Assembly (NCBI RefSeq): GCF_016592595.1 | Contig: NZ_AP012977.1 | Span: forward strand, 1,054,001-1,118,000 | Origin: Abyssogena phaseoliformis symbiont OG214 | Lineage (GTDB): Bacteria; Pseudomonadota; Gammaproteobacteria; PS1; Pseudothioglobaceae | DNA: 64,000 nucleotides | Direction of reading: 5' to 3' | In this document: piece by piece, positions 1-64,000 of the stretch | Position numbering within the stretch: position 1 is the first letter of the stretch | How the letters are laid out: the number at the start of each line of letters is the position of its first letter | Program-made: the position numbers and the translations under genes | Notes under the pieces: generated by a model | Databases searched by the model: none | The model's input: the letters and a program-made list of their open reading frames with translations, nothing else | Told to the model about the DNA's origin: nothing

Positions 1-148
1 AACTTATTTTAGGATAAGCCAGTCTAATGCTATCCGTTGTTACGTAGCCCTCATGGGTTTGCAGCTTGCCCGAATTGATTTGTGCTTGAATTTGAGTGCG
101 ACTCACCCCAAGTTTACGTGCTGCTTGTGAAACGCTTAATTTAATCAC
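1..148 (-). CDS. Partial CDS, HTH-like N-terminus, function unknown
   Basis: This is the 5' part of a minus-strand gene that runs off the left edge; 49 codons are visible. It begins with a GTG at 146-148, five bases after a GGAGG ribosome binding site at 154-158; the overlapping ATGs at 148-153 run straight into TGA. The visible peptide begins VIKLSVSQAARKLGVSRTQI, which looks like a short helix-turn-helix or excisionase-like DNA-binding fold (SQAARKLGVSRTQIQ). The downstream domain lies outside the window, so function cannot be given. It is the last visible gene after hemD in the same direction, with a gap of about 36 bases. Confidence 0.6.
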   Translation of the reverse strand, partial: MIKLSVSQAARKLGVSRTQIQAQINSGKLQTHEGYVTTDSIRLAYPKIS

Positions 149-184
149 ATCATCCTCCAAAAGCCATCAAAGATAGCTGATAAA

Positions 185-934
185 TTAACTAGGTTTTACT
201 GGTTTGTCAAGTGTATTAAGATTTGTTAAAACTGAAATAATACCATTATCATTAGTATTCGGCGTGACCAATACTTTATCAAACCCGATTGAATTAACAT
301 AAGTTTTTATTCTGTCACTTAAAACCACTAATAAATATTTTTTAAGCTTACTAATATCAAGAATTTGGCTGGATATTTCTACTAGTGATTTCATGCTGTC
401 TATGCTGGTAATGCTAATAATACCTTCATTGCTTGATAACAGTTCATCAAGTGATTGACGATGTAGAGCGTTAATATCATGACTCACACGCTCATACACT
501 TCAACGTATTCAACTTGATTATCTTGCTTAATTAGGCCTTGCTTTAAGGTTTCTCTACCGCCTCTACCTCTAAAAATTAAAATCGTTTTATGATGCAAGT
601 ACTTCACACTATCAAGCGCTAAAAGCGCTTCACTGGAAGTGTTTTCTCTAGGAAAGTCGTCAATCTTTGTGTCATTCTCGCTTAGTTTTCTGGCGGTAGC
701 ACTACCCACTGCAAAAATCTGATGATAACTCATTATTTTAAGAATTTTTAAGCCGTGTTCAACAGCATTGGCACTAATAAAAATAACCACATCATAATGA
801 CTTTTTTCTGCCTTGGCATCAATAGGATTAAGCCTTAACGTTGGAAACAAAAGTGGCTTATTGCCACTTTTAAGCACCATAGATTGTAGTTCTTTTACTT
901 GTAAAAGTGGTCTAGTTAGTAATACATTCACCAA
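185..934 (-). CDS. hemD: Uroporphyrinogen-III synthase
   Basis: HemD cyclises hydroxymethylbilane with inversion of ring D to give uroporphyrinogen III, the branch point to heme, siroheme and cobalamin. The siroheme branch matters here because DsrAB needs it. The 249-residue length and overall pattern (N-terminal LLTRP, the ISANAVEHGLKIL segment and the later GRGGRETL segment) fit the poorly conserved HemD family. The start is a TTG at 932-934 directly abutting the TAG of the upstream gene; a GTG one codon further in (929-931) is equally possible, and AGGA at 941-944 could serve either. It is probably cotranscribed with the upstream 197-residue gene. Confidence 0.85.
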   Translation of the reverse strand: MVNVLLTRPLLQVKELQSMVLKSGNKPLLFPTLRLNPIDAKAEKSHYDVVIFISANAVEHGLKILKIMSYHQIFAVGSATARKLSENDTKIDDFPRENTSSEALLALDSVKYLHHKTILIFRGRGGRETLKQGLIKQDNQVEYVEVYERVSHDINALHRQSLDELLSSNEGIISITSIDSMKSLVEISSQILDISKLKKYLLVVLSDRIKTYVNSIGFDKVLVTPNTNDNGIISVLTNLNTLDKPVKPS

Positions 935-1528
935 CTAAAATCCTAGTATTTCGGCAATAATTCGTATTTTATTCAACGTTTCACTTTCTGCATGCTTGCA
1001 AATAAGTACAGTTTTTGTGTTAATAAGCGATATGTCTTGTAAAAAATCCCGAATTTGCTTTTCATCCCAAACATTAGAAGTGTAAAGAATGGGCAATTGA
1101 TTAAAATACAAATGCTTGTTTGCTATTAACTTAGTATTTAAATCAAATTTAAATTTTTTGTCAGATTGGAAGCACAATTGATAGCCATTTAATACCGCCA
1201 TTATTTCAGCATTTAGCTGCTCATCAAGTTCACAAAATAAGATAAATTGAGATTGATATTGGTGGATTGGTTTAAGTTTTGATGCAAGTTGAGTTGCATC
1301 TAATAATTGAGTCTGATCAATAGATATAACCAATTCAAACACCTCATCAGAGTCTTCTAATTCTGTAAATATTTGCTCAAGATCTTCTTCAGTGTCAATT
1401 TTTAAAGCCAAGGCTTTGAATAAGGTTGAGTAATAATCAAAACGCCATTCATTAGGCAAATCATCAGGGTAAAAATCGTCAAGTAAATCTAAGCCACTGC
1501 GGCCAATTAAAAATTCTGTTTTGTTCAT
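935..1528 (-). CDS. Uncharacterised protein, weakly DUF72/YecE-like
   Basis: This 197-residue soluble protein is one I do not recognise with certainty. The first 40 residues (FLIGRSGLDLL, then FYPDDLPNEW and a YYSTLF segment) resemble the opening of DUF72/YecE proteins, which usually read GTSGW...FYP..LP...YY...F. The rest is acidic and lacks other clear signatures, and it is shorter than typical DUF72 proteins (about 240-270 residues). It directly abuts hemD and is divergent from yrbG, with 59 bases between. No signal peptide or membrane segment is seen. A function should not be inferred from the neighbour. Confidence 0.6.
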   Translation of the reverse strand: MNKTEFLIGRSGLDLLDDFYPDDLPNEWRFDYYSTLFKALALKIDTEEDLEQIFTELEDSDEVFELVISIDQTQLLDATQLASKLKPIHQYQSQFILFCELDEQLNAEIMAVLNGYQLCFQSDKKFKFDLNTKLIANKHLYFNQLPILYTSNVWDEKQIRDFLQDISLINTKTVLICKHAESETLNKIRIIAEILGF

Positions 1529-1587
1529 TTGGTTTTATATGTCTTTATAATAAGTGAAAGTTTTATACAAAGATCTCTTTATTAATT

Positions 1588-2541
1588 ATGCCGGATATTC
1601 TACTACCAATTATTGCCTTATTATCAGGTTTTGTACTTTTAATTTGGAGTGCGGATGAATTTACTGAAAATGGGGCAAAAATTGCCAATATCTTTAAAGT
1701 ATCGCCACTCATTATTGGATTAATTATCTTTGGATTTGGCACCAGCGTACCTGAAATGTTAGTATCAGCACTTGCTGCCATGGAGGGCAATACAGGACTT
1801 AGTATTGGTAATGCGATTGGTTCTAATATTTTTAATATTGCGCTTGTATTAGGCATTAGTGCAATTATTGCTCCAATTGAAGTGCAAGGGGATATTTTTA
1901 AAAAAGAATGGCTGTTTTTAATGATTGCCACACTTTATGCAGGGCTACTGTTGTGGGATTATCGTCTTGATTTTACAGACGGCATGGTTTTATTATCTTT
2001 ACTGATTTTATTTTTTGCTTATACCTTTAAGCAAGCAAAAAATAAAACGCATCATGAATTTGACAAACTTGAACATAATGTGAGCAAAGCTCAGGTTAAA
2101 AAAACTTGGGTAATGTTGATTGTGGGTTTGGTGGTTTTAGTCTCTAGTGCAAAACTTGTGGTTTGGGGTGGTGTGGAAGTGGCCAAAGTATTTGGTGTTT
2201 CAGATTTAATTATTGGGCTTAGCGTAGTAGCACTAGGTACCAGTCTACCAGAATTGGCAGTATCAATCGCAAGCGTTCTGAAGAAGCAACATGCAATGGT
2301 GGTAGGTAATATAATTGGCTCTAATCTATTTAACACTATTGCCGTATTGGCCATACCAGGATTAATCCACCCATCAGATGTGCCAGTAGAGGTTATTAGT
2401 AGAGACTACCCAGTCATGTTATTATTGACTATTTTACTGTTTGTTGTCTCTTATAAATTTAACAAAAAATACATTATTAATCGTTTTGAAGGGTTTGTGC
2501 TTATTGGGGTATTTGGTCTTTATATGTGGCAATTATTTTGA
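1588..2541 (+). CDS. yrbG: CaCA-family sodium/calcium antiporter, YrbG-like
   Basis: This is an inner-membrane cation/Ca2+ exchanger of 317 residues. It shows the two inverted alpha repeats diagnostic of the CaCA superfamily: GTSVPE at residues 51-56 with GNAIGSN at 74-80, and GTSLPE at 217-222 with GNIIGSN at 240-246. These carry the acidic and polar ion-binding residues. About ten hydrophobic segments are split by a charged loop near residues 148-172. Its 3' end overlaps tsaE by 16 bases, so the two are probably cotranscribed. The exact ion specificity cannot be read from the sequence. Confidence 0.9.
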   Translation: MPDILLPIIALLSGFVLLIWSADEFTENGAKIANIFKVSPLIIGLIIFGFGTSVPEMLVSALAAMEGNTGLSIGNAIGSNIFNIALVLGISAIIAPIEVQGDIFKKEWLFLMIATLYAGLLLWDYRLDFTDGMVLLSLLILFFAYTFKQAKNKTHHEFDKLEHNVSKAQVKKTWVMLIVGLVVLVSSAKLVVWGGVEVAKVFGVSDLIIGLSVVALGTSLPELAVSIASVLKKQHAMVVGNIIGSNLFNTIAVLAIPGLIHPSDVPVEVISRDYPVMLLLTILLFVVSYKFNKKYIINRFEGFVLIGVFGLYMWQLF

Positions 2542-2996
2542 AATTAACCCTTCACAGCGAGTCTGAGACTTATGATTTTGCGCATCAATTAGCTCAGTGT
2601 ACTCAGTTGATTGATAACTCTATTATTATTTATTTAGAGGGTGATTTAGGCGTTGGAAAAACCACATTAGCTAGAGGGTTTATTCAATTTTATGGATTTG
2701 ATCGAGTTAAAAGCCCTACCTACTCTCTAGTAGAAAGCTATGTTAATGATAAGGTCAATATCCACCACTTTGACTGTTATCGATTAAGCGATGCACAAGA
2801 GTTAGAATATATTGGTATTCGCGAATATTTAGCACCCGGTCATATTCAACTGATTGAGTGGGCAGACCTAGGTAAAGGCATGATTTCGCCAGCAGACATG
2901 GTGATTAAAATTACTGATGATTTTGATAAGCGTGAACTAGAAATTATCACACATACACAAATTGGAAGTCAGCTACTCACATGTATCAATTTATAA
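2526..2996 (+). CDS. tsaE: tRNA threonylcarbamoyladenosine biosynthesis ATPase TsaE
   Basis: TsaE is the P-loop ATPase that cycles the TsaB-TsaD complex during t6A37 modification of ANN-decoding tRNAs. The Walker A motif GDLGVGKTT is at residues 39-47, followed by SPTYSLVE at 63-70, HFDCYRL around residue 80 and the IEWAD segment, all in family order; 156 residues is the normal size. The start is a GTG at 2526, inside the end of yrbG, and the 3' end overlaps the amidase gene by 16 bases. The tsaE-amidase order is common in gammaproteobacteria. Confidence 0.95.
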   Translation: MAIILKLTLHSESETYDFAHQLAQCTQLIDNSIIIYLEGDLGVGKTTLARGFIQFYGFDRVKSPTYSLVESYVNDKVNIHHFDCYRLSDAQELEYIGIREYLAPGHIQLIEWADLGKGMISPADMVIKITDDFDKRELEIITHTQIGSQLLTCINL

Positions 2997-4189
2997 AAAA
3001 TATCAAATACAACTTCTTTCAATTCAATAAACAAACAAAGCCTTCTTTGTTTATTGGAAAGATGCATTTATTCGTCTTATTCTCTTTATTATTAGGCAAT
3101 GTTTATGCAGACAATAAAACCACGCTGTTTGACTTTCGTTTTTGGACATCGCCTGAGCGAACTAGAATTGTCATTGACATTGAACCAAACGTCAGGTTCT
3201 CGATTAATGATCAAAAAAATCAAGTTGTTTTAAAAATTAAGAATGCAAAACTACTTAGTCGAACTTACAAAAAGCTTTTTTATCAAGATCAACGCATTAA
3301 AAAAACACGCATTAAGCGTGATAAAAATACATTGATATTTACGTTTAAAACCACTAAGAATTATCATGTTAAAAGTTATACCCTAAAACCAAATAATCGC
3401 TATCGACACCATCGCCTGGTTGTGGATTTAACAGATAAAAAATCCGCAACGATTAAATCACGCGCAAAGCTCAATAAACAGGCAATCAAACAACCAAATA
3501 AGGCTAAAAATAAAACCAAAATCGTTTTAATTGACGCAGGTCATGGTGGCGAAGACTCAGGTGCGGTGGGTTATCAGCTCTCAAAAGAAAAACACATTAC
3601 CTTGAAAATTGCTAAAAAATTAGCAAAAAAAATCAATCGAACCCGAGGCATGAAAGCCATCCTTACTAGACAAGGGGATTACTATGTCGGTTTGACTAAG
3701 CGTATTCGTATCGCCCAAGCCAATTATGCTTCGTTATTTATTTCAATTCATGCTGATTCAGTCAAACGTACAGGCGCTAGAGGCGCTTCAGTTTATACCT
3801 TGTCAGAACGTGGCGGTTCAACCAAATTTGCTAGAGATTTAGAAAAATCACAAAACACAGTTGACCAATTTGGCATTAAGGAGGCGTTAATTAAAGAAGA
3901 TCAATACTTGAATAAAATTTTATGGGATTTTTCTAGAAAAGACCGAGACATTCAAAGCCAAAAACTAGGGTCAAAAATTCTCAAACGAATGGGTAGAATT
4001 GGTTATTTGCATAAAAAAACACCACAAAAGGCAAACTTTGTTGTCTTAAAAACACCTTCTATTCCTTCTATACTAGTTGAAACTGCGTTTATTTCTAGCC
4101 CTGAGGAGGAAAAACGACTTAACAATTCAAAAGAACAGAATAAGATTGCCAATGCAATTTATCAAGGAATTTTAGATTATTACAAATAG
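2981..4189 (+). CDS. amiC: N-acetylmuramoyl-L-alanine amidase, AmiC/AmiB type
   Basis: This is a periplasmic zinc amidase that cleaves the bond between MurNAc and the stem peptide, used to split daughter cells. An N-terminal AMIN domain (about residues 45-150, beginning TLFDFRFWTSPERTR) is followed by a basic linker and an Amidase_3 domain from about residue 178. The latter carries DAGHGG, SIHADS and LVETAFIS, which hold the zinc ligands and catalytic glutamate. A start at Met28 (3062) would give a clean signal peptide ending in VYA; the upstream start at 2981 overlaps tsaE. No LysM domain is visible. AmiC versus AmiB cannot be settled. Confidence 0.92.
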   Translation: MYQFIKNIKYNFFQFNKQTKPSLFIGKMHLFVLFSLLLGNVYADNKTTLFDFRFWTSPERTRIVIDIEPNVRFSINDQKNQVVLKIKNAKLLSRTYKKLFYQDQRIKKTRIKRDKNTLIFTFKTTKNYHVKSYTLKPNNRYRHHRLVVDLTDKKSATIKSRAKLNKQAIKQPNKAKNKTKIVLIDAGHGGEDSGAVGYQLSKEKHITLKIAKKLAKKINRTRGMKAILTRQGDYYVGLTKRIRIAQANYASLFISIHADSVKRTGARGASVYTLSERGGSTKFARDLEKSQNTVDQFGIKEALIKEDQYLNKILWDFSRKDRDIQSQKLGSKILKRMGRIGYLHKKTPQKANFVVLKTPSIPSILVETAFISSPEEEKRLNNSKEQNKIANAIYQGILDYYK

Positions 4190-4199
4190 TCCAAGTGGG

Positions 4200-4541
4200 T
4201 TATTTTTTATCTGATTTATCAGGCGCGTGTTCCTCTTTTGGTGGCTCGTAGTTTGGGTCATTTGGGTTCATAAATACAAAGTGATAATCGCTGTCTTTGT
4301 CTATTTGGTCAAAATCCACTACCATGCCTTTAAGTAGTGCTTTTTGCTCATAAGCAAGAACGTACTCAACACCATTAGATTCAAGATGGATATCACTATC
4401 ATTGCGATCATCAAAACCCATTAAATACTGAAAGCCATTGTCAGTTTTATCAACAGCAAAGCGAATGAACAGCCCCTGTGTTTCTGGATTATGGGTTGAT
4501 AAAATAATTTCATCTGCTGCTTTTTTTGTAATTGTAATCAT
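4200..4541 (-). CDS. dsrR: DsrR, IscA/HesB-fold protein of the dsr operon
   Basis: DsrR is the A-type-carrier-like protein found at the end of dsr operons of sulfur oxidisers. The fold is that of IscA/HesB (ITITKKAADEI start and a YLMGFDD segment), but the 113 residues contain no cysteine, so the three metal-binding cysteines of true IscA proteins are missing. This is known for Allochromatium vinosum DsrR, where a role in dsr gene expression rather than Fe-S transfer has been proposed. It overlaps the end of dsrN by 4 bases and is the last gene of the operon; the convergent amidase gene ends 10 bases away. dsrS does not follow. Confidence 0.88.
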   Translation of the reverse strand: MITITKKAADEIILSTHNPETQGLFIRFAVDKTDNGFQYLMGFDDRNDSDIHLESNGVEYVLAYEQKALLKGMVVDFDQIDKDSDYHFVFMNPNDPNYEPPKEEHAPDKSDKK

Positions 4542-5914
4542 AATTTTTGATTTTTAATCTTACTTATAAAGTTAACAAATTGCACAACCCACGCATTGCC
4601 TGCCACGTTGCGCAAGTGTGTATACGAAGCTAAAAGGTTGTGCTTAATAATGCCATCGAACTTATTATCCACACCCACACCACGCAAAACCTTAAAAGCA
4701 TAACGTGTATTGGAGTTAAGATTTTTAAGCTTTGAATAGTGAAACTCGTGTGCATAAATACGCTTAGACACGCCAGACCAACAATGCTCATCGGTTGGTT
4801 CCAACTCAACATAGCCCCTACCAATAGGTTTCGGTGTCATATGCGTATCTGCATCAATCACACCTACCATTGGATAGGTTTGTTTATTATAGGTAATACT
4901 GTTGGTTAAATACATCAAGCCACCACATTCCACGTACGTTGGCAGACCTTGTTCTATTTTAGTTTTAATATCTTCTAATAAGCGTTGATTGGCATTTAAC
5001 GCCTTAAGTTGCATTTCTGGAAACCCGCCGCCGATAAACAACCCATCGCATACTGGTAAATTATTTTCTTTAAGTGTGTCAAAATATTTTATGTTAACAC
5101 TTAATGATTCAAATTTATCCAAATCATCTTGGTAATAAAAACCAAATGCACTATCTTTAGCAATAGCAACCGTGGTTTTTTCCTTAATTATACCAGTGTT
5201 AATAATTTGCTTATTAGGTTTAATACAAGTCAGATTCATTAATGCATTAAGGTCAACTTGATCGGCAATAATATTGGCAATTTTGTTGATAAAAGTTTGC
5301 GATTGTGGCGTTTCATTGGCAGGCATTAAACCCAGATGACGCTCATCAATCACCAATGCTTTAGAGCGACGCACACAGCCTAATACAGGAATATCAGTAT
5401 AATGTTCAATCGCTTGAATTAATTTTGACTGATGGCGCTCACTGGCTACTTTATTAAGGATAACGCCAGCAATATCTATATTTTTATCAAACACCTGATA
5501 GCCACTAAGTAGTGGTGCAACACCACGAGTAATGCCTGTGCTGTCAATTACTAATACTACAGGGATGTTTAACAATTTAGCAAGATCAGCATTGGCATCA
5601 CCACCAGTAACACTCATGCCATCAAACAAACCTTTATTGCCTTCAATAATAGTAAGGTCACTATTGACACTTTGATTGTTATACAATTGGATGATTTCAT
5701 CATCAGTCATGTTGTAAAAATCTAGGTTATAACAAGGGTTGCCACTGGCTTGAGCAAGCCAAATAGGGTCAATATAATCAGGCCCTTTTTTAAAGGCTTG
5801 AACTTTTAAAGACTGTTGTTTAAACGCAGCGCATAACCCCAAACTAACAACAGTTTTGCCTGAAGATTTATGAGCAGCAGATAGGTAAAATGATGAAGGC
5901 GTTATCTGCCTCAT
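4538..5914 (-). CDS. dsrN: DsrN, siroheme amidase of the CobB/CbiA type
   Basis: DsrN resembles cobyrinic acid a,c-diamide synthase and is thought to amidate siroheme to the siro(heme)amide of DsrAB, using glutamine and ATP. The N-terminal half has the P-loop-like AAHKSSGKTVVSLGL at about residues 13-27 and the KKGPDYIDP segment; the C-terminal half is a class I glutamine amidotransferase domain with FIGGGFPEMQ and the nucleophile region YVECGGLMYL. At 458 residues it is of family size. It lies between dsrP and dsrR in the canonical order, which favours this role over cobalamin synthesis. Confidence 0.92.
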   Translation of the reverse strand: MRQITPSSFYLSAAHKSSGKTVVSLGLCAAFKQQSLKVQAFKKGPDYIDPIWLAQASGNPCYNLDFYNMTDDEIIQLYNNQSVNSDLTIIEGNKGLFDGMSVTGGDANADLAKLLNIPVVLVIDSTGITRGVAPLLSGYQVFDKNIDIAGVILNKVASERHQSKLIQAIEHYTDIPVLGCVRRSKALVIDERHLGLMPANETPQSQTFINKIANIIADQVDLNALMNLTCIKPNKQIINTGIIKEKTTVAIAKDSAFGFYYQDDLDKFESLSVNIKYFDTLKENNLPVCDGLFIGGGFPEMQLKALNANQRLLEDIKTKIEQGLPTYVECGGLMYLTNSITYNKQTYPMVGVIDADTHMTPKPIGRGYVELEPTDEHCWSGVSKRIYAHEFHYSKLKNLNSNTRYAFKVLRGVGVDNKFDGIIKHNLLASYTHLRNVAGNAWVVQFVNFISKIKNQKL

Positions 5915-5926
5915 TATAAATTAAAA

Positions 5927-7129
5927 TTAGCTTTTATGGTGTGGACCAGTCACATCATCTGCCAAACTTTCTGGCAAGAATGCTAAGAATTTAACCAAGA
6001 ATGTCACCGCAATGATTGCCAAAGCAACGCCACCAATACCAAGAGAAATCTCTGGCAGTGAAGCTGAATACTGAGCAACACCGCCATAACCTTCTAAAAT
6101 TTCCTTACCTGGGAATAATTCCATTGGATAAGCCTGACCACCGATGATGATAACGTACAATTGAATAAGTCCACCAATAATAATCAACACAGAAGCCAGA
6201 CCTAACATTGAGCGATTGCCCTTAGTCACAGGATGATAAATCAATGCCATTGGAATAAGCCCACCTAAAATAATTTGCCCATACCAAAATAATTTTGTAT
6301 AAATACCGCCATCAAAAAGAATGAAGTTTTCAACGCCAGTGTTTTCCGCTAAGTACAAATTACCCAAATGATGCACAGCCACAAAATACATAACCGCCGC
6401 TACAAACACACCCAAAAGGCTACTCAAACGATTAACCATAGCATCCCCTAAAGGCCTGTTAGTCCACTGATAACTTGCCATTAAAATGAGTATAAAAAAT
6501 GCCAAACCAAACGCAAAGGACATAATGATAAACATCGGTGCCATAATAACGGCGTCATAAGCCTGTCTAACGACTAAAAATCCAAAAATAGAACCAGTAC
6601 CTGTGGTTAAAATTAAACGCCAACCAAAAGCAACCAAACCAGCTTTACGGCTAAATTTATTCATACGACGTTCAAACATCATCCACAAATAAACAGCGAC
6701 CACGACAAAAAAACCATTATATAAAATAATATTCCAAGCAAAGATTGATTTAAAATTATATTCAGTCATGGCAACAATCAAACGATCTGGGCGACCTAAA
6801 TCAAGTACCAATACCATTAAACCGCCGGCCAATAATGACAACGCAACCAAACCAGATAAGCGTGATAAAGGCTTATATAGTTTTTTATTAAACACAGAAG
6901 AAATTGAAGCCACGTTTAGCGCACCACTCGCCGCCACTATCAAAAACAAAGCAAACACATGTGGCATACCCCACACAATACGATTACTCATACCAGTCAC
7001 AAAATGACCATGATGTTCCATATAGTACACACTACCTAGTGCAGCCAAAACTAAAATTCCCAGCCCTGCAACCAATATATAAAACCCTAGGCTTTTTCCT
7101 TCAATTTGTTCAAAACGAATATTGCTCAT
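5927..7129 (-). CDS. dsrP: DsrP, NrfD-like membrane subunit of DsrMKJOP
   Basis: DsrP is a polytopic quinone-interacting membrane protein of the NrfD/PsrC family, the anchor of the DsrMKJOP complex that couples DsrC redox chemistry to the quinone pool. The 400-residue sequence has about ten hydrophobic helices, with typical segments such as GGLMVLVLDLGRPDR and the MSFAFGLAFF helix. It follows dsrO with a 25-base gap and precedes dsrN. No cofactor-binding cysteines are seen, as expected for the family. Confidence 0.95.
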   Translation of the reverse strand: MSNIRFEQIEGKSLGFYILVAGLGILVLAALGSVYYMEHHGHFVTGMSNRIVWGMPHVFALFLIVAASGALNVASISSVFNKKLYKPLSRLSGLVALSLLAGGLMVLVLDLGRPDRLIVAMTEYNFKSIFAWNIILYNGFFVVVAVYLWMMFERRMNKFSRKAGLVAFGWRLILTTGTGSIFGFLVVRQAYDAVIMAPMFIIMSFAFGLAFFILILMASYQWTNRPLGDAMVNRLSSLLGVFVAAVMYFVAVHHLGNLYLAENTGVENFILFDGGIYTKLFWYGQIILGGLIPMALIYHPVTKGNRSMLGLASVLIIIGGLIQLYVIIIGGQAYPMELFPGKEILEGYGGVAQYSASLPEISLGIGGVALAIIAVTFLVKFLAFLPESLADDVTGPHHKS

Positions 7130-7154
7130 AAAATTCCCAAATTAAATTTATTAT

Positions 7155-7886
7155 TTAAATACCACTATAGCGTACGCCAGTATTTAGATTAAGGTCTGCT
7201 CTGATTTGTGCAGATTGAACTGTTTTTAAGGTTTGATTAATTTTGCTTGATGCATCATACAAATCACCAAAAATAACAGCATCACTGTTTACACTTGTAA
7301 CACAAGCAGGCACTTCACCTTTATCAACCTTGTGTACACACATCGTGCAAGACTCAACAGTGCCTTTACCGCGAGGCATGTGTTCTTTTTGATTGCTTAG
7401 TGTCTCATGTACAAACGAGCGAGCATCATACGGACAAGCCATCATGCAATAACGACAACCAATACATAAATGTTTATCTACCAATACAATGCCGTCTTCA
7501 CGTTTCATAGAAGCATTTGTTGGACAAACATCAACGCAAGGTGGCTCTTCGCAATGCTGACACATGAGTGCAAGATTACTTACTTTACCAGTCGCTTTAT
7601 CTTTAACTTTAACTTTTTTAATCCAGCCTGGTTTTTGACTGCCTGTTGAATGTAGCTCTGAACCCCAACCTTGTTCTTTTTGACAAGCACTAACCATACC
7701 ATCAATATCAGCCTCGGTTAACTTATTGGTATCAATCAACATACCCCAACGTTTTTCATTGGTCACTGGCACCTTGTTAGTACTAGCGAATGTTGTAAGT
7801 GTAATGCCACTAGCAACTGTGACAACACCAATCGTTGTTGCACTCGTGGTTTTGATAAAATCACGACGATTTAATGTTTTATTCAT
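7155..7886 (-). CDS. dsrO: DsrO, periplasmic ferredoxin-like Fe-S subunit
   Basis: DsrO is the periplasmic iron-sulfur subunit of DsrMKJOP. The N-terminus carries a twin-arginine signal (LNRRDFIKTT followed by a hydrophobic stretch), so it is exported folded by Tat. Cysteine clusters CQHCEEPPCVDVCP, CIGCRYCMMACP and CTMCV...C support several 4Fe-4S centres. I place the start at the ATG at 7884-7886, which overlaps the dsrJ stop as ATGA; the reading frame is open 14 codons further upstream but that would lie inside dsrJ and bury the Tat signal. The protein is then 243 residues. Confidence 0.95.
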   Translation of the reverse strand: MNKTLNRRDFIKTTSATTIGVVTVASGITLTTFASTNKVPVTNEKRWGMLIDTNKLTEADIDGMVSACQKEQGWGSELHSTGSQKPGWIKKVKVKDKATGKVSNLALMCQHCEEPPCVDVCPTNASMKREDGIVLVDKHLCIGCRYCMMACPYDARSFVHETLSNQKEHMPRGKGTVESCTMCVHKVDKGEVPACVTSVNSDAVIFGDLYDASSKINQTLKTVQSAQIRADLNLNTGVRYSGI

Positions 7887-8266
7887 AAGGAGTCTTCCTT
7901 TGGTGTCGTGCGGTGACAACTGAAGCAATCAAGACTAACACTGACTTGTTCATGACAATCTGAACAAAATTGACCCTTCTTATCAACTGAATGATACTGG
8001 TTGTTTGTCTTATCTTTATTGGCATGACATGACACACAGCCTTTTAAAGAATATTCATCCGTTCGCACGCCTTGGCGTAAAGTTTTATCACGCTTATGGC
8101 GTAAAAATTCAGGATGCATTTTCCGAATAATCGAAACACTTTCATGAAATACTTTGCCAGATGCCTTGATAGAACTAGCCTGCTCACCAAGACTAGCATG
8201 CTCGTTAGTATGCGCAAACACACTGCTTACCAACAAAGTTAAAAAAATAACCAACAAACGATTCAT
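7883..8266 (-). CDS. dsrJ: DsrJ, triheme c-type cytochrome
   Basis: DsrJ is the periplasmic multiheme subunit of DsrMKJOP. The 127-residue protein starts with a Sec signal peptide (MNRLLVIFLTLLVSSVFA) and carries three CxxCH heme c attachment sites: CVSCH, CSDCH and CFSCH. Three hemes is the family number; one of them has unusual axial ligation in characterised homologues. The stop overlaps the dsrO start by 4 bases, indicating translational coupling. The gene begins 28 bases downstream of dsrL. Confidence 0.95.
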   Translation of the reverse strand: MNRLLVIFLTLLVSSVFAHTNEHASLGEQASSIKASGKVFHESVSIIRKMHPEFLRHKRDKTLRQGVRTDEYSLKGCVSCHANKDKTNNQYHSVDKKGQFCSDCHEQVSVSLDCFSCHRTTPKEDSL

Positions 8267-8294
8267 AATTTTATTCCGCTTAGATTAAATTGAG

Positions 8295-10259
8295 CTACTC
8301 ACCAAGACCCATTTGAATATAACCAGTCGGGCAAACATCAGCACAAATATGGCAACCAATACACTTGTTGTAATCAGTATCAACATATCTGCCTAACGTC
8401 GCCTTATCTTTCTTAACTTTAAAGACTGCGTCTTGAGGACAATACATCACACAGTTATCACACTCAAAACATAAGCCACAAGACATACAACGGGCCGCTT
8501 CTTTTTGCACTTCCTCTTCAGTATAGCCAATTAAACGTTCATCAAAGTTACCCAATACGTTGTCAATATCCACCAATTTGTGATTGCGTTGATTGCGTTG
8601 TTCATGATCAAAATGACCTAAAAACAATTCCGTATGTGGAATAATGGAAGCAAAAGCACGATCTTCATAATTATGTACCGCAAAATCGGCAGTATCTGTT
8701 GAGGCCGCAACATCGGAACCTTGCTCATAAGACTCAGGAGAAAGATCCCACTCTTTCAACTTATCCATTAAATCAAAGTAACTAACGTCAACCTTAGGGC
8801 GAGTATGTTGATCAGAGCCTGCCAAATAATCACCAATACTTTCAGCAACAATTGACGCTTGACCAATGGCAGTCGTTAATAAGTGTGGACGAACTACATC
8901 ACCACAAACAAAGAAACCTGGTTTATTAGGCACTTGATAGTTCTTATCTGCGTCAATAAATCCATGTTCATTAAAGAAGGAAGTGTCCATGCCTTCAGAA
9001 TCAACACCTTGACCAATGGCAGAAACAATCAACTCACATTCAATATCAAACTCAGAGCCTTCAATTGGTGTGTTTCCATCTTCTTCTAAACGAATCATAC
9101 GTAGTGCAGTTGCACGACCATCTTTTCCTGTAATTACTTCAATAGGTTGTAATTGACCTTGAATTTCAACACCTTCGCGAGTTGCATCATCAATTTCTTC
9201 TTGCGCTGCTGGCATGTTTTCAACAGTAGAGCGTGTTGTTAATAATACATCTGCGCCTAAACGCTTAGAAGTATCAACCACATCATGCGCTGTATCACTA
9301 AAAATAATATGTTCAGGACGATCTTTTTCAGCAATATTACTAATGTTGCCCAAACGACGTGCAACTGATACAACATCAATTGAAGTATCACCACCGCCAA
9401 TACAAATTACCTTGCCTGTAATGTGCTTTAAACGGCCTTGGTTGTACGCCTCAAGAAAAGCAACACCAGAGACGCAATTTGTTGCTTCACCGCCTGGGAC
9501 AGGCAACGTACGACCGCTCATAGCACCCATTGCAAATAAAACTGCATCAAATTCTTTTTCTAATTCATCAATAGTAACGTCAACCCCAACCTTAGTGTTC
9601 ATTCTAGTTTCAACGCCTGTATTGATAATACGATCAATTTCATAAGACAATACATCGCGTGGCACACGATAATCAGGAATACCGTACATCATCATGCCAC
9701 CTAATTGATCATATTTTTCAAATACAGTGACGCTGTGCCCCTGACGACGTAATTTAAGTGCTGCTGCTAAACCACCACAACCACCACCAATAATGGCAAC
9801 TTTTTTGCCTGTATCTTTAGTATCAACTTTAAATGTGTAACCTTCAACTTTTGCATTGTCGCCAATAAATTGCTCAACCGCATTAATACCAACCGTGTCT
9901 TCAATTTCATTACGATTACAACCATCTTCACAAGGCGCTGGACAAACACGACCCATCACCGATGGAAATGGGTTTGAATCTGTAGAACGTTGAAATGCAT
10001 ACTCCTGCCAAGATAGGTCACCAGAAGGCTTTTCCATACCGCGAACAATGTCTAACCAGCCACGAATATTATGCCCTGAAGGGCACGAGCCTTGACAAGG
10101 TGGTGTTTGAGTAACATAAGTAGGACACTTATGAGAAGTGTCTTCTTTAAAAATCTTTTGGCTCCACGGCACTGTTTTTAGCTCATCACCATCATCGGTG
10201 TATAATCTGAATGTGTGATTGTCGCCCTTAGTTGGTACGCCGTATGGGTTCTTTTGCAT
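8295..10259 (-). CDS. dsrL: DsrL, iron-sulfur flavoprotein NAD(P) oxidoreductase
   Basis: DsrL is a GltD-like flavoprotein that interacts with DsrAB and exchanges electrons with NAD(P)H during oxidative sulfur metabolism; it is characteristic of rDsr organisms. The 654 residues show N-terminal cysteine clusters (CQGSCPSGH, CPAPCEDGC), an FAD Rossmann motif IGGGCGGLAAA near residue 156, a second nucleotide-binding motif IGGGDTSIDV, and a C-terminal di-cluster ferredoxin domain (CMSCGLCFECDNC and CIGCHICADVC). The length matches A. vinosum DsrL. Presence of DsrL argues that the reductase runs in the oxidative direction. Confidence 0.96.
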   Translation of the reverse strand: MQKNPYGVPTKGDNHTFRLYTDDGDELKTVPWSQKIFKEDTSHKCPTYVTQTPPCQGSCPSGHNIRGWLDIVRGMEKPSGDLSWQEYAFQRSTDSNPFPSVMGRVCPAPCEDGCNRNEIEDTVGINAVEQFIGDNAKVEGYTFKVDTKDTGKKVAIIGGGCGGLAAALKLRRQGHSVTVFEKYDQLGGMMMYGIPDYRVPRDVLSYEIDRIINTGVETRMNTKVGVDVTIDELEKEFDAVLFAMGAMSGRTLPVPGGEATNCVSGVAFLEAYNQGRLKHITGKVICIGGGDTSIDVVSVARRLGNISNIAEKDRPEHIIFSDTAHDVVDTSKRLGADVLLTTRSTVENMPAAQEEIDDATREGVEIQGQLQPIEVITGKDGRATALRMIRLEEDGNTPIEGSEFDIECELIVSAIGQGVDSEGMDTSFFNEHGFIDADKNYQVPNKPGFFVCGDVVRPHLLTTAIGQASIVAESIGDYLAGSDQHTRPKVDVSYFDLMDKLKEWDLSPESYEQGSDVAASTDTADFAVHNYEDRAFASIIPHTELFLGHFDHEQRNQRNHKLVDIDNVLGNFDERLIGYTEEEVQKEAARCMSCGLCFECDNCVMYCPQDAVFKVKKDKATLGRYVDTDYNKCIGCHICADVCPTGYIQMGLGE

Positions 10260-10280
10260 ATCAAATCTCCTTATATTCGT

Positions 10281-11882
10281 TTAAGTTTCTGCTGTTTCTG
10301 TCGATGTGACATCATCAGTATCAGTTTGTGGTTCGTCCTTCTGGACTGCTGTTTGTGGCTTGTCCATAATAATTGCTTCACTCACTAACTGGTGAACACT
10401 CACAATCATGTATGGGTCAAAATCAAATTTAGGTAATACTTTAGAAAATTGCGACTTACAAATGGCACAAATAGCAGCCAGTGTATTAACGCCGTTATCT
10501 CTCTCAACCGCTTTCAGTGCTTGCATTCTTGGCATTGCACCTTTCACACGAATTTCCATTAAATCGTCTGTTAATAAGCCACCACCACCACCGCAACAAA
10601 AAGTAGCCTCCTTAATTGTGCTACGTTCCATATCAACATAATTATTACACACAGCTTTAATAACATCACGTGGCAAAATAAATTGACCGCTTGGAATGCC
10701 GCCCATATTAGTTGCACGGGCAACATTGCACGAATCATGAAAAGTAACTATGCGATCATCATTGGCAGACTTGTCAAAAGATAATTTACCTCTTTGAATT
10801 AAGTCATGGGTGTATTCAATAATATGTTGTGGTTGCGGATAACGATGATCTAATTGATCTTGTAATTTTTGAGCAAATTCATCAGTAGCCCCTGCGCCTG
10901 CGCCCGATAAAGTATTCCAAAAACTATAAGCAACACGCCAGGCATGTCCACACTCACCCACCATAACCCGTGACACTTCTAAATCAAGTGCAGCCTTGCG
11001 AATACGCAAAGCAGCCTTGCGCATCACATCATAAGAGCCAATAAACATACCAAAGTTTGCACCTTCAGAGGCATATGAACTTAGCGTCCAACTAACACCG
11101 TCTTGGTGAAATACCTTACCATAACCAATTAAACCATCAATATGAGGTTCAGCAAAAAAGTCTGCCGATGGGGTAATTAATAAAATTTCTGCCCCTTTTT
11201 GGTCTAAGGGGTATTTGACAGCAACCCCGCCTGTTTCTTCTTCAATTTCTTCTTCAAGGTCAAGCAATGTATCACGCAAAGCGGGCTCAGGCAAACCTAA
11301 GTTATTACCAATTGTTAAAGCCTTGCCTAAAATTTGATTACAATATTTTTGACCTATGCCAACCGCATCCAGCACTTCACGAGCTGCCATTGAAATTTCA
11401 GCTGTATCAATGCCGTATGGGCAGAATACTGAACAGCGACGACATTGTGAACACTGATGAAAATAGTTATACCAATCATCCAGCATATCATCATCTAACT
11501 CTTTAGCGCCTACCAATTTAGGAAAGTATTTACCTGCAAAGGTAAAATGGCGACGATACACACTTCTAAATAAATCTTGACGTGCAACTGGCATATTTTT
11601 TGGATCTGAAGAGCCTAAAAAATAATGACACTTATCAGTACAAGCACCGCATTTAACACACGAGTCTAAAAACACTTGTACGGAGCGATATTTAGACTTA
11701 AGTTCACCCATTTTATCAATAGCAACTTGCTGCCAATTATCTACTTTCTCACCAGGAAAGCCTAATGGGTTTTGAAATTCTTGTACGGATTTGAACGGAC
11801 CCTCGCCATCCATAATACCTTCTTTTAACTCAGGAATTTCAAGATAAGTGGGTAATACTGGAATGTCAAATTCTTTTGCCAT
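10281..11882 (-). CDS. dsrK: DsrK, HdrD-like Fe-S catalytic subunit
   Basis: DsrK is the cytoplasmic heterodisulfide-reductase-like subunit of DsrMKJOP, proposed to act on the DsrC disulfide or trisulfide. It has two 4Fe-4S motifs (CVKCGACTDKC and CSQCRRCSVFC) and C-terminal cysteine-rich elements including HDSC and CCGGGGGLL, the latter of the CCG type that binds the noncubane cluster. I use the ATG at 11880-11882 (MAKEFDIP), 7 bases after an AAGGAT; a start 3 codons upstream is possible but overlaps dsrM. The last 35 residues are a low-complexity acidic tail. Confidence 0.95.
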   Translation of the reverse strand: MAKEFDIPVLPTYLEIPELKEGIMDGEGPFKSVQEFQNPLGFPGEKVDNWQQVAIDKMGELKSKYRSVQVFLDSCVKCGACTDKCHYFLGSSDPKNMPVARQDLFRSVYRRHFTFAGKYFPKLVGAKELDDDMLDDWYNYFHQCSQCRRCSVFCPYGIDTAEISMAAREVLDAVGIGQKYCNQILGKALTIGNNLGLPEPALRDTLLDLEEEIEEETGGVAVKYPLDQKGAEILLITPSADFFAEPHIDGLIGYGKVFHQDGVSWTLSSYASEGANFGMFIGSYDVMRKAALRIRKAALDLEVSRVMVGECGHAWRVAYSFWNTLSGAGAGATDEFAQKLQDQLDHRYPQPQHIIEYTHDLIQRGKLSFDKSANDDRIVTFHDSCNVARATNMGGIPSGQFILPRDVIKAVCNNYVDMERSTIKEATFCCGGGGGLLTDDLMEIRVKGAMPRMQALKAVERDNGVNTLAAICAICKSQFSKVLPKFDFDPYMIVSVHQLVSEAIIMDKPQTAVQKDEPQTDTDDVTSTETAET

Positions 11883-11883
11883 A

Positions 11884-12657
11884 TTATTCATCCTTACCTA
11901 AAGTTTGTTCTAGTCGTGTTGCATGTTCTTGTTCTTGCTTGAGTGCCCAAGGTGAAATATGGCGCTTTGAGCGAGCATCGTCCACCTGGTTTAGTGTTGG
12001 ACTAAAGAAAATACCTGGCACGTGTAATAATTTAGAAATTGGGAAAACTGCCATCAACACAAATACCAAGAAAATGTGTACTAAAAAATGCACTTCTGTT
12101 GGTAGGTTTGCCCAATTAAAACTGACTAAACCTGAGGCAAATTCCTTGACCATAATAATGTCTGTATGATTGCTGGTAAATGTCATTACAGCGCCACTCA
12201 CGCCAATAATGAGTAACATGATTAACATTAAATGATCACTCGGTGCTGAAATATAACGAATACGCTCAACAAAAATACGGCGTAACATAAGCCCAACAAG
12301 ACCAATCACCATGGCAAAAGCAGCATACTTAAATGGCTGGGTTAATAAAAAGATATCGGGCAAGTCACCTGGCCAAAAATAACGTATATGGCGAATTAAA
12401 ACCAATAATAGGCCGAAATGAAACAACCAGCCAAATAACCAAATCCATTTGTTTGCTTTAAACAGGCTTTCAAATAAGACCACTTCACGCATCATGCGCA
12501 TAACCACACCTGTTTGTGTTAATGGGGTTGGTGCAGTAGGAATTTTAAGGGGAGCTGGCGTTATCCAAAATTGATGGATTTTTCTCGCCATTCCAACAAG
12601 GAATACAATTAATGAAATATAAAATAAAGCGGTAAAAAAAATGCTTATTACAGACAT
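11884..12657 (-). CDS. dsrM: DsrM, diheme b-type cytochrome membrane subunit
   Basis: DsrM is the NarI-like membrane cytochrome b of the DsrMKJOP complex that passes electrons between quinone and DsrK. The 257-residue protein, from the ATG at 12655-12657, has about five to six hydrophobic helices with histidines in membrane segments (for example LFHFGLLLVLIRHIRY and HFLVHIFLVFV) suitable as heme ligands. Translation could start 13 codons further up, but that would extend into the terminator-like hairpin. Its stop codon is one base from the dsrK start. Confidence 0.94.
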   Translation of the reverse strand: MSVISIFFTALFYISLIVFLVGMARKIHQFWITPAPLKIPTAPTPLTQTGVVMRMMREVVLFESLFKANKWIWLFGWLFHFGLLLVLIRHIRYFWPGDLPDIFLLTQPFKYAAFAMVIGLVGLMLRRIFVERIRYISAPSDHLMLIMLLIIGVSGAVMTFTSNHTDIIMVKEFASGLVSFNWANLPTEVHFLVHIFLVFVLMAVFPISKLLHVPGIFFSPTLNQVDDARSKRHISPWALKQEQEHATRLEQTLGKDE

Positions 12658-12687
12658 ATTGCTCTCAAATTCAATGGTTGAAATATT

Positions 12688-12717
12688 AAAAAACACCCAC
12701 CGAAGCAGGTGTTTTTA
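12688..12717 (-). terminator. Hairpin with U-tract between dsrC and dsrM (attenuator candidate)
   Basis: Read on the minus strand, AAAAACACC (12708-12716) pairs with GGTGTTTTT (12689-12697) around a 10-base loop and is followed by more T residues. It has the form of a rho-independent terminator and sits 15 bases after the dsrC stop, before dsrM. Because dsrM onwards has no separate strong promoter that I can see, it probably acts as a partial terminator or an mRNA 3'-end stabiliser. Confidence 0.7.
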
Positions 12718-12731
12718 TTGCTTGTATTGAC

Positions 12732-13055
12732 TTAAATACAGCCAGTTGGTTTTGGCAATCCAGCGAAACGACAACCTTGCTTACCAGGACCATATGGGAA
12801 CAAAGAGTACAAATACTTAGAGTTACCTTTGTCTTTACCCATTCTTTTAGCGATTGCTTTGGTTAATACGCGCACTGCAGGTGCAATTTGGTACTCTTCA
12901 AAATAATCACGTAAGAAATTAATCACATCCCAATGCTCGTCACTTAAATCAACATCGTCATCTTTTGCCATTTGCTCAGCAATTTCTTTGGTCCAATCAC
13001 CCAAATCTACCAAAAAACCTTCTTCATCTACTTCTGCGCCTAAAATATCAGCCAT
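12732..13055 (-). CDS. dsrC: DsrC, sulfur-carrier protein
   Basis: DsrC is the small sulfur carrier that receives sulfane sulfur from DsrEFH and presents it to DsrAB, cycling with DsrMK. The 107-residue protein has the diagnostic flexible C-terminal arm CRFAGLPKPTGCI, with both redox cysteines, Cys95 and the penultimate Cys106, eleven residues apart. That marks a genuine DsrC rather than a TusE-type paralogue. It lies between dsrH and dsrM; a terminator-like hairpin follows it. Confidence 0.97.
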   Translation of the reverse strand: MADILGAEVDEEGFLVDLGDWTKEIAEQMAKDDDVDLSDEHWDVINFLRDYFEEYQIAPAVRVLTKAIAKRMGKDKGNSKYLYSLFPYGPGKQGCRFAGLPKPTGCI

Positions 13056-13081
13056 TTTTTACTCCTATATAAAAATTTAAG

Positions 13082-13378
13082 TTAAACCCAAGAAACCGCG
13101 GTTCCATGTTCAACAACCAAATCAACAAAACCTGCATAATCAACTAATTTGATATTATCAGCAAGTTTTGAAGAAATTCCTCTTGCTTCAACATCACCCT
13201 GAAGCGCATAAACTCTGCCTTGAGCGGCAAGATCAGCAATCATTGGTGCGTTGGTATTTTTCGCAGCAGAAATAACACCATCTTCAATTAATAAAACAAC
13301 ACTTGTGTCATCAATTGTATTAAGACAAGATTTAAGTGAATTTCGCTCGAAAGATGATTTATTAATAGTATGTAGCAT
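13082..13378 (-). CDS. dsrH: DsrH, TusB-like sulfurtransferase subunit
   Basis: DsrH is the smallest subunit of the cytoplasmic DsrE2F2H2 sulfurtransferase. The 98-residue sequence has the DsrH/TusB pattern (MLHTINKSS start, VVLLIEDGV near residues 27-35, AQGRVYALQGDVEARG). A single cysteine, Cys18, is in the region of the conserved DsrH cysteine of A. vinosum (Cys20). The gene follows dsrF with a 12-base gap and precedes dsrC in the canonical order. Confidence 0.95.
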   Translation of the reverse strand: MLHTINKSSFERNSLKSCLNTIDDTSVVLLIEDGVISAAKNTNAPMIADLAAQGRVYALQGDVEARGISSKLADNIKLVDYAGFVDLVVEHGTAVSWV

Positions 13379-13390
13379 ATTTAATCTCCC

Positions 13391-13795
13391 TTAGAAACTT
13401 AGACATACGTCTTGTTCAGACATAATTTTTGAAAGCTCGACATTAGAAACTACTTTAACGCTCGGCTTTTCTGCCCAATCATCGTCTTCATCTTCATACA
13501 CTAAAGGCATTAAATCATCTGCACTCAACCCTCTTTCTTCTAAAGATTCTGCTGATACATAAAGCTTATTAATGTCATAATCACCCAATGCATGGAACGT
13601 TTTAGAAAAATTCTTCATACCAATACCATCAGCATTTTGCCCTTCAACAATCTGATATACACCATCATCAATAAAAGCCAAAGAAACATCTTGTTCAAAT
13701 GCTGCAGCAATTAACACCACTTCTAGCGACTCAACTGCATACACCGTACCAAATGAAGAACGGCGATTTAAATACATAAATTTCTTAGTTGCCAT
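13391..13795 (-). CDS. dsrF: DsrF, TusC-like sulfurtransferase subunit
   Basis: DsrF is a structural subunit of the DsrEFH hexamer that passes sulfur to DsrC. From the ATG at 13793-13795 the protein is 134 residues, beginning MATKKFMYLNRRSSFGT; GGAG six bases upstream supports this start over one 4 codons earlier, which would overlap dsrE. The pattern VLIAAAFEQDVSLAFIDDGVYQ is typical of DsrF/TusC. The only cysteine is near the C-terminus (about residue 131), consistent with DsrE rather than DsrF carrying the active site. Confidence 0.95.
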   Translation of the reverse strand: MATKKFMYLNRRSSFGTVYAVESLEVVLIAAAFEQDVSLAFIDDGVYQIVEGQNADGIGMKNFSKTFHALGDYDINKLYVSAESLEERGLSADDLMPLVYEDEDDDWAEKPSVKVVSNVELSKIMSEQDVCLSF

Positions 13796-13796
13796 C

Positions 13797-14198
13797 TTAA
13801 TCTCCAAATACCACTAAACGATCGGACTGAATGCCCGCTTCAATCAACTGACCCAAGCCAGAAATACGAAATGCTGGGTGAAGGTTATTACCATCAATAC
13901 CGTTCTTATTTGCCTCAGATTCATCTAGCATACCGCGACGAAGCGCTGCTGCTATACACACAACAAGTTCAGGCTCACCATCGGCATTCTTAATACCTAA
14001 CTCTGCCCACTGGTTAATAACATTGCGATCATCTTGTGGTGGTAATGTAAAACGTGATGCATTATTCACACCATCATGATAGAAAAAGACACGAAAAATT
14101 TCATGGCCTTTTTCAATTGCCGCTTTGGCAAATTGGTACGCCGTATCAGATGCTTGATGCTGGTACGGCCCTTCATTAACTTGAATAGAAATCTTCAT
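13797..14198 (-). CDS. dsrE: DsrE, TusD-like sulfurtransferase subunit
   Basis: DsrE carries the active-site cysteine of the DsrEFH complex, which binds persulfide sulfur and delivers it to DsrC. In the 133-residue protein the segment ELVVCIAAALRRGM places this residue at Cys81, near the A. vinosum Cys78. The N-terminal ISIQVNEGPYQHQ and FFYHDGV segments are family-typical. It sits directly after dsrB and before dsrF in the order of sulfur oxidisers; presence of dsrEFH is a marker for the oxidative type of dsr cluster. Confidence 0.96.
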   Translation of the reverse strand: MKISIQVNEGPYQHQASDTAYQFAKAAIEKGHEIFRVFFYHDGVNNASRFTLPPQDDRNVINQWAELGIKNADGEPELVVCIAAALRRGMLDESEANKNGIDGNNLHPAFRISGLGQLIEAGIQSDRLVVFGD

Positions 14199-14210
14199 AA
14201 TAATCGATTT

Positions 14211-15284
14211 TTAGAAACGAATATGTGCAGAAGAATTCAACTCATGACGCGCACCTTTCCAATCATTGATGTGGAATTTAGTGAACGGTAAGCCTGTCTT
14301 TTCAAAGAATGATGGCCAACCAATACGATCAACCCATTCGCCCATTCTTTCCCAATCACGGGCATCGTCTTTATAAACAGATAAGATATTTTTAACCACA
14401 GCACCAACTTCTGGCCATCTTGGTGGATTGTTGGGTAGATTAGAAGCAACTAATTTATGGAATGAAGGCTTAGATCTCGCATTTGAGTTCTTGCCGCCAA
14501 TCCACAACGCAATCTTAGAATGCTCAGGATCATTAATTTGCATCGGCGGACATGGCGGAAAACACGCACCACAGCAAATACATTTCTTCTCATCAACTTC
14601 CAATGTTGGCTTGCCATTAACCATTGCAGGACGAATCGCAGCAACTGGACAACGTGCAACAACAGTTGGACGCTCGCACACATTAGCCACTAAATCATGG
14701 TTAATTTTAGGTGGTTTAGTGTGTTGAATATTAAGTGCGATATCGCCTTGACCACCACAATTAATCTGACAACAAGAAGTGGTCATATGTACACGGTTAG
14801 GCATTTCTTCACGCGTAAATTCCTCATGCAGTTCATCCATGAGTGACTTTACAATACCCGAGGCATCTGTACCTGGAATATCACAATGCAACCAACCTTG
14901 GGTGTGTGAAATCATGGTTACCGACGGGCCTGTACCACCTACAGGAAAACCTGCTTCAGTTAACGCTGCAATTAGCGGTTCAACTTTTGCGCCATCAGCC
15001 ACCATGTACTCAACATTAGAGCGCATGGTAAAACGAACAAAGCCATCCGCAAATTCATCAGCAATATCAGCTAATTTTCTAATGGTATAAACATCCATTT
15101 GACGCGCGGTACCACAGCGAACTGTCCAAACTTCTTCATTATTTTTTGAAGTGTGGTGCAATACACCTGGACGAGGACGGTCATGATAAGCCCATTGTCC
15201 GTAATTACGACGCATCGTCGGGTGCATGTATTGAATAGGATCAGGGCAACCTGATTCGATAGGCATTCTTGGTGCTTCAGCCAT
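14211..15284 (-). CDS. dsrB: DsrB, reverse dissimilatory sulfite reductase beta subunit
   Basis: DsrB forms the alpha2beta2 siroheme sulfite reductase with DsrA, here expected to release sulfite from DsrC-bound sulfur. The 357-residue protein carries the siroheme/4Fe-4S region TTSCCQINCGGQG and an inserted ferredoxin domain with CICCGACFPPCP. The C-terminus ends in helices typical of the family. The gene begins about 70 bases downstream of dsrA and is followed by dsrE. Confidence 0.97.
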   Translation of the reverse strand: MAEAPRMPIESGCPDPIQYMHPTMRRNYGQWAYHDRPRPGVLHHTSKNNEEVWTVRCGTARQMDVYTIRKLADIADEFADGFVRFTMRSNVEYMVADGAKVEPLIAALTEAGFPVGGTGPSVTMISHTQGWLHCDIPGTDASGIVKSLMDELHEEFTREEMPNRVHMTTSCCQINCGGQGDIALNIQHTKPPKINHDLVANVCERPTVVARCPVAAIRPAMVNGKPTLEVDEKKCICCGACFPPCPPMQINDPEHSKIALWIGGKNSNARSKPSFHKLVASNLPNNPPRWPEVGAVVKNILSVYKDDARDWERMGEWVDRIGWPSFFEKTGLPFTKFHINDWKGARHELNSSAHIRF

Positions 15285-15356
15285 TTTATTTCTCCTAGTA
15301 TATAAAGTTAGATGAGATTTACGCTCACCTTAAAAATTGTTATTTAAACGAGGTGC

Positions 15357-16658
15357 TTATGCGCTTGCCTCGGCTTTATTTTCAAACCACTTAACAGCCT
15401 CTTCGTCCCATGTGTCCATACGAACATAAGATGAAGTACGTGTAGAATTAACCATATTAGGGTCTACATTAAGGCCAATTCCTTCAAGGAAGTTAACCAC
15501 ACCAATGCGCTCAATCATTTCGCCCGTTCTTTCATGTTCTAGTGCATTTTCAGCAAAGAAATCAATCACTTCACCTGCTAAATCTTCAATCGCTTCAAAA
15601 TCATCTGCTGTGTCCATTTTCATAAATGGTACAATCACTGAACCGAATAAATCACCAATCTTAAGTGTGCGCTTACCGCCCATGATAATCATCACACCTT
15701 TATCATCACCTGTTGCTAAGATAGGTTCTACATCGCCTTTAGCAATATATTTATGAGTTAAAGGACTGGTAACATTTAAACAGTGCATACATTTAACGCA
15801 ATTCTTGTTATCAATTGTAATTGAATCATCTTCATTAAGTGTCATCGCACTGGTAGGGCAACGAGAAGTAATGTTATCAATAACATAACTACGACCTTTG
15901 TCTGCAACCATTGCTTTCCATAGGTCTTGGTTAACTTTAATGTCGTCTCTCCAGGTGCCAATAACCGCAAAGTCAGCACGCTGAACTGTATTCATACAAT
16001 CGTTTGCACAGCCTGATACTTTGAATTTCATTTTGTATGGTAATGCTGGACGATGCATATCATCTAAGAATGCATTAACCAAAGTACGCAAAACTGCTTG
16101 CTCATTAACATTTGACATCTCACAACGTGAAGCACCAACACAAGACATACCTGTACGCACTGCAGGGCCAGCGCCGCCTAAATCAAAACCATAGTCATTA
16201 AATGTATTAAAAATAGTCTGTGTTGTTTCTTCAGTCGCACCTTGTAACATGATATCGCCTGATTGACCATGAAGTGCAATCAAACCAGAACCGCCGTTAT
16301 CTACAAACATATCACACATATCTCTTAATAAAGTTGATGTGTAGTGCATGCCTGCTGGTGGTTGAATGCGTAAAGTATGAAACTCGCCTGCTGCAGGGAA
16401 CTTATAAGTACCGTCTTCGTTTTTTAATTCGTTAAAACGTGGAATAATACCACCACCATAACCAATAACGCCAACTGTACCGCCTTTCCAGTAACCTTTT
16501 TTGGTTACATATGAAGTTTCTAGTGTGCCTAATACGTCACGTGCCATTTCAGCGCCAGCATGACTGTCACTTGCTAATCTTTTAAGACCTGTAACGAACG
16601 AAGGCCATGGACCATTTTCCAACTCATCAAGGTTGGGCGTGTTATATAACTCTGCCAT
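15357..16658 (-). CDS. dsrA: DsrA, reverse dissimilatory sulfite reductase alpha subunit
   Basis: DsrA is the alpha subunit of siroheme sulfite reductase. The 433 residues include the Cx5C motif CVGASRC and the Cx3C motif CANDC, which together bind the siroheme-coupled 4Fe-4S cluster, and a ferredoxin insert with CVKCMHC. Size and motif order match DsrA of sulfur oxidisers. It is the first gene of a 13-kb operon; the ATG at 16656-16658 follows a good GGAGA ribosome binding site. Confidence 0.97.
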   Translation of the reverse strand: MAELYNTPNLDELENGPWPSFVTGLKRLASDSHAGAEMARDVLGTLETSYVTKKGYWKGGTVGVIGYGGGIIPRFNELKNEDGTYKFPAAGEFHTLRIQPPAGMHYTSTLLRDMCDMFVDNGGSGLIALHGQSGDIMLQGATEETTQTIFNTFNDYGFDLGGAGPAVRTGMSCVGASRCEMSNVNEQAVLRTLVNAFLDDMHRPALPYKMKFKVSGCANDCMNTVQRADFAVIGTWRDDIKVNQDLWKAMVADKGRSYVIDNITSRCPTSAMTLNEDDSITIDNKNCVKCMHCLNVTSPLTHKYIAKGDVEPILATGDDKGVMIIMGGKRTLKIGDLFGSVIVPFMKMDTADDFEAIEDLAGEVIDFFAENALEHERTGEMIERIGVVNFLEGIGLNVDPNMVNSTRTSSYVRMDTWDEEAVKWFENKAEASA

Positions 16659-16726
16659 TTTATCTCTCCAGTATATTTAAGTAAATCCCCTTAGCTTTTT
16701 CCAAAAAGGAGATGTGAACGAAATAA

Positions 16727-16772
16727 ATTATACTTAAATGAAAGAAAATACCAGCGTTTATTAGTGGTATTA
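16727..16772 (-). promoter_or_regulatory. Putative dsr operon promoter with an inverted repeat at -35
   Basis: Upstream of dsrA on the minus strand there is a perfect -10 hexamer TATAAT (16727-16732). There is no TTGACA-like -35. Instead a perfect inverted repeat, AATACCA (16748-16754) and TGGTATT (16766-16772) with an 11-base spacer, has its proximal arm at the -35 position. This geometry would suit an activator-dependent or repressible promoter. Alternatively the repeat is part of a weak terminator for gltD transcripts. The predicted leader to dsrA is about 60 bases. Confidence 0.5.
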
Positions 16773-16777
16773 ACTAC

Positions 16778-16795
16778 TATCCCTTAGGGGGTAGA
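16778..16795. repeat. Imperfect palindrome upstream of the dsr promoter
   Basis: CTATCCC and GGGGTAG flank TTAG with one mismatch, just beyond the dsr promoter repeat and 7 bases past the end of the small membrane-peptide gene. It could be a second operator half or part of the 3' end of the gltD transcript; there is no following U-tract. Confidence 0.35.
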
Positions 16796-16801
16796 TTAGT
16801 T

Positions 16802-16933
16802 TTATTTTTTGAGAATTAAAATAATAATAATAAAGCCAAGGCCTGTTAATGCAGGGGCAATAATAACGTTAATAATGCCAATCGCAATCATGCTAATCGC
16901 AACTATTAAAAGTAATATAAGCAAGTATTTCAT
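16802..16933 (-). CDS. 43-residue hydrophobic peptide overlapping gltD
   Basis: An ATG at 16931-16933 overlaps the gltD stop as ATGA, and the frame stays open for 43 codons to TAA at 16802-16804. The peptide is almost entirely hydrophobic, in two stretches separated by APALTG (starts MKYLLILLLIVAISM, ends in two lysines), so it would be a small membrane protein with one or two helices. I recognise no family. The 4-base overlap with gltD and its clean ending support a real, translationally coupled gene, but 43 codons in AT-rich DNA could also be chance. Confidence 0.5.
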   Translation of the reverse strand: MKYLLILLLIVAISMIAIGIINVIIAPALTGLGFIIIILILKK

Positions 16934-18363
16934 ACTAGATATTCATTAACTTTAGCAGCAACACCACGACCTTCATTAATAGCCCACACAACCAACGATT
17001 GTCCACGACGACAGTCTCCAGCGGTAAAAATTCCTTTTTGTGATGTTGTGTATTGACCGTATTTAGCCTTATAATTACCACACTCATCAAGCTTAATGTT
17101 AGCATCATCACTTAGGTAATACTCAGGAGATACAAAACCCATTGACAGTAAAACTAATTGTGTATGCCAAGTTCTTTCACTACCATCAATTTGGATTAAC
17201 TGCCCATCTTTAAAATCAACATTAACCGTTTTTAAACCAATGACAGCACCTTGATCATCTTTAATAAATGATTGAGTCATTAAATGATATTGCCTTGGAT
17301 CTTTGCCAAATATTTCCGCCACTTCGGCATGGCCATAATCCACCCGATAAACCAGTGGCCATAATGGCCAAGGATTGTCTGACGCACGTTCAACTGGCGG
17401 TTTGCCCATTAATTCAAAATTCACAATCGATTTTGCACCTTGACGTAGTGCTGTGCCGATACAATCTGTGCCCGTATCGCCACCACCAATCACAATCACA
17501 TCTTTGCCTTTGGCGGATAAATCTGACTCATCTTCACGTCCAGTATCTAGCAAACTTTTGGTGTTTTTAGCTAGGTATTCCATCGCTAAATGCACACCTT
17601 GTGCTTGGCGATTATCCACCAATAAATCACGTGCTTTACTTGCACCTGTGGTTAACACAAGTACATCAAAATCTTGTTGTAATTGTGTGGTGGTAATGTC
17701 TTTGCCGACATCGACATTGGTTATAAATTCAACCCCCGAGTCTTGCATTAATTTAACACGGCGATCAACCACATCTTTACCAAGTTTCATATTTGGAATG
17801 CCATACATTAATAAGCCGCCAATGCGGTCATCGCGCTCAAATATAGTGACACTATGGCCGATTTTATTTAACTCATCTGCTGCTGCTAAACCTGCAGGAC
17901 CAGAGCCAATAATAGCAATTTTTTTACCCGTTCTATACTCAACTGTGTAGGGCTTAACCCAACCTTCATCAAAACCTTTGTCAATAATAGCTTGCTCAAT
18001 ATTTTTAATCGCGACTGCAGGATTATTAATACCCAATACGCAAGAACCTTCGCAAGGCGCTGGACAAACCCGACCTGTAAATTCTGGAAAATTATTGGTT
18101 TTCAATAAACATATTAGTGCTTCTTGCCATCTATTGTGATAAATCAAATCATTAAATTCTGGAATTAGATTATCAACTGGACAACCATTTTCTGACTGGC
18201 AAAAAGGCACGCCACAATCCATACACCTTGCGCCTTGCTCTTGAAGATGAACCTTATCATGATGGCCCGTAAAAATCTCACCATAATCTTTAATGCGCAA
18301 ATCCACAGGGCGATAAGCCTCGGTTTTTCTATCAAATTCTTTAAAGCCAGTTACCTTTCCCAT
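16930..18363 (-). CDS. gltD: Glutamate synthase (NADPH) small subunit
   Basis: GltD transfers electrons from NADPH to the GltB subunit for glutamate formation from glutamine and 2-oxoglutarate. The 477-residue protein has the N-terminal Fe-S region (CMDCGVPFCQSENGCP, CPAPCEGSC), the FAD motif IGSGPAGLAAADEL near residue 154, the NADPH motif IGGGDTGTDC and the C-terminal FTAGDCRRGQSLVVWAI. The start at 18361-18363 gives MGKVTGFKEF, the usual beginning. gltB is not adjacent in this window. Related to DsrL in fold but lacks the C-terminal ferredoxin domain. Confidence 0.93.
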   Translation of the reverse strand: MGKVTGFKEFDRKTEAYRPVDLRIKDYGEIFTGHHDKVHLQEQGARCMDCGVPFCQSENGCPVDNLIPEFNDLIYHNRWQEALICLLKTNNFPEFTGRVCPAPCEGSCVLGINNPAVAIKNIEQAIIDKGFDEGWVKPYTVEYRTGKKIAIIGSGPAGLAAADELNKIGHSVTIFERDDRIGGLLMYGIPNMKLGKDVVDRRVKLMQDSGVEFITNVDVGKDITTTQLQQDFDVLVLTTGASKARDLLVDNRQAQGVHLAMEYLAKNTKSLLDTGREDESDLSAKGKDVIVIGGGDTGTDCIGTALRQGAKSIVNFELMGKPPVERASDNPWPLWPLVYRVDYGHAEVAEIFGKDPRQYHLMTQSFIKDDQGAVIGLKTVNVDFKDGQLIQIDGSERTWHTQLVLLSMGFVSPEYYLSDDANIKLDECGNYKAKYGQYTTSQKGIFTAGDCRRGQSLVVWAINEGRGVAAKVNEYLV

Positions 18364-18485
18364 GACAAACAAACACTCAAATATAAATCTAAAAGATTAT
18401 GCCATATTTCTCATAAAATTGCACCACTCAAAAACTAGATAAAATTATATGACATTCTTATCTTATTCACTGCTTAAAATAACGG

Positions 18486-18491
18486 TATAAT
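18486..18491 (+). promoter_or_regulatory. -10 element upstream of rplS
   Basis: A perfect TATAAT lies 41 bases before the rplS start. The candidate -35 (TTATTC at 18463-18468, 17-base spacing) matches poorly, so only the -10 is well supported. Confidence 0.5.
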
Positions 18492-18531
18492 TGTTTCTTT
18501 TTTTATGAAAGTTTATTCAGGGAACACTCAA

Positions 18532-18885
18532 ATGAATTTAATTGATCAAATTGAGAGCGAACAACTAAGATCAGACCTGCCTTCATTCGCATCAGGCGAT
18601 ACTATTATTGTACAAGTAAAAGTACGTGAAGGCGATCGTGAAAGATTGCAAGCATTTGAAGGTGTTGTTATTGCTAAGAAGAACCGAGGTATCGGTTCAG
18701 CATTCACAGTCAGAAAGATTTCTCATGGCGAAGGTGTTGAAAGAGTTTTTCAAACTCATTCAAAAATGATTGATTCAATTGAAGTAAAGCGTCGCGGTAA
18801 AGTTCGTCAAGCCAAACTTTATTATCTTCGTGGTCTTACTGGCAAGAAAGCTAGAATTAAAGAAAAACTTCAGCTTAAAAAATAA
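18532..18885 (+). CDS. rplS: 50S ribosomal protein L19
   Basis: L19 sits at the interface of the ribosomal subunits. From ATG 18532 the protein is 117 residues ([13 protein letters not shown]), the family size, with the conserved [20 protein letters not shown] and later [19 protein letters not shown] segments. An open frame extends 9 codons upstream but AGGGA before 18532 and family length favour the internal start. The usual rpsP-rimM-trmD partners are not upstream; gltD is divergent. A strong terminator follows. Confidence 0.97.
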
Positions 18886-18901
18886 ACAAATTTCTTTTGA
18901 T

Positions 18902-18931
18902 AAAAAATGTCGGTTTTTACCGACATTTTTT
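18902..18931 (+). terminator. Rho-independent terminator of rplS
   Basis: AAAAAATGTCGGT (18902-18914) pairs perfectly with ACCGACATTTTTT (18919-18931) around a TTTT loop, 16 bases after the rplS stop, with its own T-tract. Confidence 0.92.
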
Positions 18932-18959
18932 ATAAGCCATTATCTGTCATAATTTATTA

Positions 18960-19841
18960 ATGGATAATTCAATACTCATTGACCAATTTTTAGACAACTA
19001 CTGGCTTTCATCAGGCGCTAGCAAAAATACGCTATCGGCTTATCGTTCTGATCTTAATTTATTTTCAAAATGGGTCAATAAATCACTCACTGATATTAAC
19101 GATACACATATTAATCAGTACTTTAATGAGCGCCAATCAATATCCATGAGTACTGCCACACAAGCTAGAATACTCACCTGTTTACGTATTTTCTACCAAT
19201 ACTTAATGAAGCAAAAAGTCATAAAAAAAAATCCAACCGATAAATTACACCATCCTAAACAAGCGCAAAAACTACCCGTTTTTTTAAATATTGATGAAGT
19301 TGAAAGACTACTTAATGCACCCGATCATAACACTATTTTTGGCCTGCGTGACCAGGCCATGTTAGAGCTTTTATACGCTTGTGGACTGCGTGTCTCGGAA
19401 TTGATTAATCTGAGTTATCATCATATTAATCTGGCTGATGAATATATTCGCATTCATGGTAAGGGCAATAAAGAGCGCCTTTTACCTATGGGTGAAATGG
19501 TAATGGATTGTTTAACAAGTTACGAAAAAAACGCAAGACCATTTTTATTAAAAAATGGACAAACTAATGGTTATTTTCTAAGCAATCGTGGCACCAATAT
19601 GAGCCGACAAAATTTCTTTTACATCATCAAAGGCTACGCCATCAAAGCAGGTATTAATAAACCTTTATCACCACATACACTGCGCCATGCTTTTGCCACA
19701 CACCTTGTACAAAAAGGGGCAGACTTACGCAGTGTACAATTAATGCTCGGGCATAGTGATATTTCTAGCACACAAATCTACACCCACATTCAAAACACCC
19801 AACTTAAATCACAACATAGTAAGCACCACCCTAGAGGATAG
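18960..19841 (+). CDS. xerD: Tyrosine recombinase XerD
   Basis: XerD acts with XerC at dif to resolve chromosome dimers. The 293-residue protein has the N-terminal core-binding SAM-like domain and the C-terminal catalytic domain with Arg in ACGLRVSEL, the HTLRHAFATH box, the LGHSDIS histidine region and the nucleophile tyrosine in IYTH. Length and spacing are those of XerC/D, not of phage integrases. XerD rather than XerC is my call from general resemblance. It follows the rplS terminator with a short gap. Confidence 0.9.
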   Translation: MDNSILIDQFLDNYWLSSGASKNTLSAYRSDLNLFSKWVNKSLTDINDTHINQYFNERQSISMSTATQARILTCLRIFYQYLMKQKVIKKNPTDKLHHPKQAQKLPVFLNIDEVERLLNAPDHNTIFGLRDQAMLELLYACGLRVSELINLSYHHINLADEYIRIHGKGNKERLLPMGEMVMDCLTSYEKNARPFLLKNGQTNGYFLSNRGTNMSRQNFFYIIKGYAIKAGINKPLSPHTLRHAFATHLVQKGADLRSVQLMLGHSDISSTQIYTHIQNTQLKSQHSKHHPRG

Positions 19842-19919
19842 CAATAAATAAATCATAATCTTATATCAATAAGTACAGCACAACCTCCCCTTTAAGACTA
19901 TTAATATTTTGTATAAAAA

Positions 19920-21562
19920 ATAAGCAATAGCCTTATTACTATCCATATTATTTTATTTATTTTTATTTCAACAATCGCACATGCAAGCCCATATTCTATA
20001 TTAAAAAAAATGAAACAACAGCCGTCCCAATTATTGTTAAAAACAGATTATCTTAAAGAAATAGCGCCCCTTTAAAAGGACTACAAAATTGGCGTAGTGG
20101 GCACGATATTCTTAAAATTAAAGAGTGGCTAATGCTATGGCAGCTTAATGAAAACTTCACTAGCAACATTATTAGGCTTAAACCCCACATAGTGTTTGAC
20201 CAAACAAGTGCAACAATTTCTCAACCTGACCGCTACAGGTATACCTGATAATACGGCTTGGAAAGCCCTAGCTTCACTGATGACTAAAGCATTTAACATT
20301 CGGGTTTTTTCCAATAGAATCTTGCGTGAAAAAATGAAATGTTCTGCCACTAAACACTTGCAATATAGGGCGTCTGAATTAGTAGAGAGGAATATTGGAC
20401 CATGAATTAGGGCTTATATGAATGACCATGATGGTGATTGGGCGTACTGGTGTCAAGGTTTTGTATATACTATTTTAGACCAAACTTTTAGCACTATTGG
20501 CGAATATTTTAGTGAATACTGCGCCGATACTTGGGCAGTTGAAGTTATGCGCAAAAAACACGCACTAAAAAATTATTGGCGACCCATCAGCAACTCAAAG
20601 ATAAAACATACGCACCCCAAGAGGGCGACATTGTGCTGTACATATCCACTAAGGATGGTCACGCTCATCACACGGAAATTATTTATCAAATTTTAAATGA
20701 AAAAAATGGCGATATGCTTACCATAGGTGGCAATACTAGTTTTTCTGGTGGTAGAAATGATGTTGGCACATTTTTAGTAGATAGAAATTTCCTAGATGAA
20801 GATGTAGAAGTTATTAAATTAGTTGATATTGAAATTATTAATCAACATAAGAAATATCCAGGCAATGTACGAAAATTACTAAGAAGCTACCCAAATATAA
20901 TTGCTACTTTTAATGACAATCACATCATCTTTAAAGATAGCAAGCGTTTATTATTTAATGATAATAAAACTAAAACACCTGATGAATTACTCACTAATCC
21001 AGACATTAAAGATCAATTTCATTATCCTTATCAAAAAGGTGTGGTTACAACACCGCCCAAACCTCGTTTTGATCCGGAAAGAATTACCAATCAAGATTTT
21101 TTCAAAACCACGTATGGCAATACTCAAGAAAAAGTTGAGCAAAACCTTACTGAAATTATTTGGGCACCAAAACTTGATGAGCGTAAAATTAAAGTAACTA
21201 AAATCAATGGCGTGGCAAGCAAAATAAAAGCCATTGGTGAAGAGTTGGATAACTATCCAAAACTCGAACCATTCATCCACAATATTGCAGGAAAGCTATA
21301 AGTGGCGTAAAGTCAAAGGCACTAATCGATTAAGCCTACATAGCTTTGGTATTGCAATTGACCTTAATATTGCTGAATCTAGTTTACTGGGAATGGAATT
21401 GCAAATGTAGCGATGAACACCAAATTCTTGCTCCACATGTTAATAAAATCCCACAAATTATTATTGATACTTTTGAGAAATATGGTTTTATTTGGGGTGA
21501 AAAGTGGTATCACCACGACACCATGCACTTTGCACTTTGCATATAGACCTGAATTATTATAA
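19920..21562 (+). pseudogene. Broken peptidoglycan hydrolase: signal peptide, PG-binding, CHAP-like and M15 peptidase domains
   Basis: Pieces in three frames line up into one protein. A signal peptide ending AHAS is at about 19,920-20,000; a PG-binding-like repeat (GLQNWRSGHDILKIKEWL, then VQQFLNLTATGIPDNTAWKAL) at 20,075-20,290; a CHAP-like amidase domain (GDWAYWCQGF, then EGDIVLYISTKDGHAHH) at about 20,420-20,800; and a D-Ala-D-Ala carboxypeptidase of the M15 type (TNRLSLHSFGIAIDLN, GEKWYHHDTMHF) at 20,840-21,546. At least six frameshifts or stops separate them. Near the end a 7-base tandem duplication CACTTTG (21526-21532, 21533-21539) breaks the frame; removing it restores an ending HFAYRPELL and a stop at 21560-21562. 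The longest open piece, 20,576-21,301, is 241 codons. No ATG is found at the expected start. Confidence 0.85.
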
Positions 21563-21564
21563 AA

Positions 21565-21772
21565 CGTAAATATCTCAACACTTAATATTTCATAAGAAAT
21601 ATCACCTTTGGGTGCTTTCACTGTTACTTCATTGGTGGATGGCACAAAATATTATCTAGTACAATGTCGGTCTTATTTTTGACCACAATTTAGTACGCAA
21701 TTTCACTATCATCCAATGTTCATTAACGTCATCGTAATACTAAACACACAATGACTACTTTGGTTAAGTGAG
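21565..21772 (-). pseudogene. Decayed duplicate of the greA 3' half
   Basis: The sequence aligns at base level with the 3' part of the intact greA at 23,222-23,698. Matches include the region coding VKAPKGD.YEIL (GGTGCTTTCACTGTTACTTC shared exactly on the plus strand) and, further in, TTTCACTATCATC and TTGGTTAAGT. About the last 80 codons are represented, with small deletions and frameshifts, so it cannot be functional. It lies between the M15 hydrolase pseudogene and the CDP-alcohol phosphotransferase gene, on the same strand as greA. Confidence 0.88.
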
Positions 21773-21776
21773 TTTA

Positions 21777-22427
21777 TTATGCATCATTGCTAACGCTCTT
21801 GCTTGTAAAAAAAGCATACAAATAAGTTGTAAAAAAAACAATGGCAATATAAGGTGTTAAAATTGGCAACAATAAAGATATTATTAGTGAGATGTTAATC
21901 AATATGACTGATGATGCTGTTTTAGCTTGGCTACGGATCATCGCTGTCATTTTCTTTGATGATGACATGGAGATTGTGTTAAAAAGTAACACAACAACCA
22001 AAAGATAATCAGGATTGATATGAAAAATATTAGCCAACAGTAATACAAATAATAAATGACGCATTAGCTCATTCGTAGGTGAGCCACCGCCAAGGATGTC
22101 AGGATTTAATCTAAAAGTTGCCCGAAGAATAACTGCACCTGAGGCGACTATACTTGCAATAAGCACTACCCCGCCAAAATGTACTCCTAATGCAAACGTT
22201 ATGGCGACATGAGCAACTGCATCACAAACATTATCTAAATCAGCACCAAAGCGACTTTTAATATTTAGTTTTGTTGCTAAAATACCGTCAAGATCATCCA
22301 TAACATTGTTAAAAACAATCAGCGGAAGTAAATATTGATATCCATCATCTAGATACAATAAAGCCAAAGGCAAAACGCCTAAGATTGAAACAACATTAGC
22401 TATATTTTTAAATAAGAAACGCCTCAT
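21777..22427 (-). CDS. CDP-alcohol phosphatidyltransferase family protein
   Basis: This is a 216-residue integral membrane enzyme that would transfer a phospho-alcohol from a CDP-alcohol to an acceptor. The family motif is present at about residues 45-67 as DGILAT...GADLDNVCD, giving the aspartates and glycines of DGxxARx8Gx3Dx3D, except that the usual Arg of AR is Thr. Five to six hydrophobic segments surround it. It starts in a 1-base overlap with the end of the nucleotidyltransferase gene, so the two likely form one pathway: the transferase makes a CDP-alcohol and this enzyme uses it. The substrate is not readable. Confidence 0.8.
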   Translation of the reverse strand: MRRFLFKNIANVVSILGVLPLALLYLDDGYQYLLPLIVFNNVMDDLDGILATKLNIKSRFGADLDNVCDAVAHVAITFALGVHFGGVVLIASIVASGAVILRATFRLNPDILGGGSPTNELMRHLLFVLLLANIFHINPDYLLVVVLLFNTISMSSSKKMTAMIRSQAKTASSVILINISLIISLLLPILTPYIAIVFFTTYLYAFFTSKSVSNDA

Positions 22428-23161
22428 TAGTTATTAAGGAGCTTTTCTGCCGCTTCTAAATCTTCAATGGTATCAATCTCATACCATTTTTTCTCATCAA
22501 ACATAATGGCTTCAAAGGACAGGGTCTTTTTTACTACTAAATCCGCAAAAACAGCCTCATAATAAGTGTTGAGATTCTTTGCAGAAATATAATTATCCAA
22601 TCTATCTAGCACCTTATACCAACTATCTAAAGATAAACTACAAATATTAACGGTTTTATAATGTGGGTTATTTGAAATATTAGCAGACATATGAAATATA
22701 TTCACTTTATCATCATCATCTAATGACACTGTTGTGCCATTCATCCATGGTAGAATATTTGATAATGCAATACGATTTGGATACATCATGTTATCTAAAA
22801 GATTAGAATCGAATACCAAATCGCTTTCCACCAATATAAAATCTTCTTTAATGGCTTGTCTAGTCAGCCACAAAGAATAAATATTATTGGTTGTTTGATA
22901 ATCAGCATTGAATATATATTCTATTTTTATATCACCAGCATGTTGGTCTAAATATTCACGAATACGGTGCTCTAAATAGCCCGTTGCTATAATTATTTTT
23001 TTAATACCTTGAATACGAAATGTGTCTAATAAATGTTGTAGAATAGGCTCGCCATTAATAATGGTAAGACATTTTGGCGCATCCAAAGTGAGTGGTCGTA
23101 GGCGAGACCCTGTACCAGCAGCTAATAAAACAACAGTTGTAATTCGTTGATTGTCTTTCAT
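22427..23161 (-). CDS. Sugar/phosphocholine-type nucleotidyltransferase (LicC-like)
   Basis: This 244-residue protein has the nucleotidyltransferase signature LLAAGTGSRLRPLT at residues 13-26 with PKCL following, the NNIYSLWL segment and a metal-binding aspartate in ESDLVFD. The NNIYSL pattern is shared with phosphocholine cytidylyltransferase LicC and related enzymes using phospho-alcohols. Together with the following CDP-alcohol phosphotransferase it would make and use a CDP-activated alcohol for lipid or surface modification; choline, inositol and phosphonate substrates are all possible. There is no lic-type kinase nearby. Confidence 0.75.
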   Translation of the reverse strand: MKDNQRITTVVLLAAGTGSRLRPLTLDAPKCLTIINGEPILQHLLDTFRIQGIKKIIIATGYLEHRIREYLDQHAGDIKIEYIFNADYQTTNNIYSLWLTRQAIKEDFILVESDLVFDSNLLDNMMYPNRIALSNILPWMNGTTVSLDDDDKVNIFHMSANISNNPHYKTVNICSLSLDSWYKVLDRLDNYISAKNLNTYYEAVFADLVVKKTLSFEAIMFDEKKWYEIDTIEDLEAAEKLLNN

Positions 23162-23221
23162 GGTATTCCTCTTCGTTATTCAGCTTAATATTTAGGACCG
23201 TTGTAACACAATCCAAAAAAC

Positions 23222-23698
23222 TCAAATATACTTAACGTTTAATATCTCATAAACAATATCGCCCTTAGGTGCTTTCACTGTTACTTCATCACCTTCTTCG
23301 TTGCCCATTAATGCACTAGCAATTGGTGAATGACACGAAATCTTACCGAGTGCAATATCAGCTTCATCTTCGCCCACAATTTGATACGTAGTTTCACTAT
23401 CATCTTCAATGTTCATTAGGGTGATGGTAGTGCCAAAAACACAACGACTGTTTTGGTTAAGTTTAGCAACATCAATCACTTGCATACGAGAAAGTTTTGA
23501 TTCAACTTCTTTAATTCGACCCTCAATAAAGCTTTGTTCTTCTTTAGCGGCGTGATATTCAGCGTTTTCTTTAAGATCACCGTGAGCACGTGCTGTGGCA
23601 ATATCTTCAATAATGCGTGGACGGCTAACATCTTTAAGTTTAAGTAGTTCTGCTTCTAATGCTTTTGCACCAAAAACGGTCATTGGTATATTTTCCAT
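23222..23698 (-). CDS. greA: Transcription elongation factor GreA
   Basis: GreA enters the secondary channel of RNA polymerase and stimulates cleavage of backtracked RNA. The 158-residue protein has the N-terminal coiled coil with ARAHGDLKENAEYHAAKEEQ and the C-terminal FKBP-like domain ending with APKGDIVYEIL. Its ATG shares one base with the carB stop (TAATG), so it is coupled to carB; an internal start 5 codons later (MTVFGAK) is also possible. A second, degenerate copy of its 3' half lies 1.5 kb downstream. Confidence 0.96.
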   Translation of the reverse strand: MENIPMTVFGAKALEAELLKLKDVSRPRIIEDIATARAHGDLKENAEYHAAKEEQSFIEGRIKEVESKLSRMQVIDVAKLNQNSRCVFGTTITLMNIEDDSETTYQIVGEDEADIALGKISCHSPIASALMGNEEGDEVTVKAPKGDIVYEILNVKYI

Positions 23699-26600
23699 TA
23701 TGAGTGTAGTGATTGAAGTTTAGTTATGGTAAGTTTATTATTGGCTTTCAAGCCATCCAACATAGCAAATGCAGCTGCTACTGTGGTGGTAAATGGTACT
23801 TTATGTACTAATGCTTGACAACGAATCGCTGCAGCATCGGTCACGCCTTGGGTGTCTTCAGTTGAGTTAATAATCAAATCAATATCATCATTTTTAATCA
23901 TATCGACAATATGTGGTGAACCTTCTGATACCTTATTAACCACTTCGCATTCAAGCCCAGCTTCATTTAACATATCTCTATTACTACGTGTTGAAACCAA
24001 GCTAAAGCCTTGTGCTGATAATTTTTTACCCAAATCAATCAACTCGTTACGGTCAAGCTTGCGCAAACTAACAAACACCTTGCCATTTTCTGGCGCACGA
24101 CTGCCTGCTGCTAATTGGGCCTTATCAAAAGCTGAGGCAAAATCTTTACCAATACCCATTACTTCGCCTGTTGAACGCATTTCAGGACCTAAAATTGGGT
24201 CCACACCTAAAAATTTATTAAATGGGAATACGGCCTCTTTGACACTAAAGTGCTTGGGAATAATTTCTTTGGTAAAATTCTGCGCTTTAAGCGACACACC
24301 TAACATCACACGTGCAGCAATATTAGCCAGTGGCACGCCAATTGCTTTAGAAACAAAAGGTACTGTGCGTGAGGCACGTGGATTAACTTCAATAATATAA
24401 ATCTCACCATCTTGATAAGCTAATTGGGTATTCATTAAACCAACCACGTTTAATTTTTTAGCCATGGCGACAACTTGAGCACGCATTTTATCTAATACCT
24501 CATTGATCAATGAATAAGGTGGTAGTGAACAAGCGGAATCACCTGAATGAATACCTGCTTGCTCAATATGTTGCATAATACCGCCAATCACCACATCTTC
24601 ACCATCACAAATTGCATCAATATCAACCTCAATGGCATGGTCTAAAAATGAATCTAGCAAAACAGGGGAATCGTTTGATACTTGAACTGCTGTGTGCATG
24701 TAATGCTCAAGGCTGTCTTTGTCATAAACAATTTCCATTGCTCGACCACCAAGCACATAAGAGGGTCTAACCACCAATGGAAAACCAATTGCATCTGCAA
24801 TATCTTGCGCTTGCTCTAATGAACGCGCTGTACCATTTAGCGGCTGCTTAAGCCCTAATTCTTGCAACATTTTAGAAAAACGCTCTCTATCTTCAGCTAA
24901 ATCAATAGCATCTGGGGTTGTGCCAATAATATTGGCACCACTTTTTTCCAATGCTTCAGCCAGTTTAAGTGGTGTTTGACCGCCATAATGTACAATAATA
25001 CCATCTGGATTTTCAACATCAATAACCGCTAAAACATCTTCTAAAGTTAATGGCTCAAAATACAAACGATCTGAAATATCATAATCAGTTGAGACCGTTT
25101 CAGGATTACAATTTACCATAATCGTCTCAAACCCATCTTCTCGTAAAGCAAGTGATGCATGCACACAGCAATAATCAAACTCAATACCTTGCCCAATACG
25201 ATTAGGCCCACCACCCAAAATCATAATTTTTTTCTTATCAGTTGGGTTGGCTTCACACTCAAACTGATAAGTTGAATATAAATAAGCAGTCTGAGTCTTA
25301 AATTCTGCCGCACAACTGTCCACTCGCTTAAACACAGGTTTAATGTTAAGTGCACGGCGACGTTCACGCACTGAAGATTCGCTACAGCAAAATAATTGCG
25401 CCAAACGTGCATCAGAGAAGCCTTTACGCTTCAAAGTAAACATTTTATCAGCATCAACATCGGTCACATTCGTGCCGTTAATTTGTAACTCAGTTGAAAC
25501 AATGTCTTGTATTTGCGCTAAAAACCAAGGGTCAACTTTAGACAAATCAAACACTTCATCGATACTCATGCCTAGTCTAAAAGCATCAGCTAAATAAAAA
25601 ATGCGTTCACCTCGGGCTGAAATACATTCAGAGCGTATTTTATTGCGCGCATCGTCAGCGTTCAAATCAACAATAGGATCTAATCCGACCTTGTCGGTCT
25701 CTAGTCCTCTTAATGCCTTTTGTAAAGATTCTTGAAAGGTTGAGCCAATAGCCATTACTTCGCCCACAGATTTCATTTGCGTGGTTAAACGATCATCCGC
25801 TTTAGGAAATTTTTCAAAGGCAAATCTTGGAATTTTAGTGACTACATAATCAATACTTGGCTCAAAAGAGGCTGGTGTTTTACCGCCTGTAATGTCATTG
25901 TCAAGTTCATCTAAAGTGTAACCTATGGCTAGTTTTGCGGCCACTCTAGCGATAGGAAAACCTGTTGCTTTTGATGCCAGTGCGGACGAGCGAGACACAC
26001 GTGGGTTCATCTCAATAATGGTTAAACGGCCATCTTTTGGATTAAGCGCAAATTGCACATTTGAGCCGCCTGTATCAACCCCAATTTCACGAAGTACTGC
26101 CAATGAAGCATCACGCATTACTTGGTATTCTTTATCAGTTAGTGTTTGTGCAGGTACAACAGTAATTGAGTCGCCTGTATGAATACCCATAGGATCAAGA
26201 TTTTCAATCGAACAAATAATAATACAATTATCTTTGCTATCACGCACCACTTCCATCTCAAACTCTTTCCAACCAAGAATCGACTCTTCAATTAAAAGCT
26301 CATTAGTCGGCGAAAGATCCAAACCTCGTTCGCAAATTTCAACAAATTCCTCGACGTTATAAGCAATGCCACCACCACTACCACCCATGGTAAATGAAGG
26401 GCGAATAACGGTTGGAAAGCCGACTGTTTCTTGTACAGCGTGCGCTTGCTCCATATTATGAGCCACAGCTGCTTTAGGCATATCAAGGCCAATTTTTAAC
26501 ATCGCCTCACGGAATAAATCACGATCCTCAGCTTTATCAATGGCTTCTTTTTTAGCGCCAATCATTTCCACATTATGTTTTTTAAGCACACCATGACGCT

Positions 26601-26907
26601 CTAAATCTAGTGCACAATTAAGTGCGGTTTGCCCGCCCATAGTCGGCAACAACGCATCGGGTTTTTCTTTTTCAATAATTTTTTCAACCGTACGCCACTC
26701 AATTGGCTCAATATAAGTTGCATCTGCCATTTTTGGGTCAGTCATGATGGTGGCTGGATTGGAATTAACCAAAATAACACGATACCCCTCTTCGCGCAAT
26801 GCACTGCAGGCTTGCGCACCAGAATAATCAAACTCGCAAGCCTGACCAATCACAATAGGTCCAGCGCCGATAATTAAAATACTTTTAAGGTCTTGTCTTT
26901 TTGGCAT
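23698..26907 (-). CDS. carB: Carbamoyl-phosphate synthase large subunit
   Basis: CarB makes carbamoyl phosphate from bicarbonate, ATP and ammonia supplied by CarA, feeding pyrimidine and arginine synthesis. The 1069 residues show the two homologous ATP-grasp halves, each with a pre-ATP-grasp segment ([20 protein letters not shown] at the start and [17 protein letters not shown] mid-protein) and ATP-binding glycine loops ([22 protein letters not shown]), and a C-terminal MGS-like regulatory domain. The length matches E. coli (1073). mlaA lies between carA and carB on the same strand. Confidence 0.97.
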
Positions 26908-26929
26908 TAGTGTTGTGCTTTAAATTAGG

Positions 26930-27616
26930 TCAGAAATCATCATCTTCAATAGGTGGATTGCCATCAAAAATATCAAATTGTCTCTTTTGTAAATAAGAAG
27001 AGCGTGTTGCAATGTAAACATCGTCTGAATTTTTAAGTAAATCTGTTGCTGGTAATAATTTAACTCTAGTGTCAACAGTTCTAGTGAGTAATAAAACGGT
27101 TTCTTCAGTGGTGTTTAACCCCTTGGTTACATCTACATTTTCAGTAATATCAATATAAGTACCTGCTGAATCACGCATGGTTGATGGACCCAAAATCGGC
27201 AAAACCACATAAGGACCGCTTGGCACACCCCACACTGCCATCGTTTGACCAAAATCTTCATTGGTTTTTTCTAGCCCAATATCACTAGCAACATCAAATA
27301 AACCAGCCAATCCTATGGTACTATTCACTAAAATCCTGCCAAACGTGCTCACACTATCAAATAATTCAAACTGCAAAATTTCATTACCCAGTGTGGAGAT
27401 ATCGTCCAAATTAGAAGAAAAATCACTGACTCGGTTTTGCGCTGTTTCAGGCACAGATTCTTTATAAGTTCTAGCTGCAGGCTCAAAAACATTTTCATCT
27501 AAGGTTTGATTAAACTCAAAAACTGCTCTATTTGATTCTTCAAATGGATCAACATCTTCAGCCGTAGTAATTGTACCGAATGCCAATAATAAAAAACTCA
27601 TTAATAAATTTTTCAT
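26930..27616 (-). CDS. mlaA: MlaA/VacJ-family phospholipid transport protein
   Basis: MlaA removes mislocalised phospholipids from the outer leaflet of the outer membrane and hands them to MlaC. The 228-residue protein has the VacJ pattern: [19 protein letters not shown], then [47 protein letters not shown]. The N-terminal hydrophobic stretch is a signal peptide, but there is no cysteine near it, so it lacks the lipobox of E. coli MlaA and may be a soluble or differently anchored form. It starts within the carA stop codon (ATGA) and ends 22 bases before carB. Confidence 0.9.
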
Positions 27617-28734
27617 TCGCTCATCTCCTTAATAAATGTATCAAATAAACCACTCATATCATGTGGCCCTGGTGAGGCCTCAGGATGTCCTTGAAAGCCA
27701 AATGCTTTTTTATTAACAACGCTAATGCCCTGAATAGAGTTGTCAAATAATGAGCGGTGTGTCACTTCTAAATTGTTTGGTATATTTTCCTCTGACACTG
27801 AAAATCCATGATTTTGAGAAGTAATCATCACTTGCTTGGTGTGTAAATTTTGCACAGGATGGTTAGCACCATGATGGCCAAATTTCATCTTTTGCGTTGT
27901 TGCGCCAACTGCTAAAGATAACAATTGATGACCCAAACAAATACCAAATAACGGCACATCTTTTTCTAACAAGGTTTGGATGCTTTTAATAGCATAGCCG
28001 CATGGCTCAGGATCACCCGGTCCATTGGATAAAAATATACCGTCAGGGTTCATCGCTAATATTGTTTCTACTGGTGTTTGTGCATTAACAATAGTTAAAT
28101 CACAGCCTCTGTCTACCAACATCCTTAAAATATTTTTCTTAACGCCATAATCATAAACCACGACTTTAAATTTAGCATCTAATTTGTTAAATTTAGTCTC
28201 TTCCAACGAATAAGAGCCTTGATTAAATTCATACGACTGAGCAGTTGAAACCACTTTTGCTAAATCCGTATTTTTAAGACCAGCAAATGATTGAGCCTTG
28301 GCAATAGCTGCCTCTTGGTCAATGTCATCACCTGCAATAATACACCCTTTAAGTGCACCCTGTGTTCGTAGGTGGCGTGTTAATGCGCGGGTATCAATAT
28401 CACTAATAGCAACAATATGATTTAGTTTTAAATACTCACCTAGAGGCCTATCTGAACGCCAATTGCTTACCATCAAAGGCAAATCTCGGATAATTAAACC
28501 TGCTGCATGAACTTTGTCTGATTCTTCGTCAACTGAATTGGTGCCTGTATTGCCAATATGTGGATAAGTTAGTGCAATGATTTGTTGTGCATATGATGGG
28601 TCGGTTAAAATTTCTTGATAACCTGTCATTGAGGTATTAAACACCACTTCGCCTAAAGTTTCACCATTAGCGCCAATAGATTTTCCATGAAAAATCTTCC
28701 CATCTTCTAATGCTAATAAGGCAACTTGTGACAC
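27613..28734 (-). CDS. carA: Carbamoyl-phosphate synthase small subunit
   Basis: CarA is the glutaminase subunit that channels ammonia to CarB. The C-terminal class I amidotransferase domain has the nucleophile motif GICLGHQ and the histidine region [12 protein letters not shown] place the start at the GTG at 28732-28734, six bases after GGGAG; this gives 373 residues beginning [12 protein letters not shown], close to the E. coli length of 382. An open frame extends 13 codons further but has no support. The stop overlaps the mlaA ATG by 4 bases. Confidence 0.96.
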
Positions 28735-28852
28735 CAAATACTCCCAAATGAAAAACTTTGAGAATTTTACCATATTATCGCACTACTCTGACATCCAAAT
28801 GCACAAATCAAAGTGATATAATGACGCCTTTAAAAACCAAACAAAAGGCATT

Positions 28853-29122
28853 ATGAAGATAATCGTTGACAATATCAAATGTGGTGGTTGTGCAGGCACC
28901 ATTACTAAAAAATTAACCTCAACTTTTGATACCGAAAATATTGATATTGACATTGAACAAGGCATTATAGATCTTGACGTAGACGACGCTAAAAAAGCCG
29001 AAATTATCAAAGTTCTACTCAATCTTGGCTACCCTGAAATTGATTCAGTCCATGGCTTTAATTCTGCCAAAGCCAAAGCAAAATCCTTTGTTTCTTGTGC
29101 TATTGGCAAAATAGATACATGA
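28853..29122 (+). CDS. Heavy-metal-associated (HMA) domain protein
   Basis: This 89-residue protein has the ferredoxin-like HMA fold of copper chaperones: the metal-binding loop IKCGGCAGTI with Cys10 and Cys13, then LGYPEIDSV at the usual end of the domain. A 20-residue lysine- and alanine-rich tail follows, with one further cysteine. It could be a metallochaperone or have another metal-dependent role. Its TGA overlaps the thiS ATG by 4 bases, which suggests coupled translation with a thiamine sulfur carrier. It is divergent from carA. Confidence 0.85.
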   Translation: MKIIVDNIKCGGCAGTITKKLTSTFDTENIDIDIEQGIIDLDVDDAKKAEIIKVLLNLGYPEIDSVHGFNSAKAKAKSFVSCAIGKIDT

Positions 29123-29319
29123 CACTCACCCTAAATGGCGAGTCGCTAGAAATGGCTAATGGCTTAAACGCACATGATTTGATTGTTCAACTGGGTTATA
29201 AAAATCAGCGCATTGCACTAGAAGTCAATGAAGTCATTATTCCTAAATCCAAACATGCTGAATTTACCCTAAACGAAGGCGATATTTGTGAGATTATTAA
29301 GGCGGTTGGTGGTGGTTAA
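29119..29319 (+). CDS. thiS: ThiS, sulfur-carrier protein
   Basis: ThiS is a ubiquitin-fold sulfur carrier for the thiazole of thiamine; its C-terminal Gly-Gly becomes a thiocarboxylate. The 66-residue protein from ATG 29119 has the family pattern LNGESLEMANG, IALEVNEVIIPKS, GDICEIIKAVGG and ends in GG. thiG, its usual neighbour, does not follow; downstream is a decayed region on the other strand. The ATG overlaps the stop of the HMA gene. Confidence 0.93.
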   Translation: MTLTLNGESLEMANGLNAHDLIVQLGYKNQRIALEVNEVIIPKSKHAEFTLNEGDICEIIKAVGGG

Positions 29320-29330
29320 TATTTTTAACC
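29314..29330 (+). terminator. Weak hairpin at the end of thiS
   Basis: GGTTAA (29314-29319) pairs with TTAACC (29325-29330) around a TATTT loop, overlapping the thiS stop. The following bases are AT-rich but not a clean U-tract, so termination is uncertain. Confidence 0.3.
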
Positions 29331-29388
29331 TAACTATTTTAATACCAGAAAAAGTAAATCAATTACTCTGAGTGTTTGATTTCGTCGC

Positions 29389-29751
29389 TTAATTTACTGT
29401 CATTCCTGCTCTAAAATCTTCCATAGTTGATTGTTTAGCATTTTCTATTCTTAAATCACATTCACCATTAATGGTATTTTTAATTTCTCCCACGTATTCT
29501 AAAATAGAAGGCACCTTACCTTCCATAATTGAGTATTTTTCACTGCACTTATTCTCTGTAATTACTGGGGATTCCATAGGCGCAAGTCATGAGGCTTTAT
29601 AGTCTTTTTCATCATATAAATATGCGACATAAAGAGTTTCAAGAATTTTAGTTTTATACTCAAAAGACATTCCCGATACAAAGCCAAATGCAACATAAAT
29701 AGCATAAACAACATTCATCTGTTTCCATATTTTTTTTATAAAATTAAACAT
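29389..29751 (-). pseudogene. Small unknown ORF split by an in-frame TGA
   Basis: An ATG at 29749-29751 opens a 54-codon frame (starting MFNFIKKIWKQMNVVYAIYV, with a hydrophobic segment at residues 13-28) that meets TGA at 29587-29589. The same frame continues for about 65 more codons to a stop at 29389. The pieces together would make a protein of about 120 residues with an N-terminal membrane anchor. I recognise no family. The ATG directly abuts the TAA of the upstream lipoprotein remnant. Confidence 0.5.
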
Positions 29752-30259
29752 TTATTTATACCCTGATTCGATAAACGCTGGAAACCTCCCCTTAAAACTA
29801 GTACAAATACTTTTCACTTCACTATTTGTATTTTTTATTACTGTAACTGGCTTAGTATTATTTCTATAATTAGTTATCTTTGAATGCCTTTGGTAATTTA
29901 TTGCCAAATGCTTAATAATAGAGGGTAGTTGATTTAATTGATTGATTGATTCTTTTATTAAATTCTTGGTTATACTTGGTAAATTTTTTGGTTGCATTGT
30001 CGCTGCTACTCTTTAATTTTTTGTTTTCTTTTGTTATCTCAGCCAAAACACTCTTATAATTCTTTTCGTTATTAGCAACAGTGCTTTCTAATTTCTTTTG
30101 ATTATTATTTAATACTGTTAAATCACTAGAAATAGAATTGGCTTTTGATTGCGCTGTTTTTAATTTAATTTTATTGCTACGAATGTTATCCTCCATTTGA
30201 CAACTACTCAACATAACTCCAACTATTAAAACACCACTCATTGTTATTAACTTTTTCAT
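29752..30259 (-). pseudogene. Lipoprotein with coiled coil, frameshifted
   Basis: The 5' part (30,259 down to 29,912) encodes a signal peptide with lipobox LSSC at about residues 17-20 (MKKLITMSGVLIVGVMLSSC) followed by a long Lys/Asn/Ser-rich coiled coil with few hydrophobics, 115 codons in all. A second frame (29,997 to 29,752) continues with a different composition and ends in FPAFIESGYK. The overlap between the two open frames suggests one frameshift in an original gene of about 165-170 codons. The 115-residue form could still be a small lipoprotein. No family recognised. Confidence 0.55.
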
Positions 30260-30361
30260 AACCCTCCTTTAAAAAAATAAAAAATACACATTCACCAAAA
30301 GGCTAGGGAAAAACATTGTGTGAAGCCTAATGACAATAAACTTAAATTACTAAAAAAATAA

Positions 30362-30950
30362 CACTATCAACCATTATCATTAACGGCTAAATTGAAAGTG
30401 GTCGTTGCAAATCCACTTTCAGGATTGATTACTTTTATAGTAATAACATAAAAATCATCTCCAACCTCATCCCCATGGTAAGTGAGTAACCCTGTATTTG
30501 CATTAATAGCAAGCCTTCCAAGCAACCCTCCCAGCTGGCTCTGTAAATGTATAAACAGCGCCTGCCTGTATATTGCTCACAATGGGTAGTGTTAAATCCA
30601 AGGAAATCGCCCCACCACCATTATCATCAATACTTTAGTCTGCTATTGATATACTCGGTTGAGAAAATGGCGTGATCCTGTTTACGCCTTTTGTGCTTTG
30701 AATACTCATATTATGAGTAAGCACAATGTCTTCAAAACTGTGGAGTTCTGATAGATGCGGCAGGGTTTGCTGTGATGAGTAAGTGCTAAAATCAAAGGTG
30801 TTGTCAAAGGCAAAGTTCAGACCTAGTTCAATTTTATTAATGTTTTGAGAGGTATTACACTGATAATTTGCAAACCAATGTTTGTGTTTAACGCCCAGCC
30901 TATTAATATTATTACCACACTCAAACCAGCTTTATACGCTTAGTTTTGTA
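30362..30950 (-). pseudogene. Remnant with cadherin-like repeat
   Basis: On the minus strand the frames give an acidic repeat segment SIDDNGGGAISLDL, then AGAVYTFTEPAG, and after a frameshift LAINANTGLLTYHGDEVGDDF and a terminal FNLAVNDNG. This is the pattern of cadherin-like / VCBS-type repeats in large secreted proteins. It contains at least one stop (after SISIAD) and one frameshift. It may be the 3' remainder of the same gene as the beta-barrel remnant upstream, or a separate one. Confidence 0.5.
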
Positions 30951-31563
30951 TTAATACTTGGGTAATAATCTAGCGCAAATACCATAAGATTTTTCATTGT
31001 CTTTAAATTCATAAAAACTTTTACCTGCATTAACGTTAGTATCAACTGTACCAATATCTGTTTTCATTCTTTTGGCAAGTTCAACATAACCCAACTTGGT
31101 AATCTCATCTGCGATTAAATAAGTACTGCCAATATTTTTGCCATTTAGTTTAGTATTAGAAAGCCCAACTTCTGCATATAAATCATCTTTAAGCAAGTAT
31201 CCACCCGCCAAAGCTACAGAGTGTTGATTAACCCTTGCGTAAGCATTATCACCGCCAAAAAGTTTTTGATTAGATAAATTAAGCCCTGTTTTAAAATAGA
31301 ATTTAGAGTTTTGTGGGTTGAGTTTTACCACCATGCCCGTTTTAATAAAATTCTTACTGAGTTCTAATTTTAGTTTTAACTCCTCAGAGTTGAATTTAAC
31401 ACCAAATTACCGCCGGTATTCTTAACAGCGTCCGTATTGAGGGCGTAAAGCTCTATATTGTTTGGCGAATTGGTTTATTCAACTGCATTTATAGTGTGTG
31501 AATGGTAAATATTGATAAACTAATCAAAACCAAACTTTTAAATAATTTTATAGTCTTTTCCTT
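30951..31563 (-). pseudogene. Outer-membrane beta-barrel protein remnant
   Basis: A 127-codon open piece (30,951-31,334) has alternating polar/hydrophobic strands typical of an outer-membrane barrel (SKFYFKTGLNLSNQKLFGG, SVALAGGYLLKDDLYAEVGL). Upstream, other frames give a signal-peptide-like KLFKSLVLISLSIF and a strand segment NIELYALNTDAVKNTGG, interrupted by stops. An AAGGA sits 7 bases before an ATA codon (31,549-31,551) where a start ATG would be expected, suggesting start-codon loss. Confidence 0.6.
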
Positions 31564-31655
31564 GAAAAAATGATTGTATATACTACCAAATGGAAGGTAC
31601 AAAGAGGGCGTTCTAGGGTGTCTCTTATTTGCGATAAATTAGCCAAAAAAACTGA

Positions 31656-31742
31656 CTAGTCGCGAAAACCTAATATCCACTCAAGTTTTTCTTCAACTTG
31701 CTCCATTTCATAACGGCTAAGTTTGATTAACCTATTTAAGAA
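31656..31742 (-). other. Short unassigned coding-like fragment
   Basis: One minus-strand frame reads FLNRLIKLSRYEMEQVEEKL and continues EWILGFRD to a TAG. The composition is that of a real protein C-terminus, but there is no start codon and upstream frames are closed, so it is probably the tail of a deleted gene. I cannot assign a family. The rest of 31,564-31,803 shows nothing else. Confidence 0.3.
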
Positions 31743-31803
31743 TGATTTTTTTAATATCTAAAGCCCTGAATTCGTACATAAAATATCTGGGTCCTTATTC
31801 AAT

Positions 31804-32850
31804 TTAAACCATCCACTCTTTTTTGATTTCATCAGCAGAAAACGGCTTAATGCTTAATTGTTGTACCACGCCAACATTGAGTTTAACTTCTACATCAACC
31901 GAGTCTTCTTCTCTACCTTGAGAATAGCGTGCTAATATTTTAGCAGCAATTTTCAAATCTTCTTGATTTGGCTCACCATCAATCAATGCTAACGGACCAT
32001 TACAACTGGTTGGATATAGATTTGCATATTGGTTACGATAGCCTTCTAGGAATTTAACTTCACCTTCTTCACGAGCAACAATCATTTTAAAACGTGGATT
32101 TGGGCGAATGTGTCTGCCAACTTTGAGCATCATTAAATCATCCAATTGATAATCACGATTACCACGTGATTGCCACATATCAACCAATTTATCAGAATAT
32201 TGTTTATCGGTTAGAAAACAACAACCACCTGCTGGGGTGGCATAATCATCAAAGCCATATTCTTTTGCTAAAGCCGTTTGTGGCTTGCGCGTACGCCCTG
32301 AAAAATCTAATAATTTCTCTCTGTCCACCCAGCCTTCAAGTTCTGCTTTGGTGACTGGCAGATGTTTTGCGCATAAGGGTCTTAGGAGTAAATCATTCGC
32401 ACCTGATTCTGCTTGGACAATAGGCATGGTCTCTTTACGCTGTGACATAGGACGTTGACCCATGACTTCACCTGTAATAATAAAATCAAACTCATGCTCA
32501 ATCATCCACTGTTTGGCTTTTTTGACCATAAAGCCTTTGCAATCTAGGCATGGGTTCATGTTTTTACCATAACCATGCTTAGGGTTTAAAAGCACATCAC
32601 GATATTCTTCAATCACATCAATAATGTGTAACTTAATACCTAGCTGCTCTGCCACCCATAAAGCATTGTTACGTTTTGGCTTGTCTTTTTTTTGCTTGCG
32701 AATGGCGTGTGTATGCCCCTCCACACAAAAGCCAGTAAAAAAATTAATGCCTTCTACATGAATGCCTTGGTCGAGCATTAGTTTAGTGCTTAATAGCGAG
32801 TCTAGTCCGCCTGAAATTAACGATATAGCTTTAATTTGTTTGTTTGTCAT
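31804..32850 (-). CDS. PP-loop ATPase, tRNA thiolase-like (MnmA/ThiI-related)
   Basis: This 348-residue protein has the N-type ATP pyrophosphatase loop SGGLDSLLS at residues 13-21, a CLDC motif near residue 100 and a CC pair in the TPAGGCCFLTD segment, and a C-terminal domain with GRHIRPNPRFKMIVAREE. These features fit the MnmA/ThiI-like group that activates RNA or another substrate for thiolation. It is shorter and differently organised from canonical MnmA (about 370 residues), so the substrate is uncertain. It ends the minus-strand unit behind prmA, with 2 bases between them. Confidence 0.7.
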   Translation of the reverse strand: MTNKQIKAISLISGGLDSLLSTKLMLDQGIHVEGINFFTGFCVEGHTHAIRKQKKDKPKRNNALWVAEQLGIKLHIIDVIEEYRDVLLNPKHGYGKNMNPCLDCKGFMVKKAKQWMIEHEFDFIITGEVMGQRPMSQRKETMPIVQAESGANDLLLRPLCAKHLPVTKAELEGWVDREKLLDFSGRTRKPQTALAKEYGFDDYATPAGGCCFLTDKQYSDKLVDMWQSRGNRDYQLDDLMMLKVGRHIRPNPRFKMIVAREEGEVKFLEGYRNQYANLYPTSCNGPLALIDGEPNQEDLKIAAKILARYSQGREEDSVDVEVKLNVGVVQQLSIKPFSADEIKKEWMV

Positions 32851-32852
32851 GC

Positions 32853-33731
32853 TTATTTCCTAATGCCATCTACACAACACCAATCACCTTTTTGTTTAAC
32901 GCTTAATGTTGAAAAATAATGACCATATGTGTCTAAAATCACCTCTACTTGGTCTTGAAAAATACCAGATAGTACAATTTTTCCGCCTGATTTAATTCGC
33001 CTAGAAAAGTGCTCACACAAACCAACCAAAGGATTAGCCAAGATATTAGCAATCAATAAGTCAACTTGATTTAATTCGCCTTCTTCGTCACTATGTAATA
33101 CAGTTATTTTAGAGTCAACATAGTTAGTTTGAATGTTATTCGTAGTAACAAGCACTGCTTGTGGGTCGTTATCAATGGCGATAACTTCTTTTGCGCCTAA
33201 CTTGGCTGCAGCAATTGCCAAAACACCAGTACCTGTACCATAATCAATCACAGTTAAATCTTTGGGTGGGTTTTGATCTAAATATTGCAAGCATAAATCT
33301 GTCGTTTGATGCGTGCCTGTACCAAATGCCAAGCCAGAATCCATGTCAATAATAACAGCTTCTTTTGACAAAGTGGATGCGTCTTCCCAGGAAGGGAAAA
33401 TCCAAATATTTTTCCCAAATTGCATTTTGTGAAAATATTTTTTGCATTCATCTTCCCAAATACAATTTTTTAGTAGCTCAAAAGAGCTTTGTTCAATATT
33501 ACAAGTTTGCTTTAGCATCATTTGCACATGCGTTTGTTCGACATCTACATTAAATAAAGCACTGATTGTCGTATCTTGCCATAAAGGCGTTTCACCTACA
33601 GGTGGCTCAAAAATAGCATCATCAAATGAGTCGCTAAAAGTAATAGACAAAGCATCCAAACCCATCAGCACCTCAGAGATAAAATCTGCTTGGTCTTTGT
33701 TTGTTCTAATAATGAGTTGCATCCAATCCAT
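32853..33731 (-). CDS. prmA: Ribosomal protein L11 methyltransferase
   Basis: PrmA trimethylates ribosomal protein L11 using S-adenosylmethionine. The 292-residue protein from ATG 33731 (MDWMQLIIRTNKDQ) has the SAM-binding motif VIDYGTGTGVLAIAAAKLGA, then AIDNDPQAV, and the NILANPLVGL motif of the active site, all as in E. coli PrmA. A TATAAT (33,743-33,748 region on the minus strand) lies very close to the start. The PP-loop gene follows immediately. Confidence 0.93.
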   Translation of the reverse strand: MDWMQLIIRTNKDQADFISEVLMGLDALSITFSDSFDDAIFEPPVGETPLWQDTTISALFNVDVEQTHVQMMLKQTCNIEQSSFELLKNCIWEDECKKYFHKMQFGKNIWIFPSWEDASTLSKEAVIIDMDSGLAFGTGTHQTTDLCLQYLDQNPPKDLTVIDYGTGTGVLAIAAAKLGAKEVIAIDNDPQAVLVTTNNIQTNYVDSKITVLHSDEEGELNQVDLLIANILANPLVGLCEHFSRRIKSGGKIVLSGIFQDQVEVILDTYGHYFSTLSVKQKGDWCCVDGIRK

Positions 33732-33840
33732 AGCGTACAAATTATACCCTACAGAATACTGCTAATGCCTCGTCACACACCCTCTTTACAGCTTTGATGG
33801 ATATTTTTATAAAAACCAAGTAAAAAATTAAGGTATTAGG

Positions 33841-33871
33841 TATAATGGGTTATTTATTTTAACAAAATAAC
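33841..33871 (+). promoter_or_regulatory. -10 element and inverted repeat before the DsrC-like gene
   Basis: TATAAT at 33841-33846 lies 37 bases before the ATG. Three bases after it, GTTATTT (33849-33855) and AAATAAC (33865-33871) form a perfect inverted repeat around nine bases, covering the expected transcription start, and an AAGG ribosome binding site follows. It could be an operator or a 5' UTR hairpin. No good -35 is visible. Confidence 0.4.
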
Positions 33872-33882
33872 AAGGTAATAAA

Positions 33883-34173
33883 ATGGGACTAGAAAGAACA
33901 GGCAATGGCTACTTAGTTGATCCAACAATTTGGACGCAAGACATTATGCATGAAATGGCTAAAGAAGATGACATTGAATTAACTGAAAGTATGGTTAATC
34001 AAATTCTTGTAGCCAAAGAGTATTTTGAAGAAAATTCATCAGTACCGCCCATTAGAACCTTTGCCAAAGTTGTCGGCATTGATAAAAAAATCCTATTTAA
34101 AGAATGGCTAACTGGCCCGATGAAACCTATTACCAAATACGGCGGCATGCCCCAACCAACAGGTTGTGTTTAA
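33883..34173 (+). CDS. DsrC/TusE-family protein with a single C-terminal cysteine
   Basis: This 96-residue protein is a paralogue of the operon-encoded DsrC (shared FLVD/YLVD...W...I...MAK.DD..L, and the C-terminal P.PTGCV). It keeps the penultimate cysteine (Cys95) but has threonine where DsrC has its second cysteine eleven residues earlier. That is the TusE-like form, which can take a persulfide but cannot form the intramolecular disulfide used by DsrMK. It stands alone between divergent prmA and convergent alaS. A role in tRNA thiolation or as an additional sulfur carrier is inference. Confidence 0.9.
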   Translation: MGLERTGNGYLVDPTIWTQDIMHEMAKEDDIELTESMVNQILVAKEYFEENSSVPPIRTFAKVVGIDKKILFKEWLTGPMKPITKYGGMPQPTGCV

Positions 34174-34191
34174 TCATTAACTTAACATAAA

Positions 34192-36789
34192 TTAAATTAA
34201 TGATTTAACTGAGGCAAGTGCCTTGGTTAAATGCTCAGGCTGAGTGCCCCCGCCTTGTGCCATATCTAGACGGCCCCCGCCTTTTCCACCAATTTGTTCT
34301 GCAACATGGTTAAGAATCTTTCCAGCTTGATACTGCTTAGTTAAGTCTTTTGTTACGCCTGCAACTAACGACACCTTATCATTACTTACTACTGCTAATA
34401 CGATAATAGCTGAACCTAGTTTATCTTTGAGTTTATCAGCAATATCACGCAAATCTTTGCCACTCACCCCTTCTACGACAGTTGACAGTAATTTAATACC
34501 CTTTACTTCTTGAGCCTGTCCAACCAAATCATTGCCTTGATTGCTGGCTAATTTTTTTTGAAAAGTGGCAATTTGTTTTTCCAATTCTTTTTGCTGTTTA
34601 ATCAATTGCATAACTTTTTCTACTACTTGTGCATTGCTTGACTTAGTCATTTGTGCAATTTCATTCAAGCTGTTTTGTGTTTGATTGTCAAATTGATATG
34701 CATCATAGCCTGTTAGCGCTTCAATACGACGCACACCAGCAGAAACACCGCCTTCTGAGGTGATTCTAAAAAGTCCAATATCACCAAGTTGGCGCACGTG
34801 GGTGCCGCCGCACAATTCCACTGAAAAATCATCTTTACCCATGGTTAAAACGCGCACAGTGTCGCCATATTTTTCGCCAAATAGCGCCATTGCGCCTTTC
34901 TTTTTTGCATTTTCAATATTAGTAATATCGGTATGTACTTTTGTGTTTCCTAAAATCTTACGATTAACCATGCTTTCAATTTTTTCCAAGTCTAACTTGG
35001 TAATCACCTCATCATGCGAAAAGTCGAAACGCAGTTTTTCACTATCAACCAAAGAACCTTTTTGTGTTACTGTCTCACCCAACACAATACGAAGTGTGGC
35101 GTGTAATAAATGTGTTGCCGAGTGGTTTCTAGCAATGCATTTACGAGATTTTTTATCAACATTGGCTTGTACTGTGTCGCCCACTTTTAAAACACCTTTG
35201 TTTAAAACACCATGATGCTCAAATGCGCCTGATTTTTGCTTATTTGTATGACTCACTCTAAACTCAACTTGTGCATTAAACAGCACGCCGCTATCGCCAA
35301 TTTGGCCACCTGATTCAGCATAAAAACTTGACTGGGTTAAAACAACAATACCGTGCTCTCCTACTTCAATTTTTTCAACCAATTTGCCATCTTTAACAAG
35401 TGCCAGAATTGAAGAAACATTTTCCAATTGTTCATAACCTAGAAACTCAGTTACCTCACTAATATCAACTTCTTTTTTCGATGTTTTAAAATCGCCTGCT
35501 TGTCGGGCACGGTCTCTTTGTTTGGTCATCTCAAGCTCAAAGCCTGACATATCAATGGTTAAATGACGCTCACGAGCAATGTCTGCTGTTAAGTCCACTG
35601 GAAAGCCATAAGTATCGTAAAGTTTAAAAACTGTTTTACCATTAATCTCACTACCTTTAAGATTGGTGATTGCCTCTTCTAAGAGGTTTATGCCTTGGTC
35701 TAGCGTTTGTGCAAAACGTTGTTCTTCACGCTTTAGTATCTTTTCAACTTTGGGTAAAGCTTGTTTTAATTCTGGATAAGCATCTTTAAATTCCAATGCT
35801 AGTACTGGCGCTAAGCGATAGAAAAATACTTTATCAATACTCATCTTATGCCCATGACGAATACCGCGACGAATAATACGACGAAGTACGTAACCCCTGC
35901 CTTCATTTGAAGGAATGACACCGTCAACAATCATAAAAGCAGTAGAACGAATATGGTCAGCAATCACACGCACCGAAGCATTATCATTTTTAATATTATT
36001 GGATTTAGGTGTTAGGTTCACGATGGCCTTAACAAGACTTTGAAAACCATCTGTATCGTAATTGTTATTCTTGTGTTGTAGCACAGCGGCTAAACGTTCC
36101 AAGCCCATGCCTGTATCTACACAAGGTGCGACCAATGGTTTTAAATGGCCATCTTCTTGTTTGTCAAATTGTGTAAATACCAAGTTCCAGATTTCAATAT
36201 ATCGGTCACCATCTTCATCAGCTTGCCCTGGTGGACCACCGGCAATATGCTCACCATGGTCATAAAAAATCTCACTTGATGGACCACACGGGCCTGTACT
36301 ACCCATTTGCCAAAAATTATCTTTAGCGCCACAACGAGAGATTCGATTTTTAGGAAAACCAATTTCATTGACCCAAATATTTTCTGCTTCATCGTCCTGC
36401 TCAAACACACTCACCCAAAGCTTTTCCTTAGGTAAGTTTAACTCTTTTGTTAGAAATTCCCAAGCATAATGAATGGCTTCACGCTTAAAGTAATCGCCAA
36501 AACTAAAATTACCCAGCATTTCAAAAAAAGTATGGTGACGTGCTGTATAACCAACATTTTCAAGGTCATTGTGCTTACCACCAGCGCGCACGCAACGCTG
36601 AACCGATACAGCGCGCGTATATGGACGCTTTTCCACACCACTAAATACATCCTTAAACGGCACCATGCCTGAATTAACAAACAATAAAGTTTTATCATTA
36701 TGAGGAATAAGCGATGCACTAGACTCAATCGTATGGCCTTTTGACTCAAAATAATCTAAGAATTTTTGTCTAATTTGTGCGGTTTTCAT
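34192..36789 (-). CDS. alaS: Alanyl-tRNA synthetase
   Basis: AlaRS charges tRNA-Ala and edits mischarged Ser and Gly. The 865 residues start with the class II catalytic core (RQKFLDYFESKGHTIESSASLIP), continue to the editing domain with zinc-binding SATHLLHATL and CGGTH motifs, and end in the C-Ala domain with GGKGGGRLDMAQGGG. The size matches E. coli (876). recA and recX, frequent neighbours, are not next to it here. Confidence 0.97.
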   Translation of the reverse strand: MKTAQIRQKFLDYFESKGHTIESSASLIPHNDKTLLFVNSGMVPFKDVFSGVEKRPYTRAVSVQRCVRAGGKHNDLENVGYTARHHTFFEMLGNFSFGDYFKREAIHYAWEFLTKELNLPKEKLWVSVFEQDDEAENIWVNEIGFPKNRISRCGAKDNFWQMGSTGPCGPSSEIFYDHGEHIAGGPPGQADEDGDRYIEIWNLVFTQFDKQEDGHLKPLVAPCVDTGMGLERLAAVLQHKNNNYDTDGFQSLVKAIVNLTPKSNNIKNDNASVRVIADHIRSTAFMIVDGVIPSNEGRGYVLRRIIRRGIRHGHKMSIDKVFFYRLAPVLALEFKDAYPELKQALPKVEKILKREEQRFAQTLDQGINLLEEAITNLKGSEINGKTVFKLYDTYGFPVDLTADIARERHLTIDMSGFELEMTKQRDRARQAGDFKTSKKEVDISEVTEFLGYEQLENVSSILALVKDGKLVEKIEVGEHGIVVLTQSSFYAESGGQIGDSGVLFNAQVEFRVSHTNKQKSGAFEHHGVLNKGVLKVGDTVQANVDKKSRKCIARNHSATHLLHATLRIVLGETVTQKGSLVDSEKLRFDFSHDEVITKLDLEKIESMVNRKILGNTKVHTDITNIENAKKKGAMALFGEKYGDTVRVLTMGKDDFSVELCGGTHVRQLGDIGLFRITSEGGVSAGVRRIEALTGYDAYQFDNQTQNSLNEIAQMTKSSNAQVVEKVMQLIKQQKELEKQIATFQKKLASNQGNDLVGQAQEVKGIKLLSTVVEGVSGKDLRDIADKLKDKLGSAIIVLAVVSNDKVSLVAGVTKDLTKQYQAGKILNHVAEQIGGKGGGRLDMAQGGGTQPEHLTKALASVKSLI

Positions 36790-36837
36790 TTTGCCAAAAG
36801 TGCTTGATAAAAAATGCGCATTATACGCCGTAAAAGC

Positions 36838-37452
36838 CTATATAATAAGGGAAGTGTCTCCTGCGCCTTGGCGAATAATATCAGCACCACCTGAAGATAA
36901 ATCAATCACAGTGGTTGGTTCTGGCGGACAATAGCCCCCATCAATAATCACATCTACATGCTTTTCTAATGCACCGCGTACATCATCAATATCAAAAAAT
37001 TCGCAATCTTTGATAATTAATGACACGCTCATCATTGGCTCATTTAATGCATCTAATAAAGCCTGCACCACGCCATGATTAGATACTCTAAGACCAATGG
37101 TTTTTTTCTTAGCATATAACAAGCGATTAGGCACGTCACGTGCACCTTGCAAGATAAATGTGTATGCACCAGGCAGGATTTTCTTGAGTAACCTAAAAGA
37201 AGTATTATCTAGCTTGGCATATTCACCAATATGCGCTAAATCACGCATCATCAAGGTAAAGTGATGTTGTTTTGAAAGATTGCGAATGCGCCTAATACGC
37301 TCTAATCCATTTTTATTACCCAGTGTTGTTCCTAACGCATAGCCAGAATCTGTTGGATAGGCAATCACTGCACCACAACGCAACCCATCAACCACCTGCT
37401 TAATCAAACGTAGCTGTGGGTTTTTCGAGTGAATTTCTAATAATTTTGCCAT
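36838..37452 (-). CDS. yciO: YciO, Sua5/YciO/YrdC-family protein
   Basis: The 204-residue protein, from the ATG at 37450-37452 (MAKLLEIHSKNPQLRLIK), resembles E. coli YciO along its length, with IAYPTDSGYALG, the KQHHFTLMMRDL segment, PGAYTFIL and the end segment TTVIDL. These are the L-threonylcarbamoyl-AMP synthase fold residues. Whether YciO makes t6A intermediates is debated; YrdC is the main enzyme in E. coli. The start overlaps the end of the rnm-like gene, as in the E. coli rnm-yciO arrangement. Confidence 0.88.
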   Translation of the reverse strand: MAKLLEIHSKNPQLRLIKQVVDGLRCGAVIAYPTDSGYALGTTLGNKNGLERIRRIRNLSKQHHFTLMMRDLAHIGEYAKLDNTSFRLLKKILPGAYTFILQGARDVPNRLLYAKKKTIGLRVSNHGVVQALLDALNEPMMSVSLIIKDCEFFDIDDVRGALEKHVDVIIDGGYCPPEPTTVIDLSSGGADIIRQGAGDTSLII

Positions 37453-38279
37453 GTCCAATTTCTCCATATTGCTTGTTCAAAATGAGGCAAATCTTGCAAA
37501 CAACCCATTTTTATTCGTTGATTTGGCCAGCCGTGATAATCAGAACCGCTTGACGCTAACAACCCTAGTTCACTCGCCCATTGACTGGCAAGTCTGATTT
37601 CATCAACACTACTTGTGGCTGTTACCACTTCAATCCCGCCACAACCATTAACAGCTAAATCACTCATCATGCGTTTAATTTTAGTATACGTCATTCTATA
37701 ACGAAAAGGATGTGCCAACACTGCCACACCACCTGCGTCGCGTATCCACCCAATCACCTCATCAAATTACGCCCACTTGACGCCCACACCACCTGGCTTT
37801 TTGCCCACTAAAAAACGTCTGAATACTGATTTCATGTCCTTACAAATGCCTTCTTGAATCAGCATTTGGGAAAAATGTATACGAGTAATCATTCTTGTTT
37901 TAGCAAACGCTTTGGTTTTTTCCATGGCGCCAATAATGCCAGCCCCACCCAAACTACGCGCTATTTTTTCGCTGCGAATTTCTCGGAGCTGCTGGTGCTT
38001 TTTAAGTCCAGCCTGTAATATTTTGTTATTTAGATCGATTTTTAGCCCAAGAATGTGGATTGTCATGTTGTTCCATATGGCTGATATTTCAGTACCAAAT
38101 ACAAATTGTAAATTTAATTTATTCGCCTCAAGACTAGCCTCAGAAAGTCCGTCAATCGTATCATGGTCTGTTAGTGCAAATACATCACAGTTTTGTTTTT
38201 TAGCCAAGCACACCACCACTTCAGTAGGCGATAAAACCCCATCTGAATAATACGAGTGATTGTGTAAGTCAATGACCAT
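37437..38279 (-). pseudogene. rnm: RNase AM / PHP-domain phosphoesterase with one in-frame stop
   Basis: The reading frame from ATG 38277-38279 carries the PHP motifs DLHNHSYYSDG and ALTDHDT, and the FGTEIS and VLAHPFRY segments, ending with SSGSDYHG near the C-terminus. It is the family of E. coli RNase AM (TrpH/YciV), a 5'-end-trimming nuclease. A TAA at 37767-37769 interrupts it after KWA, and the same frame resumes (FDEVIGWIRDAGG) to the end at 37437. All other parts look intact, so this is a recent nonsense mutation or a sequencing error. The distal part has a possible GTG restart at 37755-37757. Confidence 0.85.
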
Positions 38280-38322
38280 AAGTTGTTTATTATAATCTAT
38301 CTATTTTACAAGCGTAATTGGC

Positions 38323-38328
38323 TATAAT
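38323..38328 (+). promoter_or_regulatory. -10 element upstream of glmS
   Basis: A TATAAT lies 32 bases before the glmS ATG in the gap between the divergent rnm and glmS genes. The best -35 (TTTACA at 38305-38310) is only 12 bases away, so this is a weak prediction. Confidence 0.35.
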
Positions 38329-38360
38329 CTCAAACATAACTATTTAATACAATCAACACC

Positions 38361-40208
38361 ATGTGCGGAATCGTTGGCGGCATCTGTAAAGACAATATTA
38401 CCCCAATTCTACTTAGTGGGTTAAAACGCTTAGAATATCGCGGGTATGATTCAGCGGGTGTTGTGGTTTTGTCAAATGACAATAAACTAAGTCGTGTGCG
38501 CGCAGTAGGCAAGGTGGTTAACCTTGAAACTAGCATTCAAAAACAAAGTCCGAAAATACAAGGTAGTGTTGGCATTGCACACACTCGCTGGGCGACCCAT
38601 GGCGAACCATCAACACAAAATGCGCACCCTCATATTTGTTTTGGCACGGTTAGTGTTGTACATAACGGCATTATCGAAAACTTCCTTAAACTCAAGCAAG
38701 AACAAAAAACACAGGGCTATGCTTTTACTTCAGATACCGATACTGAGGTGATTGTTCATAGTATTCACCAGGCTCTGAAAACCTCAAAAAATTTACTTAA
38801 AGCCACTCAAAAAGCCATTAAAACCTTTGAAGGGGCTTATGGTTTAGGGGTGATATCATCAGAATACCTAGGGCATATCGTTGTTGCTAGAAGTGGCTCG
38901 CCACTCATTATAGGCATTAGCAATGAAGGTAATTTTATTGCCTCAGATCAGGTGGCTTTACTGGACATCACCAAGAAATTTATTTTTTTAGAAGAAGGAG
39001 ATATTGCCGATATTACGCTTGACTCAATTACTATTTACAATAAAGATGGCAAACAAGTTAATAGAACCATTAAAACTTCAAATCTTAACAGTAAACAAAT
39101 TGACCTAAATGGTTATAAACATTACATGCAAAAAGAGATTTTTGAACAACCGCAAGCAATTCGTGACACGCTAGAATCGCGCATTACCAAAGACACTGTG
39201 TTGCTTTCTGCTTTTGGTCATCATGCTGAAACCATCTTCAAAAATACGAAACACATTCAAATTATTGCTTGTGGCACTAGTTATAACGCAGGCTTAGTCG
39301 CTAAATACTGGCTTGAAGACATTGCAAAAATGCCAACTAATATTGAAGTGGCTAGTGAGTATCGCTACCGTAATCCGATTGTGCTTGATAACACCTTGTT
39401 GATTACTATTTCCCAAAGTGGGGAAACTGCTGATACTTTAGAGGCGCTAAAATCTATCAAAAAACGTCACAAGAATATTCACACATTAACCATTTGTAAT
39501 TGTGCGGAATCTTCCCTAACACGTGAGTCCGAACTTACCTTGTTAACCCATGCTGGCCCTGAAATTAGTGTAGCTTCTACTAAAGCCTTTACCACACAAT
39601 TGGTGTCTTTAGCATTGCTGTCAGTTGCCATTGGTAAATGCCATAAACAAGTGAATAAACAACAAGAAGCCTCTATTGTAGATGGTCTAAATCGCTTACC
39701 GGGTTTGATTAAAAAAACACTCGAACAAGAAAATCAAATTATTGAACTCGCACAATCCTTTAAAGACAAGTTTAATGCTATTTTCTTAGGAAGAGGCACA
39801 ATGCATGCTATTGCTATGGAGGGTGCGCTCAAACTTAAAGAAATTAGCTATATTCATTCAGAAGCCTTTCCAGCAGGTGAACTTAAACATGGGCCTATTG
39901 CTTTGATTGATAAAGACACGCCTGTTATTGCAATTGCACCTAATGACCAACTATTAGACAAGCTCAAGTCAAACTTGCAAGAGGTTAAATCTCGTGGCTC
40001 ACAAATGATTGTCTTTGAAGATGAAATGTCCAATGTGCCTCCGATGAAAAATATGACTGTCATGTCAATCACGCATAATCTTGGTAGAATTACAGCGCCC
40101 ATTATTTTTACTATTCCTTTGCAATTACTTAGTTATCACGTCGCACTAATCAAAGGCACTGATGTTGATAAACCTCGTAATTTGGCTAAATCAATCACCG
40201 TAGAATAA
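38361..40208 (+). CDS. glmS: Glutamine-fructose-6-phosphate aminotransferase
   Basis: GlmS makes glucosamine-6-phosphate from fructose-6-phosphate and glutamine, the entry to peptidoglycan and LPS amino sugars. The protein begins MCGIVGG, with the N-terminal nucleophile cysteine, followed by the class II glutaminase domain (RWATHGEPSTQNAHPH) and two SIS isomerase domains (CGTSYNAG, SQSGETADT, GRGTMHAIAMEGALKLKE). The 615-residue length matches the family (E. coli 609). It leads a plus-strand unit with pgi and galU. Confidence 0.97.
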   Translation: MCGIVGGICKDNITPILLSGLKRLEYRGYDSAGVVVLSNDNKLSRVRAVGKVVNLETSIQKQSPKIQGSVGIAHTRWATHGEPSTQNAHPHICFGTVSVVHNGIIENFLKLKQEQKTQGYAFTSDTDTEVIVHSIHQALKTSKNLLKATQKAIKTFEGAYGLGVISSEYLGHIVVARSGSPLIIGISNEGNFIASDQVALLDITKKFIFLEEGDIADITLDSITIYNKDGKQVNRTIKTSNLNSKQIDLNGYKHYMQKEIFEQPQAIRDTLESRITKDTVLLSAFGHHAETIFKNTKHIQIIACGTSYNAGLVAKYWLEDIAKMPTNIEVASEYRYRNPIVLDNTLLITISQSGETADTLEALKSIKKRHKNIHTLTICNCAESSLTRESELTLLTHAGPEISVASTKAFTTQLVSLALLSVAIGKCHKQVNKQQEASIVDGLNRLPGLIKKTLEQENQIIELAQSFKDKFNAIFLGRGTMHAIAMEGALKLKEISYIHSEAFPAGELKHGPIALIDKDTPVIAIAPNDQLLDKLKSNLQEVKSRGSQMIVFEDEMSNVPPMKNMTVMSITHNLGRITAPIIFTIPLQLLSYHVALIKGTDVDKPRNLAKSITVE

Positions 40209-40217
40209 CGTCATATT

Positions 40218-41453
40218 ATGATTAACACACTAGGCTTTGATTCTGATTTTGACCCTTCTCTTTTGGGTCGCATTTTCAATGAAAGAAAACAGGTTGGCTA
40301 TTACAATTTACCTAATCAAGATACCACTTATATTCATTATTATTTAAAGCAATTAGACAAAAGGCAAAATTTAAACAGCATTAGTGATGTTGTTGTTATC
40401 GGCATTGGCGGGTCAAGCTTAGGCGCTAAAGCGGTTTATCATTTTATTAAACCCATCAGGCAATTAAAACGAAACTTGTATTTTATGGATAGCACCGACC
40501 CTGTTACTATTGCCAATATTTGCAATAGTCTAAACATGGAATCAACACATTTTATTGTTATCTCTAAATCAGGCACAACCATTGAAACAATTGCGGCTTA
40601 TAAGCACATTCTTGCAATCACTAAAAGCGCTCAACTTTCGTATTTTCCCTTTACATTTATTACCGACCAAGACTCACTACTAGAGCAACATGCTCAAAAA
40701 GTTGGCGGCTTAATTATTAATATCCAACAAAATGTTGGCGGTAGATTTTCACTCCTAAGCAGTGCGGGCATCATGCCATTGGCATTAACAGGGATAAAAA
40801 TTGATTGCTTGCTAAAGGGTGCCGCAAAGATTAAAGATAGTTTTTTTAATCAAGGCTACATGCAAAATGTATTACTTAAAAAAGCAACTTTTTATGCAAA
40901 AAACTCTTCAAACTATAATATTAATGCTTTATTTTCTTACACTGATTCACTGAAATATTTTAATGATTGGTACGTGCAATTATGGGGGGAAAGCTTAGGA
41001 AAAAAACAAAAAAACTCAGCTTTTAATGTTGGATTAACGCCTATTGGCCTAACTGGGCCTAAAGATCAGCACTCTTTTTTACAATTATTATCTGAAGGAA
41101 CAAGAGATAAAAGTGTTACCTTTATTAAACTTAAAACTTTTGATAACCATCAAAAAGTACCTGACATGACTTTGGAAAAATTAGAAACGCTAGACCTAAT
41201 TAATCAAGTTGAATTTTCAACCTTAATTAATATGCAAGCTGATGCCATTATAGAATCCTTAAAAGAACATACAAGAATTCCGCTTGATGAAATTACTTTA
41301 CAAAAACAAGATGAATTCAGTATCGGTCAGCTTATTTATTATTATGAATTACTAACATCACTCGTTGGGGATTTGCTTAATATTAATACCTATAACCAGC
41401 CAGGTGTAGAATCTGGCAAAAACATCCTCCTTAAAAAATTACAACAATTATGA
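40218..41453 (+). CDS. pgi: Glucose-6-phosphate isomerase
   Basis: Pgi interconverts glucose-6-phosphate and fructose-6-phosphate. The 411-residue sequence has the SIS-type phosphate-binding IGIGGSSLGAKAV and SKSGTTIET, the catalytic TPIGLTGPKDQHS segment and the C-terminal YNQPGVESGKN. It is shorter than the E. coli enzyme (549), resembling the compact bacterial forms (about 400-450 residues). The gene lies 9 bases after glmS and its stop overlaps galU by 4 bases, which suggests a unit channelling hexose phosphates to amino sugars and UDP-glucose. Confidence 0.92.
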   Translation: MINTLGFDSDFDPSLLGRIFNERKQVGYYNLPNQDTTYIHYYLKQLDKRQNLNSISDVVVIGIGGSSLGAKAVYHFIKPIRQLKRNLYFMDSTDPVTIANICNSLNMESTHFIVISKSGTTIETIAAYKHILAITKSAQLSYFPFTFITDQDSLLEQHAQKVGGLIINIQQNVGGRFSLLSSAGIMPLALTGIKIDCLLKGAAKIKDSFFNQGYMQNVLLKKATFYAKNSSNYNINALFSYTDSLKYFNDWYVQLWGESLGKKQKNSAFNVGLTPIGLTGPKDQHSFLQLLSEGTRDKSVTFIKLKTFDNHQKVPDMTLEKLETLDLINQVEFSTLINMQADAIIESLKEHTRIPLDEITLQKQDEFSIGQLIYYYELLTSLVGDLLNINTYNQPGVESGKNILLKKLQQL

Positions 41454-42280
41454 TTAAAAAATGTCTTTTCCCAGCAGCAGGCCTTGGCACTAGATTCTTG
41501 CCCGCTACAAAAGCAGTACCTAAAGAAATGCTACCTATTCTAACCAAACCATTATTACAATACGCTGTAGAGGAAGCGCTTGATGCTGGCATGAGCAATA
41601 TGGCCATTGTCACTGGCAAAGGTAAACGAGCCATTGAAGACCATTTTGATCGAGCTTTAGAACTGGAAACGCAAATTCAAGGCACACAAAAAGAAGTACT
41701 ACTAAAAGAAATCAATGCTGTTTGCAACAATGCCACTTTTACTTACGTTAGACAAAAGCAAATGTTGGGATTGGGGCATGCCATTCTCACTGGCGAACCG
41801 CTAATTGGCAATGAGCCATTTGCTGTTCATCTAGCCGATGATTTATGCACATCAGAAAACGATAGTGTACTGGCTCAAATGATTCAAGTGTACAACAAAT
41901 ATCAATGCTCAATCGTAGCTATCGAAGAAGTGCCTATGGATCAAACCCACAAGTATGGCGTGATTGCTGGTGATTTAGTTGATAATACTAATGATACATA
42001 TCATGTTACTGATATGGTTGAAAAGCCAGCGCCAAAAGATACACCCACCAATATGGCCATTATAGGTCGTTATATCTTAACACCAGATATTTTTAATACC
42101 CTCAAACAAACCAAACCGGGTAAAGGTGGTGAAATTCAAATCACCGATGCACTACTCACCCAAGTAAAACAAGGTCGCGTGATTGCTTATAAATTTAAAG
42201 GTAAACGGTTTGATTGTGGTAGTATTCAGGGCTACGTTAAAGCAACAAACTACTTTGCCGAACAACAAGGTATTATTTAA
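41450..42280 (+). CDS. galU: UTP-glucose-1-phosphate uridylyltransferase
   Basis: GalU makes UDP-glucose from UTP and glucose-1-phosphate for LPS and other glycans. The 276-residue protein has the signature FPAAGLGTRFLPATKAVPKEM at residues 7-27, RQKQMLGLGHAIL, the VHLADDLC segment and VEKP, in family order. Its ATG overlaps the pgi stop as ATGA. No phosphoglucomutase is adjacent. Confidence 0.95.
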   Translation: MIKKCLFPAAGLGTRFLPATKAVPKEMLPILTKPLLQYAVEEALDAGMSNMAIVTGKGKRAIEDHFDRALELETQIQGTQKEVLLKEINAVCNNATFTYVRQKQMLGLGHAILTGEPLIGNEPFAVHLADDLCTSENDSVLAQMIQVYNKYQCSIVAIEEVPMDQTHKYGVIAGDLVDNTNDTYHVTDMVEKPAPKDTPTNMAIIGRYILTPDIFNTLKQTKPGKGGEIQITDALLTQVKQGRVIAYKFKGKRFDCGSIQGYVKATNYFAEQQGII

Positions 42281-42300
42281 AAACTTTTGCATATTCTTGA

Positions 42301-42317
42301 AACGAACGCTGTTCGTT
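42301..42317 (+). repeat. Perfect hairpin after galU
   Basis: AACGAAC and GTTCGTT form a perfect 7-bp stem around GCT, 20 bases after the galU stop. It lacks a U-tract (CCTTTG follows), so it is at best a weak or factor-dependent terminator, or a repeat unit. Confidence 0.4.
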
Positions 42318-42346
42318 CCTTTGAATGTGTCTTGCAAGCGTTTCAT

Positions 42347-43092
42347 TTAACCATTGAATAACAAATCACTAATGTCGCACTGTGGCTTAAAGCCTGGTAC
42401 AAGTTGTATCAATAATGAGCGTAGTTTATCTTGGTCATAATTAGTAATAGCAAGCTCCATACTGACCAATACCAACTTTAATTCAGCCCAAGAAAACATG
42501 TTTTCTTGGGCTTTCATAATCATTGAATGATTAGTGCCTAATGCATTATCGTCAATTAATAACTCTTCAAAAAGCTTCTCCCCTGGGCGAAGACCTATGA
42601 TTTCAATCTCAATATCTCCATTTAAATTAGTACTGTCTTTAAGCTCTAACCCAGTTAAATGAATCATCTTTAAAGCTAAATCGTAAATCCTAACAGGCTT
42701 GCGCCCATAGCACCTGCTTTAATTTGTTTTTTAAACAAAGGAATTACTAAGCCACTAGAATCTAGTACATTGCCAAATCTCACCATGTTAAATCTTGTAC
42801 CGCTTTGATGCTTTGACAATGCTTGCAATACCATTTCAGCACTACGTTTAGTAGCACCCATAGTATTTGTTGGACGAACCGCTTTATATCGGGGGATATT
42901 AGTACAAACGTTTCAACCTTGCTACTAATAGCGGCTTGTGCACAATTGAGCGTACCAAAAATGTTGTTCATCACGCCTTCAGTATGATTAAATTCCACCA
43001 TAGGTACGTGCTTATAAGCTGCTGCATGATAAATTGTCTGCACCTTGAATTGCTTACACGCCCTTTCTACTCTGTCTTGATTAACCACCGAA
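42347..43092 (-). pseudogene. CapD/WbpM-type nucleotide-sugar epimerase/dehydratase remnant
   Basis: On the minus strand the pieces encode the C-terminal part of a polysaccharide-biosynthesis SDR of the CapD/WbpM type: YHAAAYKHVPMVE, the catalytic-region [24 protein letters not shown], then after an internal deletion [27 protein letters not shown] and the usual C-terminus. A frameshift occurs at about 42,880 (VLISPDIK) and a deletion near 42,690. The N-terminal membrane domain and the nucleotide-binding glycine loop are missing. The gene is clearly dead. Confidence 0.85.
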
Positions 43093-43266
43093 CTCAATAT
43101 TGCAAACAAAATTATCCAACCCATTTAGACGCAAAATTGTTTCTTGCAACATGCTTTTATCACTTACTAAAGGTAGGTACTGTTTATGTTTAGGATATTG
43201 CTTGCGAGATAGTGGCCATAATCTCGTGCCAAAACCACCAGATAAGATAACTGGCACTATATTCAT
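43092..43266 (-). pseudogene. ManC/AlgA 5' remnant (mannose-1-phosphate guanylyltransferase)
   Basis: The first approximately 58 codons encode PVILSGGFGTRLWPLSRKQYP, LPLVSDKSMLQETILRLNGL and VCN, the characteristic beginning of mannose-1-phosphate guanylyltransferase. Then the reading frame passes within a few codons into the internal sequence of a CapD-like gene and stops. The rest of ManC is gone. A deletion therefore joined two polysaccharide genes transcribed in the same direction. Confidence 0.8.
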
Positions 43267-43658
43267 AAATAATATCCTTGAATAAATGAGTTGGGACTAA
43301 TCATACTCACCGCCTAATCGTTCCTAAATAAATCACACATATAAGTTGGTAAGAATCTGTTATTACGCCATGCTATTTTAATAACGCATAACGCTAAATA
43401 TAATCATTTAATGCTTTTTTAAAAAAAACATAATATTGGATAATCCAACATAATCAACCCTACGTTCAGAAATAATTACTACTAAAAAGTGTCCTAAGTA
43501 ATATACCCTATATGCTCTTCATTAATATAAAATATTCTATTAGTTATGGCATTATAAACAGCATAAGTCGCTAGACTCAAACTAGAGTTTTACCTAATTT
43601 AGGGATATAATTCTGAACAATTAATGTCTATTTGTAATAAGCCAGTAATTTTATACAA
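43267..43658. other. Intergenic stretch with a palindrome and a -10 element
   Basis: This 392-base AT-rich gap has no convincing coding frame on either strand. It contains the perfect palindrome TTGGAT-A-ATCCAA at 43436-43448 and a TATAAT at 43606-43611 some 50 bases before the glycosyltransferase gene. The -35 match of the latter is poor. Confidence 0.45.
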
Positions 43659-44387
43659 ATGAATAAAGTTAATATTATATGCATGAAATGGGGTGATAAA
43701 TTTCCTGTTGAATATGTTAATCGACTCTTCGGCATGGTTTCTCGTCATCTTTCTATACCATTTCGATTTGTATGTTTCACTGAAAATAATGTAGGTATAC
43801 GGGATGAGATAGAAATACAAGATTTACCAGAATTAGATTTACCATCTGGATTACCAGAAAGGGGTTGGCGAAAATTAACTGTATTTAAAAAAGACTTTAG
43901 TGGTTTATCTGGGCCTACTTTATTTCTAGATTTAGACATAGTGGTAGTTGGAAATTTAAATGAATTTTTCACTCATCCTGGTGATTTTCTAATTGCTCAT
44001 GATAAGAAAAATCCAAAAAAAATAGAAGGTAACTCATCAATATTTAGGTTCGAAATTGGTCAACACCCAGAAATTTTAAGTTTTTTTGAACAAAACCCTG
44101 AACTGGTAAAAAGCGAAGTGCGCCACGAACAAGCGTACTTATCACGCGAAATGCGCCAACAAGACAAATTGAGATATTGGCCAGATGAATGGGTACCAAG
44201 TTTTAAGTATCGCTGTTGTCCTTCTTGGATAAAGTCTTGGTTTCAAGCGCCTTTTATACCCAAAGGTGCAAAAGTTATTTTATTCCATGGTTTGCCTAAT
44301 CCACCCGAAGCAATTATTGGGCGTAGTGGAAAATGGTATCGACACATCCAGCCATCACCTTGGATTGAAAAATATTGGAAAATCTAA
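43659..44387 (+). CDS. Putative glycosyltransferase, GT8-like fold
   Basis: This 242-residue soluble protein has a DLDIVVVGN motif at about residues 91-99, the DxD-type metal/nucleotide-sugar site, preceded by a short Rossmann-like N-terminus (VNIICMKWGDKFP) and a VFKKDF segment. The C-terminal half has KVILFHGLPNPP and a terminal aromatic segment SPWIEKYWKI. It resembles small uncharacterised glycosyltransferases in LPS clusters. The stop TAA shares its last base with the next ATG, so it is coupled to the broken GT25 gene downstream. Substrate unknown. Confidence 0.7.
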   Translation: MNKVNIICMKWGDKFPVEYVNRLFGMVSRHLSIPFRFVCFTENNVGIRDEIEIQDLPELDLPSGLPERGWRKLTVFKKDFSGLSGPTLFLDLDIVVVGNLNEFFTHPGDFLIAHDKKNPKKIEGNSSIFRFEIGQHPEILSFFEQNPELVKSEVRHEQAYLSREMRQQDKLRYWPDEWVPSFKYRCCPSWIKSWFQAPFIPKGAKVILFHGLPNPPEAIIGRSGKWYRHIQPSPWIEKYWKI

Positions 44388-44990
44388 TGAGCACTACAAA
44401 AATTCCTATTTATATTATCAATTTAGATAGAAGCCCTAACAGACTATCTTATATGGACAAACAGTTATCTAAATTAAAAATGCCATTTGAAAGAATAGTC
44501 GCAATTGATGGTCACCAAATTCAACCCCAAATATTACAATCTTACCAACAACAATCAAAACGTTCATGGATTCATTATGCAGCTTTATCTGCAGGAGAAA
44601 TCGGCTACGCCTTTAATTGGCACCATGCTTGGCGGACAGTATCAAGCCACAATTCCAAGGCATGTGTTGTATTAGAGAATGATGTTAAAATACATGACAA
44701 CATTAAGAAATGTAATTGAAATTTTATTCTAACATTTAGATTAAAATATTGTGATTGATTTGTCTGGCAAAAAGGTATGGTAGAAAAAGAAAGAAAAAAT
44801 ATTAATGGCACTGTGCTTATTCGTTATCAAACACCGCCACTTAAAAATCAGGGTGCTATTTATGGCAAGTTAGCTGCTCAAGTTTTTTTAAACAAAAAAA
44901 GAAATTATTAGCAAAAATAAAAAATGAACTAGGCCGCCCTCTTTATGAAAGACGTGGATTTTTACTAGAAATTTTTTGCCGAATTAACTA
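44387..44990 (+). pseudogene. GT25 glycosyltransferase, frameshifted
   Basis: The 5' part (44,387-44,719) encodes a GT25 LPS glycosyltransferase N-terminus: IPIYIINLDRSPNRLSYM, FERIVAIDG, ALSAGEIGYAFNWHHAW and the acidic LENDVKIH. A stop then occurs; other frames continue with RYQTPPLKNQGAIYGKLAAQ, a GT25-like segment, to about 44,880, and a basic stretch (ELGRPLYERRGFLLEIF) to about 44,985 that may be the C-terminus. At least two frameshifts are needed to join them. Confidence 0.75.
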
Positions 44991-44996
44991 AAAAAA

Positions 44997-45737
44997 ATGG
45001 GGCGCAGAGATAAAAGTAAATTTGAGAAGTGGTTTTCGTTAAGTCGTCATCAAAGGCGACTTAACGCAAAAAATCTGTCCAATCAGATTGATACAAATTT
45101 TAGAAGCCAAAAAAAAAAATTAATTGCCAATGATAAAATCATATACACACACGGCAGTTTCAACAATATTGAAAAACACTTTACTGCTTTAAAAAATGAG
45201 TTTTCTGGGCAAAGTGAACTTTGCTATACCCATGCAAAGATTATTGTTTTAATGAGACGGGACTTTGAATCAAGCAAGTATTTTGCTATTTTTGAGAATC
45301 TTTGGTATAAAGAGACAAAATTTTTACTCAAGAATTTAAACACACGGTGGTTAATTTCTGCAGCTGATACCTTTACAGATTACTCTAATGACGATGCGCT
45401 TAGGGGCTTATCCATAGCTTGTTCATGCCTGCTAAATACTGTCAAAATACAAGAAAGTGAGCGCTTCATTGCCAATACTCAAAACCACAAAGATGATAAA
45501 GAAAAAATCATCGAGCTAAGTAATGAAGAGAGAGTAGCGCTTTTTGATGGCATCTCGGTATTTAAAGTTGGCACTGATGACACGCTTAGAAATATGCGCT
45601 GGCGTATTGATAAAGCGGCAAAAATTAATATTGCAGGTCAAGTATTACTTGAGGTGTTTATAAGATTACAAAAATTTGATACCGTCTATAAGCGCCTAAA
45701 AGATAAGCACGCAAGAGAAAAAACTGGTTGGTGGTAA
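44997..45737 (+). CDS. Uncharacterised 246-residue protein of the glycosylation cluster
   Basis: This lysine-rich protein has no family that I recognise. It starts at an ATG after a run of A residues with no clear Shine-Dalgarno, and the frame is closed just upstream, so the true N-terminus might be lost. Mid-protein segments such as TRWLISAADTFTDYSNDDALRG and the end REKTGWW have no known signature. It ends one base before the next GT25 gene. The length and intact frame suggest a real gene, but it could be a relic of a larger one. Confidence 0.5.
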   Translation: MGRRDKSKFEKWFSLSRHQRRLNAKNLSNQIDTNFRSQKKKLIANDKIIYTHGSFNNIEKHFTALKNEFSGQSELCYTHAKIIVLMRRDFESSKYFAIFENLWYKETKFLLKNLNTRWLISAADTFTDYSNDDALRGLSIACSCLLNTVKIQESERFIANTQNHKDDKEKIIELSNEERVALFDGISVFKVGTDDTLRNMRWRIDKAAKINIAGQVLLEVFIRLQKFDTVYKRLKDKHAREKTGWW

Positions 45738-45738
45738 A

Positions 45739-46539
45739 ATGGATATTTTTGTTATTAATCTAACAAGTTCGATTAAACGACGAGAGTTTCAAGAAAAACA
45801 ATTGTCATCATTAAAACTAGATTACCAAATAATCCATGCCATGTCTACCAAAGATATTGGTAATAATACCTACAAAAAGCATTACTACGACTGGCAAAGA
45901 CCGCTAAAAAATACTGAAGTTGCCTGCTATTATTCACATAAATTAACATGGCATAAGATTATCAAAAAAAATCAACCGGCTCTAATATTAGAAGACGATG
46001 CATTGCTATCAAAATGCGTACCAAAATTACTTGCAGACCTCTCTGGCAAAAAAGGCATGGACTTAGTCAATCTTGAAAATAGAGGTAGAAAAAAATTCAT
46101 TTCAAAATCTAGCATGGCTCTTGAATGCAACTCGAAACTTCTTCGTCTTTATCAAGATAGGACAGGTGCAGCAGGATACATACTTTGGCCAGAGGGCGCC
46201 AAAAAACTTATTCAATGCGAAAAAAGAAAAGGCATTGCACTAGCTGATGCACATATTACCGCTTGCCATAGTATTCGTACCTATCAAGTAGAACCAGCAC
46301 CTATTATTCAACTGGATCAATGTACTTATTACGGGTTAAGCAACACCTGTTCGGATGAAATATCCACCTCAACCATTAATAATTGCAACAACCCAAAAGG
46401 TAGTTTTTCATTCCGAATTAAAAGAGCCTACTTCCAATTAAAACTAGGATTATACCAATTTCTGTTAATAACAAAATCAGACAGGCGTTATATCAAAACA
46501 AGAAAAAAAGATTTTTTTGCTATTAACAACACTAAATAA
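45739..46539 (+). CDS. Glycosyltransferase family 25 (LPS glycosyltransferase)
   Basis: This 266-residue GT25 protein adds a sugar to lipooligosaccharide-type acceptors. Its N-terminus MDIFVINLTSSIKRREFQ, the YYSHKLTWHKII segment, LILEDDALL (acidic motif at about residues 80-88) and DRTGAAGYILWPEGAKKL are in family order. It is intact, in contrast to the broken GT25 1 kb upstream. The stop overlaps the next ATG by one base, indicating an operon with the GT4 gene. Donor and acceptor cannot be inferred. Confidence 0.87.
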   Translation: MDIFVINLTSSIKRREFQEKQLSSLKLDYQIIHAMSTKDIGNNTYKKHYYDWQRPLKNTEVACYYSHKLTWHKIIKKNQPALILEDDALLSKCVPKLLADLSGKKGMDLVNLENRGRKKFISKSSMALECNSKLLRLYQDRTGAAGYILWPEGAKKLIQCEKRKGIALADAHITACHSIRTYQVEPAPIIQLDQCTYYGLSNTCSDEISTSTINNCNNPKGSFSFRIKRAYFQLKLGLYQFLLITKSDRRYIKTRKKDFFAINNTK

Positions 46540-47585
46540 TGGAAAATAAAAAAACAATCGTCATAGTTATCCCAGATTTAAAGGGGAATGGTGCTGAACG
46601 AGTTATGTTAAGTTTAGCAACTGGTTTACAACAAAATAACTGCGATGTCCATATTGTTATTTTTAAAGAAATAATTGAATTAGAATATAATGGCAATATC
46701 AATATACACGTCTTTAAAAAACACTACCGCTGGACTCCTAGGAGCGTAAGAGGATTGGTTTTATCCCCTATTTTAGATAAATTTATCATACGCCATTGTG
46801 GTAAGCCTGATTTAGTACTGTCTAATTTGCTACCAATTGACCGGTTGTTTGCTTATAGTAAATTAAATAGTTATCTTGTCATACACAACACAATGAGCTT
46901 AGAGGCAAAATTTTATGCTAGAAACTTTAAAGAATTAAAAAAAATCTACACTCAAAAACCAGTAATTTGCGTTTCAAAGGGTGTGCAAAGTGATTTTATA
47001 AAACTATTTAAACCAGAAAAAAAAGTTCAAACAATACACAATCCGATTGATATTAGATTTACTCAAAGAATGGCGCAAGATGATAATTTAATAAACCTTA
47101 ATGATTATATTATTCATGTTGGGAAATTTGCCCACCAAAAAAGACATGATGTTTTAATTAAGGCTTACAAAAAAAGCAACATAAAAACACCCTTAGTATT
47201 AATCGGACAAGGTTATCTTGAGAGTAATATAAGGGCACTGGTTCAAGAACTTAATTTAGAGAGCAAAGTTATTTTTTTGGGATTCCAATCTAATCCCTAT
47301 CCTCTCATTAAAAATGCCAAGCTAATGGTCTTGTCTTCTGATTTTGAAGGGCTTGGCATGGTAATTTTAGAGGCATTAGCGCTAAATACAGCTGTTATTA
47401 GCACCAATTGCCCATCAGGACCATCTGAGATATTGCCCAGTAAAAACTTATGTCCAGTTGAAAACATTGAAAAATTAGCTCAATTAATAAAACAGGCGAC
47501 TAATAATCCACTAGCTTTCATCCAGCCACTTGATGAAAAATTTCACCTTAGTCTTGCCGCCAAAAAATATATTGATTTAATTTGA
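46539..47585 (+). CDS. Glycosyltransferase family 4
   Basis: This 348-residue GT-B protein has the N-terminal glycine-rich LKGNGAERVMLSLATGL and the C-terminal signature VLSSDFEGLGMVILEALALNT (E...EALA, about residues 267-285) of retaining GT4 enzymes, with HVGKFAHQKRHDVLIKAY at the domain junction. It probably extends an LPS or surface glycan chain. It is coupled to the GT25 gene upstream and convergent with the broken methyltransferase gene. Confidence 0.87.
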   Translation: MENKKTIVIVIPDLKGNGAERVMLSLATGLQQNNCDVHIVIFKEIIELEYNGNINIHVFKKHYRWTPRSVRGLVLSPILDKFIIRHCGKPDLVLSNLLPIDRLFAYSKLNSYLVIHNTMSLEAKFYARNFKELKKIYTQKPVICVSKGVQSDFIKLFKPEKKVQTIHNPIDIRFTQRMAQDDNLINLNDYIIHVGKFAHQKRHDVLIKAYKKSNIKTPLVLIGQGYLESNIRALVQELNLESKVIFLGFQSNPYPLIKNAKLMVLSSDFEGLGMVILEALALNTAVISTNCPSGPSEILPSKNLCPVENIEKLAQLIKQATNNPLAFIQPLDEKFHLSLAAKKYIDLI

Positions 47586-47601
47586 TAATATTAGAAGATA
47601 G

Positions 47602-48260
47602 CTAAGCACACTCAAACAAATATAACACCTTCCCCTCTTCCTTTATGTTGTATAAAGACTCTTTATCCCAATTAAAAGGTGCTGTAAATAAATTTATTTT
47701 ACGAAAATCCCCAGTAACAATATCAGTATTTTTTACTTCAATATGACCAGTTGTTAGAATGTATTTGATTTTTGATTTGGACAAGTTTTTTAAGAAAAAA
47801 GAAATATCAGCATAACTCAGATGAAACAAACAATCTCTTACAATTATTAAATCTGCATCTGGCAGTACATCTTGGGTGATATCGAGTGTTATAAATGAAG
47901 TATGCTTTGATGCATATTTTTTATTGTTTTCAAGGATTAGTGCATTAACAATATCCCCGCCAATGTAGTCAATCTCATTATGCTTTTTTAAAACATGCTG
48001 CATCCAATTAAAATCTCCACAAGGTGTGTCTAGAATGCTAGAAATATTAAATTTAGCAAATATTTTTGGAAGGTGGAGTCTAATATTGAGCCCGTACCGC
48101 TGATTGAATCTTTACTACTCCAAAGTCTTTTTTTGTATATGTGTTCAAATCTTTCGCTGGCATTTTCTATGCTAAGCATTTTTTTATTTTGAATTTGTCT
48201 TCTTGCTTTTCCACTATACAAAGACTTTATCTTGTTGAATAAAATATTCACTTTTTGCAT
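47602..48260 (-). pseudogene. Class I SAM-dependent methyltransferase, frameshifted
   Basis: The 5' piece (48,260-48,030) gives a lysine-rich N-terminus and the loop SGTGSIL, then closes. Another frame carries the SAM-binding LDTPCGDFNWMQ and YIGGDIV, DLIIVRDCLFHLSY and the terminal segment FNWDKESLY to the stop at 47,602. A frameshift near 48,070-48,085 separates them. The GDxxW and DCLFHL patterns resemble methyltransferases in polysaccharide clusters. The protein is broken unless the base call is wrong. Confidence 0.75.
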
Positions 48261-48352
48261 TCTTTATTACTGTTTCTTAAAACTATTATTTTATAACCTT
48301 TGGCAAAAATATGGACAAGAAAAACACAAAGAAAGAGTTTTCGAGAGTACCA

Positions 48353-49376
48353 CTAAGCATAACTACTCATCAATAAGGTGCCTAAAATTGCATATTTAGT
48401 ATTGTTTTTTGCTCGTAATGATTGCCAAAACTTTTTCAAAGGAAATAATAATAAAGCTAATGTTGTCAATAATGCAATAGCGCCTCCATAAACCAAGGAG
48501 TTGATAAAAGTATTATGTAAATGACTATGCTTAGCTATTTGAGTGGCTAATTTTTTATTACCAACAAATTTTGAAGCGGGCGCTGTTGTATTTCGATAGC
48601 CATGGCCAAATATTAGTCTGTCTTTTGCCGCCAACAATCCACCCTTATACATTGCTAACCTTATGTTAGTTATTTCATCAGACTTGCCCTTAATTGGTGT
48701 GTGTAAATCTTCAGTAGAATATCCATTTTCAGAAAGTAAGCTTAAAAATTCAATGGCTGTAGAAAATCTATTTGTCAAATTGGAATGGGTCAACAAAAAC
48801 GATGTACAAGTTAGAATTAATACTGAAATAAGAATTTTATATCTGTATTTATTGACTAGAGATTTAGCGTTTAAAAAGATAAACAACACACTTAATATAA
48901 TAAGACTCAAGAATGCGCTACACCCATCACCAAGGGTGATGATATTAAGTGCCAATATAGAACTAACTAAAGTTAGTGAGAAGTTGTATTTATTTTCATG
49001 ATTGATGTTAACCCATGAAAAAGTTAGCATGATCGTGGTTAAAATTGGGAGAATGCCTCTAGATAGAATCCAATCTATTTCATTGTAGTCTTTTGTTAAG
49101 TACTGATAATAAATAACAACACCTACCAAAATTAAACTTAATTTCATCGAAAAAATTAATCGATTAAAATTAATATTAGCTTTGTAAATTGCCAATGCGA
49201 TTAAAGGGGCAAATAAAAAATATGCAACTCTGCTAGAAAAATGTAATAATCCAAGCCCTTTATGGGAAACTACGATAGACAAGATAACGACGCTAAAATA
49301 AGCAACACAGAGTCGTGAGAGTAACTTTAATTTTATCCGTGAAGACGGTATAAATACCCATTGGTATCAATAATAA
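48353..49376 (-). pseudogene. O-antigen ligase/polymerase-like membrane protein, damaged at both ends
   Basis: The central open frame (48,353-49,282, 309 codons) is a polytopic membrane protein with the periplasmic-loop motif HSHLHNTFINSLVYGG of the O-antigen ligase (WaaL/Wzy_C) family and a preceding GHGYRN. Upstream the frame extends without a start to about 49,365, while a different frame encodes a hydrophobic LILLLLIPMGIYTVF, suggesting an N-terminal frameshift. The C-terminus stops at LLMSSYA, short of the last helices usual in the family. A truncated but translated product is possible. Confidence 0.6.
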
Positions 49377-49501
49377 TAAAATCAAGTCGCCTGATATCTT
49401 GAGATTTAAAATTCAAATTGGAAATAAAAATAGCAGTGTATTAACAATATTTGAATAAGTAATTGGCAATCTCATGGAGCGCATTTTACATTTATACTGA
49501 C

Positions 49502-49507
49502 TATAAT
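49502..49507 (+). promoter_or_regulatory. -10 element upstream of glnS
   Basis: A TATAAT ends only 9 bases before the glnS ATG at 49517, so a transcript from it would have almost no leader. TATACT at 49493 is an alternative. No good -35 is seen. Confidence 0.3.
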
Positions 49508-49516
49508 CTGATACTT

Positions 49517-51175
49517 ATGAACAAGGACACTTACACCAACTTTATCCGCAATCAAATTGATAACGATTTAGAACAAAAATTGCATATTTCTATTCAAACG
49601 CGTTTTCCACCTGAACCTAATGGTTATTTGCATATTGGACATGCTAAATCAATTTGTCTAAATTTTGGTTTAGCAAAAGATTACAAGGGGCAATGTAATT
49701 TGCGATTTGATGACACTAATCCCGCTAAAGAAGATATTGAATTTATAGATGCCATCAAAGCAGATATTAAATGGCTTGGGTTTACGTGGGATGGTGACAT
49801 TAAGTACAGCTCTCATTATTTTGACCAGTTTTATGAGTATGCCATTGAACTTATTAATAAAAGTTTGGCTTACGTTTGTTTTTTAGATGCAGATGAAACT
49901 CATGCTTACCGAGGCACTTTAAAAGAGGCTGGAAAAAATAGCCCTTATCGAGATACATCAATTGCAAAAAACCTAGAATTACTTGCAAAAATGAAGGCAG
50001 GTAAATTTGTAAAAGGTGAGTGTGTGCTACGTGGAAAAATTGATATGAGCAGTTCATTTATGTGTATGCGCGACCCAACTCTATACCGCATTCGCTTTGA
50101 TAAACATCACCAAACTGGCAATCAGTGGCGTATTTATCCCATGTATGATTTTGCCCATTGTATTAGTGATGCAATTGAAAAAGTAACTCACTCCTTATGC
50201 ACGTTAGAATTCCAAGACAATCGTCGCCTATATGATTGGATACTAGAAAACTTAAATGATTTTAATAAGCCTAATCGCCCACATCAATATGAATTTTCAC
50301 GGCTGAATTTAGAATATACCGTTATGTCAAAACGTAAATTACAAAAATTAGTCGAAGATGAGTTGGTATCTGGCTGGGATGATCCACGTATGCCTACGCT
50401 TTCAGGGCTTCGTCGTCGTGGCTATACTGCGACTAGTATTCGTGATTTTACCAGTCGAATTGGCATTTCTAAAGTGGACAGTATGACCAATATAGCAATT
50501 TTAGAAGCCGCTGTGCGTGATGATTTGAATATCAAAGCACCACGCACAATGGGTGTGATTGATCCAATACGCGTTATTATTGAAAATTATCCTGAAGATA
50601 AAATTGAAACCTTGAAAGCCCCTATTCACCCACAAAATGAAGCAATGGGAAAGCGTAATATATTCTTTTCTCGTGAATTATATATTGATAGGGCGGACTT
50701 TAAAGAAGTGGCGCCTAATAAAAAATTTAAACGCCTGGCAATCAATAAAGAGGTGCGCCTGCGATCTGCTTATGTCATTAATGCCACTACTTTTGATACC
50801 GATTTTGATGGCAATATTACCACCGTATACGCAACATACGACCCTGATACATTAGGTAAAAATCCTGCAGATGGTCGTAAAGTCAAAGGCGTGATTCACT
50901 TTGTTGAGGCCACCAAAGCACTCAAGGCAGAATTTAGACTATATGATCGATTATTCACACTTGAAAATCCTGGCAAAAATGATCACTTTGAACAATTGCT
51001 TAACCCGCAATCACTAGTCACCACTTATGGCGTGGTAGAACCTAGTATGGCTAATAGCAGGTCTGAATTCGCTTATCAGTTTGAACGTGAAGGGTATTTT
51101 TGTCGAGACAATCAATCAAGCGATGAACTGGTATTTAACAAAACGACGGGTTTACGTGACACTTGGTGTGCTTAA
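49517..51175 (+). CDS. glnS: Glutaminyl-tRNA synthetase
   Basis: GlnRS charges tRNA-Gln directly, a class I synthetase common in gammaproteobacteria. The 552-residue protein has the HIGH-type motif [18 protein letters not shown] near the N-terminus and the KMSKS-type VMSKRKL, with the anticodon-binding beta barrels at the C-terminus; E. coli GlnS is 554. I use ATG 49517 ([13 protein letters not shown]); an upstream in-frame start at 49463 would add 18 non-conserved residues. It stands intact within a decayed surface-polysaccharide region. Confidence 0.96.
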
Positions 51176-51253
51176 TTTTTACAAACACAGTTAATGTTTT
51201 ATGGCATGACAATGAAAAAAGAAAATAAACCCAATGGATTGTAATATGAATTT

Positions 51254-53141
51254 ATGAAATTGGTGAACAACGGTTTAATTATTTGGCTTAGTGTTGTACT
51301 TATCGGTGTTGCATTACAAGCACCTTAGGCTGGGTCTTATGGTTTTTTGTTTATTTATATATTATGGGCAAATCATCAGCATTTTTCTTATCACTTTAGT
51401 GATTTAAAAATATCTTTATTGATACTGTTTTTACTAGGCACTGGTAGTATTTTTTGGAGTGCTAATGTTGGTTTTTTTATCGGTAAATGGCTGCTATGGT
51501 TAATTATCTTTTATACATTTTTTGTTGCTTATTGTATTAAACAAACACATATCAATCTCTTAAAACTTGCTTTTGGTTTGACTATTGCAGGCAGGTTTAT
51601 TGCCATCATCGGTATATTCCAATATTTATCACCCGATACTGAATTTTTATTACAATCAGCACCACCATCTTCCACATTTGGCAACAAAAATATGGCAGCA
51701 CATTCACTTGTGTTGATATTCCCAGTGATTTTATTTATTATTTTTTCTAATAAAATCAATACAATGCAAACCTTTTTGGCTGGATTTTTGATAGCAGTTA
51801 TTGTTATTTATATTTTTTATACCGCCACCAAATCAGCATGGCTTGCTATTTCTATTGAATTGTTATTTGTTGCTCTATTTTTACGATTAAAGCGTAAAAA
51901 AATAAACAATTACATTTACTGGAATCGAACTAAAACCATTTCCTTATCATTGTCTGTGTTGTTGATTTTTATAAAAATTAATTTATCTGCCGATAGTTTT
52001 ACACCCGTTTGGCAAGCAGCAACTAACGAGATATCAAGCATGGTACAAAGTACCAGCAATAAGAATGACATTCGTTATGAAATTTATCAAATTTCTATCA
52101 ATATGATTAAAAATATGCCACTGTTTGGTACAGGTTTGGGCAGTTAGTCATAATGAGGTTCAAGCTGGATATAAGCACTTGTGGCATACTCATCATCCAA
52201 TAGATAAGGCACATAATGACATCTTAGAGAGCTGACTGTTGAGATTAGATTGGTTGGCGTAGCTGCTTTGTTATGGTTAATGTTCTTAATTATTAGAACA
52301 GTTCTAAACATTATGCAGCAATCAGAAGCTCAAAATGAATTGTTCTATTTTTTATTATTGATGGCACTTGGTGGCTCATTTGTCAATATGCAATTTAGTT
52401 TTCCTTATCAAATGGCAATGCCGCCACTTTTATTCGGGTTATATGTTGGATTGATTGCCAAACAATCAAAATGTTTTATTGAACCAAGAAAAATACTGTG
52501 TATTAAGCCGATAAAAAACATATTAATGAGTCTTAGTGTTATGTCGTTTTTGATAGTTTATAGTATTTATATTGACTGGATAAGGTTTTATAATGAATTA
52601 AATACCAGACATTATAAAAACGTATAACAGCTACGTGCTATCATGCCTTATGTTTATTCTTATCATGTGTATTACGGGTTAAGAAAATTTAACCGCCATT
52701 ATATAAACGCTGTAGATTTTGATAAATCTTTGCAGTTTTCAAAGAAAATATTGCAACATTTATCAAATGATAATTTGACACTTTATGCCCATATTCACGC
52801 ATTAATAAAAATCAAACAGTTTGATAAAGCATTGACAAAAATTAGCAAACTTTCAAAAGTAATTAATGACGGATTGTTTATTGACTACGCATTGAAATTG
52901 GAGATATACGCTGCATTAAATAATGTTGAAAAAATATCTTACCGCCTATCAAGAATTTGCCAATCAACCGGAGAGGCTTTTGGCATTAAACCAATGCAGC
53001 TATAAACATCTAACTCAATTTTCTATGCGCCACACAAGCTTGTATAAATACACGCCAATAATGTACAAAAAATATCATGGCCATGACAACCAATTTGAGA
53101 AAAAATACTTGATTTTTATGGGCATAGAGAGCATAAATTAG
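51254..53141 (+). pseudogene. O-antigen ligase (Wzy_C) plus TPR-like protein, broken
   Basis: The frame from ATG 51254 (MKLVNNGLIIWLSVVLIGVA) meets TAG at 51326-51328 and resumes to 52,147 with membrane helices and the segment MAAHSLVLIFPV and a C-terminal GTGLGS. A second frame carries the ligase loop HTHHPIDKAHNDILE (52,187-52,231); a third continues helices to 52,627, and frames to about 53,000-53,141 give a helical TPR-like tail (FDKALTKISKL). At least three lesions are present. It is a second WaaL/Wzy-like gene, and in the opposite direction to the one at 48-49 kb. Confidence 0.8.
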
Positions 53142-53344
53142 GTTGTCTAAATCATCTCTACTCTTAATTACCGTTCATATTTTTCCATAACCTTATTAAA
53201 CCCAATTTCTTTCTTTAATCAACTTTTAGAACTTGCAATGGTCTAATAATCTTTGAAACGAGTTATACAAAATATCAATTACACGCTTACACTGATTGCT
53301 CGAAGCAAGAAACGTACTAATACAGTAGAAGAAGAATTTGTATA

Positions 53345-54975
53345 TTATTTGAATCTATTCAGGTTATCAACAGCTTTTGGTTGATTGGCATCGAGAATTT
53401 AATCTGACAAAATTGGATGTTTGTCAATAAATATCTGTTGATACTGTTTATCCCAACTTTTAAAATGAATAGTTTTTTGCCATTTGGCATGGTTACACTC
53501 ATTTTGTAAAAATCAATAAAATAATAACTTAAATCTGGATTAACCAATACTGCTTTTTGCTCATTATGCTGAGTCGGCATGTATTTACTGACTACTCTCA
53601 ATCGATTTGAATCCTGAATATCAAGTAGTGACTTGCCATTAATATTCTCATGGGGCTTCATATCAATAATATCAAGAATAGTTAGCACAATATCTGCTTG
53701 TGAGATTGGCCTATTTGTGTTCATTTTAAGCTGTGAGTAATATCCTAGTGGTGGTGAAATTAATAACGGATTATGAATGGTGTTTTTATTAAAACCTTGA
53801 TTAAACATACCAGATTTTCTGCCTAGACCTTGCCTTGGGCCGTGGTCTGCTGAATAAAACACCCAACTGCTGGGATATTGCTTGCGCATATGATTGATTA
53901 AAGTCGCAATATAGTCATCAGTTTTAACAACCGTATTATCATAAGCGTTCATTGAATTTTCATCCCCTTCTGATAAGAACTTCTTATGCTGTTTGGTTGA
54001 ATGTATTGAATAAGGATAATGCGAACCATCCATTTGCAATACTAATAAAAAACGGCTTGGTTTGCTGTTTTATATAAGGCAAAGCAACTTCTTTTAGCAC
54101 ACGCATATCATCTGCACCTTTATGGACAGAGGTATTTTTGTTCATACTAACACCGTCCCAAAAATAATCCACATCATTATCAACAAGTAATTCTTTAATA
54201 TGACCCCAGCTGGTGTCTTGCGCACTGATAAAAGCAGTATTGTAACCACGAGCCTTGGCATAATTAAATATTGATGGTGTTTGGTAAAATTTACCCAATG
54301 GATCTATACCTTCCATGCCAACCAACATATAAGGAACACTTAAACGAGTATGGGTACTAATACTCAGTGCATTGTCGTAAGCAATAAGTTGTTTATTTTG
54401 TTGCAGTTTTGGTGTAGTGTCACGCACGTAACCATAAACACCCATATGTGACAATACTAGAGACTCGCCAACAATGTAAACAATATTAGGCAAATCATGA
54501 GCTGGAAGTTGGCTTTTAACAACAAAAGCTTTGTCGTATTTAAACTCTAACGCTTGCTCCTTGGTTATTTGCAATAATATTGAGTAAAAAGCCATGGCTG
54601 AATGCTGAAAATTACTCACACCATACCAACTAAAAGTTGTAAGTAAATACAACAAAATAAAACCAAGCGCATTCAAACTATAACGCCACTTTACTGTCTT
54701 TTTTTGAGTGTTTGATAACAGATTAATGGACCAATATCGGCAATACTATTAACACAAAAAACAATATTTTTACTAACGCTAGATTTTGTTAAGATGGGTT
54801 TCAAAGTAAACAACAACAATAGAATCGTCAAAGACGACAAGCCAAAATTAACCACAACACGCTTAATGTCCCAATTATCCATCACCCATGAATAATCACG
54901 AACAACAAAAAGATCTAGTAATACTAAAATCAACCAAACAAATAAGGTTGTCATTATTTGAGTTGATTTAGCCAT
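53345..54975 (-). pseudogene. LPS phosphoethanolamine-transferase-like sulfatase, broken
   Basis: Three frames form one protein of about 540 codons. The N-terminal membrane part starts at 54,975 (MAKSTQIMTTLFVWLILVLL); a frameshift near 54,690 leads to more helices and the catalytic domain with NIVYIVGESLVLSHMGVYGY and THTRLSVPYM; another near 54,040 leads to YSADHGPRQG, the metal-binding D-H pair; and near 53,465 the C-terminus continues in a third frame to a stop at 53,345-53,347. The family adds phosphoethanolamine to lipid A or glucans. The start overlaps the surE stop by 22 bases. Confidence 0.8.
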
Positions 54976-55697
54976 GTTGACACTGTATCAATCTCGTTAT
55001 ATTTGGTTAAATCAATTTGCAAAGGGGTGACTGATACATAATGATTGGCAATAGCATGGAAGTCTGTCCCTACGCCATTATCAACCTCTTTACCATTTTC
55101 ACCAATCCAATAAAGGCTTGGGTCGTCTTTATCAGTAACACTTTGCTCCGACATATGACGCTTTCCTAAGCGTGTTGTTTGAAATCCTTTAATATCTCTA
55201 AAAGGCACATCTGGCACATTAACATTCAACACAGTATCGTGTGACAACTGAGCATGAGATATTTGACTAATCAGTTGCTTAGCAACCATGCCCGCTGTTT
55301 CAAAATTATGACCTTCCCGGCTTGCCAGTGATATTGCCACCGATGGTAAGCCTAAAAATCGTCCTTCTATCGCACCAGCAACGGTACCTGAATAAATCAC
55401 ATCATCACCTAAATTAGCACCAAAGTTAATACCTGTTACTACCAAATCAATTTTTTCATTTAAGAAGCCACATAGGGCCAAATGCACACAATCACTTGGC
55501 GTTGCGTCAATGCTATAAATATTATTTGATATTTGAATTGGCCTTAAAGGTTTATCAAGTGTAAGCGAACTACTGGCAGCTGATTTATTTTCACTGGGTG
55601 CAACCACGATAACGTCATGCTCCCGCGCTAAAGATTGGGCGAGTTGCACAATACCTGGAGCTTGATAGCCATCATCATTGCTAATTAAAATCTTCAT
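54954..55697 (-). CDS. surE: 5'/3'-nucleotidase SurE
   Basis: SurE hydrolyses nucleoside monophosphates and helps stationary-phase survival. The 247-residue protein begins MKILISNDDGYQAPG, which holds the metal-binding Asp-Asp, and has the VAPSENKSAAS segment, TPSDCVHLAL and VTGINFGANLGDDVIYSGTV, all family hallmarks. It lies 24 bases after clpA on the same strand. Its usual partners pcm and nlpD are not adjacent. Confidence 0.95.
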   Translation of the reverse strand: MKILISNDDGYQAPGIVQLAQSLAREHDVIVVAPSENKSAASSSLTLDKPLRPIQISNNIYSIDATPSDCVHLALCGFLNEKIDLVVTGINFGANLGDDVIYSGTVAGAIEGRFLGLPSVAISLASREGHNFETAGMVAKQLISQISHAQLSHDTVLNVNVPDVPFRDIKGFQTTRLGKRHMSEQSVTDKDDPSLYWIGENGKEVDNGVGTDFHAIANHYVSVTPLQIDLTKYNEIDTVSTWLNQLK

Positions 55698-55721
55698 CTT
55701 TAAATTAGAAAATATTTTGCA

Positions 55722-57944
55722 TCACGATTGTATTGCAAGGATAATTTTATCTTTTTTAACACCAACTTTCACCAATCCACCATTGATTAATTTACCAAAT
55801 AATAACTCATCTGCTAGTGGTTTACGAACTTCTTTTTCAATCAGGCGCGCCATAGGTCGTGCACCCATCTTAGCATCATAACCATGCTTTGCAAACCATT
55901 TTCGAGCGGTGTCAGATACAATTAGCGAAACCTGTTTATTTTCTAATGCTTCTTCCAATTCAAATAAGAATTTGTTCACCACGTAAACAATAGTTTGCTC
56001 GTTAAGTGCATTAAAATAAATAACCTCTGATAGGCGGTTTCTAAATTCTGGTGTGAATAATTTCTTCAATTCAGTTTCATAATCCAACGAGTGATCTTGT
56101 TCACTAAATCCAATTGACGTACGTTGAATACTTTGTGCGCCAGCATTTGATGTCATTACCAAAATTACATTTCTAAAGTCAACCTCTCGACCATTGGCAT
56201 CAGTCATCTTGCCGTTATCCATAACTTGTAGCAATAAATTAAAGATATCAGGATGAGCCCTCTCAATTTCATCAAGCAATAACACAGCATACGGACTGGC
56301 ATTAACTGCTTCAGTCAGCAAGCCACCTTCATCATAACCCACATAGCCTGGTGGTGAACCAATGAGCTTTGAAATTGAGTGACGTTCTCCGTACTCACTC
56401 ATATCAAAACGTAACAACTTAACCCCCATAATTCGAGCCAGTTGCTTGCAAATTTCTGTTTTACCCACGCCTGTTGGGCCTGCAAATAAGAATGATCCCA
56501 TCGGCTTATCAGTTTGTGCCAAACCTGAACGTGATAATTTAATCGCTGTGGATAAACTACTTAGTGCACGATCTTGCCCAAACACACCCAATTTAAGTTC
56601 TGATTCTAAGTTTTTAAGTAAAGATTTGTCATTATTAGTCACTTGTTTAGATGGAATACGTGCTAATTTGGCAATAATATTTTCAATATCACCCACGCCA
56701 ATATTAATCTTACGTTTTGGTTTAGGCTGAATCTGCTGATAAGCACCTGCTTCGTCAATCACATCAATGGCTTTATCTGGCAAGCGACGATCATGCATAT
56801 AACGATGGGACAACTCAGCAGCAGAGCTTAATGCCGCCGCTGAATATTTAACCTTATGATGTTTTTGGTAATATTTTTTAAGGCCTTGCAAAATTTTGAC
56901 CGTATCTGCTACCGAAGGCTCATCAATATCAATTTTTTGAAAACGACGCGACAACGCATGATCTTTTTCAAACACTTTTCGATATTCTTCATAAGTAGTT
57001 GAACCCATACACCTAAGAGTGCCATCAGCCAATGCAGGTTTTAATAAATTAGAAGCGTCTAATGAGCCGCCAGAAACACTACCTGCACCAATTAATGTGT
57101 GAATTTCATCAATAAACAAAATAGCTTGCGGGATTTTTTCCAAATCTGTTAATACTGCTTTAAGGCGTTTCTCAAAATCACCTCTATATTTTGTACCCGC
57201 AATAAGCACGCCAATATCTAATGAATAAATACTGGCTTTCTTTAAAACCTCTGGTACTTTTCCCTCAACAATTTTCAAGGCGATGCCTTGTGCAATGGCT
57301 GTTTTACCAACGCCAGCAAGACCAACAAATAGCGGATTGTTTTTACGACGCCTAGACAATACTTGCACTGTGCGAACAACCTCCTCCTCTCTACCAAATA
57401 AGGGGTCTATTTGCCCAGATTTAGCTTTTTCACATAGGTTTATTGTATAAGTTGCCAATGAGGATTGTTTGAATTTTTTCTTGTCTAGTTCAATTTTTGG
57501 CTCACTTGTAATAGATTCTGGCACTCTATTTAAAATGCCTTCCATGGCATCTAGGCGTGAAATATTATTAAGTTTTAGTAAATAAACCGCATGGGACTCC
57601 TTTTCAGAAAAAATACTCACCAGCACATTCATTGCATATACCGTATTTCTTTGTGCAGATTGTGCCTGATAAACACTACGCTGTAAAACACGTTGAAAGC
57701 CTACTGTTGGTACGATATCGACATTAGAATCAAGCGCAATGAGTGGTGTATGCGAATCAATATAGCCTTCTAATTCATTTTGAAATTCATCAATATCAAC
57801 CCGCTTATTTCTTAAAAAAGTGACCACTTCATCAATATTAAGTAGTGCTAAAAGCAAATGCTCAACCGTTATAAATTCCAAACGATTATTACGCGCTTGA
57901 GTCATAACACAATTAATCTCTTGTTGTAATCCTGTTTCAATCAT
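55722..57944 (-). CDS. clpA: ATP-dependent Clp protease ATPase subunit ClpA
   Basis: ClpA unfolds substrates and feeds them to ClpP. The 740 residues include an N-terminal Clp-N double repeat, AAA domain 1 with Walker A GLAGVGKTA at about residues 208-216 and AAA domain 2 with GPTGVGKTE at about 490-498 plus the Walker B LLLDEIERAH. The absence of the coiled-coil middle domain distinguishes it from ClpB. It follows clpS with a 7-base gap, as is standard. Confidence 0.97.
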   Translation of the reverse strand: MIETGLQQEINCVMTQARNNRLEFITVEHLLLALLNIDEVVTFLRNKRVDIDEFQNELEGYIDSHTPLIALDSNVDIVPTVGFQRVLQRSVYQAQSAQRNTVYAMNVLVSIFSEKESHAVYLLKLNNISRLDAMEGILNRVPESITSEPKIELDKKKFKQSSLATYTINLCEKAKSGQIDPLFGREEEVVRTVQVLSRRRKNNPLFVGLAGVGKTAIAQGIALKIVEGKVPEVLKKASIYSLDIGVLIAGTKYRGDFEKRLKAVLTDLEKIPQAILFIDEIHTLIGAGSVSGGSLDASNLLKPALADGTLRCMGSTTYEEYRKVFEKDHALSRRFQKIDIDEPSVADTVKILQGLKKYYQKHHKVKYSAAALSSAAELSHRYMHDRRLPDKAIDVIDEAGAYQQIQPKPKRKINIGVGDIENIIAKLARIPSKQVTNNDKSLLKNLESELKLGVFGQDRALSSLSTAIKLSRSGLAQTDKPMGSFLFAGPTGVGKTEICKQLARIMGVKLLRFDMSEYGERHSISKLIGSPPGYVGYDEGGLLTEAVNASPYAVLLLDEIERAHPDIFNLLLQVMDNGKMTDANGREVDFRNVILVMTSNAGAQSIQRTSIGFSEQDHSLDYETELKKLFTPEFRNRLSEVIYFNALNEQTIVYVVNKFLFELEEALENKQVSLIVSDTARKWFAKHGYDAKMGARPMARLIEKEVRKPLADELLFGKLINGGLVKVGVKKDKIILAIQS

Positions 57945-57951
57945 GGTTTTA

Positions 57952-58251
57952 TTATATCTCCAACTCGCGCAATACGCACATTAATGGTTGTTCATTTTTA
58001 CGTGCAAATTCTATCACCTGTGTTACTTTAGTTTGTGCAATATCATGCGAAAAAATACCACAAATTCCCTCTCCTTCTATGTGAATTTTAAACATAATTG
58101 CTTGAGCTGCCTCTTCACTTTTGGAAAAAAAGTGCACAAGCACATTAATCACAAATTCCATGGTTGTGTAATCATCGTTTAGCAATAATACTTGAAATTT
58201 ATTTGGTTTTTTTAGCTTTGGTTTTGAAGTTTGTGTTAGTATCTTTGTCAT
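57952..58251 (-). CDS. clpS: ClpS, adaptor of ClpA
   Basis: ClpS recognises N-degron substrates and delivers them to ClpAP. The 99-residue protein has the conserved [16 protein letters not shown] (substrate-pocket residues) and the C-terminal [15 protein letters not shown]. Size and pattern match E. coli ClpS (106). The gene starts one base after the lptG stop, so lptG-clpS-clpA-surE looks like one minus-strand unit. Confidence 0.95.
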
Positions 58252-58252
58252 G

Positions 58253-59335
58253 CTAAGTCGCTGATTTTTTCTTTAACAATGCCCACACAAAAACCAATAC
58301 CACTAATGTTGGTATTGAGGCACTCAAGAAGTGATTATAATCAAATCTAAGTGATAATACACCGCCAATACGCGAGGCTAACTCAAAAAACAAGCTCATC
58401 ATCAAACCTAAGAAAATCTTCTTACCAAGTGATGCATCACGAAGTGAACCAAAAACAAATAGCATTGAAAATAATATCATCGTAATCAAGGTAATGGGCC
58501 TCATAAGACGCTTATACATTTCTACCTCAAAAACATCGGCGGCAAGATGATTAATTGTTAAAAAACGTATTTGTTGATAAAGATGCCAAGTGGATAGTTC
58601 ACGCGGGTCTTTTTTAAGGCTTTCTATCAGTTTTTGATTAAACGACACTTGGACACTGTATTTCTCAAGATTATTTTCAGAAAACGTTGTCAACTGACCA
58701 TTCTTACCTAACTGATAATGGATTGACTGACCAAGCTCTAAATTATCCCCATTGAAAATAGCACTATCAGAATGCGTTATAGAATCTAATCTATTTGATT
58801 CTCGCAACTTAATAAGAGTGACGTCTTGAAATGATTTACCATTAAAATTCTTTTTAACATGAATAAAAAGTCCACTATCTTTAAGCCAAAAACCTTGTTG
58901 ATTCTTAAATGTCATATTTTGTCCTAACGCACTAGCGCGCGAACCTTCTGCATACTCGGTGGTTATTGGTGCAATCAATTCACCTATAAAAATAACAATC
59001 GCAATAAACATAAGCGCAGTTCTAACAACAATATGTGAAATTTGCATAATTGAAACACCTGAACTTCTAATAACAACCAGCTGAGATGTAGACGCTAAAT
59101 GACCCAATGCCAAAAGCGAGCCTAATAAAATAATCACCGATGAGTGCGAATACATAACTGCAGGAATATCTGAGATTACATATTTTGTTGCTTCAAATAC
59201 CGTGTAATCAGCTTGCCCTATAAATTTAACCTCTTCAAGAAAGTTAAAAAATGCATAAATACCTAACCAAACTAACATAACAGCTAATGTGTAAAAGGCC
59301 ATGGTTTTAACAATGTAGCGGTCTAAAATTTTCAT
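58253..59335 (-). CDS. lptG: LPS export ABC transporter permease LptG
   Basis: LptG with LptF forms the inner-membrane permease that extracts LPS and passes it to LptC. The 360-residue protein begins [19 protein letters not shown], has six helices in two groups of three and a periplasmic beta-jellyroll domain between (about residues 130-270), including [10 protein letters not shown]. LptF, usually upstream, is not adjacent here. LptG rather than LptF is inferred from the N-terminus. It is divergent from guaA, with 45 bases between. Confidence 0.9.
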
Positions 59336-59380
59336 TAAAATATGAGTCTTAAAATAGAATTATTTAACTTTGGCACCATG

Positions 59381-60955
59381 ATGAAAAATATTCACCTTGA
59401 TAAAATCATTATTCTTGATTTCGGCTCTCAATATACCCAACTTATTGCTCGCCGTGTGCGTGAAATTGGTGTTTATTGTGAATTATTTCCCTATGATGTA
59501 GATAGTGCTTTTATTAAAAATTTTAATCCTAAAGGCATCATCCTCTCAGGTGGGCCTGACACCGTAACACTTGATAATGCTGCTAGAGCACCAAGTATTA
59601 TATTTGATCTTAATGTGCCAATACTGGGCATTTGTTATGGCATGCAAACCATGGCCATACAGCTTGGTGGCCGTGCTACTTCGGCCGACAAGCATGAGTA
59701 CGGTTTTGCTAAAGTTCGTGCCCGCAATCACTCACCACTACTTAGTGATATTAGTGACGAAATTAATCACGAAGGTCATGGTTTATTAGATGTATGGATG
59801 AGTCATGGCATTGAGGTAGAGCAATTACCAGATGGATTTAAACTGATTGCCTCTACAGACAACTGTGATATAGCTGGATTTGCCAATGTGGAAAAGCATT
59901 ATTACGGCTTGCAATTTCATCCAGAAGTGACTCATACTAAACAGGGAAAACATATTCTAGATCGTTTTATTAGTGGCATTTGTCAATGCGAAAAAAACTG
60001 GACCACGGATAATATCATCACTGAGTTAGTACAAAATCTTAAGAACCAAATTGGTGATAGCAATGTATTACTTGGACTTTCAGGAGGTGTTGACTCATCA
60101 GTCGTAGCTGTGTTATTACACCAAGCTATCGGCAAACAACTCACCTGTGTGTTTGTTGATAATGGTCTTTTACGCTTAAATGAAAGTGATGAAGTCATGC
60201 AAGCCTTTGCGCAAAATATGGGTGTGATAGTTATCCGCACTGATGCACAACAAAAATTCTATGATGCGCTGGCTGACGAAGCCGATCCTGAGAAAAAACG
60301 CAAAATTATCGGTCATACCTTTATCGAAGTATTTGAAGAAGAGGCTAAAAAACTCAACAATATTCAATTTCTAGCCCAAGGCACAATTTATCCTGATGTG
60401 ATTGAATCGGCAGGCGCTAAATCAGGCAAAGCCAAAGTAATTAAATCACATCACAATGTAGGTGGATTGCCAGAAGATTTAAAGTTTAAACTGGTAGAGC
60501 CCTTGAAAGAATTATTTAAAGACGAGGTTCGTCAAATCGGTGTAAAACTTGGCATTTCAGCACACATGCTGTATCGCCACCCCTTTCCAGGCCCTGGGCT
60601 AGGTGTGCGCATTTTAGGCCAAGTCAAACAAGAATATGCTGATATTCTCAGACAAGCCGATGCCATCTTTATGGATGAATTGCATAAAAACGATTTATAT
60701 GACACAGTCAACCAAGCCTTTGCTGTATTTTTACCCATTAAATCAGTCGGTGTTACAGGTGATGAGCGTCGTTATGACTACGTTATTGCACTACGTGCTG
60801 TTGAAACCATTGACTTTATGACAGCTCGCTGGGCAAGATTACCGTATGATTTTCTAGATTTGGTGTCTAATCGAATCATGAATGAAATCTCTCGTATTTC
60901 ACGTGTTGTTTATGATGTTTCTGGTAAGCCACCAGCAACCATTGAATGGGAGTAA
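59381..60955 (+). CDS. guaA: GMP synthase (glutamine-hydrolysing)
   Basis: GuaA converts XMP to GMP. The class I amidotransferase domain has GICYGMQ (nucleophile Cys) and the FHPEV motif; the ATP-pyrophosphatase domain has LSGGVDSSV at about residues 227-235; a dimerisation domain follows and the end is PPATIEWE. From ATG 59381 the protein is 524 residues (E. coli 525) beginning [20 protein letters not shown]; an in-frame upstream start at 59342 would add 13 unsupported residues. guaB is not in the window. It overlaps tadA by 10 bases. Confidence 0.96.
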
Positions 60956-61419
60956 ATCCCTTAATTGATAAAAAGTGGATGGCGCTTGCCATTGAACAAG
61001 CCAAACAAGCACAAGAGGTAGGTGAAGTGCCTGTTGGTGCAATTTTGATGCAAAATAATCAACTAATTAGCAGTGCACACAATCAACCCATCTCAAACAA
61101 TGACCCAACTGCACATGCAGAAATACAGTTATTACGCGCTGCAGGTAAACAATTAAACAACTATCGACTGTCTGACACAGTCTTATATGTCACTTTAGAG
61201 CCTTGCGTTATGTGTCTAGGTGCTATGATTCATGCACGAATATCACGTGTAGTATTTGGTGCTTATGATCAAAAATCAGGAGTTTGTGGGTCGTGTATAG
61301 ATTTACCAAACAGTCAGTGTTTTAACCATTCAATTAATATTCAAGGTGGTATTCTGGCTAACCAATGCAAAGAGCTGTTGCAGCAATTTTTTAAAAATAA
61401 ACGGAAAAATAACCATTAA
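60946..61419 (+). CDS. tadA: tRNA-specific adenosine deaminase TadA
   Basis: TadA deaminates A34 of tRNA-Arg(ACG) to inosine. The 157-residue protein has the zinc motifs HAEIQLL (with catalytic Glu) and PCVMC, the NDPTAHAE segment and the family's [12 protein letters not shown]. The start at 60,946 overlaps guaA; an internal ATG 11 codons later (60,979) is an alternative. It converges on fabG with a 14-base gap. Confidence 0.95.
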
Positions 61420-61433
61420 AAATAACCTAAATT

Positions 61434-62180
61434 TTAGACTGTGTACATGCCGCCATTTACATGCAATGTCTGTGCTGTGATATAGGCACCATCATCACCT
61501 GCTAAAAATAATACTGCATTAGCAACTTCATCAACTGTGCCTAAACGATTCATTGGAATTTGCTGGGATAAGGCTATTCTTTGTTCTTCAGGTAGTGCAT
61601 TGGTCATATCTGTTTCAATAAAACCAGGAGCAACTGCATTAACGGTAATACCACGAGAACCCACTTCACGAGCCAATGACTTGGTAAAGCCCATGATACC
61701 TGCCTTGGCAGCAGCATAGTTAGTTTGACCTGCATTACCCATAGCGCCCACAACAGAAGCAATAGAAATAATACGACCTGCTTTTTTCTTCATCATACCA
61801 CGCAATACAGCTTTTGACATTTTATAAACAGAAGTCAAGTTAGTACTCATAATATCATCCCATTCATCTTCTTTCATACGCATGAGTAGATTATCACGGG
61901 TAATACCTGCATTATTAACTAAGATATCAATAGCACCATAAGTGTCAACAATAGACTTTATTACCCCAGCAATTTGATTATTATTAGTCACATTAAGTGT
62001 CATGCCTACACCTGTCATCCCATTGTCTTTTAATGTGGTACTAATTGCACTTGCGCCTTTATCGCTAGTTGCTGTGCCAATGACGGTTACACCTGCTGCA
62101 CCTAAAACCAAAGCAATTGCTTGGCCAATACCGCGACTTGCACCTGTTACTAATACGATCTTTCCTTTCAAATTGTTCAT
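61434..62180 (-). CDS. fabG: 3-oxoacyl-ACP reductase FabG
   Basis: FabG reduces 3-ketoacyl-ACP with NADPH in fatty acid elongation. The 248-residue SDR has the cofactor motif VTGASRGIGQAIA at about residues 10-22, NNAGITRD, and the catalytic Ser and Tyr-Lys in SIASVVG and YAAAKAG. Its start overlaps the fabD stop as ATGA. The usual next gene, acpP, is absent here; tadA lies convergently instead. Confidence 0.96.
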   Translation of the reverse strand: MNNLKGKIVLVTGASRGIGQAIALVLGAAGVTVIGTATSDKGASAISTTLKDNGMTGVGMTLNVTNNNQIAGVIKSIVDTYGAIDILVNNAGITRDNLLMRMKEDEWDDIMSTNLTSVYKMSKAVLRGMMKKKAGRIISIASVVGAMGNAGQTNYAAAKAGIMGFTKSLAREVGSRGITVNAVAPGFIETDMTNALPEEQRIALSQQIPMNRLGTVDEVANAVLFLAGDDGAYITAQTLHVNGGMYTV

Positions 62181-63109
62181 GATAAGATATCCTCTAAAGT
62201 TGTTTCTATGCTGGCTGAATCTAATATAGCATTAGTCGTTAATGATTTTTCAATTCTTCTTGTTAAGCCTGTAAGCACCTTGCCCGGGCCAGATTCAATT
62301 AATTTTTCAACGCCCATATTATGCATCGCCTGAACGGTGCTTGTCCATAATACTGGTTTATGTAGTTGTGCGACTAATTTGGCTTTTATATCATCAACAT
62401 CAGTTGCTTTAAGTGCATCAAAGTTATGTAGTACGTCAACATTACTTTGATTAAATTGAACGACATCTACAGCGTTTTTAAACTCCATTGCTGCATCATT
62501 CATCAGTGAACAATGTGATGGTACACTCACTGGTAATATCACCGCACGCTTAGCACCTTCAGTTTTTATCAATTGACAAGTGGCTTCTACAGCCTCTTTA
62601 TTGCCTGCAATAACCACCTGCCCTAATGAATTAAAGTTAACTGCTTCAACAATGCCCCAACCTGAATAATCTGCACATAATTTAACCACAGCACTATCCT
62701 CTAAGCCCAAAATAGCCGCCATTGCACCCACTCCTTCAGGCACTGCTGATTGCATCAATTCTGCGCGCTTTCTAACCAGCTTAATGCCATCACTAAATCC
62801 CAAAGCACCCGATGCTACTAATGCCGTATATTCGCCTAAACTATGACCTGCCATGCAAACAGGTGATAAATCATGTTGATGGGTAAGTGCCAAATAAGTT
62901 GCATAACCTGCGGCCAATATAGCTGGTTGGGTATTTTGTGTTTGATTAAGGGCATCTTGGTCTTGTTGTGTTAATGCCCAAAGATCAAAGCCCAACGTGT
63001 CACTTGCCTCAGTAAATGTTTCTTTTACAATGGGATAATGATTAGCAAGTTCTGACAACATGCCCAAAGATTGTGATCCCTGACCTGGGAATATGATGGC
63101 GTATTTCAT
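62177..63109 (-). CDS. fabD: Malonyl-CoA-ACP transacylase FabD
   Basis: FabD loads malonyl groups onto acyl carrier protein. The 310-residue protein has the N-terminal FPGQGSQSLGML, the nucleophile motif GHSLGEYTAL at about residues 89-98 and the PVSVPSHCSLM segment with the catalytic His. Length matches E. coli (309). fabH is not upstream; the next gene in that direction is rpmA behind a terminator. Confidence 0.96.
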   Translation of the reverse strand: MKYAIIFPGQGSQSLGMLSELANHYPIVKETFTEASDTLGFDLWALTQQDQDALNQTQNTQPAILAAGYATYLALTHQHDLSPVCMAGHSLGEYTALVASGALGFSDGIKLVRKRAELMQSAVPEGVGAMAAILGLEDSAVVKLCADYSGWGIVEAVNFNSLGQVVIAGNKEAVEATCQLIKTEGAKRAVILPVSVPSHCSLMNDAAMEFKNAVDVVQFNQSNVDVLHNFDALKATDVDDIKAKLVAQLHKPVLWTSTVQAMHNMGVEKLIESGPGKVLTGLTRRIEKSLTTNAILDSASIETTLEDILS

Positions 63110-63149
63110 AAAATTTTAAACAAACGAAATAGCCATATTTTAATTAATA

Positions 63150-63174
63150 AAAAAGCGCTTGAAAAGCGCTTTTT
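63150..63174 (-). terminator. Terminator after rplU-rpmA
   Basis: AAAAAGCGCTT (63150-63160) and AAGCGCTTTTT (63164-63174) form a perfect 11-bp stem with a three-base loop, with T-tracts on both sides. It lies 24 bases after the rpmA stop on the minus strand. Confidence 0.9.
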
Positions 63175-63197
63175 AAAAATAATATTGATGCTTAAAA

Positions 63198-63455
63198 TTA
63201 TGCAATTTCAATCGAAACATATTGGCGCATAAATTTACCTTTTTTAGCAAAGACAACTCTGCCATCCATTGTGGCAAATAATGTGTCGTCCTTACCCTTG
63301 CGAACGTTAGTACCCGGATGAAATTTAGTACCTCTTTGACGTACTAAAATATTACCAGCTAATACAGCTTGACCGCCAAATCTTTTAACACCTAGACGTT
63401 TTGATACGGAGTCTCTATCGTTATTAGTACTACCACCTGCTTTTTTATGTGCCAT
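63198..63455 (-). CDS. rpmA: 50S ribosomal protein L27
   Basis: L27 reaches the peptidyl-transferase centre. The 85-residue protein begins [20 protein letters not shown] and has [20 protein letters not shown] and FHPGTNV, as expected. It has a full-length N-terminus without the Firmicutes-type prepeptide. It follows rplU with an 11-base gap, and a terminator follows. Confidence 0.98.
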
Positions 63456-63466
63456 AAATTACTCCT

Positions 63467-63778
63467 TTATGCCTTAATTTTAACAATTTCAATTTCAGTA
63501 AACAACTGGCGATGACCTTGTTGTTTCATTGAATGTTTACGACGACGGAATTTAAGAATATGTACTTTTTTTCCTTTGCCTTGTGAAATAATTTTCGCCT
63601 CAACAGTCGCTTTAGGTACAAAAGGTGTGCCCACTTGAACATTGTCGCCATCGGCAACCATTAATACTTCTTCAAAAGTGACTGTCTTGCCTGGCTCAAC
63701 TTCTAATTTTTCAATCTTTAAAGTTGTGCCTTGCTCAACTCTAAATTGTTGACCACCTGTCTTGATAACTGCGTACAT
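63467..63778 (-). CDS. rplU: 50S ribosomal protein L21
   Basis: L21 is a small beta-barrel protein of the large subunit. The 103-residue sequence begins MYAVIKTGGQQFRVEQGTTL and contains the VEPGKTVTF segment and the basic HILKFRRRKHSMKQQGHRQ tail. It is the first gene of the rplU-rpmA unit, behind a good promoter. obgE, often third in this operon, does not follow. Confidence 0.98.
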   Translation of the reverse strand: MYAVIKTGGQQFRVEQGTTLKIEKLEVEPGKTVTFEEVLMVADGDNVQVGTPFVPKATVEAKIISQGKGKKVHILKFRRRKHSMKQQGHRQLFTEIEIVKIKA

Positions 63779-63815
63779 AACTAATCCTAAATATGCTCGG
63801 CTAAAAAAGGACGTA

Positions 63816-63843
63816 ATTATACTTGAACGTTTAGGTTTGTAAA
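63816..63843 (-). promoter_or_regulatory. Sigma-70-type promoter of rplU-rpmA
   Basis: On the minus strand TTTACA (63838-63843) and TATAAT (63816-63821) are separated by 16 bases and point at rplU, whose ATG is 38 bases beyond. It is the best-formed promoter in the window. Confidence 0.8.
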
Positions 63844-63866
63844 GTTTGTTTAATGAAATTCTAACG

Positions 63867-63872
63867 TATAAT
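63867..63872 (+). promoter_or_regulatory. -10 element upstream of the cyclophilin gene
   Basis: TATAAT 30 bases before the ATG, in the gap shared with the divergent rplU promoter. A TTTGTT at 63845-63850 (16-base spacing) is a mediocre -35. Confidence 0.45.
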
Positions 63873-63902
63873 TACATTTTTTCTTCAAATGGATTTCAAT
63901 AC

Positions 63903-64000
63903 ATGATTATTTTTGAAACCAACATGGGCAATATTCACATTCACGTTGACACTAAAAACGCACCGACCAACGCGCAAAACTTTATTGATTACGTAAATGA
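63903..64000 (+). CDS. Peptidyl-prolyl cis-trans isomerase, cyclophilin type, partial
   Basis: Only the first 32 codons are in the window. The peptide opens MIIFETNMGNIHIHVDTKNA and continues PTNAQNFIDYV, matching the start of PpiB-like cytoplasmic cyclophilins, which catalyse prolyl isomerisation. There is no signal peptide, so a cytoplasmic form is likely. The remaining domain lies beyond the right edge. Confidence 0.85.
   Translation, partial: MIIFETNMGNIHIHVDTKNAPTNAQNFIDYVN

Follow-up and report, generated by a model that had tools for sequence, protein, structure and literature searches.

Probable fusion of two alternative xerD-greA gene layouts in a clam symbiont chromosome

Why does a symbiont chromosome carry a decayed 3' part of greA and, in the same orientation, an intact greA, with two enzyme genes set between them? 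The locus lies in a 64-kb stretch (the window) of the chromosome of the Abyssogena phaseoliformis symbiont. A preliminary description of the window had read the repeat as the trace of integration at, or recombination through, the 3' end of a gene, and had named a plain segmental duplication followed by decay as the alternative. Neighbouring genes were mapped in 21 stretches, namely the window and 20 loci from 19 other genomes, with G044 treated apart. The genus is here the 12 genomes searched, the window's own included.

The site is bordered by a core gene for an XerD-type tyrosine recombinase (18960–19841, + strand; NCBIfam XerD equivalog, 359 bits against a cut-off of 330), which in the neighbouring-gene map adjoins greA in relatives both with and without the two enzyme genes. 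It is followed by a peptidase gene (20196–21546, +) that is decaying through frameshifts and stops, with open pieces only; its homologue is broken in G040 too, and the C-terminal piece from that genome matches Peptidase_M15_4 at 6e-16 (an M15-type D-Ala-D-Ala carboxypeptidase domain). An intergenic stretch (21547–21563) of the same type as in module-free relatives leads to the greA fragment (21564–21769, −) and a joint (21759–21776) at which a short sequence is possibly shared. Beyond it lie an intact CDP-alcohol phosphotransferase gene (21777–22427, −; 216 aa; PF01066, 29.7 bits against a cut-off of 22) and an intact nucleotidyltransferase gene (22427–23161, −; 244 aa; PF00483), hereafter the module. 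Both are open and, as the preliminary description had stated, they are the only genes between the two greA copies. A further intergenic stretch (23162–23221) separates the module from the intact greA (23222–23698, −; 158 aa), which the NCBIfam GreA equivalog confirms at 247 bits against a cut-off of 180, and the core gene carB (23698–26907, −) flanks the site.

A decayed copy of the last ~80 codons of greA had been described at 21565–21772, with a base-by-base alignment proposed as a check. The copy is real, with slightly different limits: the fragment aligns with the intact gene from nucleotide 237 (codon 79) to the stop region, at 79% identity over 205 columns and with deletions of 34 nt and 2 nt. 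The local alignment score is 220.5, compared with 46 for the best of 200 letter shuffles, and the pair is the sole self-match of the window at E 1e-8. Against a genus consensus of seven greA rows, the fragment differs at 12/65, 9/65 and 14/66 of first, second and third codon positions, whereas the seven intact copies, which themselves make the consensus, differ mainly at third positions (6–11 of 66). Because its differences are spread over all three codon positions, the fragment was probably already a pseudogene during most of the time since it separated; 18 of its 35 changes are G>A or C>T, a bias. Used together as a DNA query against the 12 genomes of the genus, the fragment and module matched 11, and a second greA-like stretch came up only in the window's genome, although more decayed fragments elsewhere could escape such a search. 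The genome without a match was G044, the single greA of which was found with a protein query.

Among the relatives, the xerD-greA site has two alternative layouts, and the window holds both in series. In the first (P), xerD is followed by a decaying M15-type peptidase gene, greA and carB, without the module, as in G040, G041 and G036, where peptidase-homologous pieces lie between xerD and greA. Peptidase remnants also stand beside greA in G035, G042 and G038, and G034 retains a short stretch of the peptidase/greA junction alone. In the second (M), the order is xerD, CDP-alcohol transferase gene, nucleotidyltransferase gene, greA and carB. This is the arrangement of G059, a genome outside the genus that matches the record of the Bathymodiolus heckerae SOX (thiotrophic) symbiont (NZ_FXLV01000006.1), and neither a peptidase gene nor a second greA was found at its locus. 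G037 has the M layout beside greA in decayed form. In G039 a rearrangement splits the CDP-alcohol gene, so that its end lies 64 nt from xerD while its start and a broken nucleotidyltransferase gene lie beside greA, ~187 kb away; no peptidase was found in that genome by whole-genome DNA search. In G043 only the start of the nucleotidyltransferase gene is left beside greA, and no greA fragment was found. In the outgroup loci of G056, G051, G052, G057, G058 and G080, xerD adjoins greA and both cargoes are lacking; G061 has the two genes apart, and xerD was not found at the greA locus of G055. As separate observations, the G044 contig (L092, G044:C97, 1–192) breaks off 192 bases beyond greA, where the sequence matches neither layout, and a 97-nt peptidase remnant lies on a different contig of that genome. 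A 105-nt CDP-alcohol piece (residues 4–38) occurs at three places in G039 (L073, L093–L095; C1 671655–671759, 840132–840236 and 1219056–1219160); one adjoins the broken nucleotidyltransferase gene, and the piece has possibly spread with an insertion sequence.

We searched 141 nt around each of six window junctions in the loci of 15 genomes, 11 from the genus and four from outside. The junction of xerD with the P flank is spanned in G040, G041, G036, G042 and G043. The peptidase-greA junction is spanned in 7 of the 11 genus relatives, at 84–86% over 140–145 columns in G040, G041 and G036 and at 75–77% over 100–101 columns in G034, G035, G038 and G042; it thus occurs in relatives that lack the module. 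A short extension in G055 also satisfied the spanning rule there and was discounted. At the other end, the module-greA junction is of M type, spanned in three of the 11 (G037, G039 and G043, at 72–76%). The junction between the two module genes is spanned in G037, G039, G059 and G055, and greA-carB in 13 of the 15, the exceptions being G055 and G051. The junction of the greA fragment with the CDP-alcohol gene was spanned in none of the 15 genomes' loci, nor did a whole-genome DNA search of the genus give a match across it. Hence, the junctions of P and of M are both present in the window, together with a joint that is private to it.

These results bear directly on the idea that the 3' end of greA was the entry point of the module and that the gene end was left behind as an attachment-type repeat. 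A direct repeat of a gene 3' end does flank a sporadic two-gene module, and the module genes are horizontally transferred: their synonymous distances between the window and G059 are 0.45 and 0.83, below the 1.13–1.68 of six core genes including greA, which indicates that the module, but not greA, moved between mussel- and clam-symbiont lineages or into both. However, the module stands beside greA without a fragment in G039, G037 and G059, as does the nucleotidyltransferase start in G043, so the module is not confined to genomes with the duplicate, a comparison that the preliminary description had proposed as its own check, with fragment-free carriers of the module at this site named as a refutation. 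The repeat is moreover 205 columns at 79% rather than a short identical core, the peptidase-greA junction is found without the module, and the module consists of two enzymes, the neighbouring XerD being a core gene present in module-free relatives. With fragment-free M carriers and no integrase belonging to the module, an integrative element at greA is rejected, and we regard entry at greA as improbable. A repeat of a gene end that flanks a module does not, on its own, count as evidence for an integrating element. Of the earlier reading, recombination through the 3' part of greA is best supported, ahead of plain duplication; the module entering at greA with the repeat as its footprint does not hold.

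The fragment occupies the place that greA has in module-free relatives, and it is therefore most simply the 3' end of the resident greA, still in its old place. We consider it likely that a P-type and an M-type chromosome recombined at the xerD-greA site, with one side of the exchange anchored by homology and the other joined illegitimately inside greA, stranding the 3' end of the resident gene. One end of the exchange would have passed through homologous DNA, which could be greA/carB at one flank or xerD/rplS at the opposite one. At the second end, greA of the P chromosome would have been joined near codon 79 to M-type DNA lying shortly beyond the CDP-alcohol gene, an 11-nt near-match perhaps having helped. 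At the joint, greA reads ACTTAACCAAA and the module end of G039 reads ATTTAGCCAAA, with 9 of 11 positions matching (chance 0.007 by simple resampling, for a motif chosen after the joint was seen and with true parents that may differ). The product would carry both layouts in series, a complete greA beside the module and the last 80 codons of the other greA beside the peptidase gene, and the stranded piece would then decay. We infer this order and direction of events, with the homology anchor and the short-match joining, which fit homology-facilitated illegitimate recombination (HFIR), in which one end is anchored by homology, the other is joined illegitimately and incoming DNA is integrated (PMC3240628; PMC5361080). 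As expected of an HFIR product, only the fragment-CDP-alcohol joint is private among the six junctions, the others being common to one or other parent type.

Several points count against this fusion, among them the flanks of G043, the divergence of the fragment and published accounts of how rare such events are, all taken up below. In a tree of the fragment (198 columns, 18 rows), in which one of 15 branches was starred, the fragment leans weakly towards the window's own greA (76/67), as would be expected had part of greA simply been duplicated inside an M-type chromosome and then decayed. Six sites distinguish the window's own greA from a state common to six relatives, and there the fragment agrees with the window's own greA at one, but it has the relatives' state at four and another state at one. 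Duplication would also need to account for a copy placed next to the peptidase gene, behind an intergenic stretch of the type seen in module-free relatives. This alternative, named in the preliminary description, we consider very improbable. The greA trees favoured neither chromosome as the donor.

Recombination around the site is shown independently by carB, the two halves of which give conflicting trees of 11 rows each. In the greA-proximal half, the window, G040, G041 and G036 form one clade (99/99), which is rejected in the other half (p-AU 1.7e-5); there G040 and G039 pair (99/99), a grouping rejected in the greA-proximal half (p-AU 3.3e-5). Since these groups were chosen after the first trees had been seen, the AU p values are optimistic. 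A sliding identity scan from greA to carA gave no clean breakpoint, and no breakpoint is tied to the fusion event itself.

The age of the fusion bears on its main rival, in which the fused layout is old: a common ancestor of several clam symbionts would have had peptidase gene, greA fragment, module and greA in series. The module would then have disappeared from P carriers, for instance when the greA repeats recombined with each other, and the peptidase gene and fragment from M carriers. The fragment is about as diverged as the genus radiation, judging by the codon-position counts above. In G043 the xerD flank is P-like (identities of 92% over 26 nt and 95% over 21 nt) and the greA flank is M-like, the two now lying 56 kb from each other; the fused state may therefore extend beyond the window's genome. 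Against an old fused ancestor, the module end lies ~50–64 nt from xerD in G039 and in G059, which is outside the genus, with no peptidase or fragment remnant found, and the outgroup loci carry neither cargo. Several independent losses would be required, and the first fusion would need the same recombination anyway. We therefore think an old fused ancestor with later losses unlikely, albeit less so than the other alternatives.

Under the preferred fusion of P- and M-type chromosomes, the event may still predate the last exchange of the peptidase region, since most of the fragment is more diverged than its neighbour: 137 nt of it differ from G040 greA at 34 positions (25%), compared with 95 of 1,109 (8.6%) for the adjacent peptidase region. 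Pseudogene rates and the G>A/C>T bias may explain part of this excess. The 59 nt of fragment nearest the peptidase gene differ from G040 greA by only 10%, compared with 25% for the other 137 nt (Fisher p 0.021, uncorrected), which hints at a later overwrite, although the two-speed pattern is weak, with p under 0.05 for 3 of 8 intact greA copies compared likewise.

An assembly chimera of two co-occurring strains, one P and one M, would also place both layouts in one sequence. Both exist in the genus, and vesicomyid clams are reported in which a single host carries two symbiont strains (PMC3704533). However, the genome is a single contig of 1,542,177 bases with 99.99% completeness and 0.31% contamination, and decay of the fragment is not what a recent chimera, built from two intact greA copies, would show. 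We give this explanation almost no weight.

The kind of event proposed here is already known, and the window is an example that is clean at junction level. HFIR is known from experiments with three naturally competent species, and it occurs at low frequency in E. coli (PMC3240628), whereas here the product alone is seen, with an imperfect short match at its joint. PMC5361080 describes such illegitimate joining as quite rare, with a frequency several orders of magnitude below that of ordinary recombination. The same report describes type VI secretion (T6SS) effector displacement in Vibrio cholerae, in which a resident gene gives way to an incoming module and the end or partner of the displaced gene is left downstream as an orphan, and its authors propose an HFIR-like mechanism with reserve. 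The orphans that it describes are mainly kept immunity genes, whereas the orphan in the window is a decayed core gene fragment.

In vesicomyid clam symbionts, recombination is reported to be modest, below that of mussel and solemyid symbionts (PMC7473567), and the data of one clam-symbiont study are described as giving no support for recombination between co-occurring strains (PMC3704533). recA is reported as kept in some clam symbionts and lost in others (PMC3202245), in line with our finding that the window's genome and six others of the genus (7 of 12) have the gene and the remaining five lack it. The published accounts of modest recombination and of recA loss concern within-population sequence variation and gene loss, whereas the window holds a joint of two gene layouts. 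No earlier report of the xerD/greA arrangement was found in the literature on greA with Vesicomyosocius or Calyptogena, or more broadly on greA and gene fragments, as covered by titles and abstract starts, with most subscription journals outside the scope. The window offers a base-level example of two alternative gene layouts that appear to have fused. The lineage has kept recA, and it belongs to a symbiont group in which inheritance is largely maternal and little recombination is reported.

More tentatively, the xerD-greA stretch could be a recurrent cargo slot in Thioglobaceae symbionts, holding lineage-specific genes that are swapped between species through recombination in the conserved flanks, with the same lipid-headgroup-type module having reached the slot in both mussel and clam symbionts. 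Were this possibility true, the window would be a case of two cargoes held at once.

What the module does can be approached from its sequence relatives. The CDP-alcohol phosphotransferase of the window is 88% identical to the copy in the B. heckerae symbiont (G059), and a long match to it occurs in 3 of 83 family genomes (the window's own, G059 and G055), with pieces in G039. By sequence, the nearest solved structures to the nucleotidyltransferase are the CTP:phosphocholine cytidylyltransferase 1jyk (5.7e-18) and the nucleotidyltransferase/aminotransferase 6pd1 (7.7e-13), and it is likely a cytidylyltransferase for a phospho-base. Among the best 80 of 113 relatives, with some loci cut by contig ends, a nucleotidyltransferase (E 1e-12) is present in 70 and a methyltransferase related to one query (E 1e-6) in 49. 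No such methyltransferase was found at the G059 and G055 module copies (named loci L147 and L177), and other loci also go without; in the window the two module genes overlap by one base, leaving no room for one between them. The choline kinase family matched one of six genomes at E 1e-3 (G039) and none over the cut-off, with 5 of 14 controls matched and 2 of 14 over the cut-off. The PEP mutase family matched three of the six and exceeded the cut-off only in G000 and G037, in open frames of 405 and 450 aa, and these matches are therefore probably other enzymes of that superfamily. Together the module genes would fit a role in lipid headgroups. The module is intact in the window and the mussel symbiont and decaying in G037, G039 and G043, and it is a candidate symbiosis-linked lipid trait. 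Nothing relevant was found in the literature on the module with mussel symbionts (titles and abstract starts, most subscription journals being outside the scope).

Some further module copies are worth recording. In G055 (L083, ~8570–9300 and 9237–10815; named counterpart L177, Ca. Thiodubiliella TVD4-1sym), the module lies at a different place, between RNase R-like and ilvD-like genes, named by eye from translations; peptide strings recur in stretches of both the CDP-alcohol gene and the ilvD-like gene, which suggests a repeated short insert. The nearest module outside Thioglobaceae among the best 80 of 113 relatives is the two-gene copy of a Cycloclasticus symbiont of a poecilosclerid sponge (L148, 4282–5618), at 75–79% protein identity and with synonymous distances near saturation. 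Within the same 80, greA was matched at two loci, that of the B. heckerae symbiont and that of a gammaproteobacterial MAG (L156, 2569–4839), in which the CDP-alcohol gene end of the module faces the greA 3' end.
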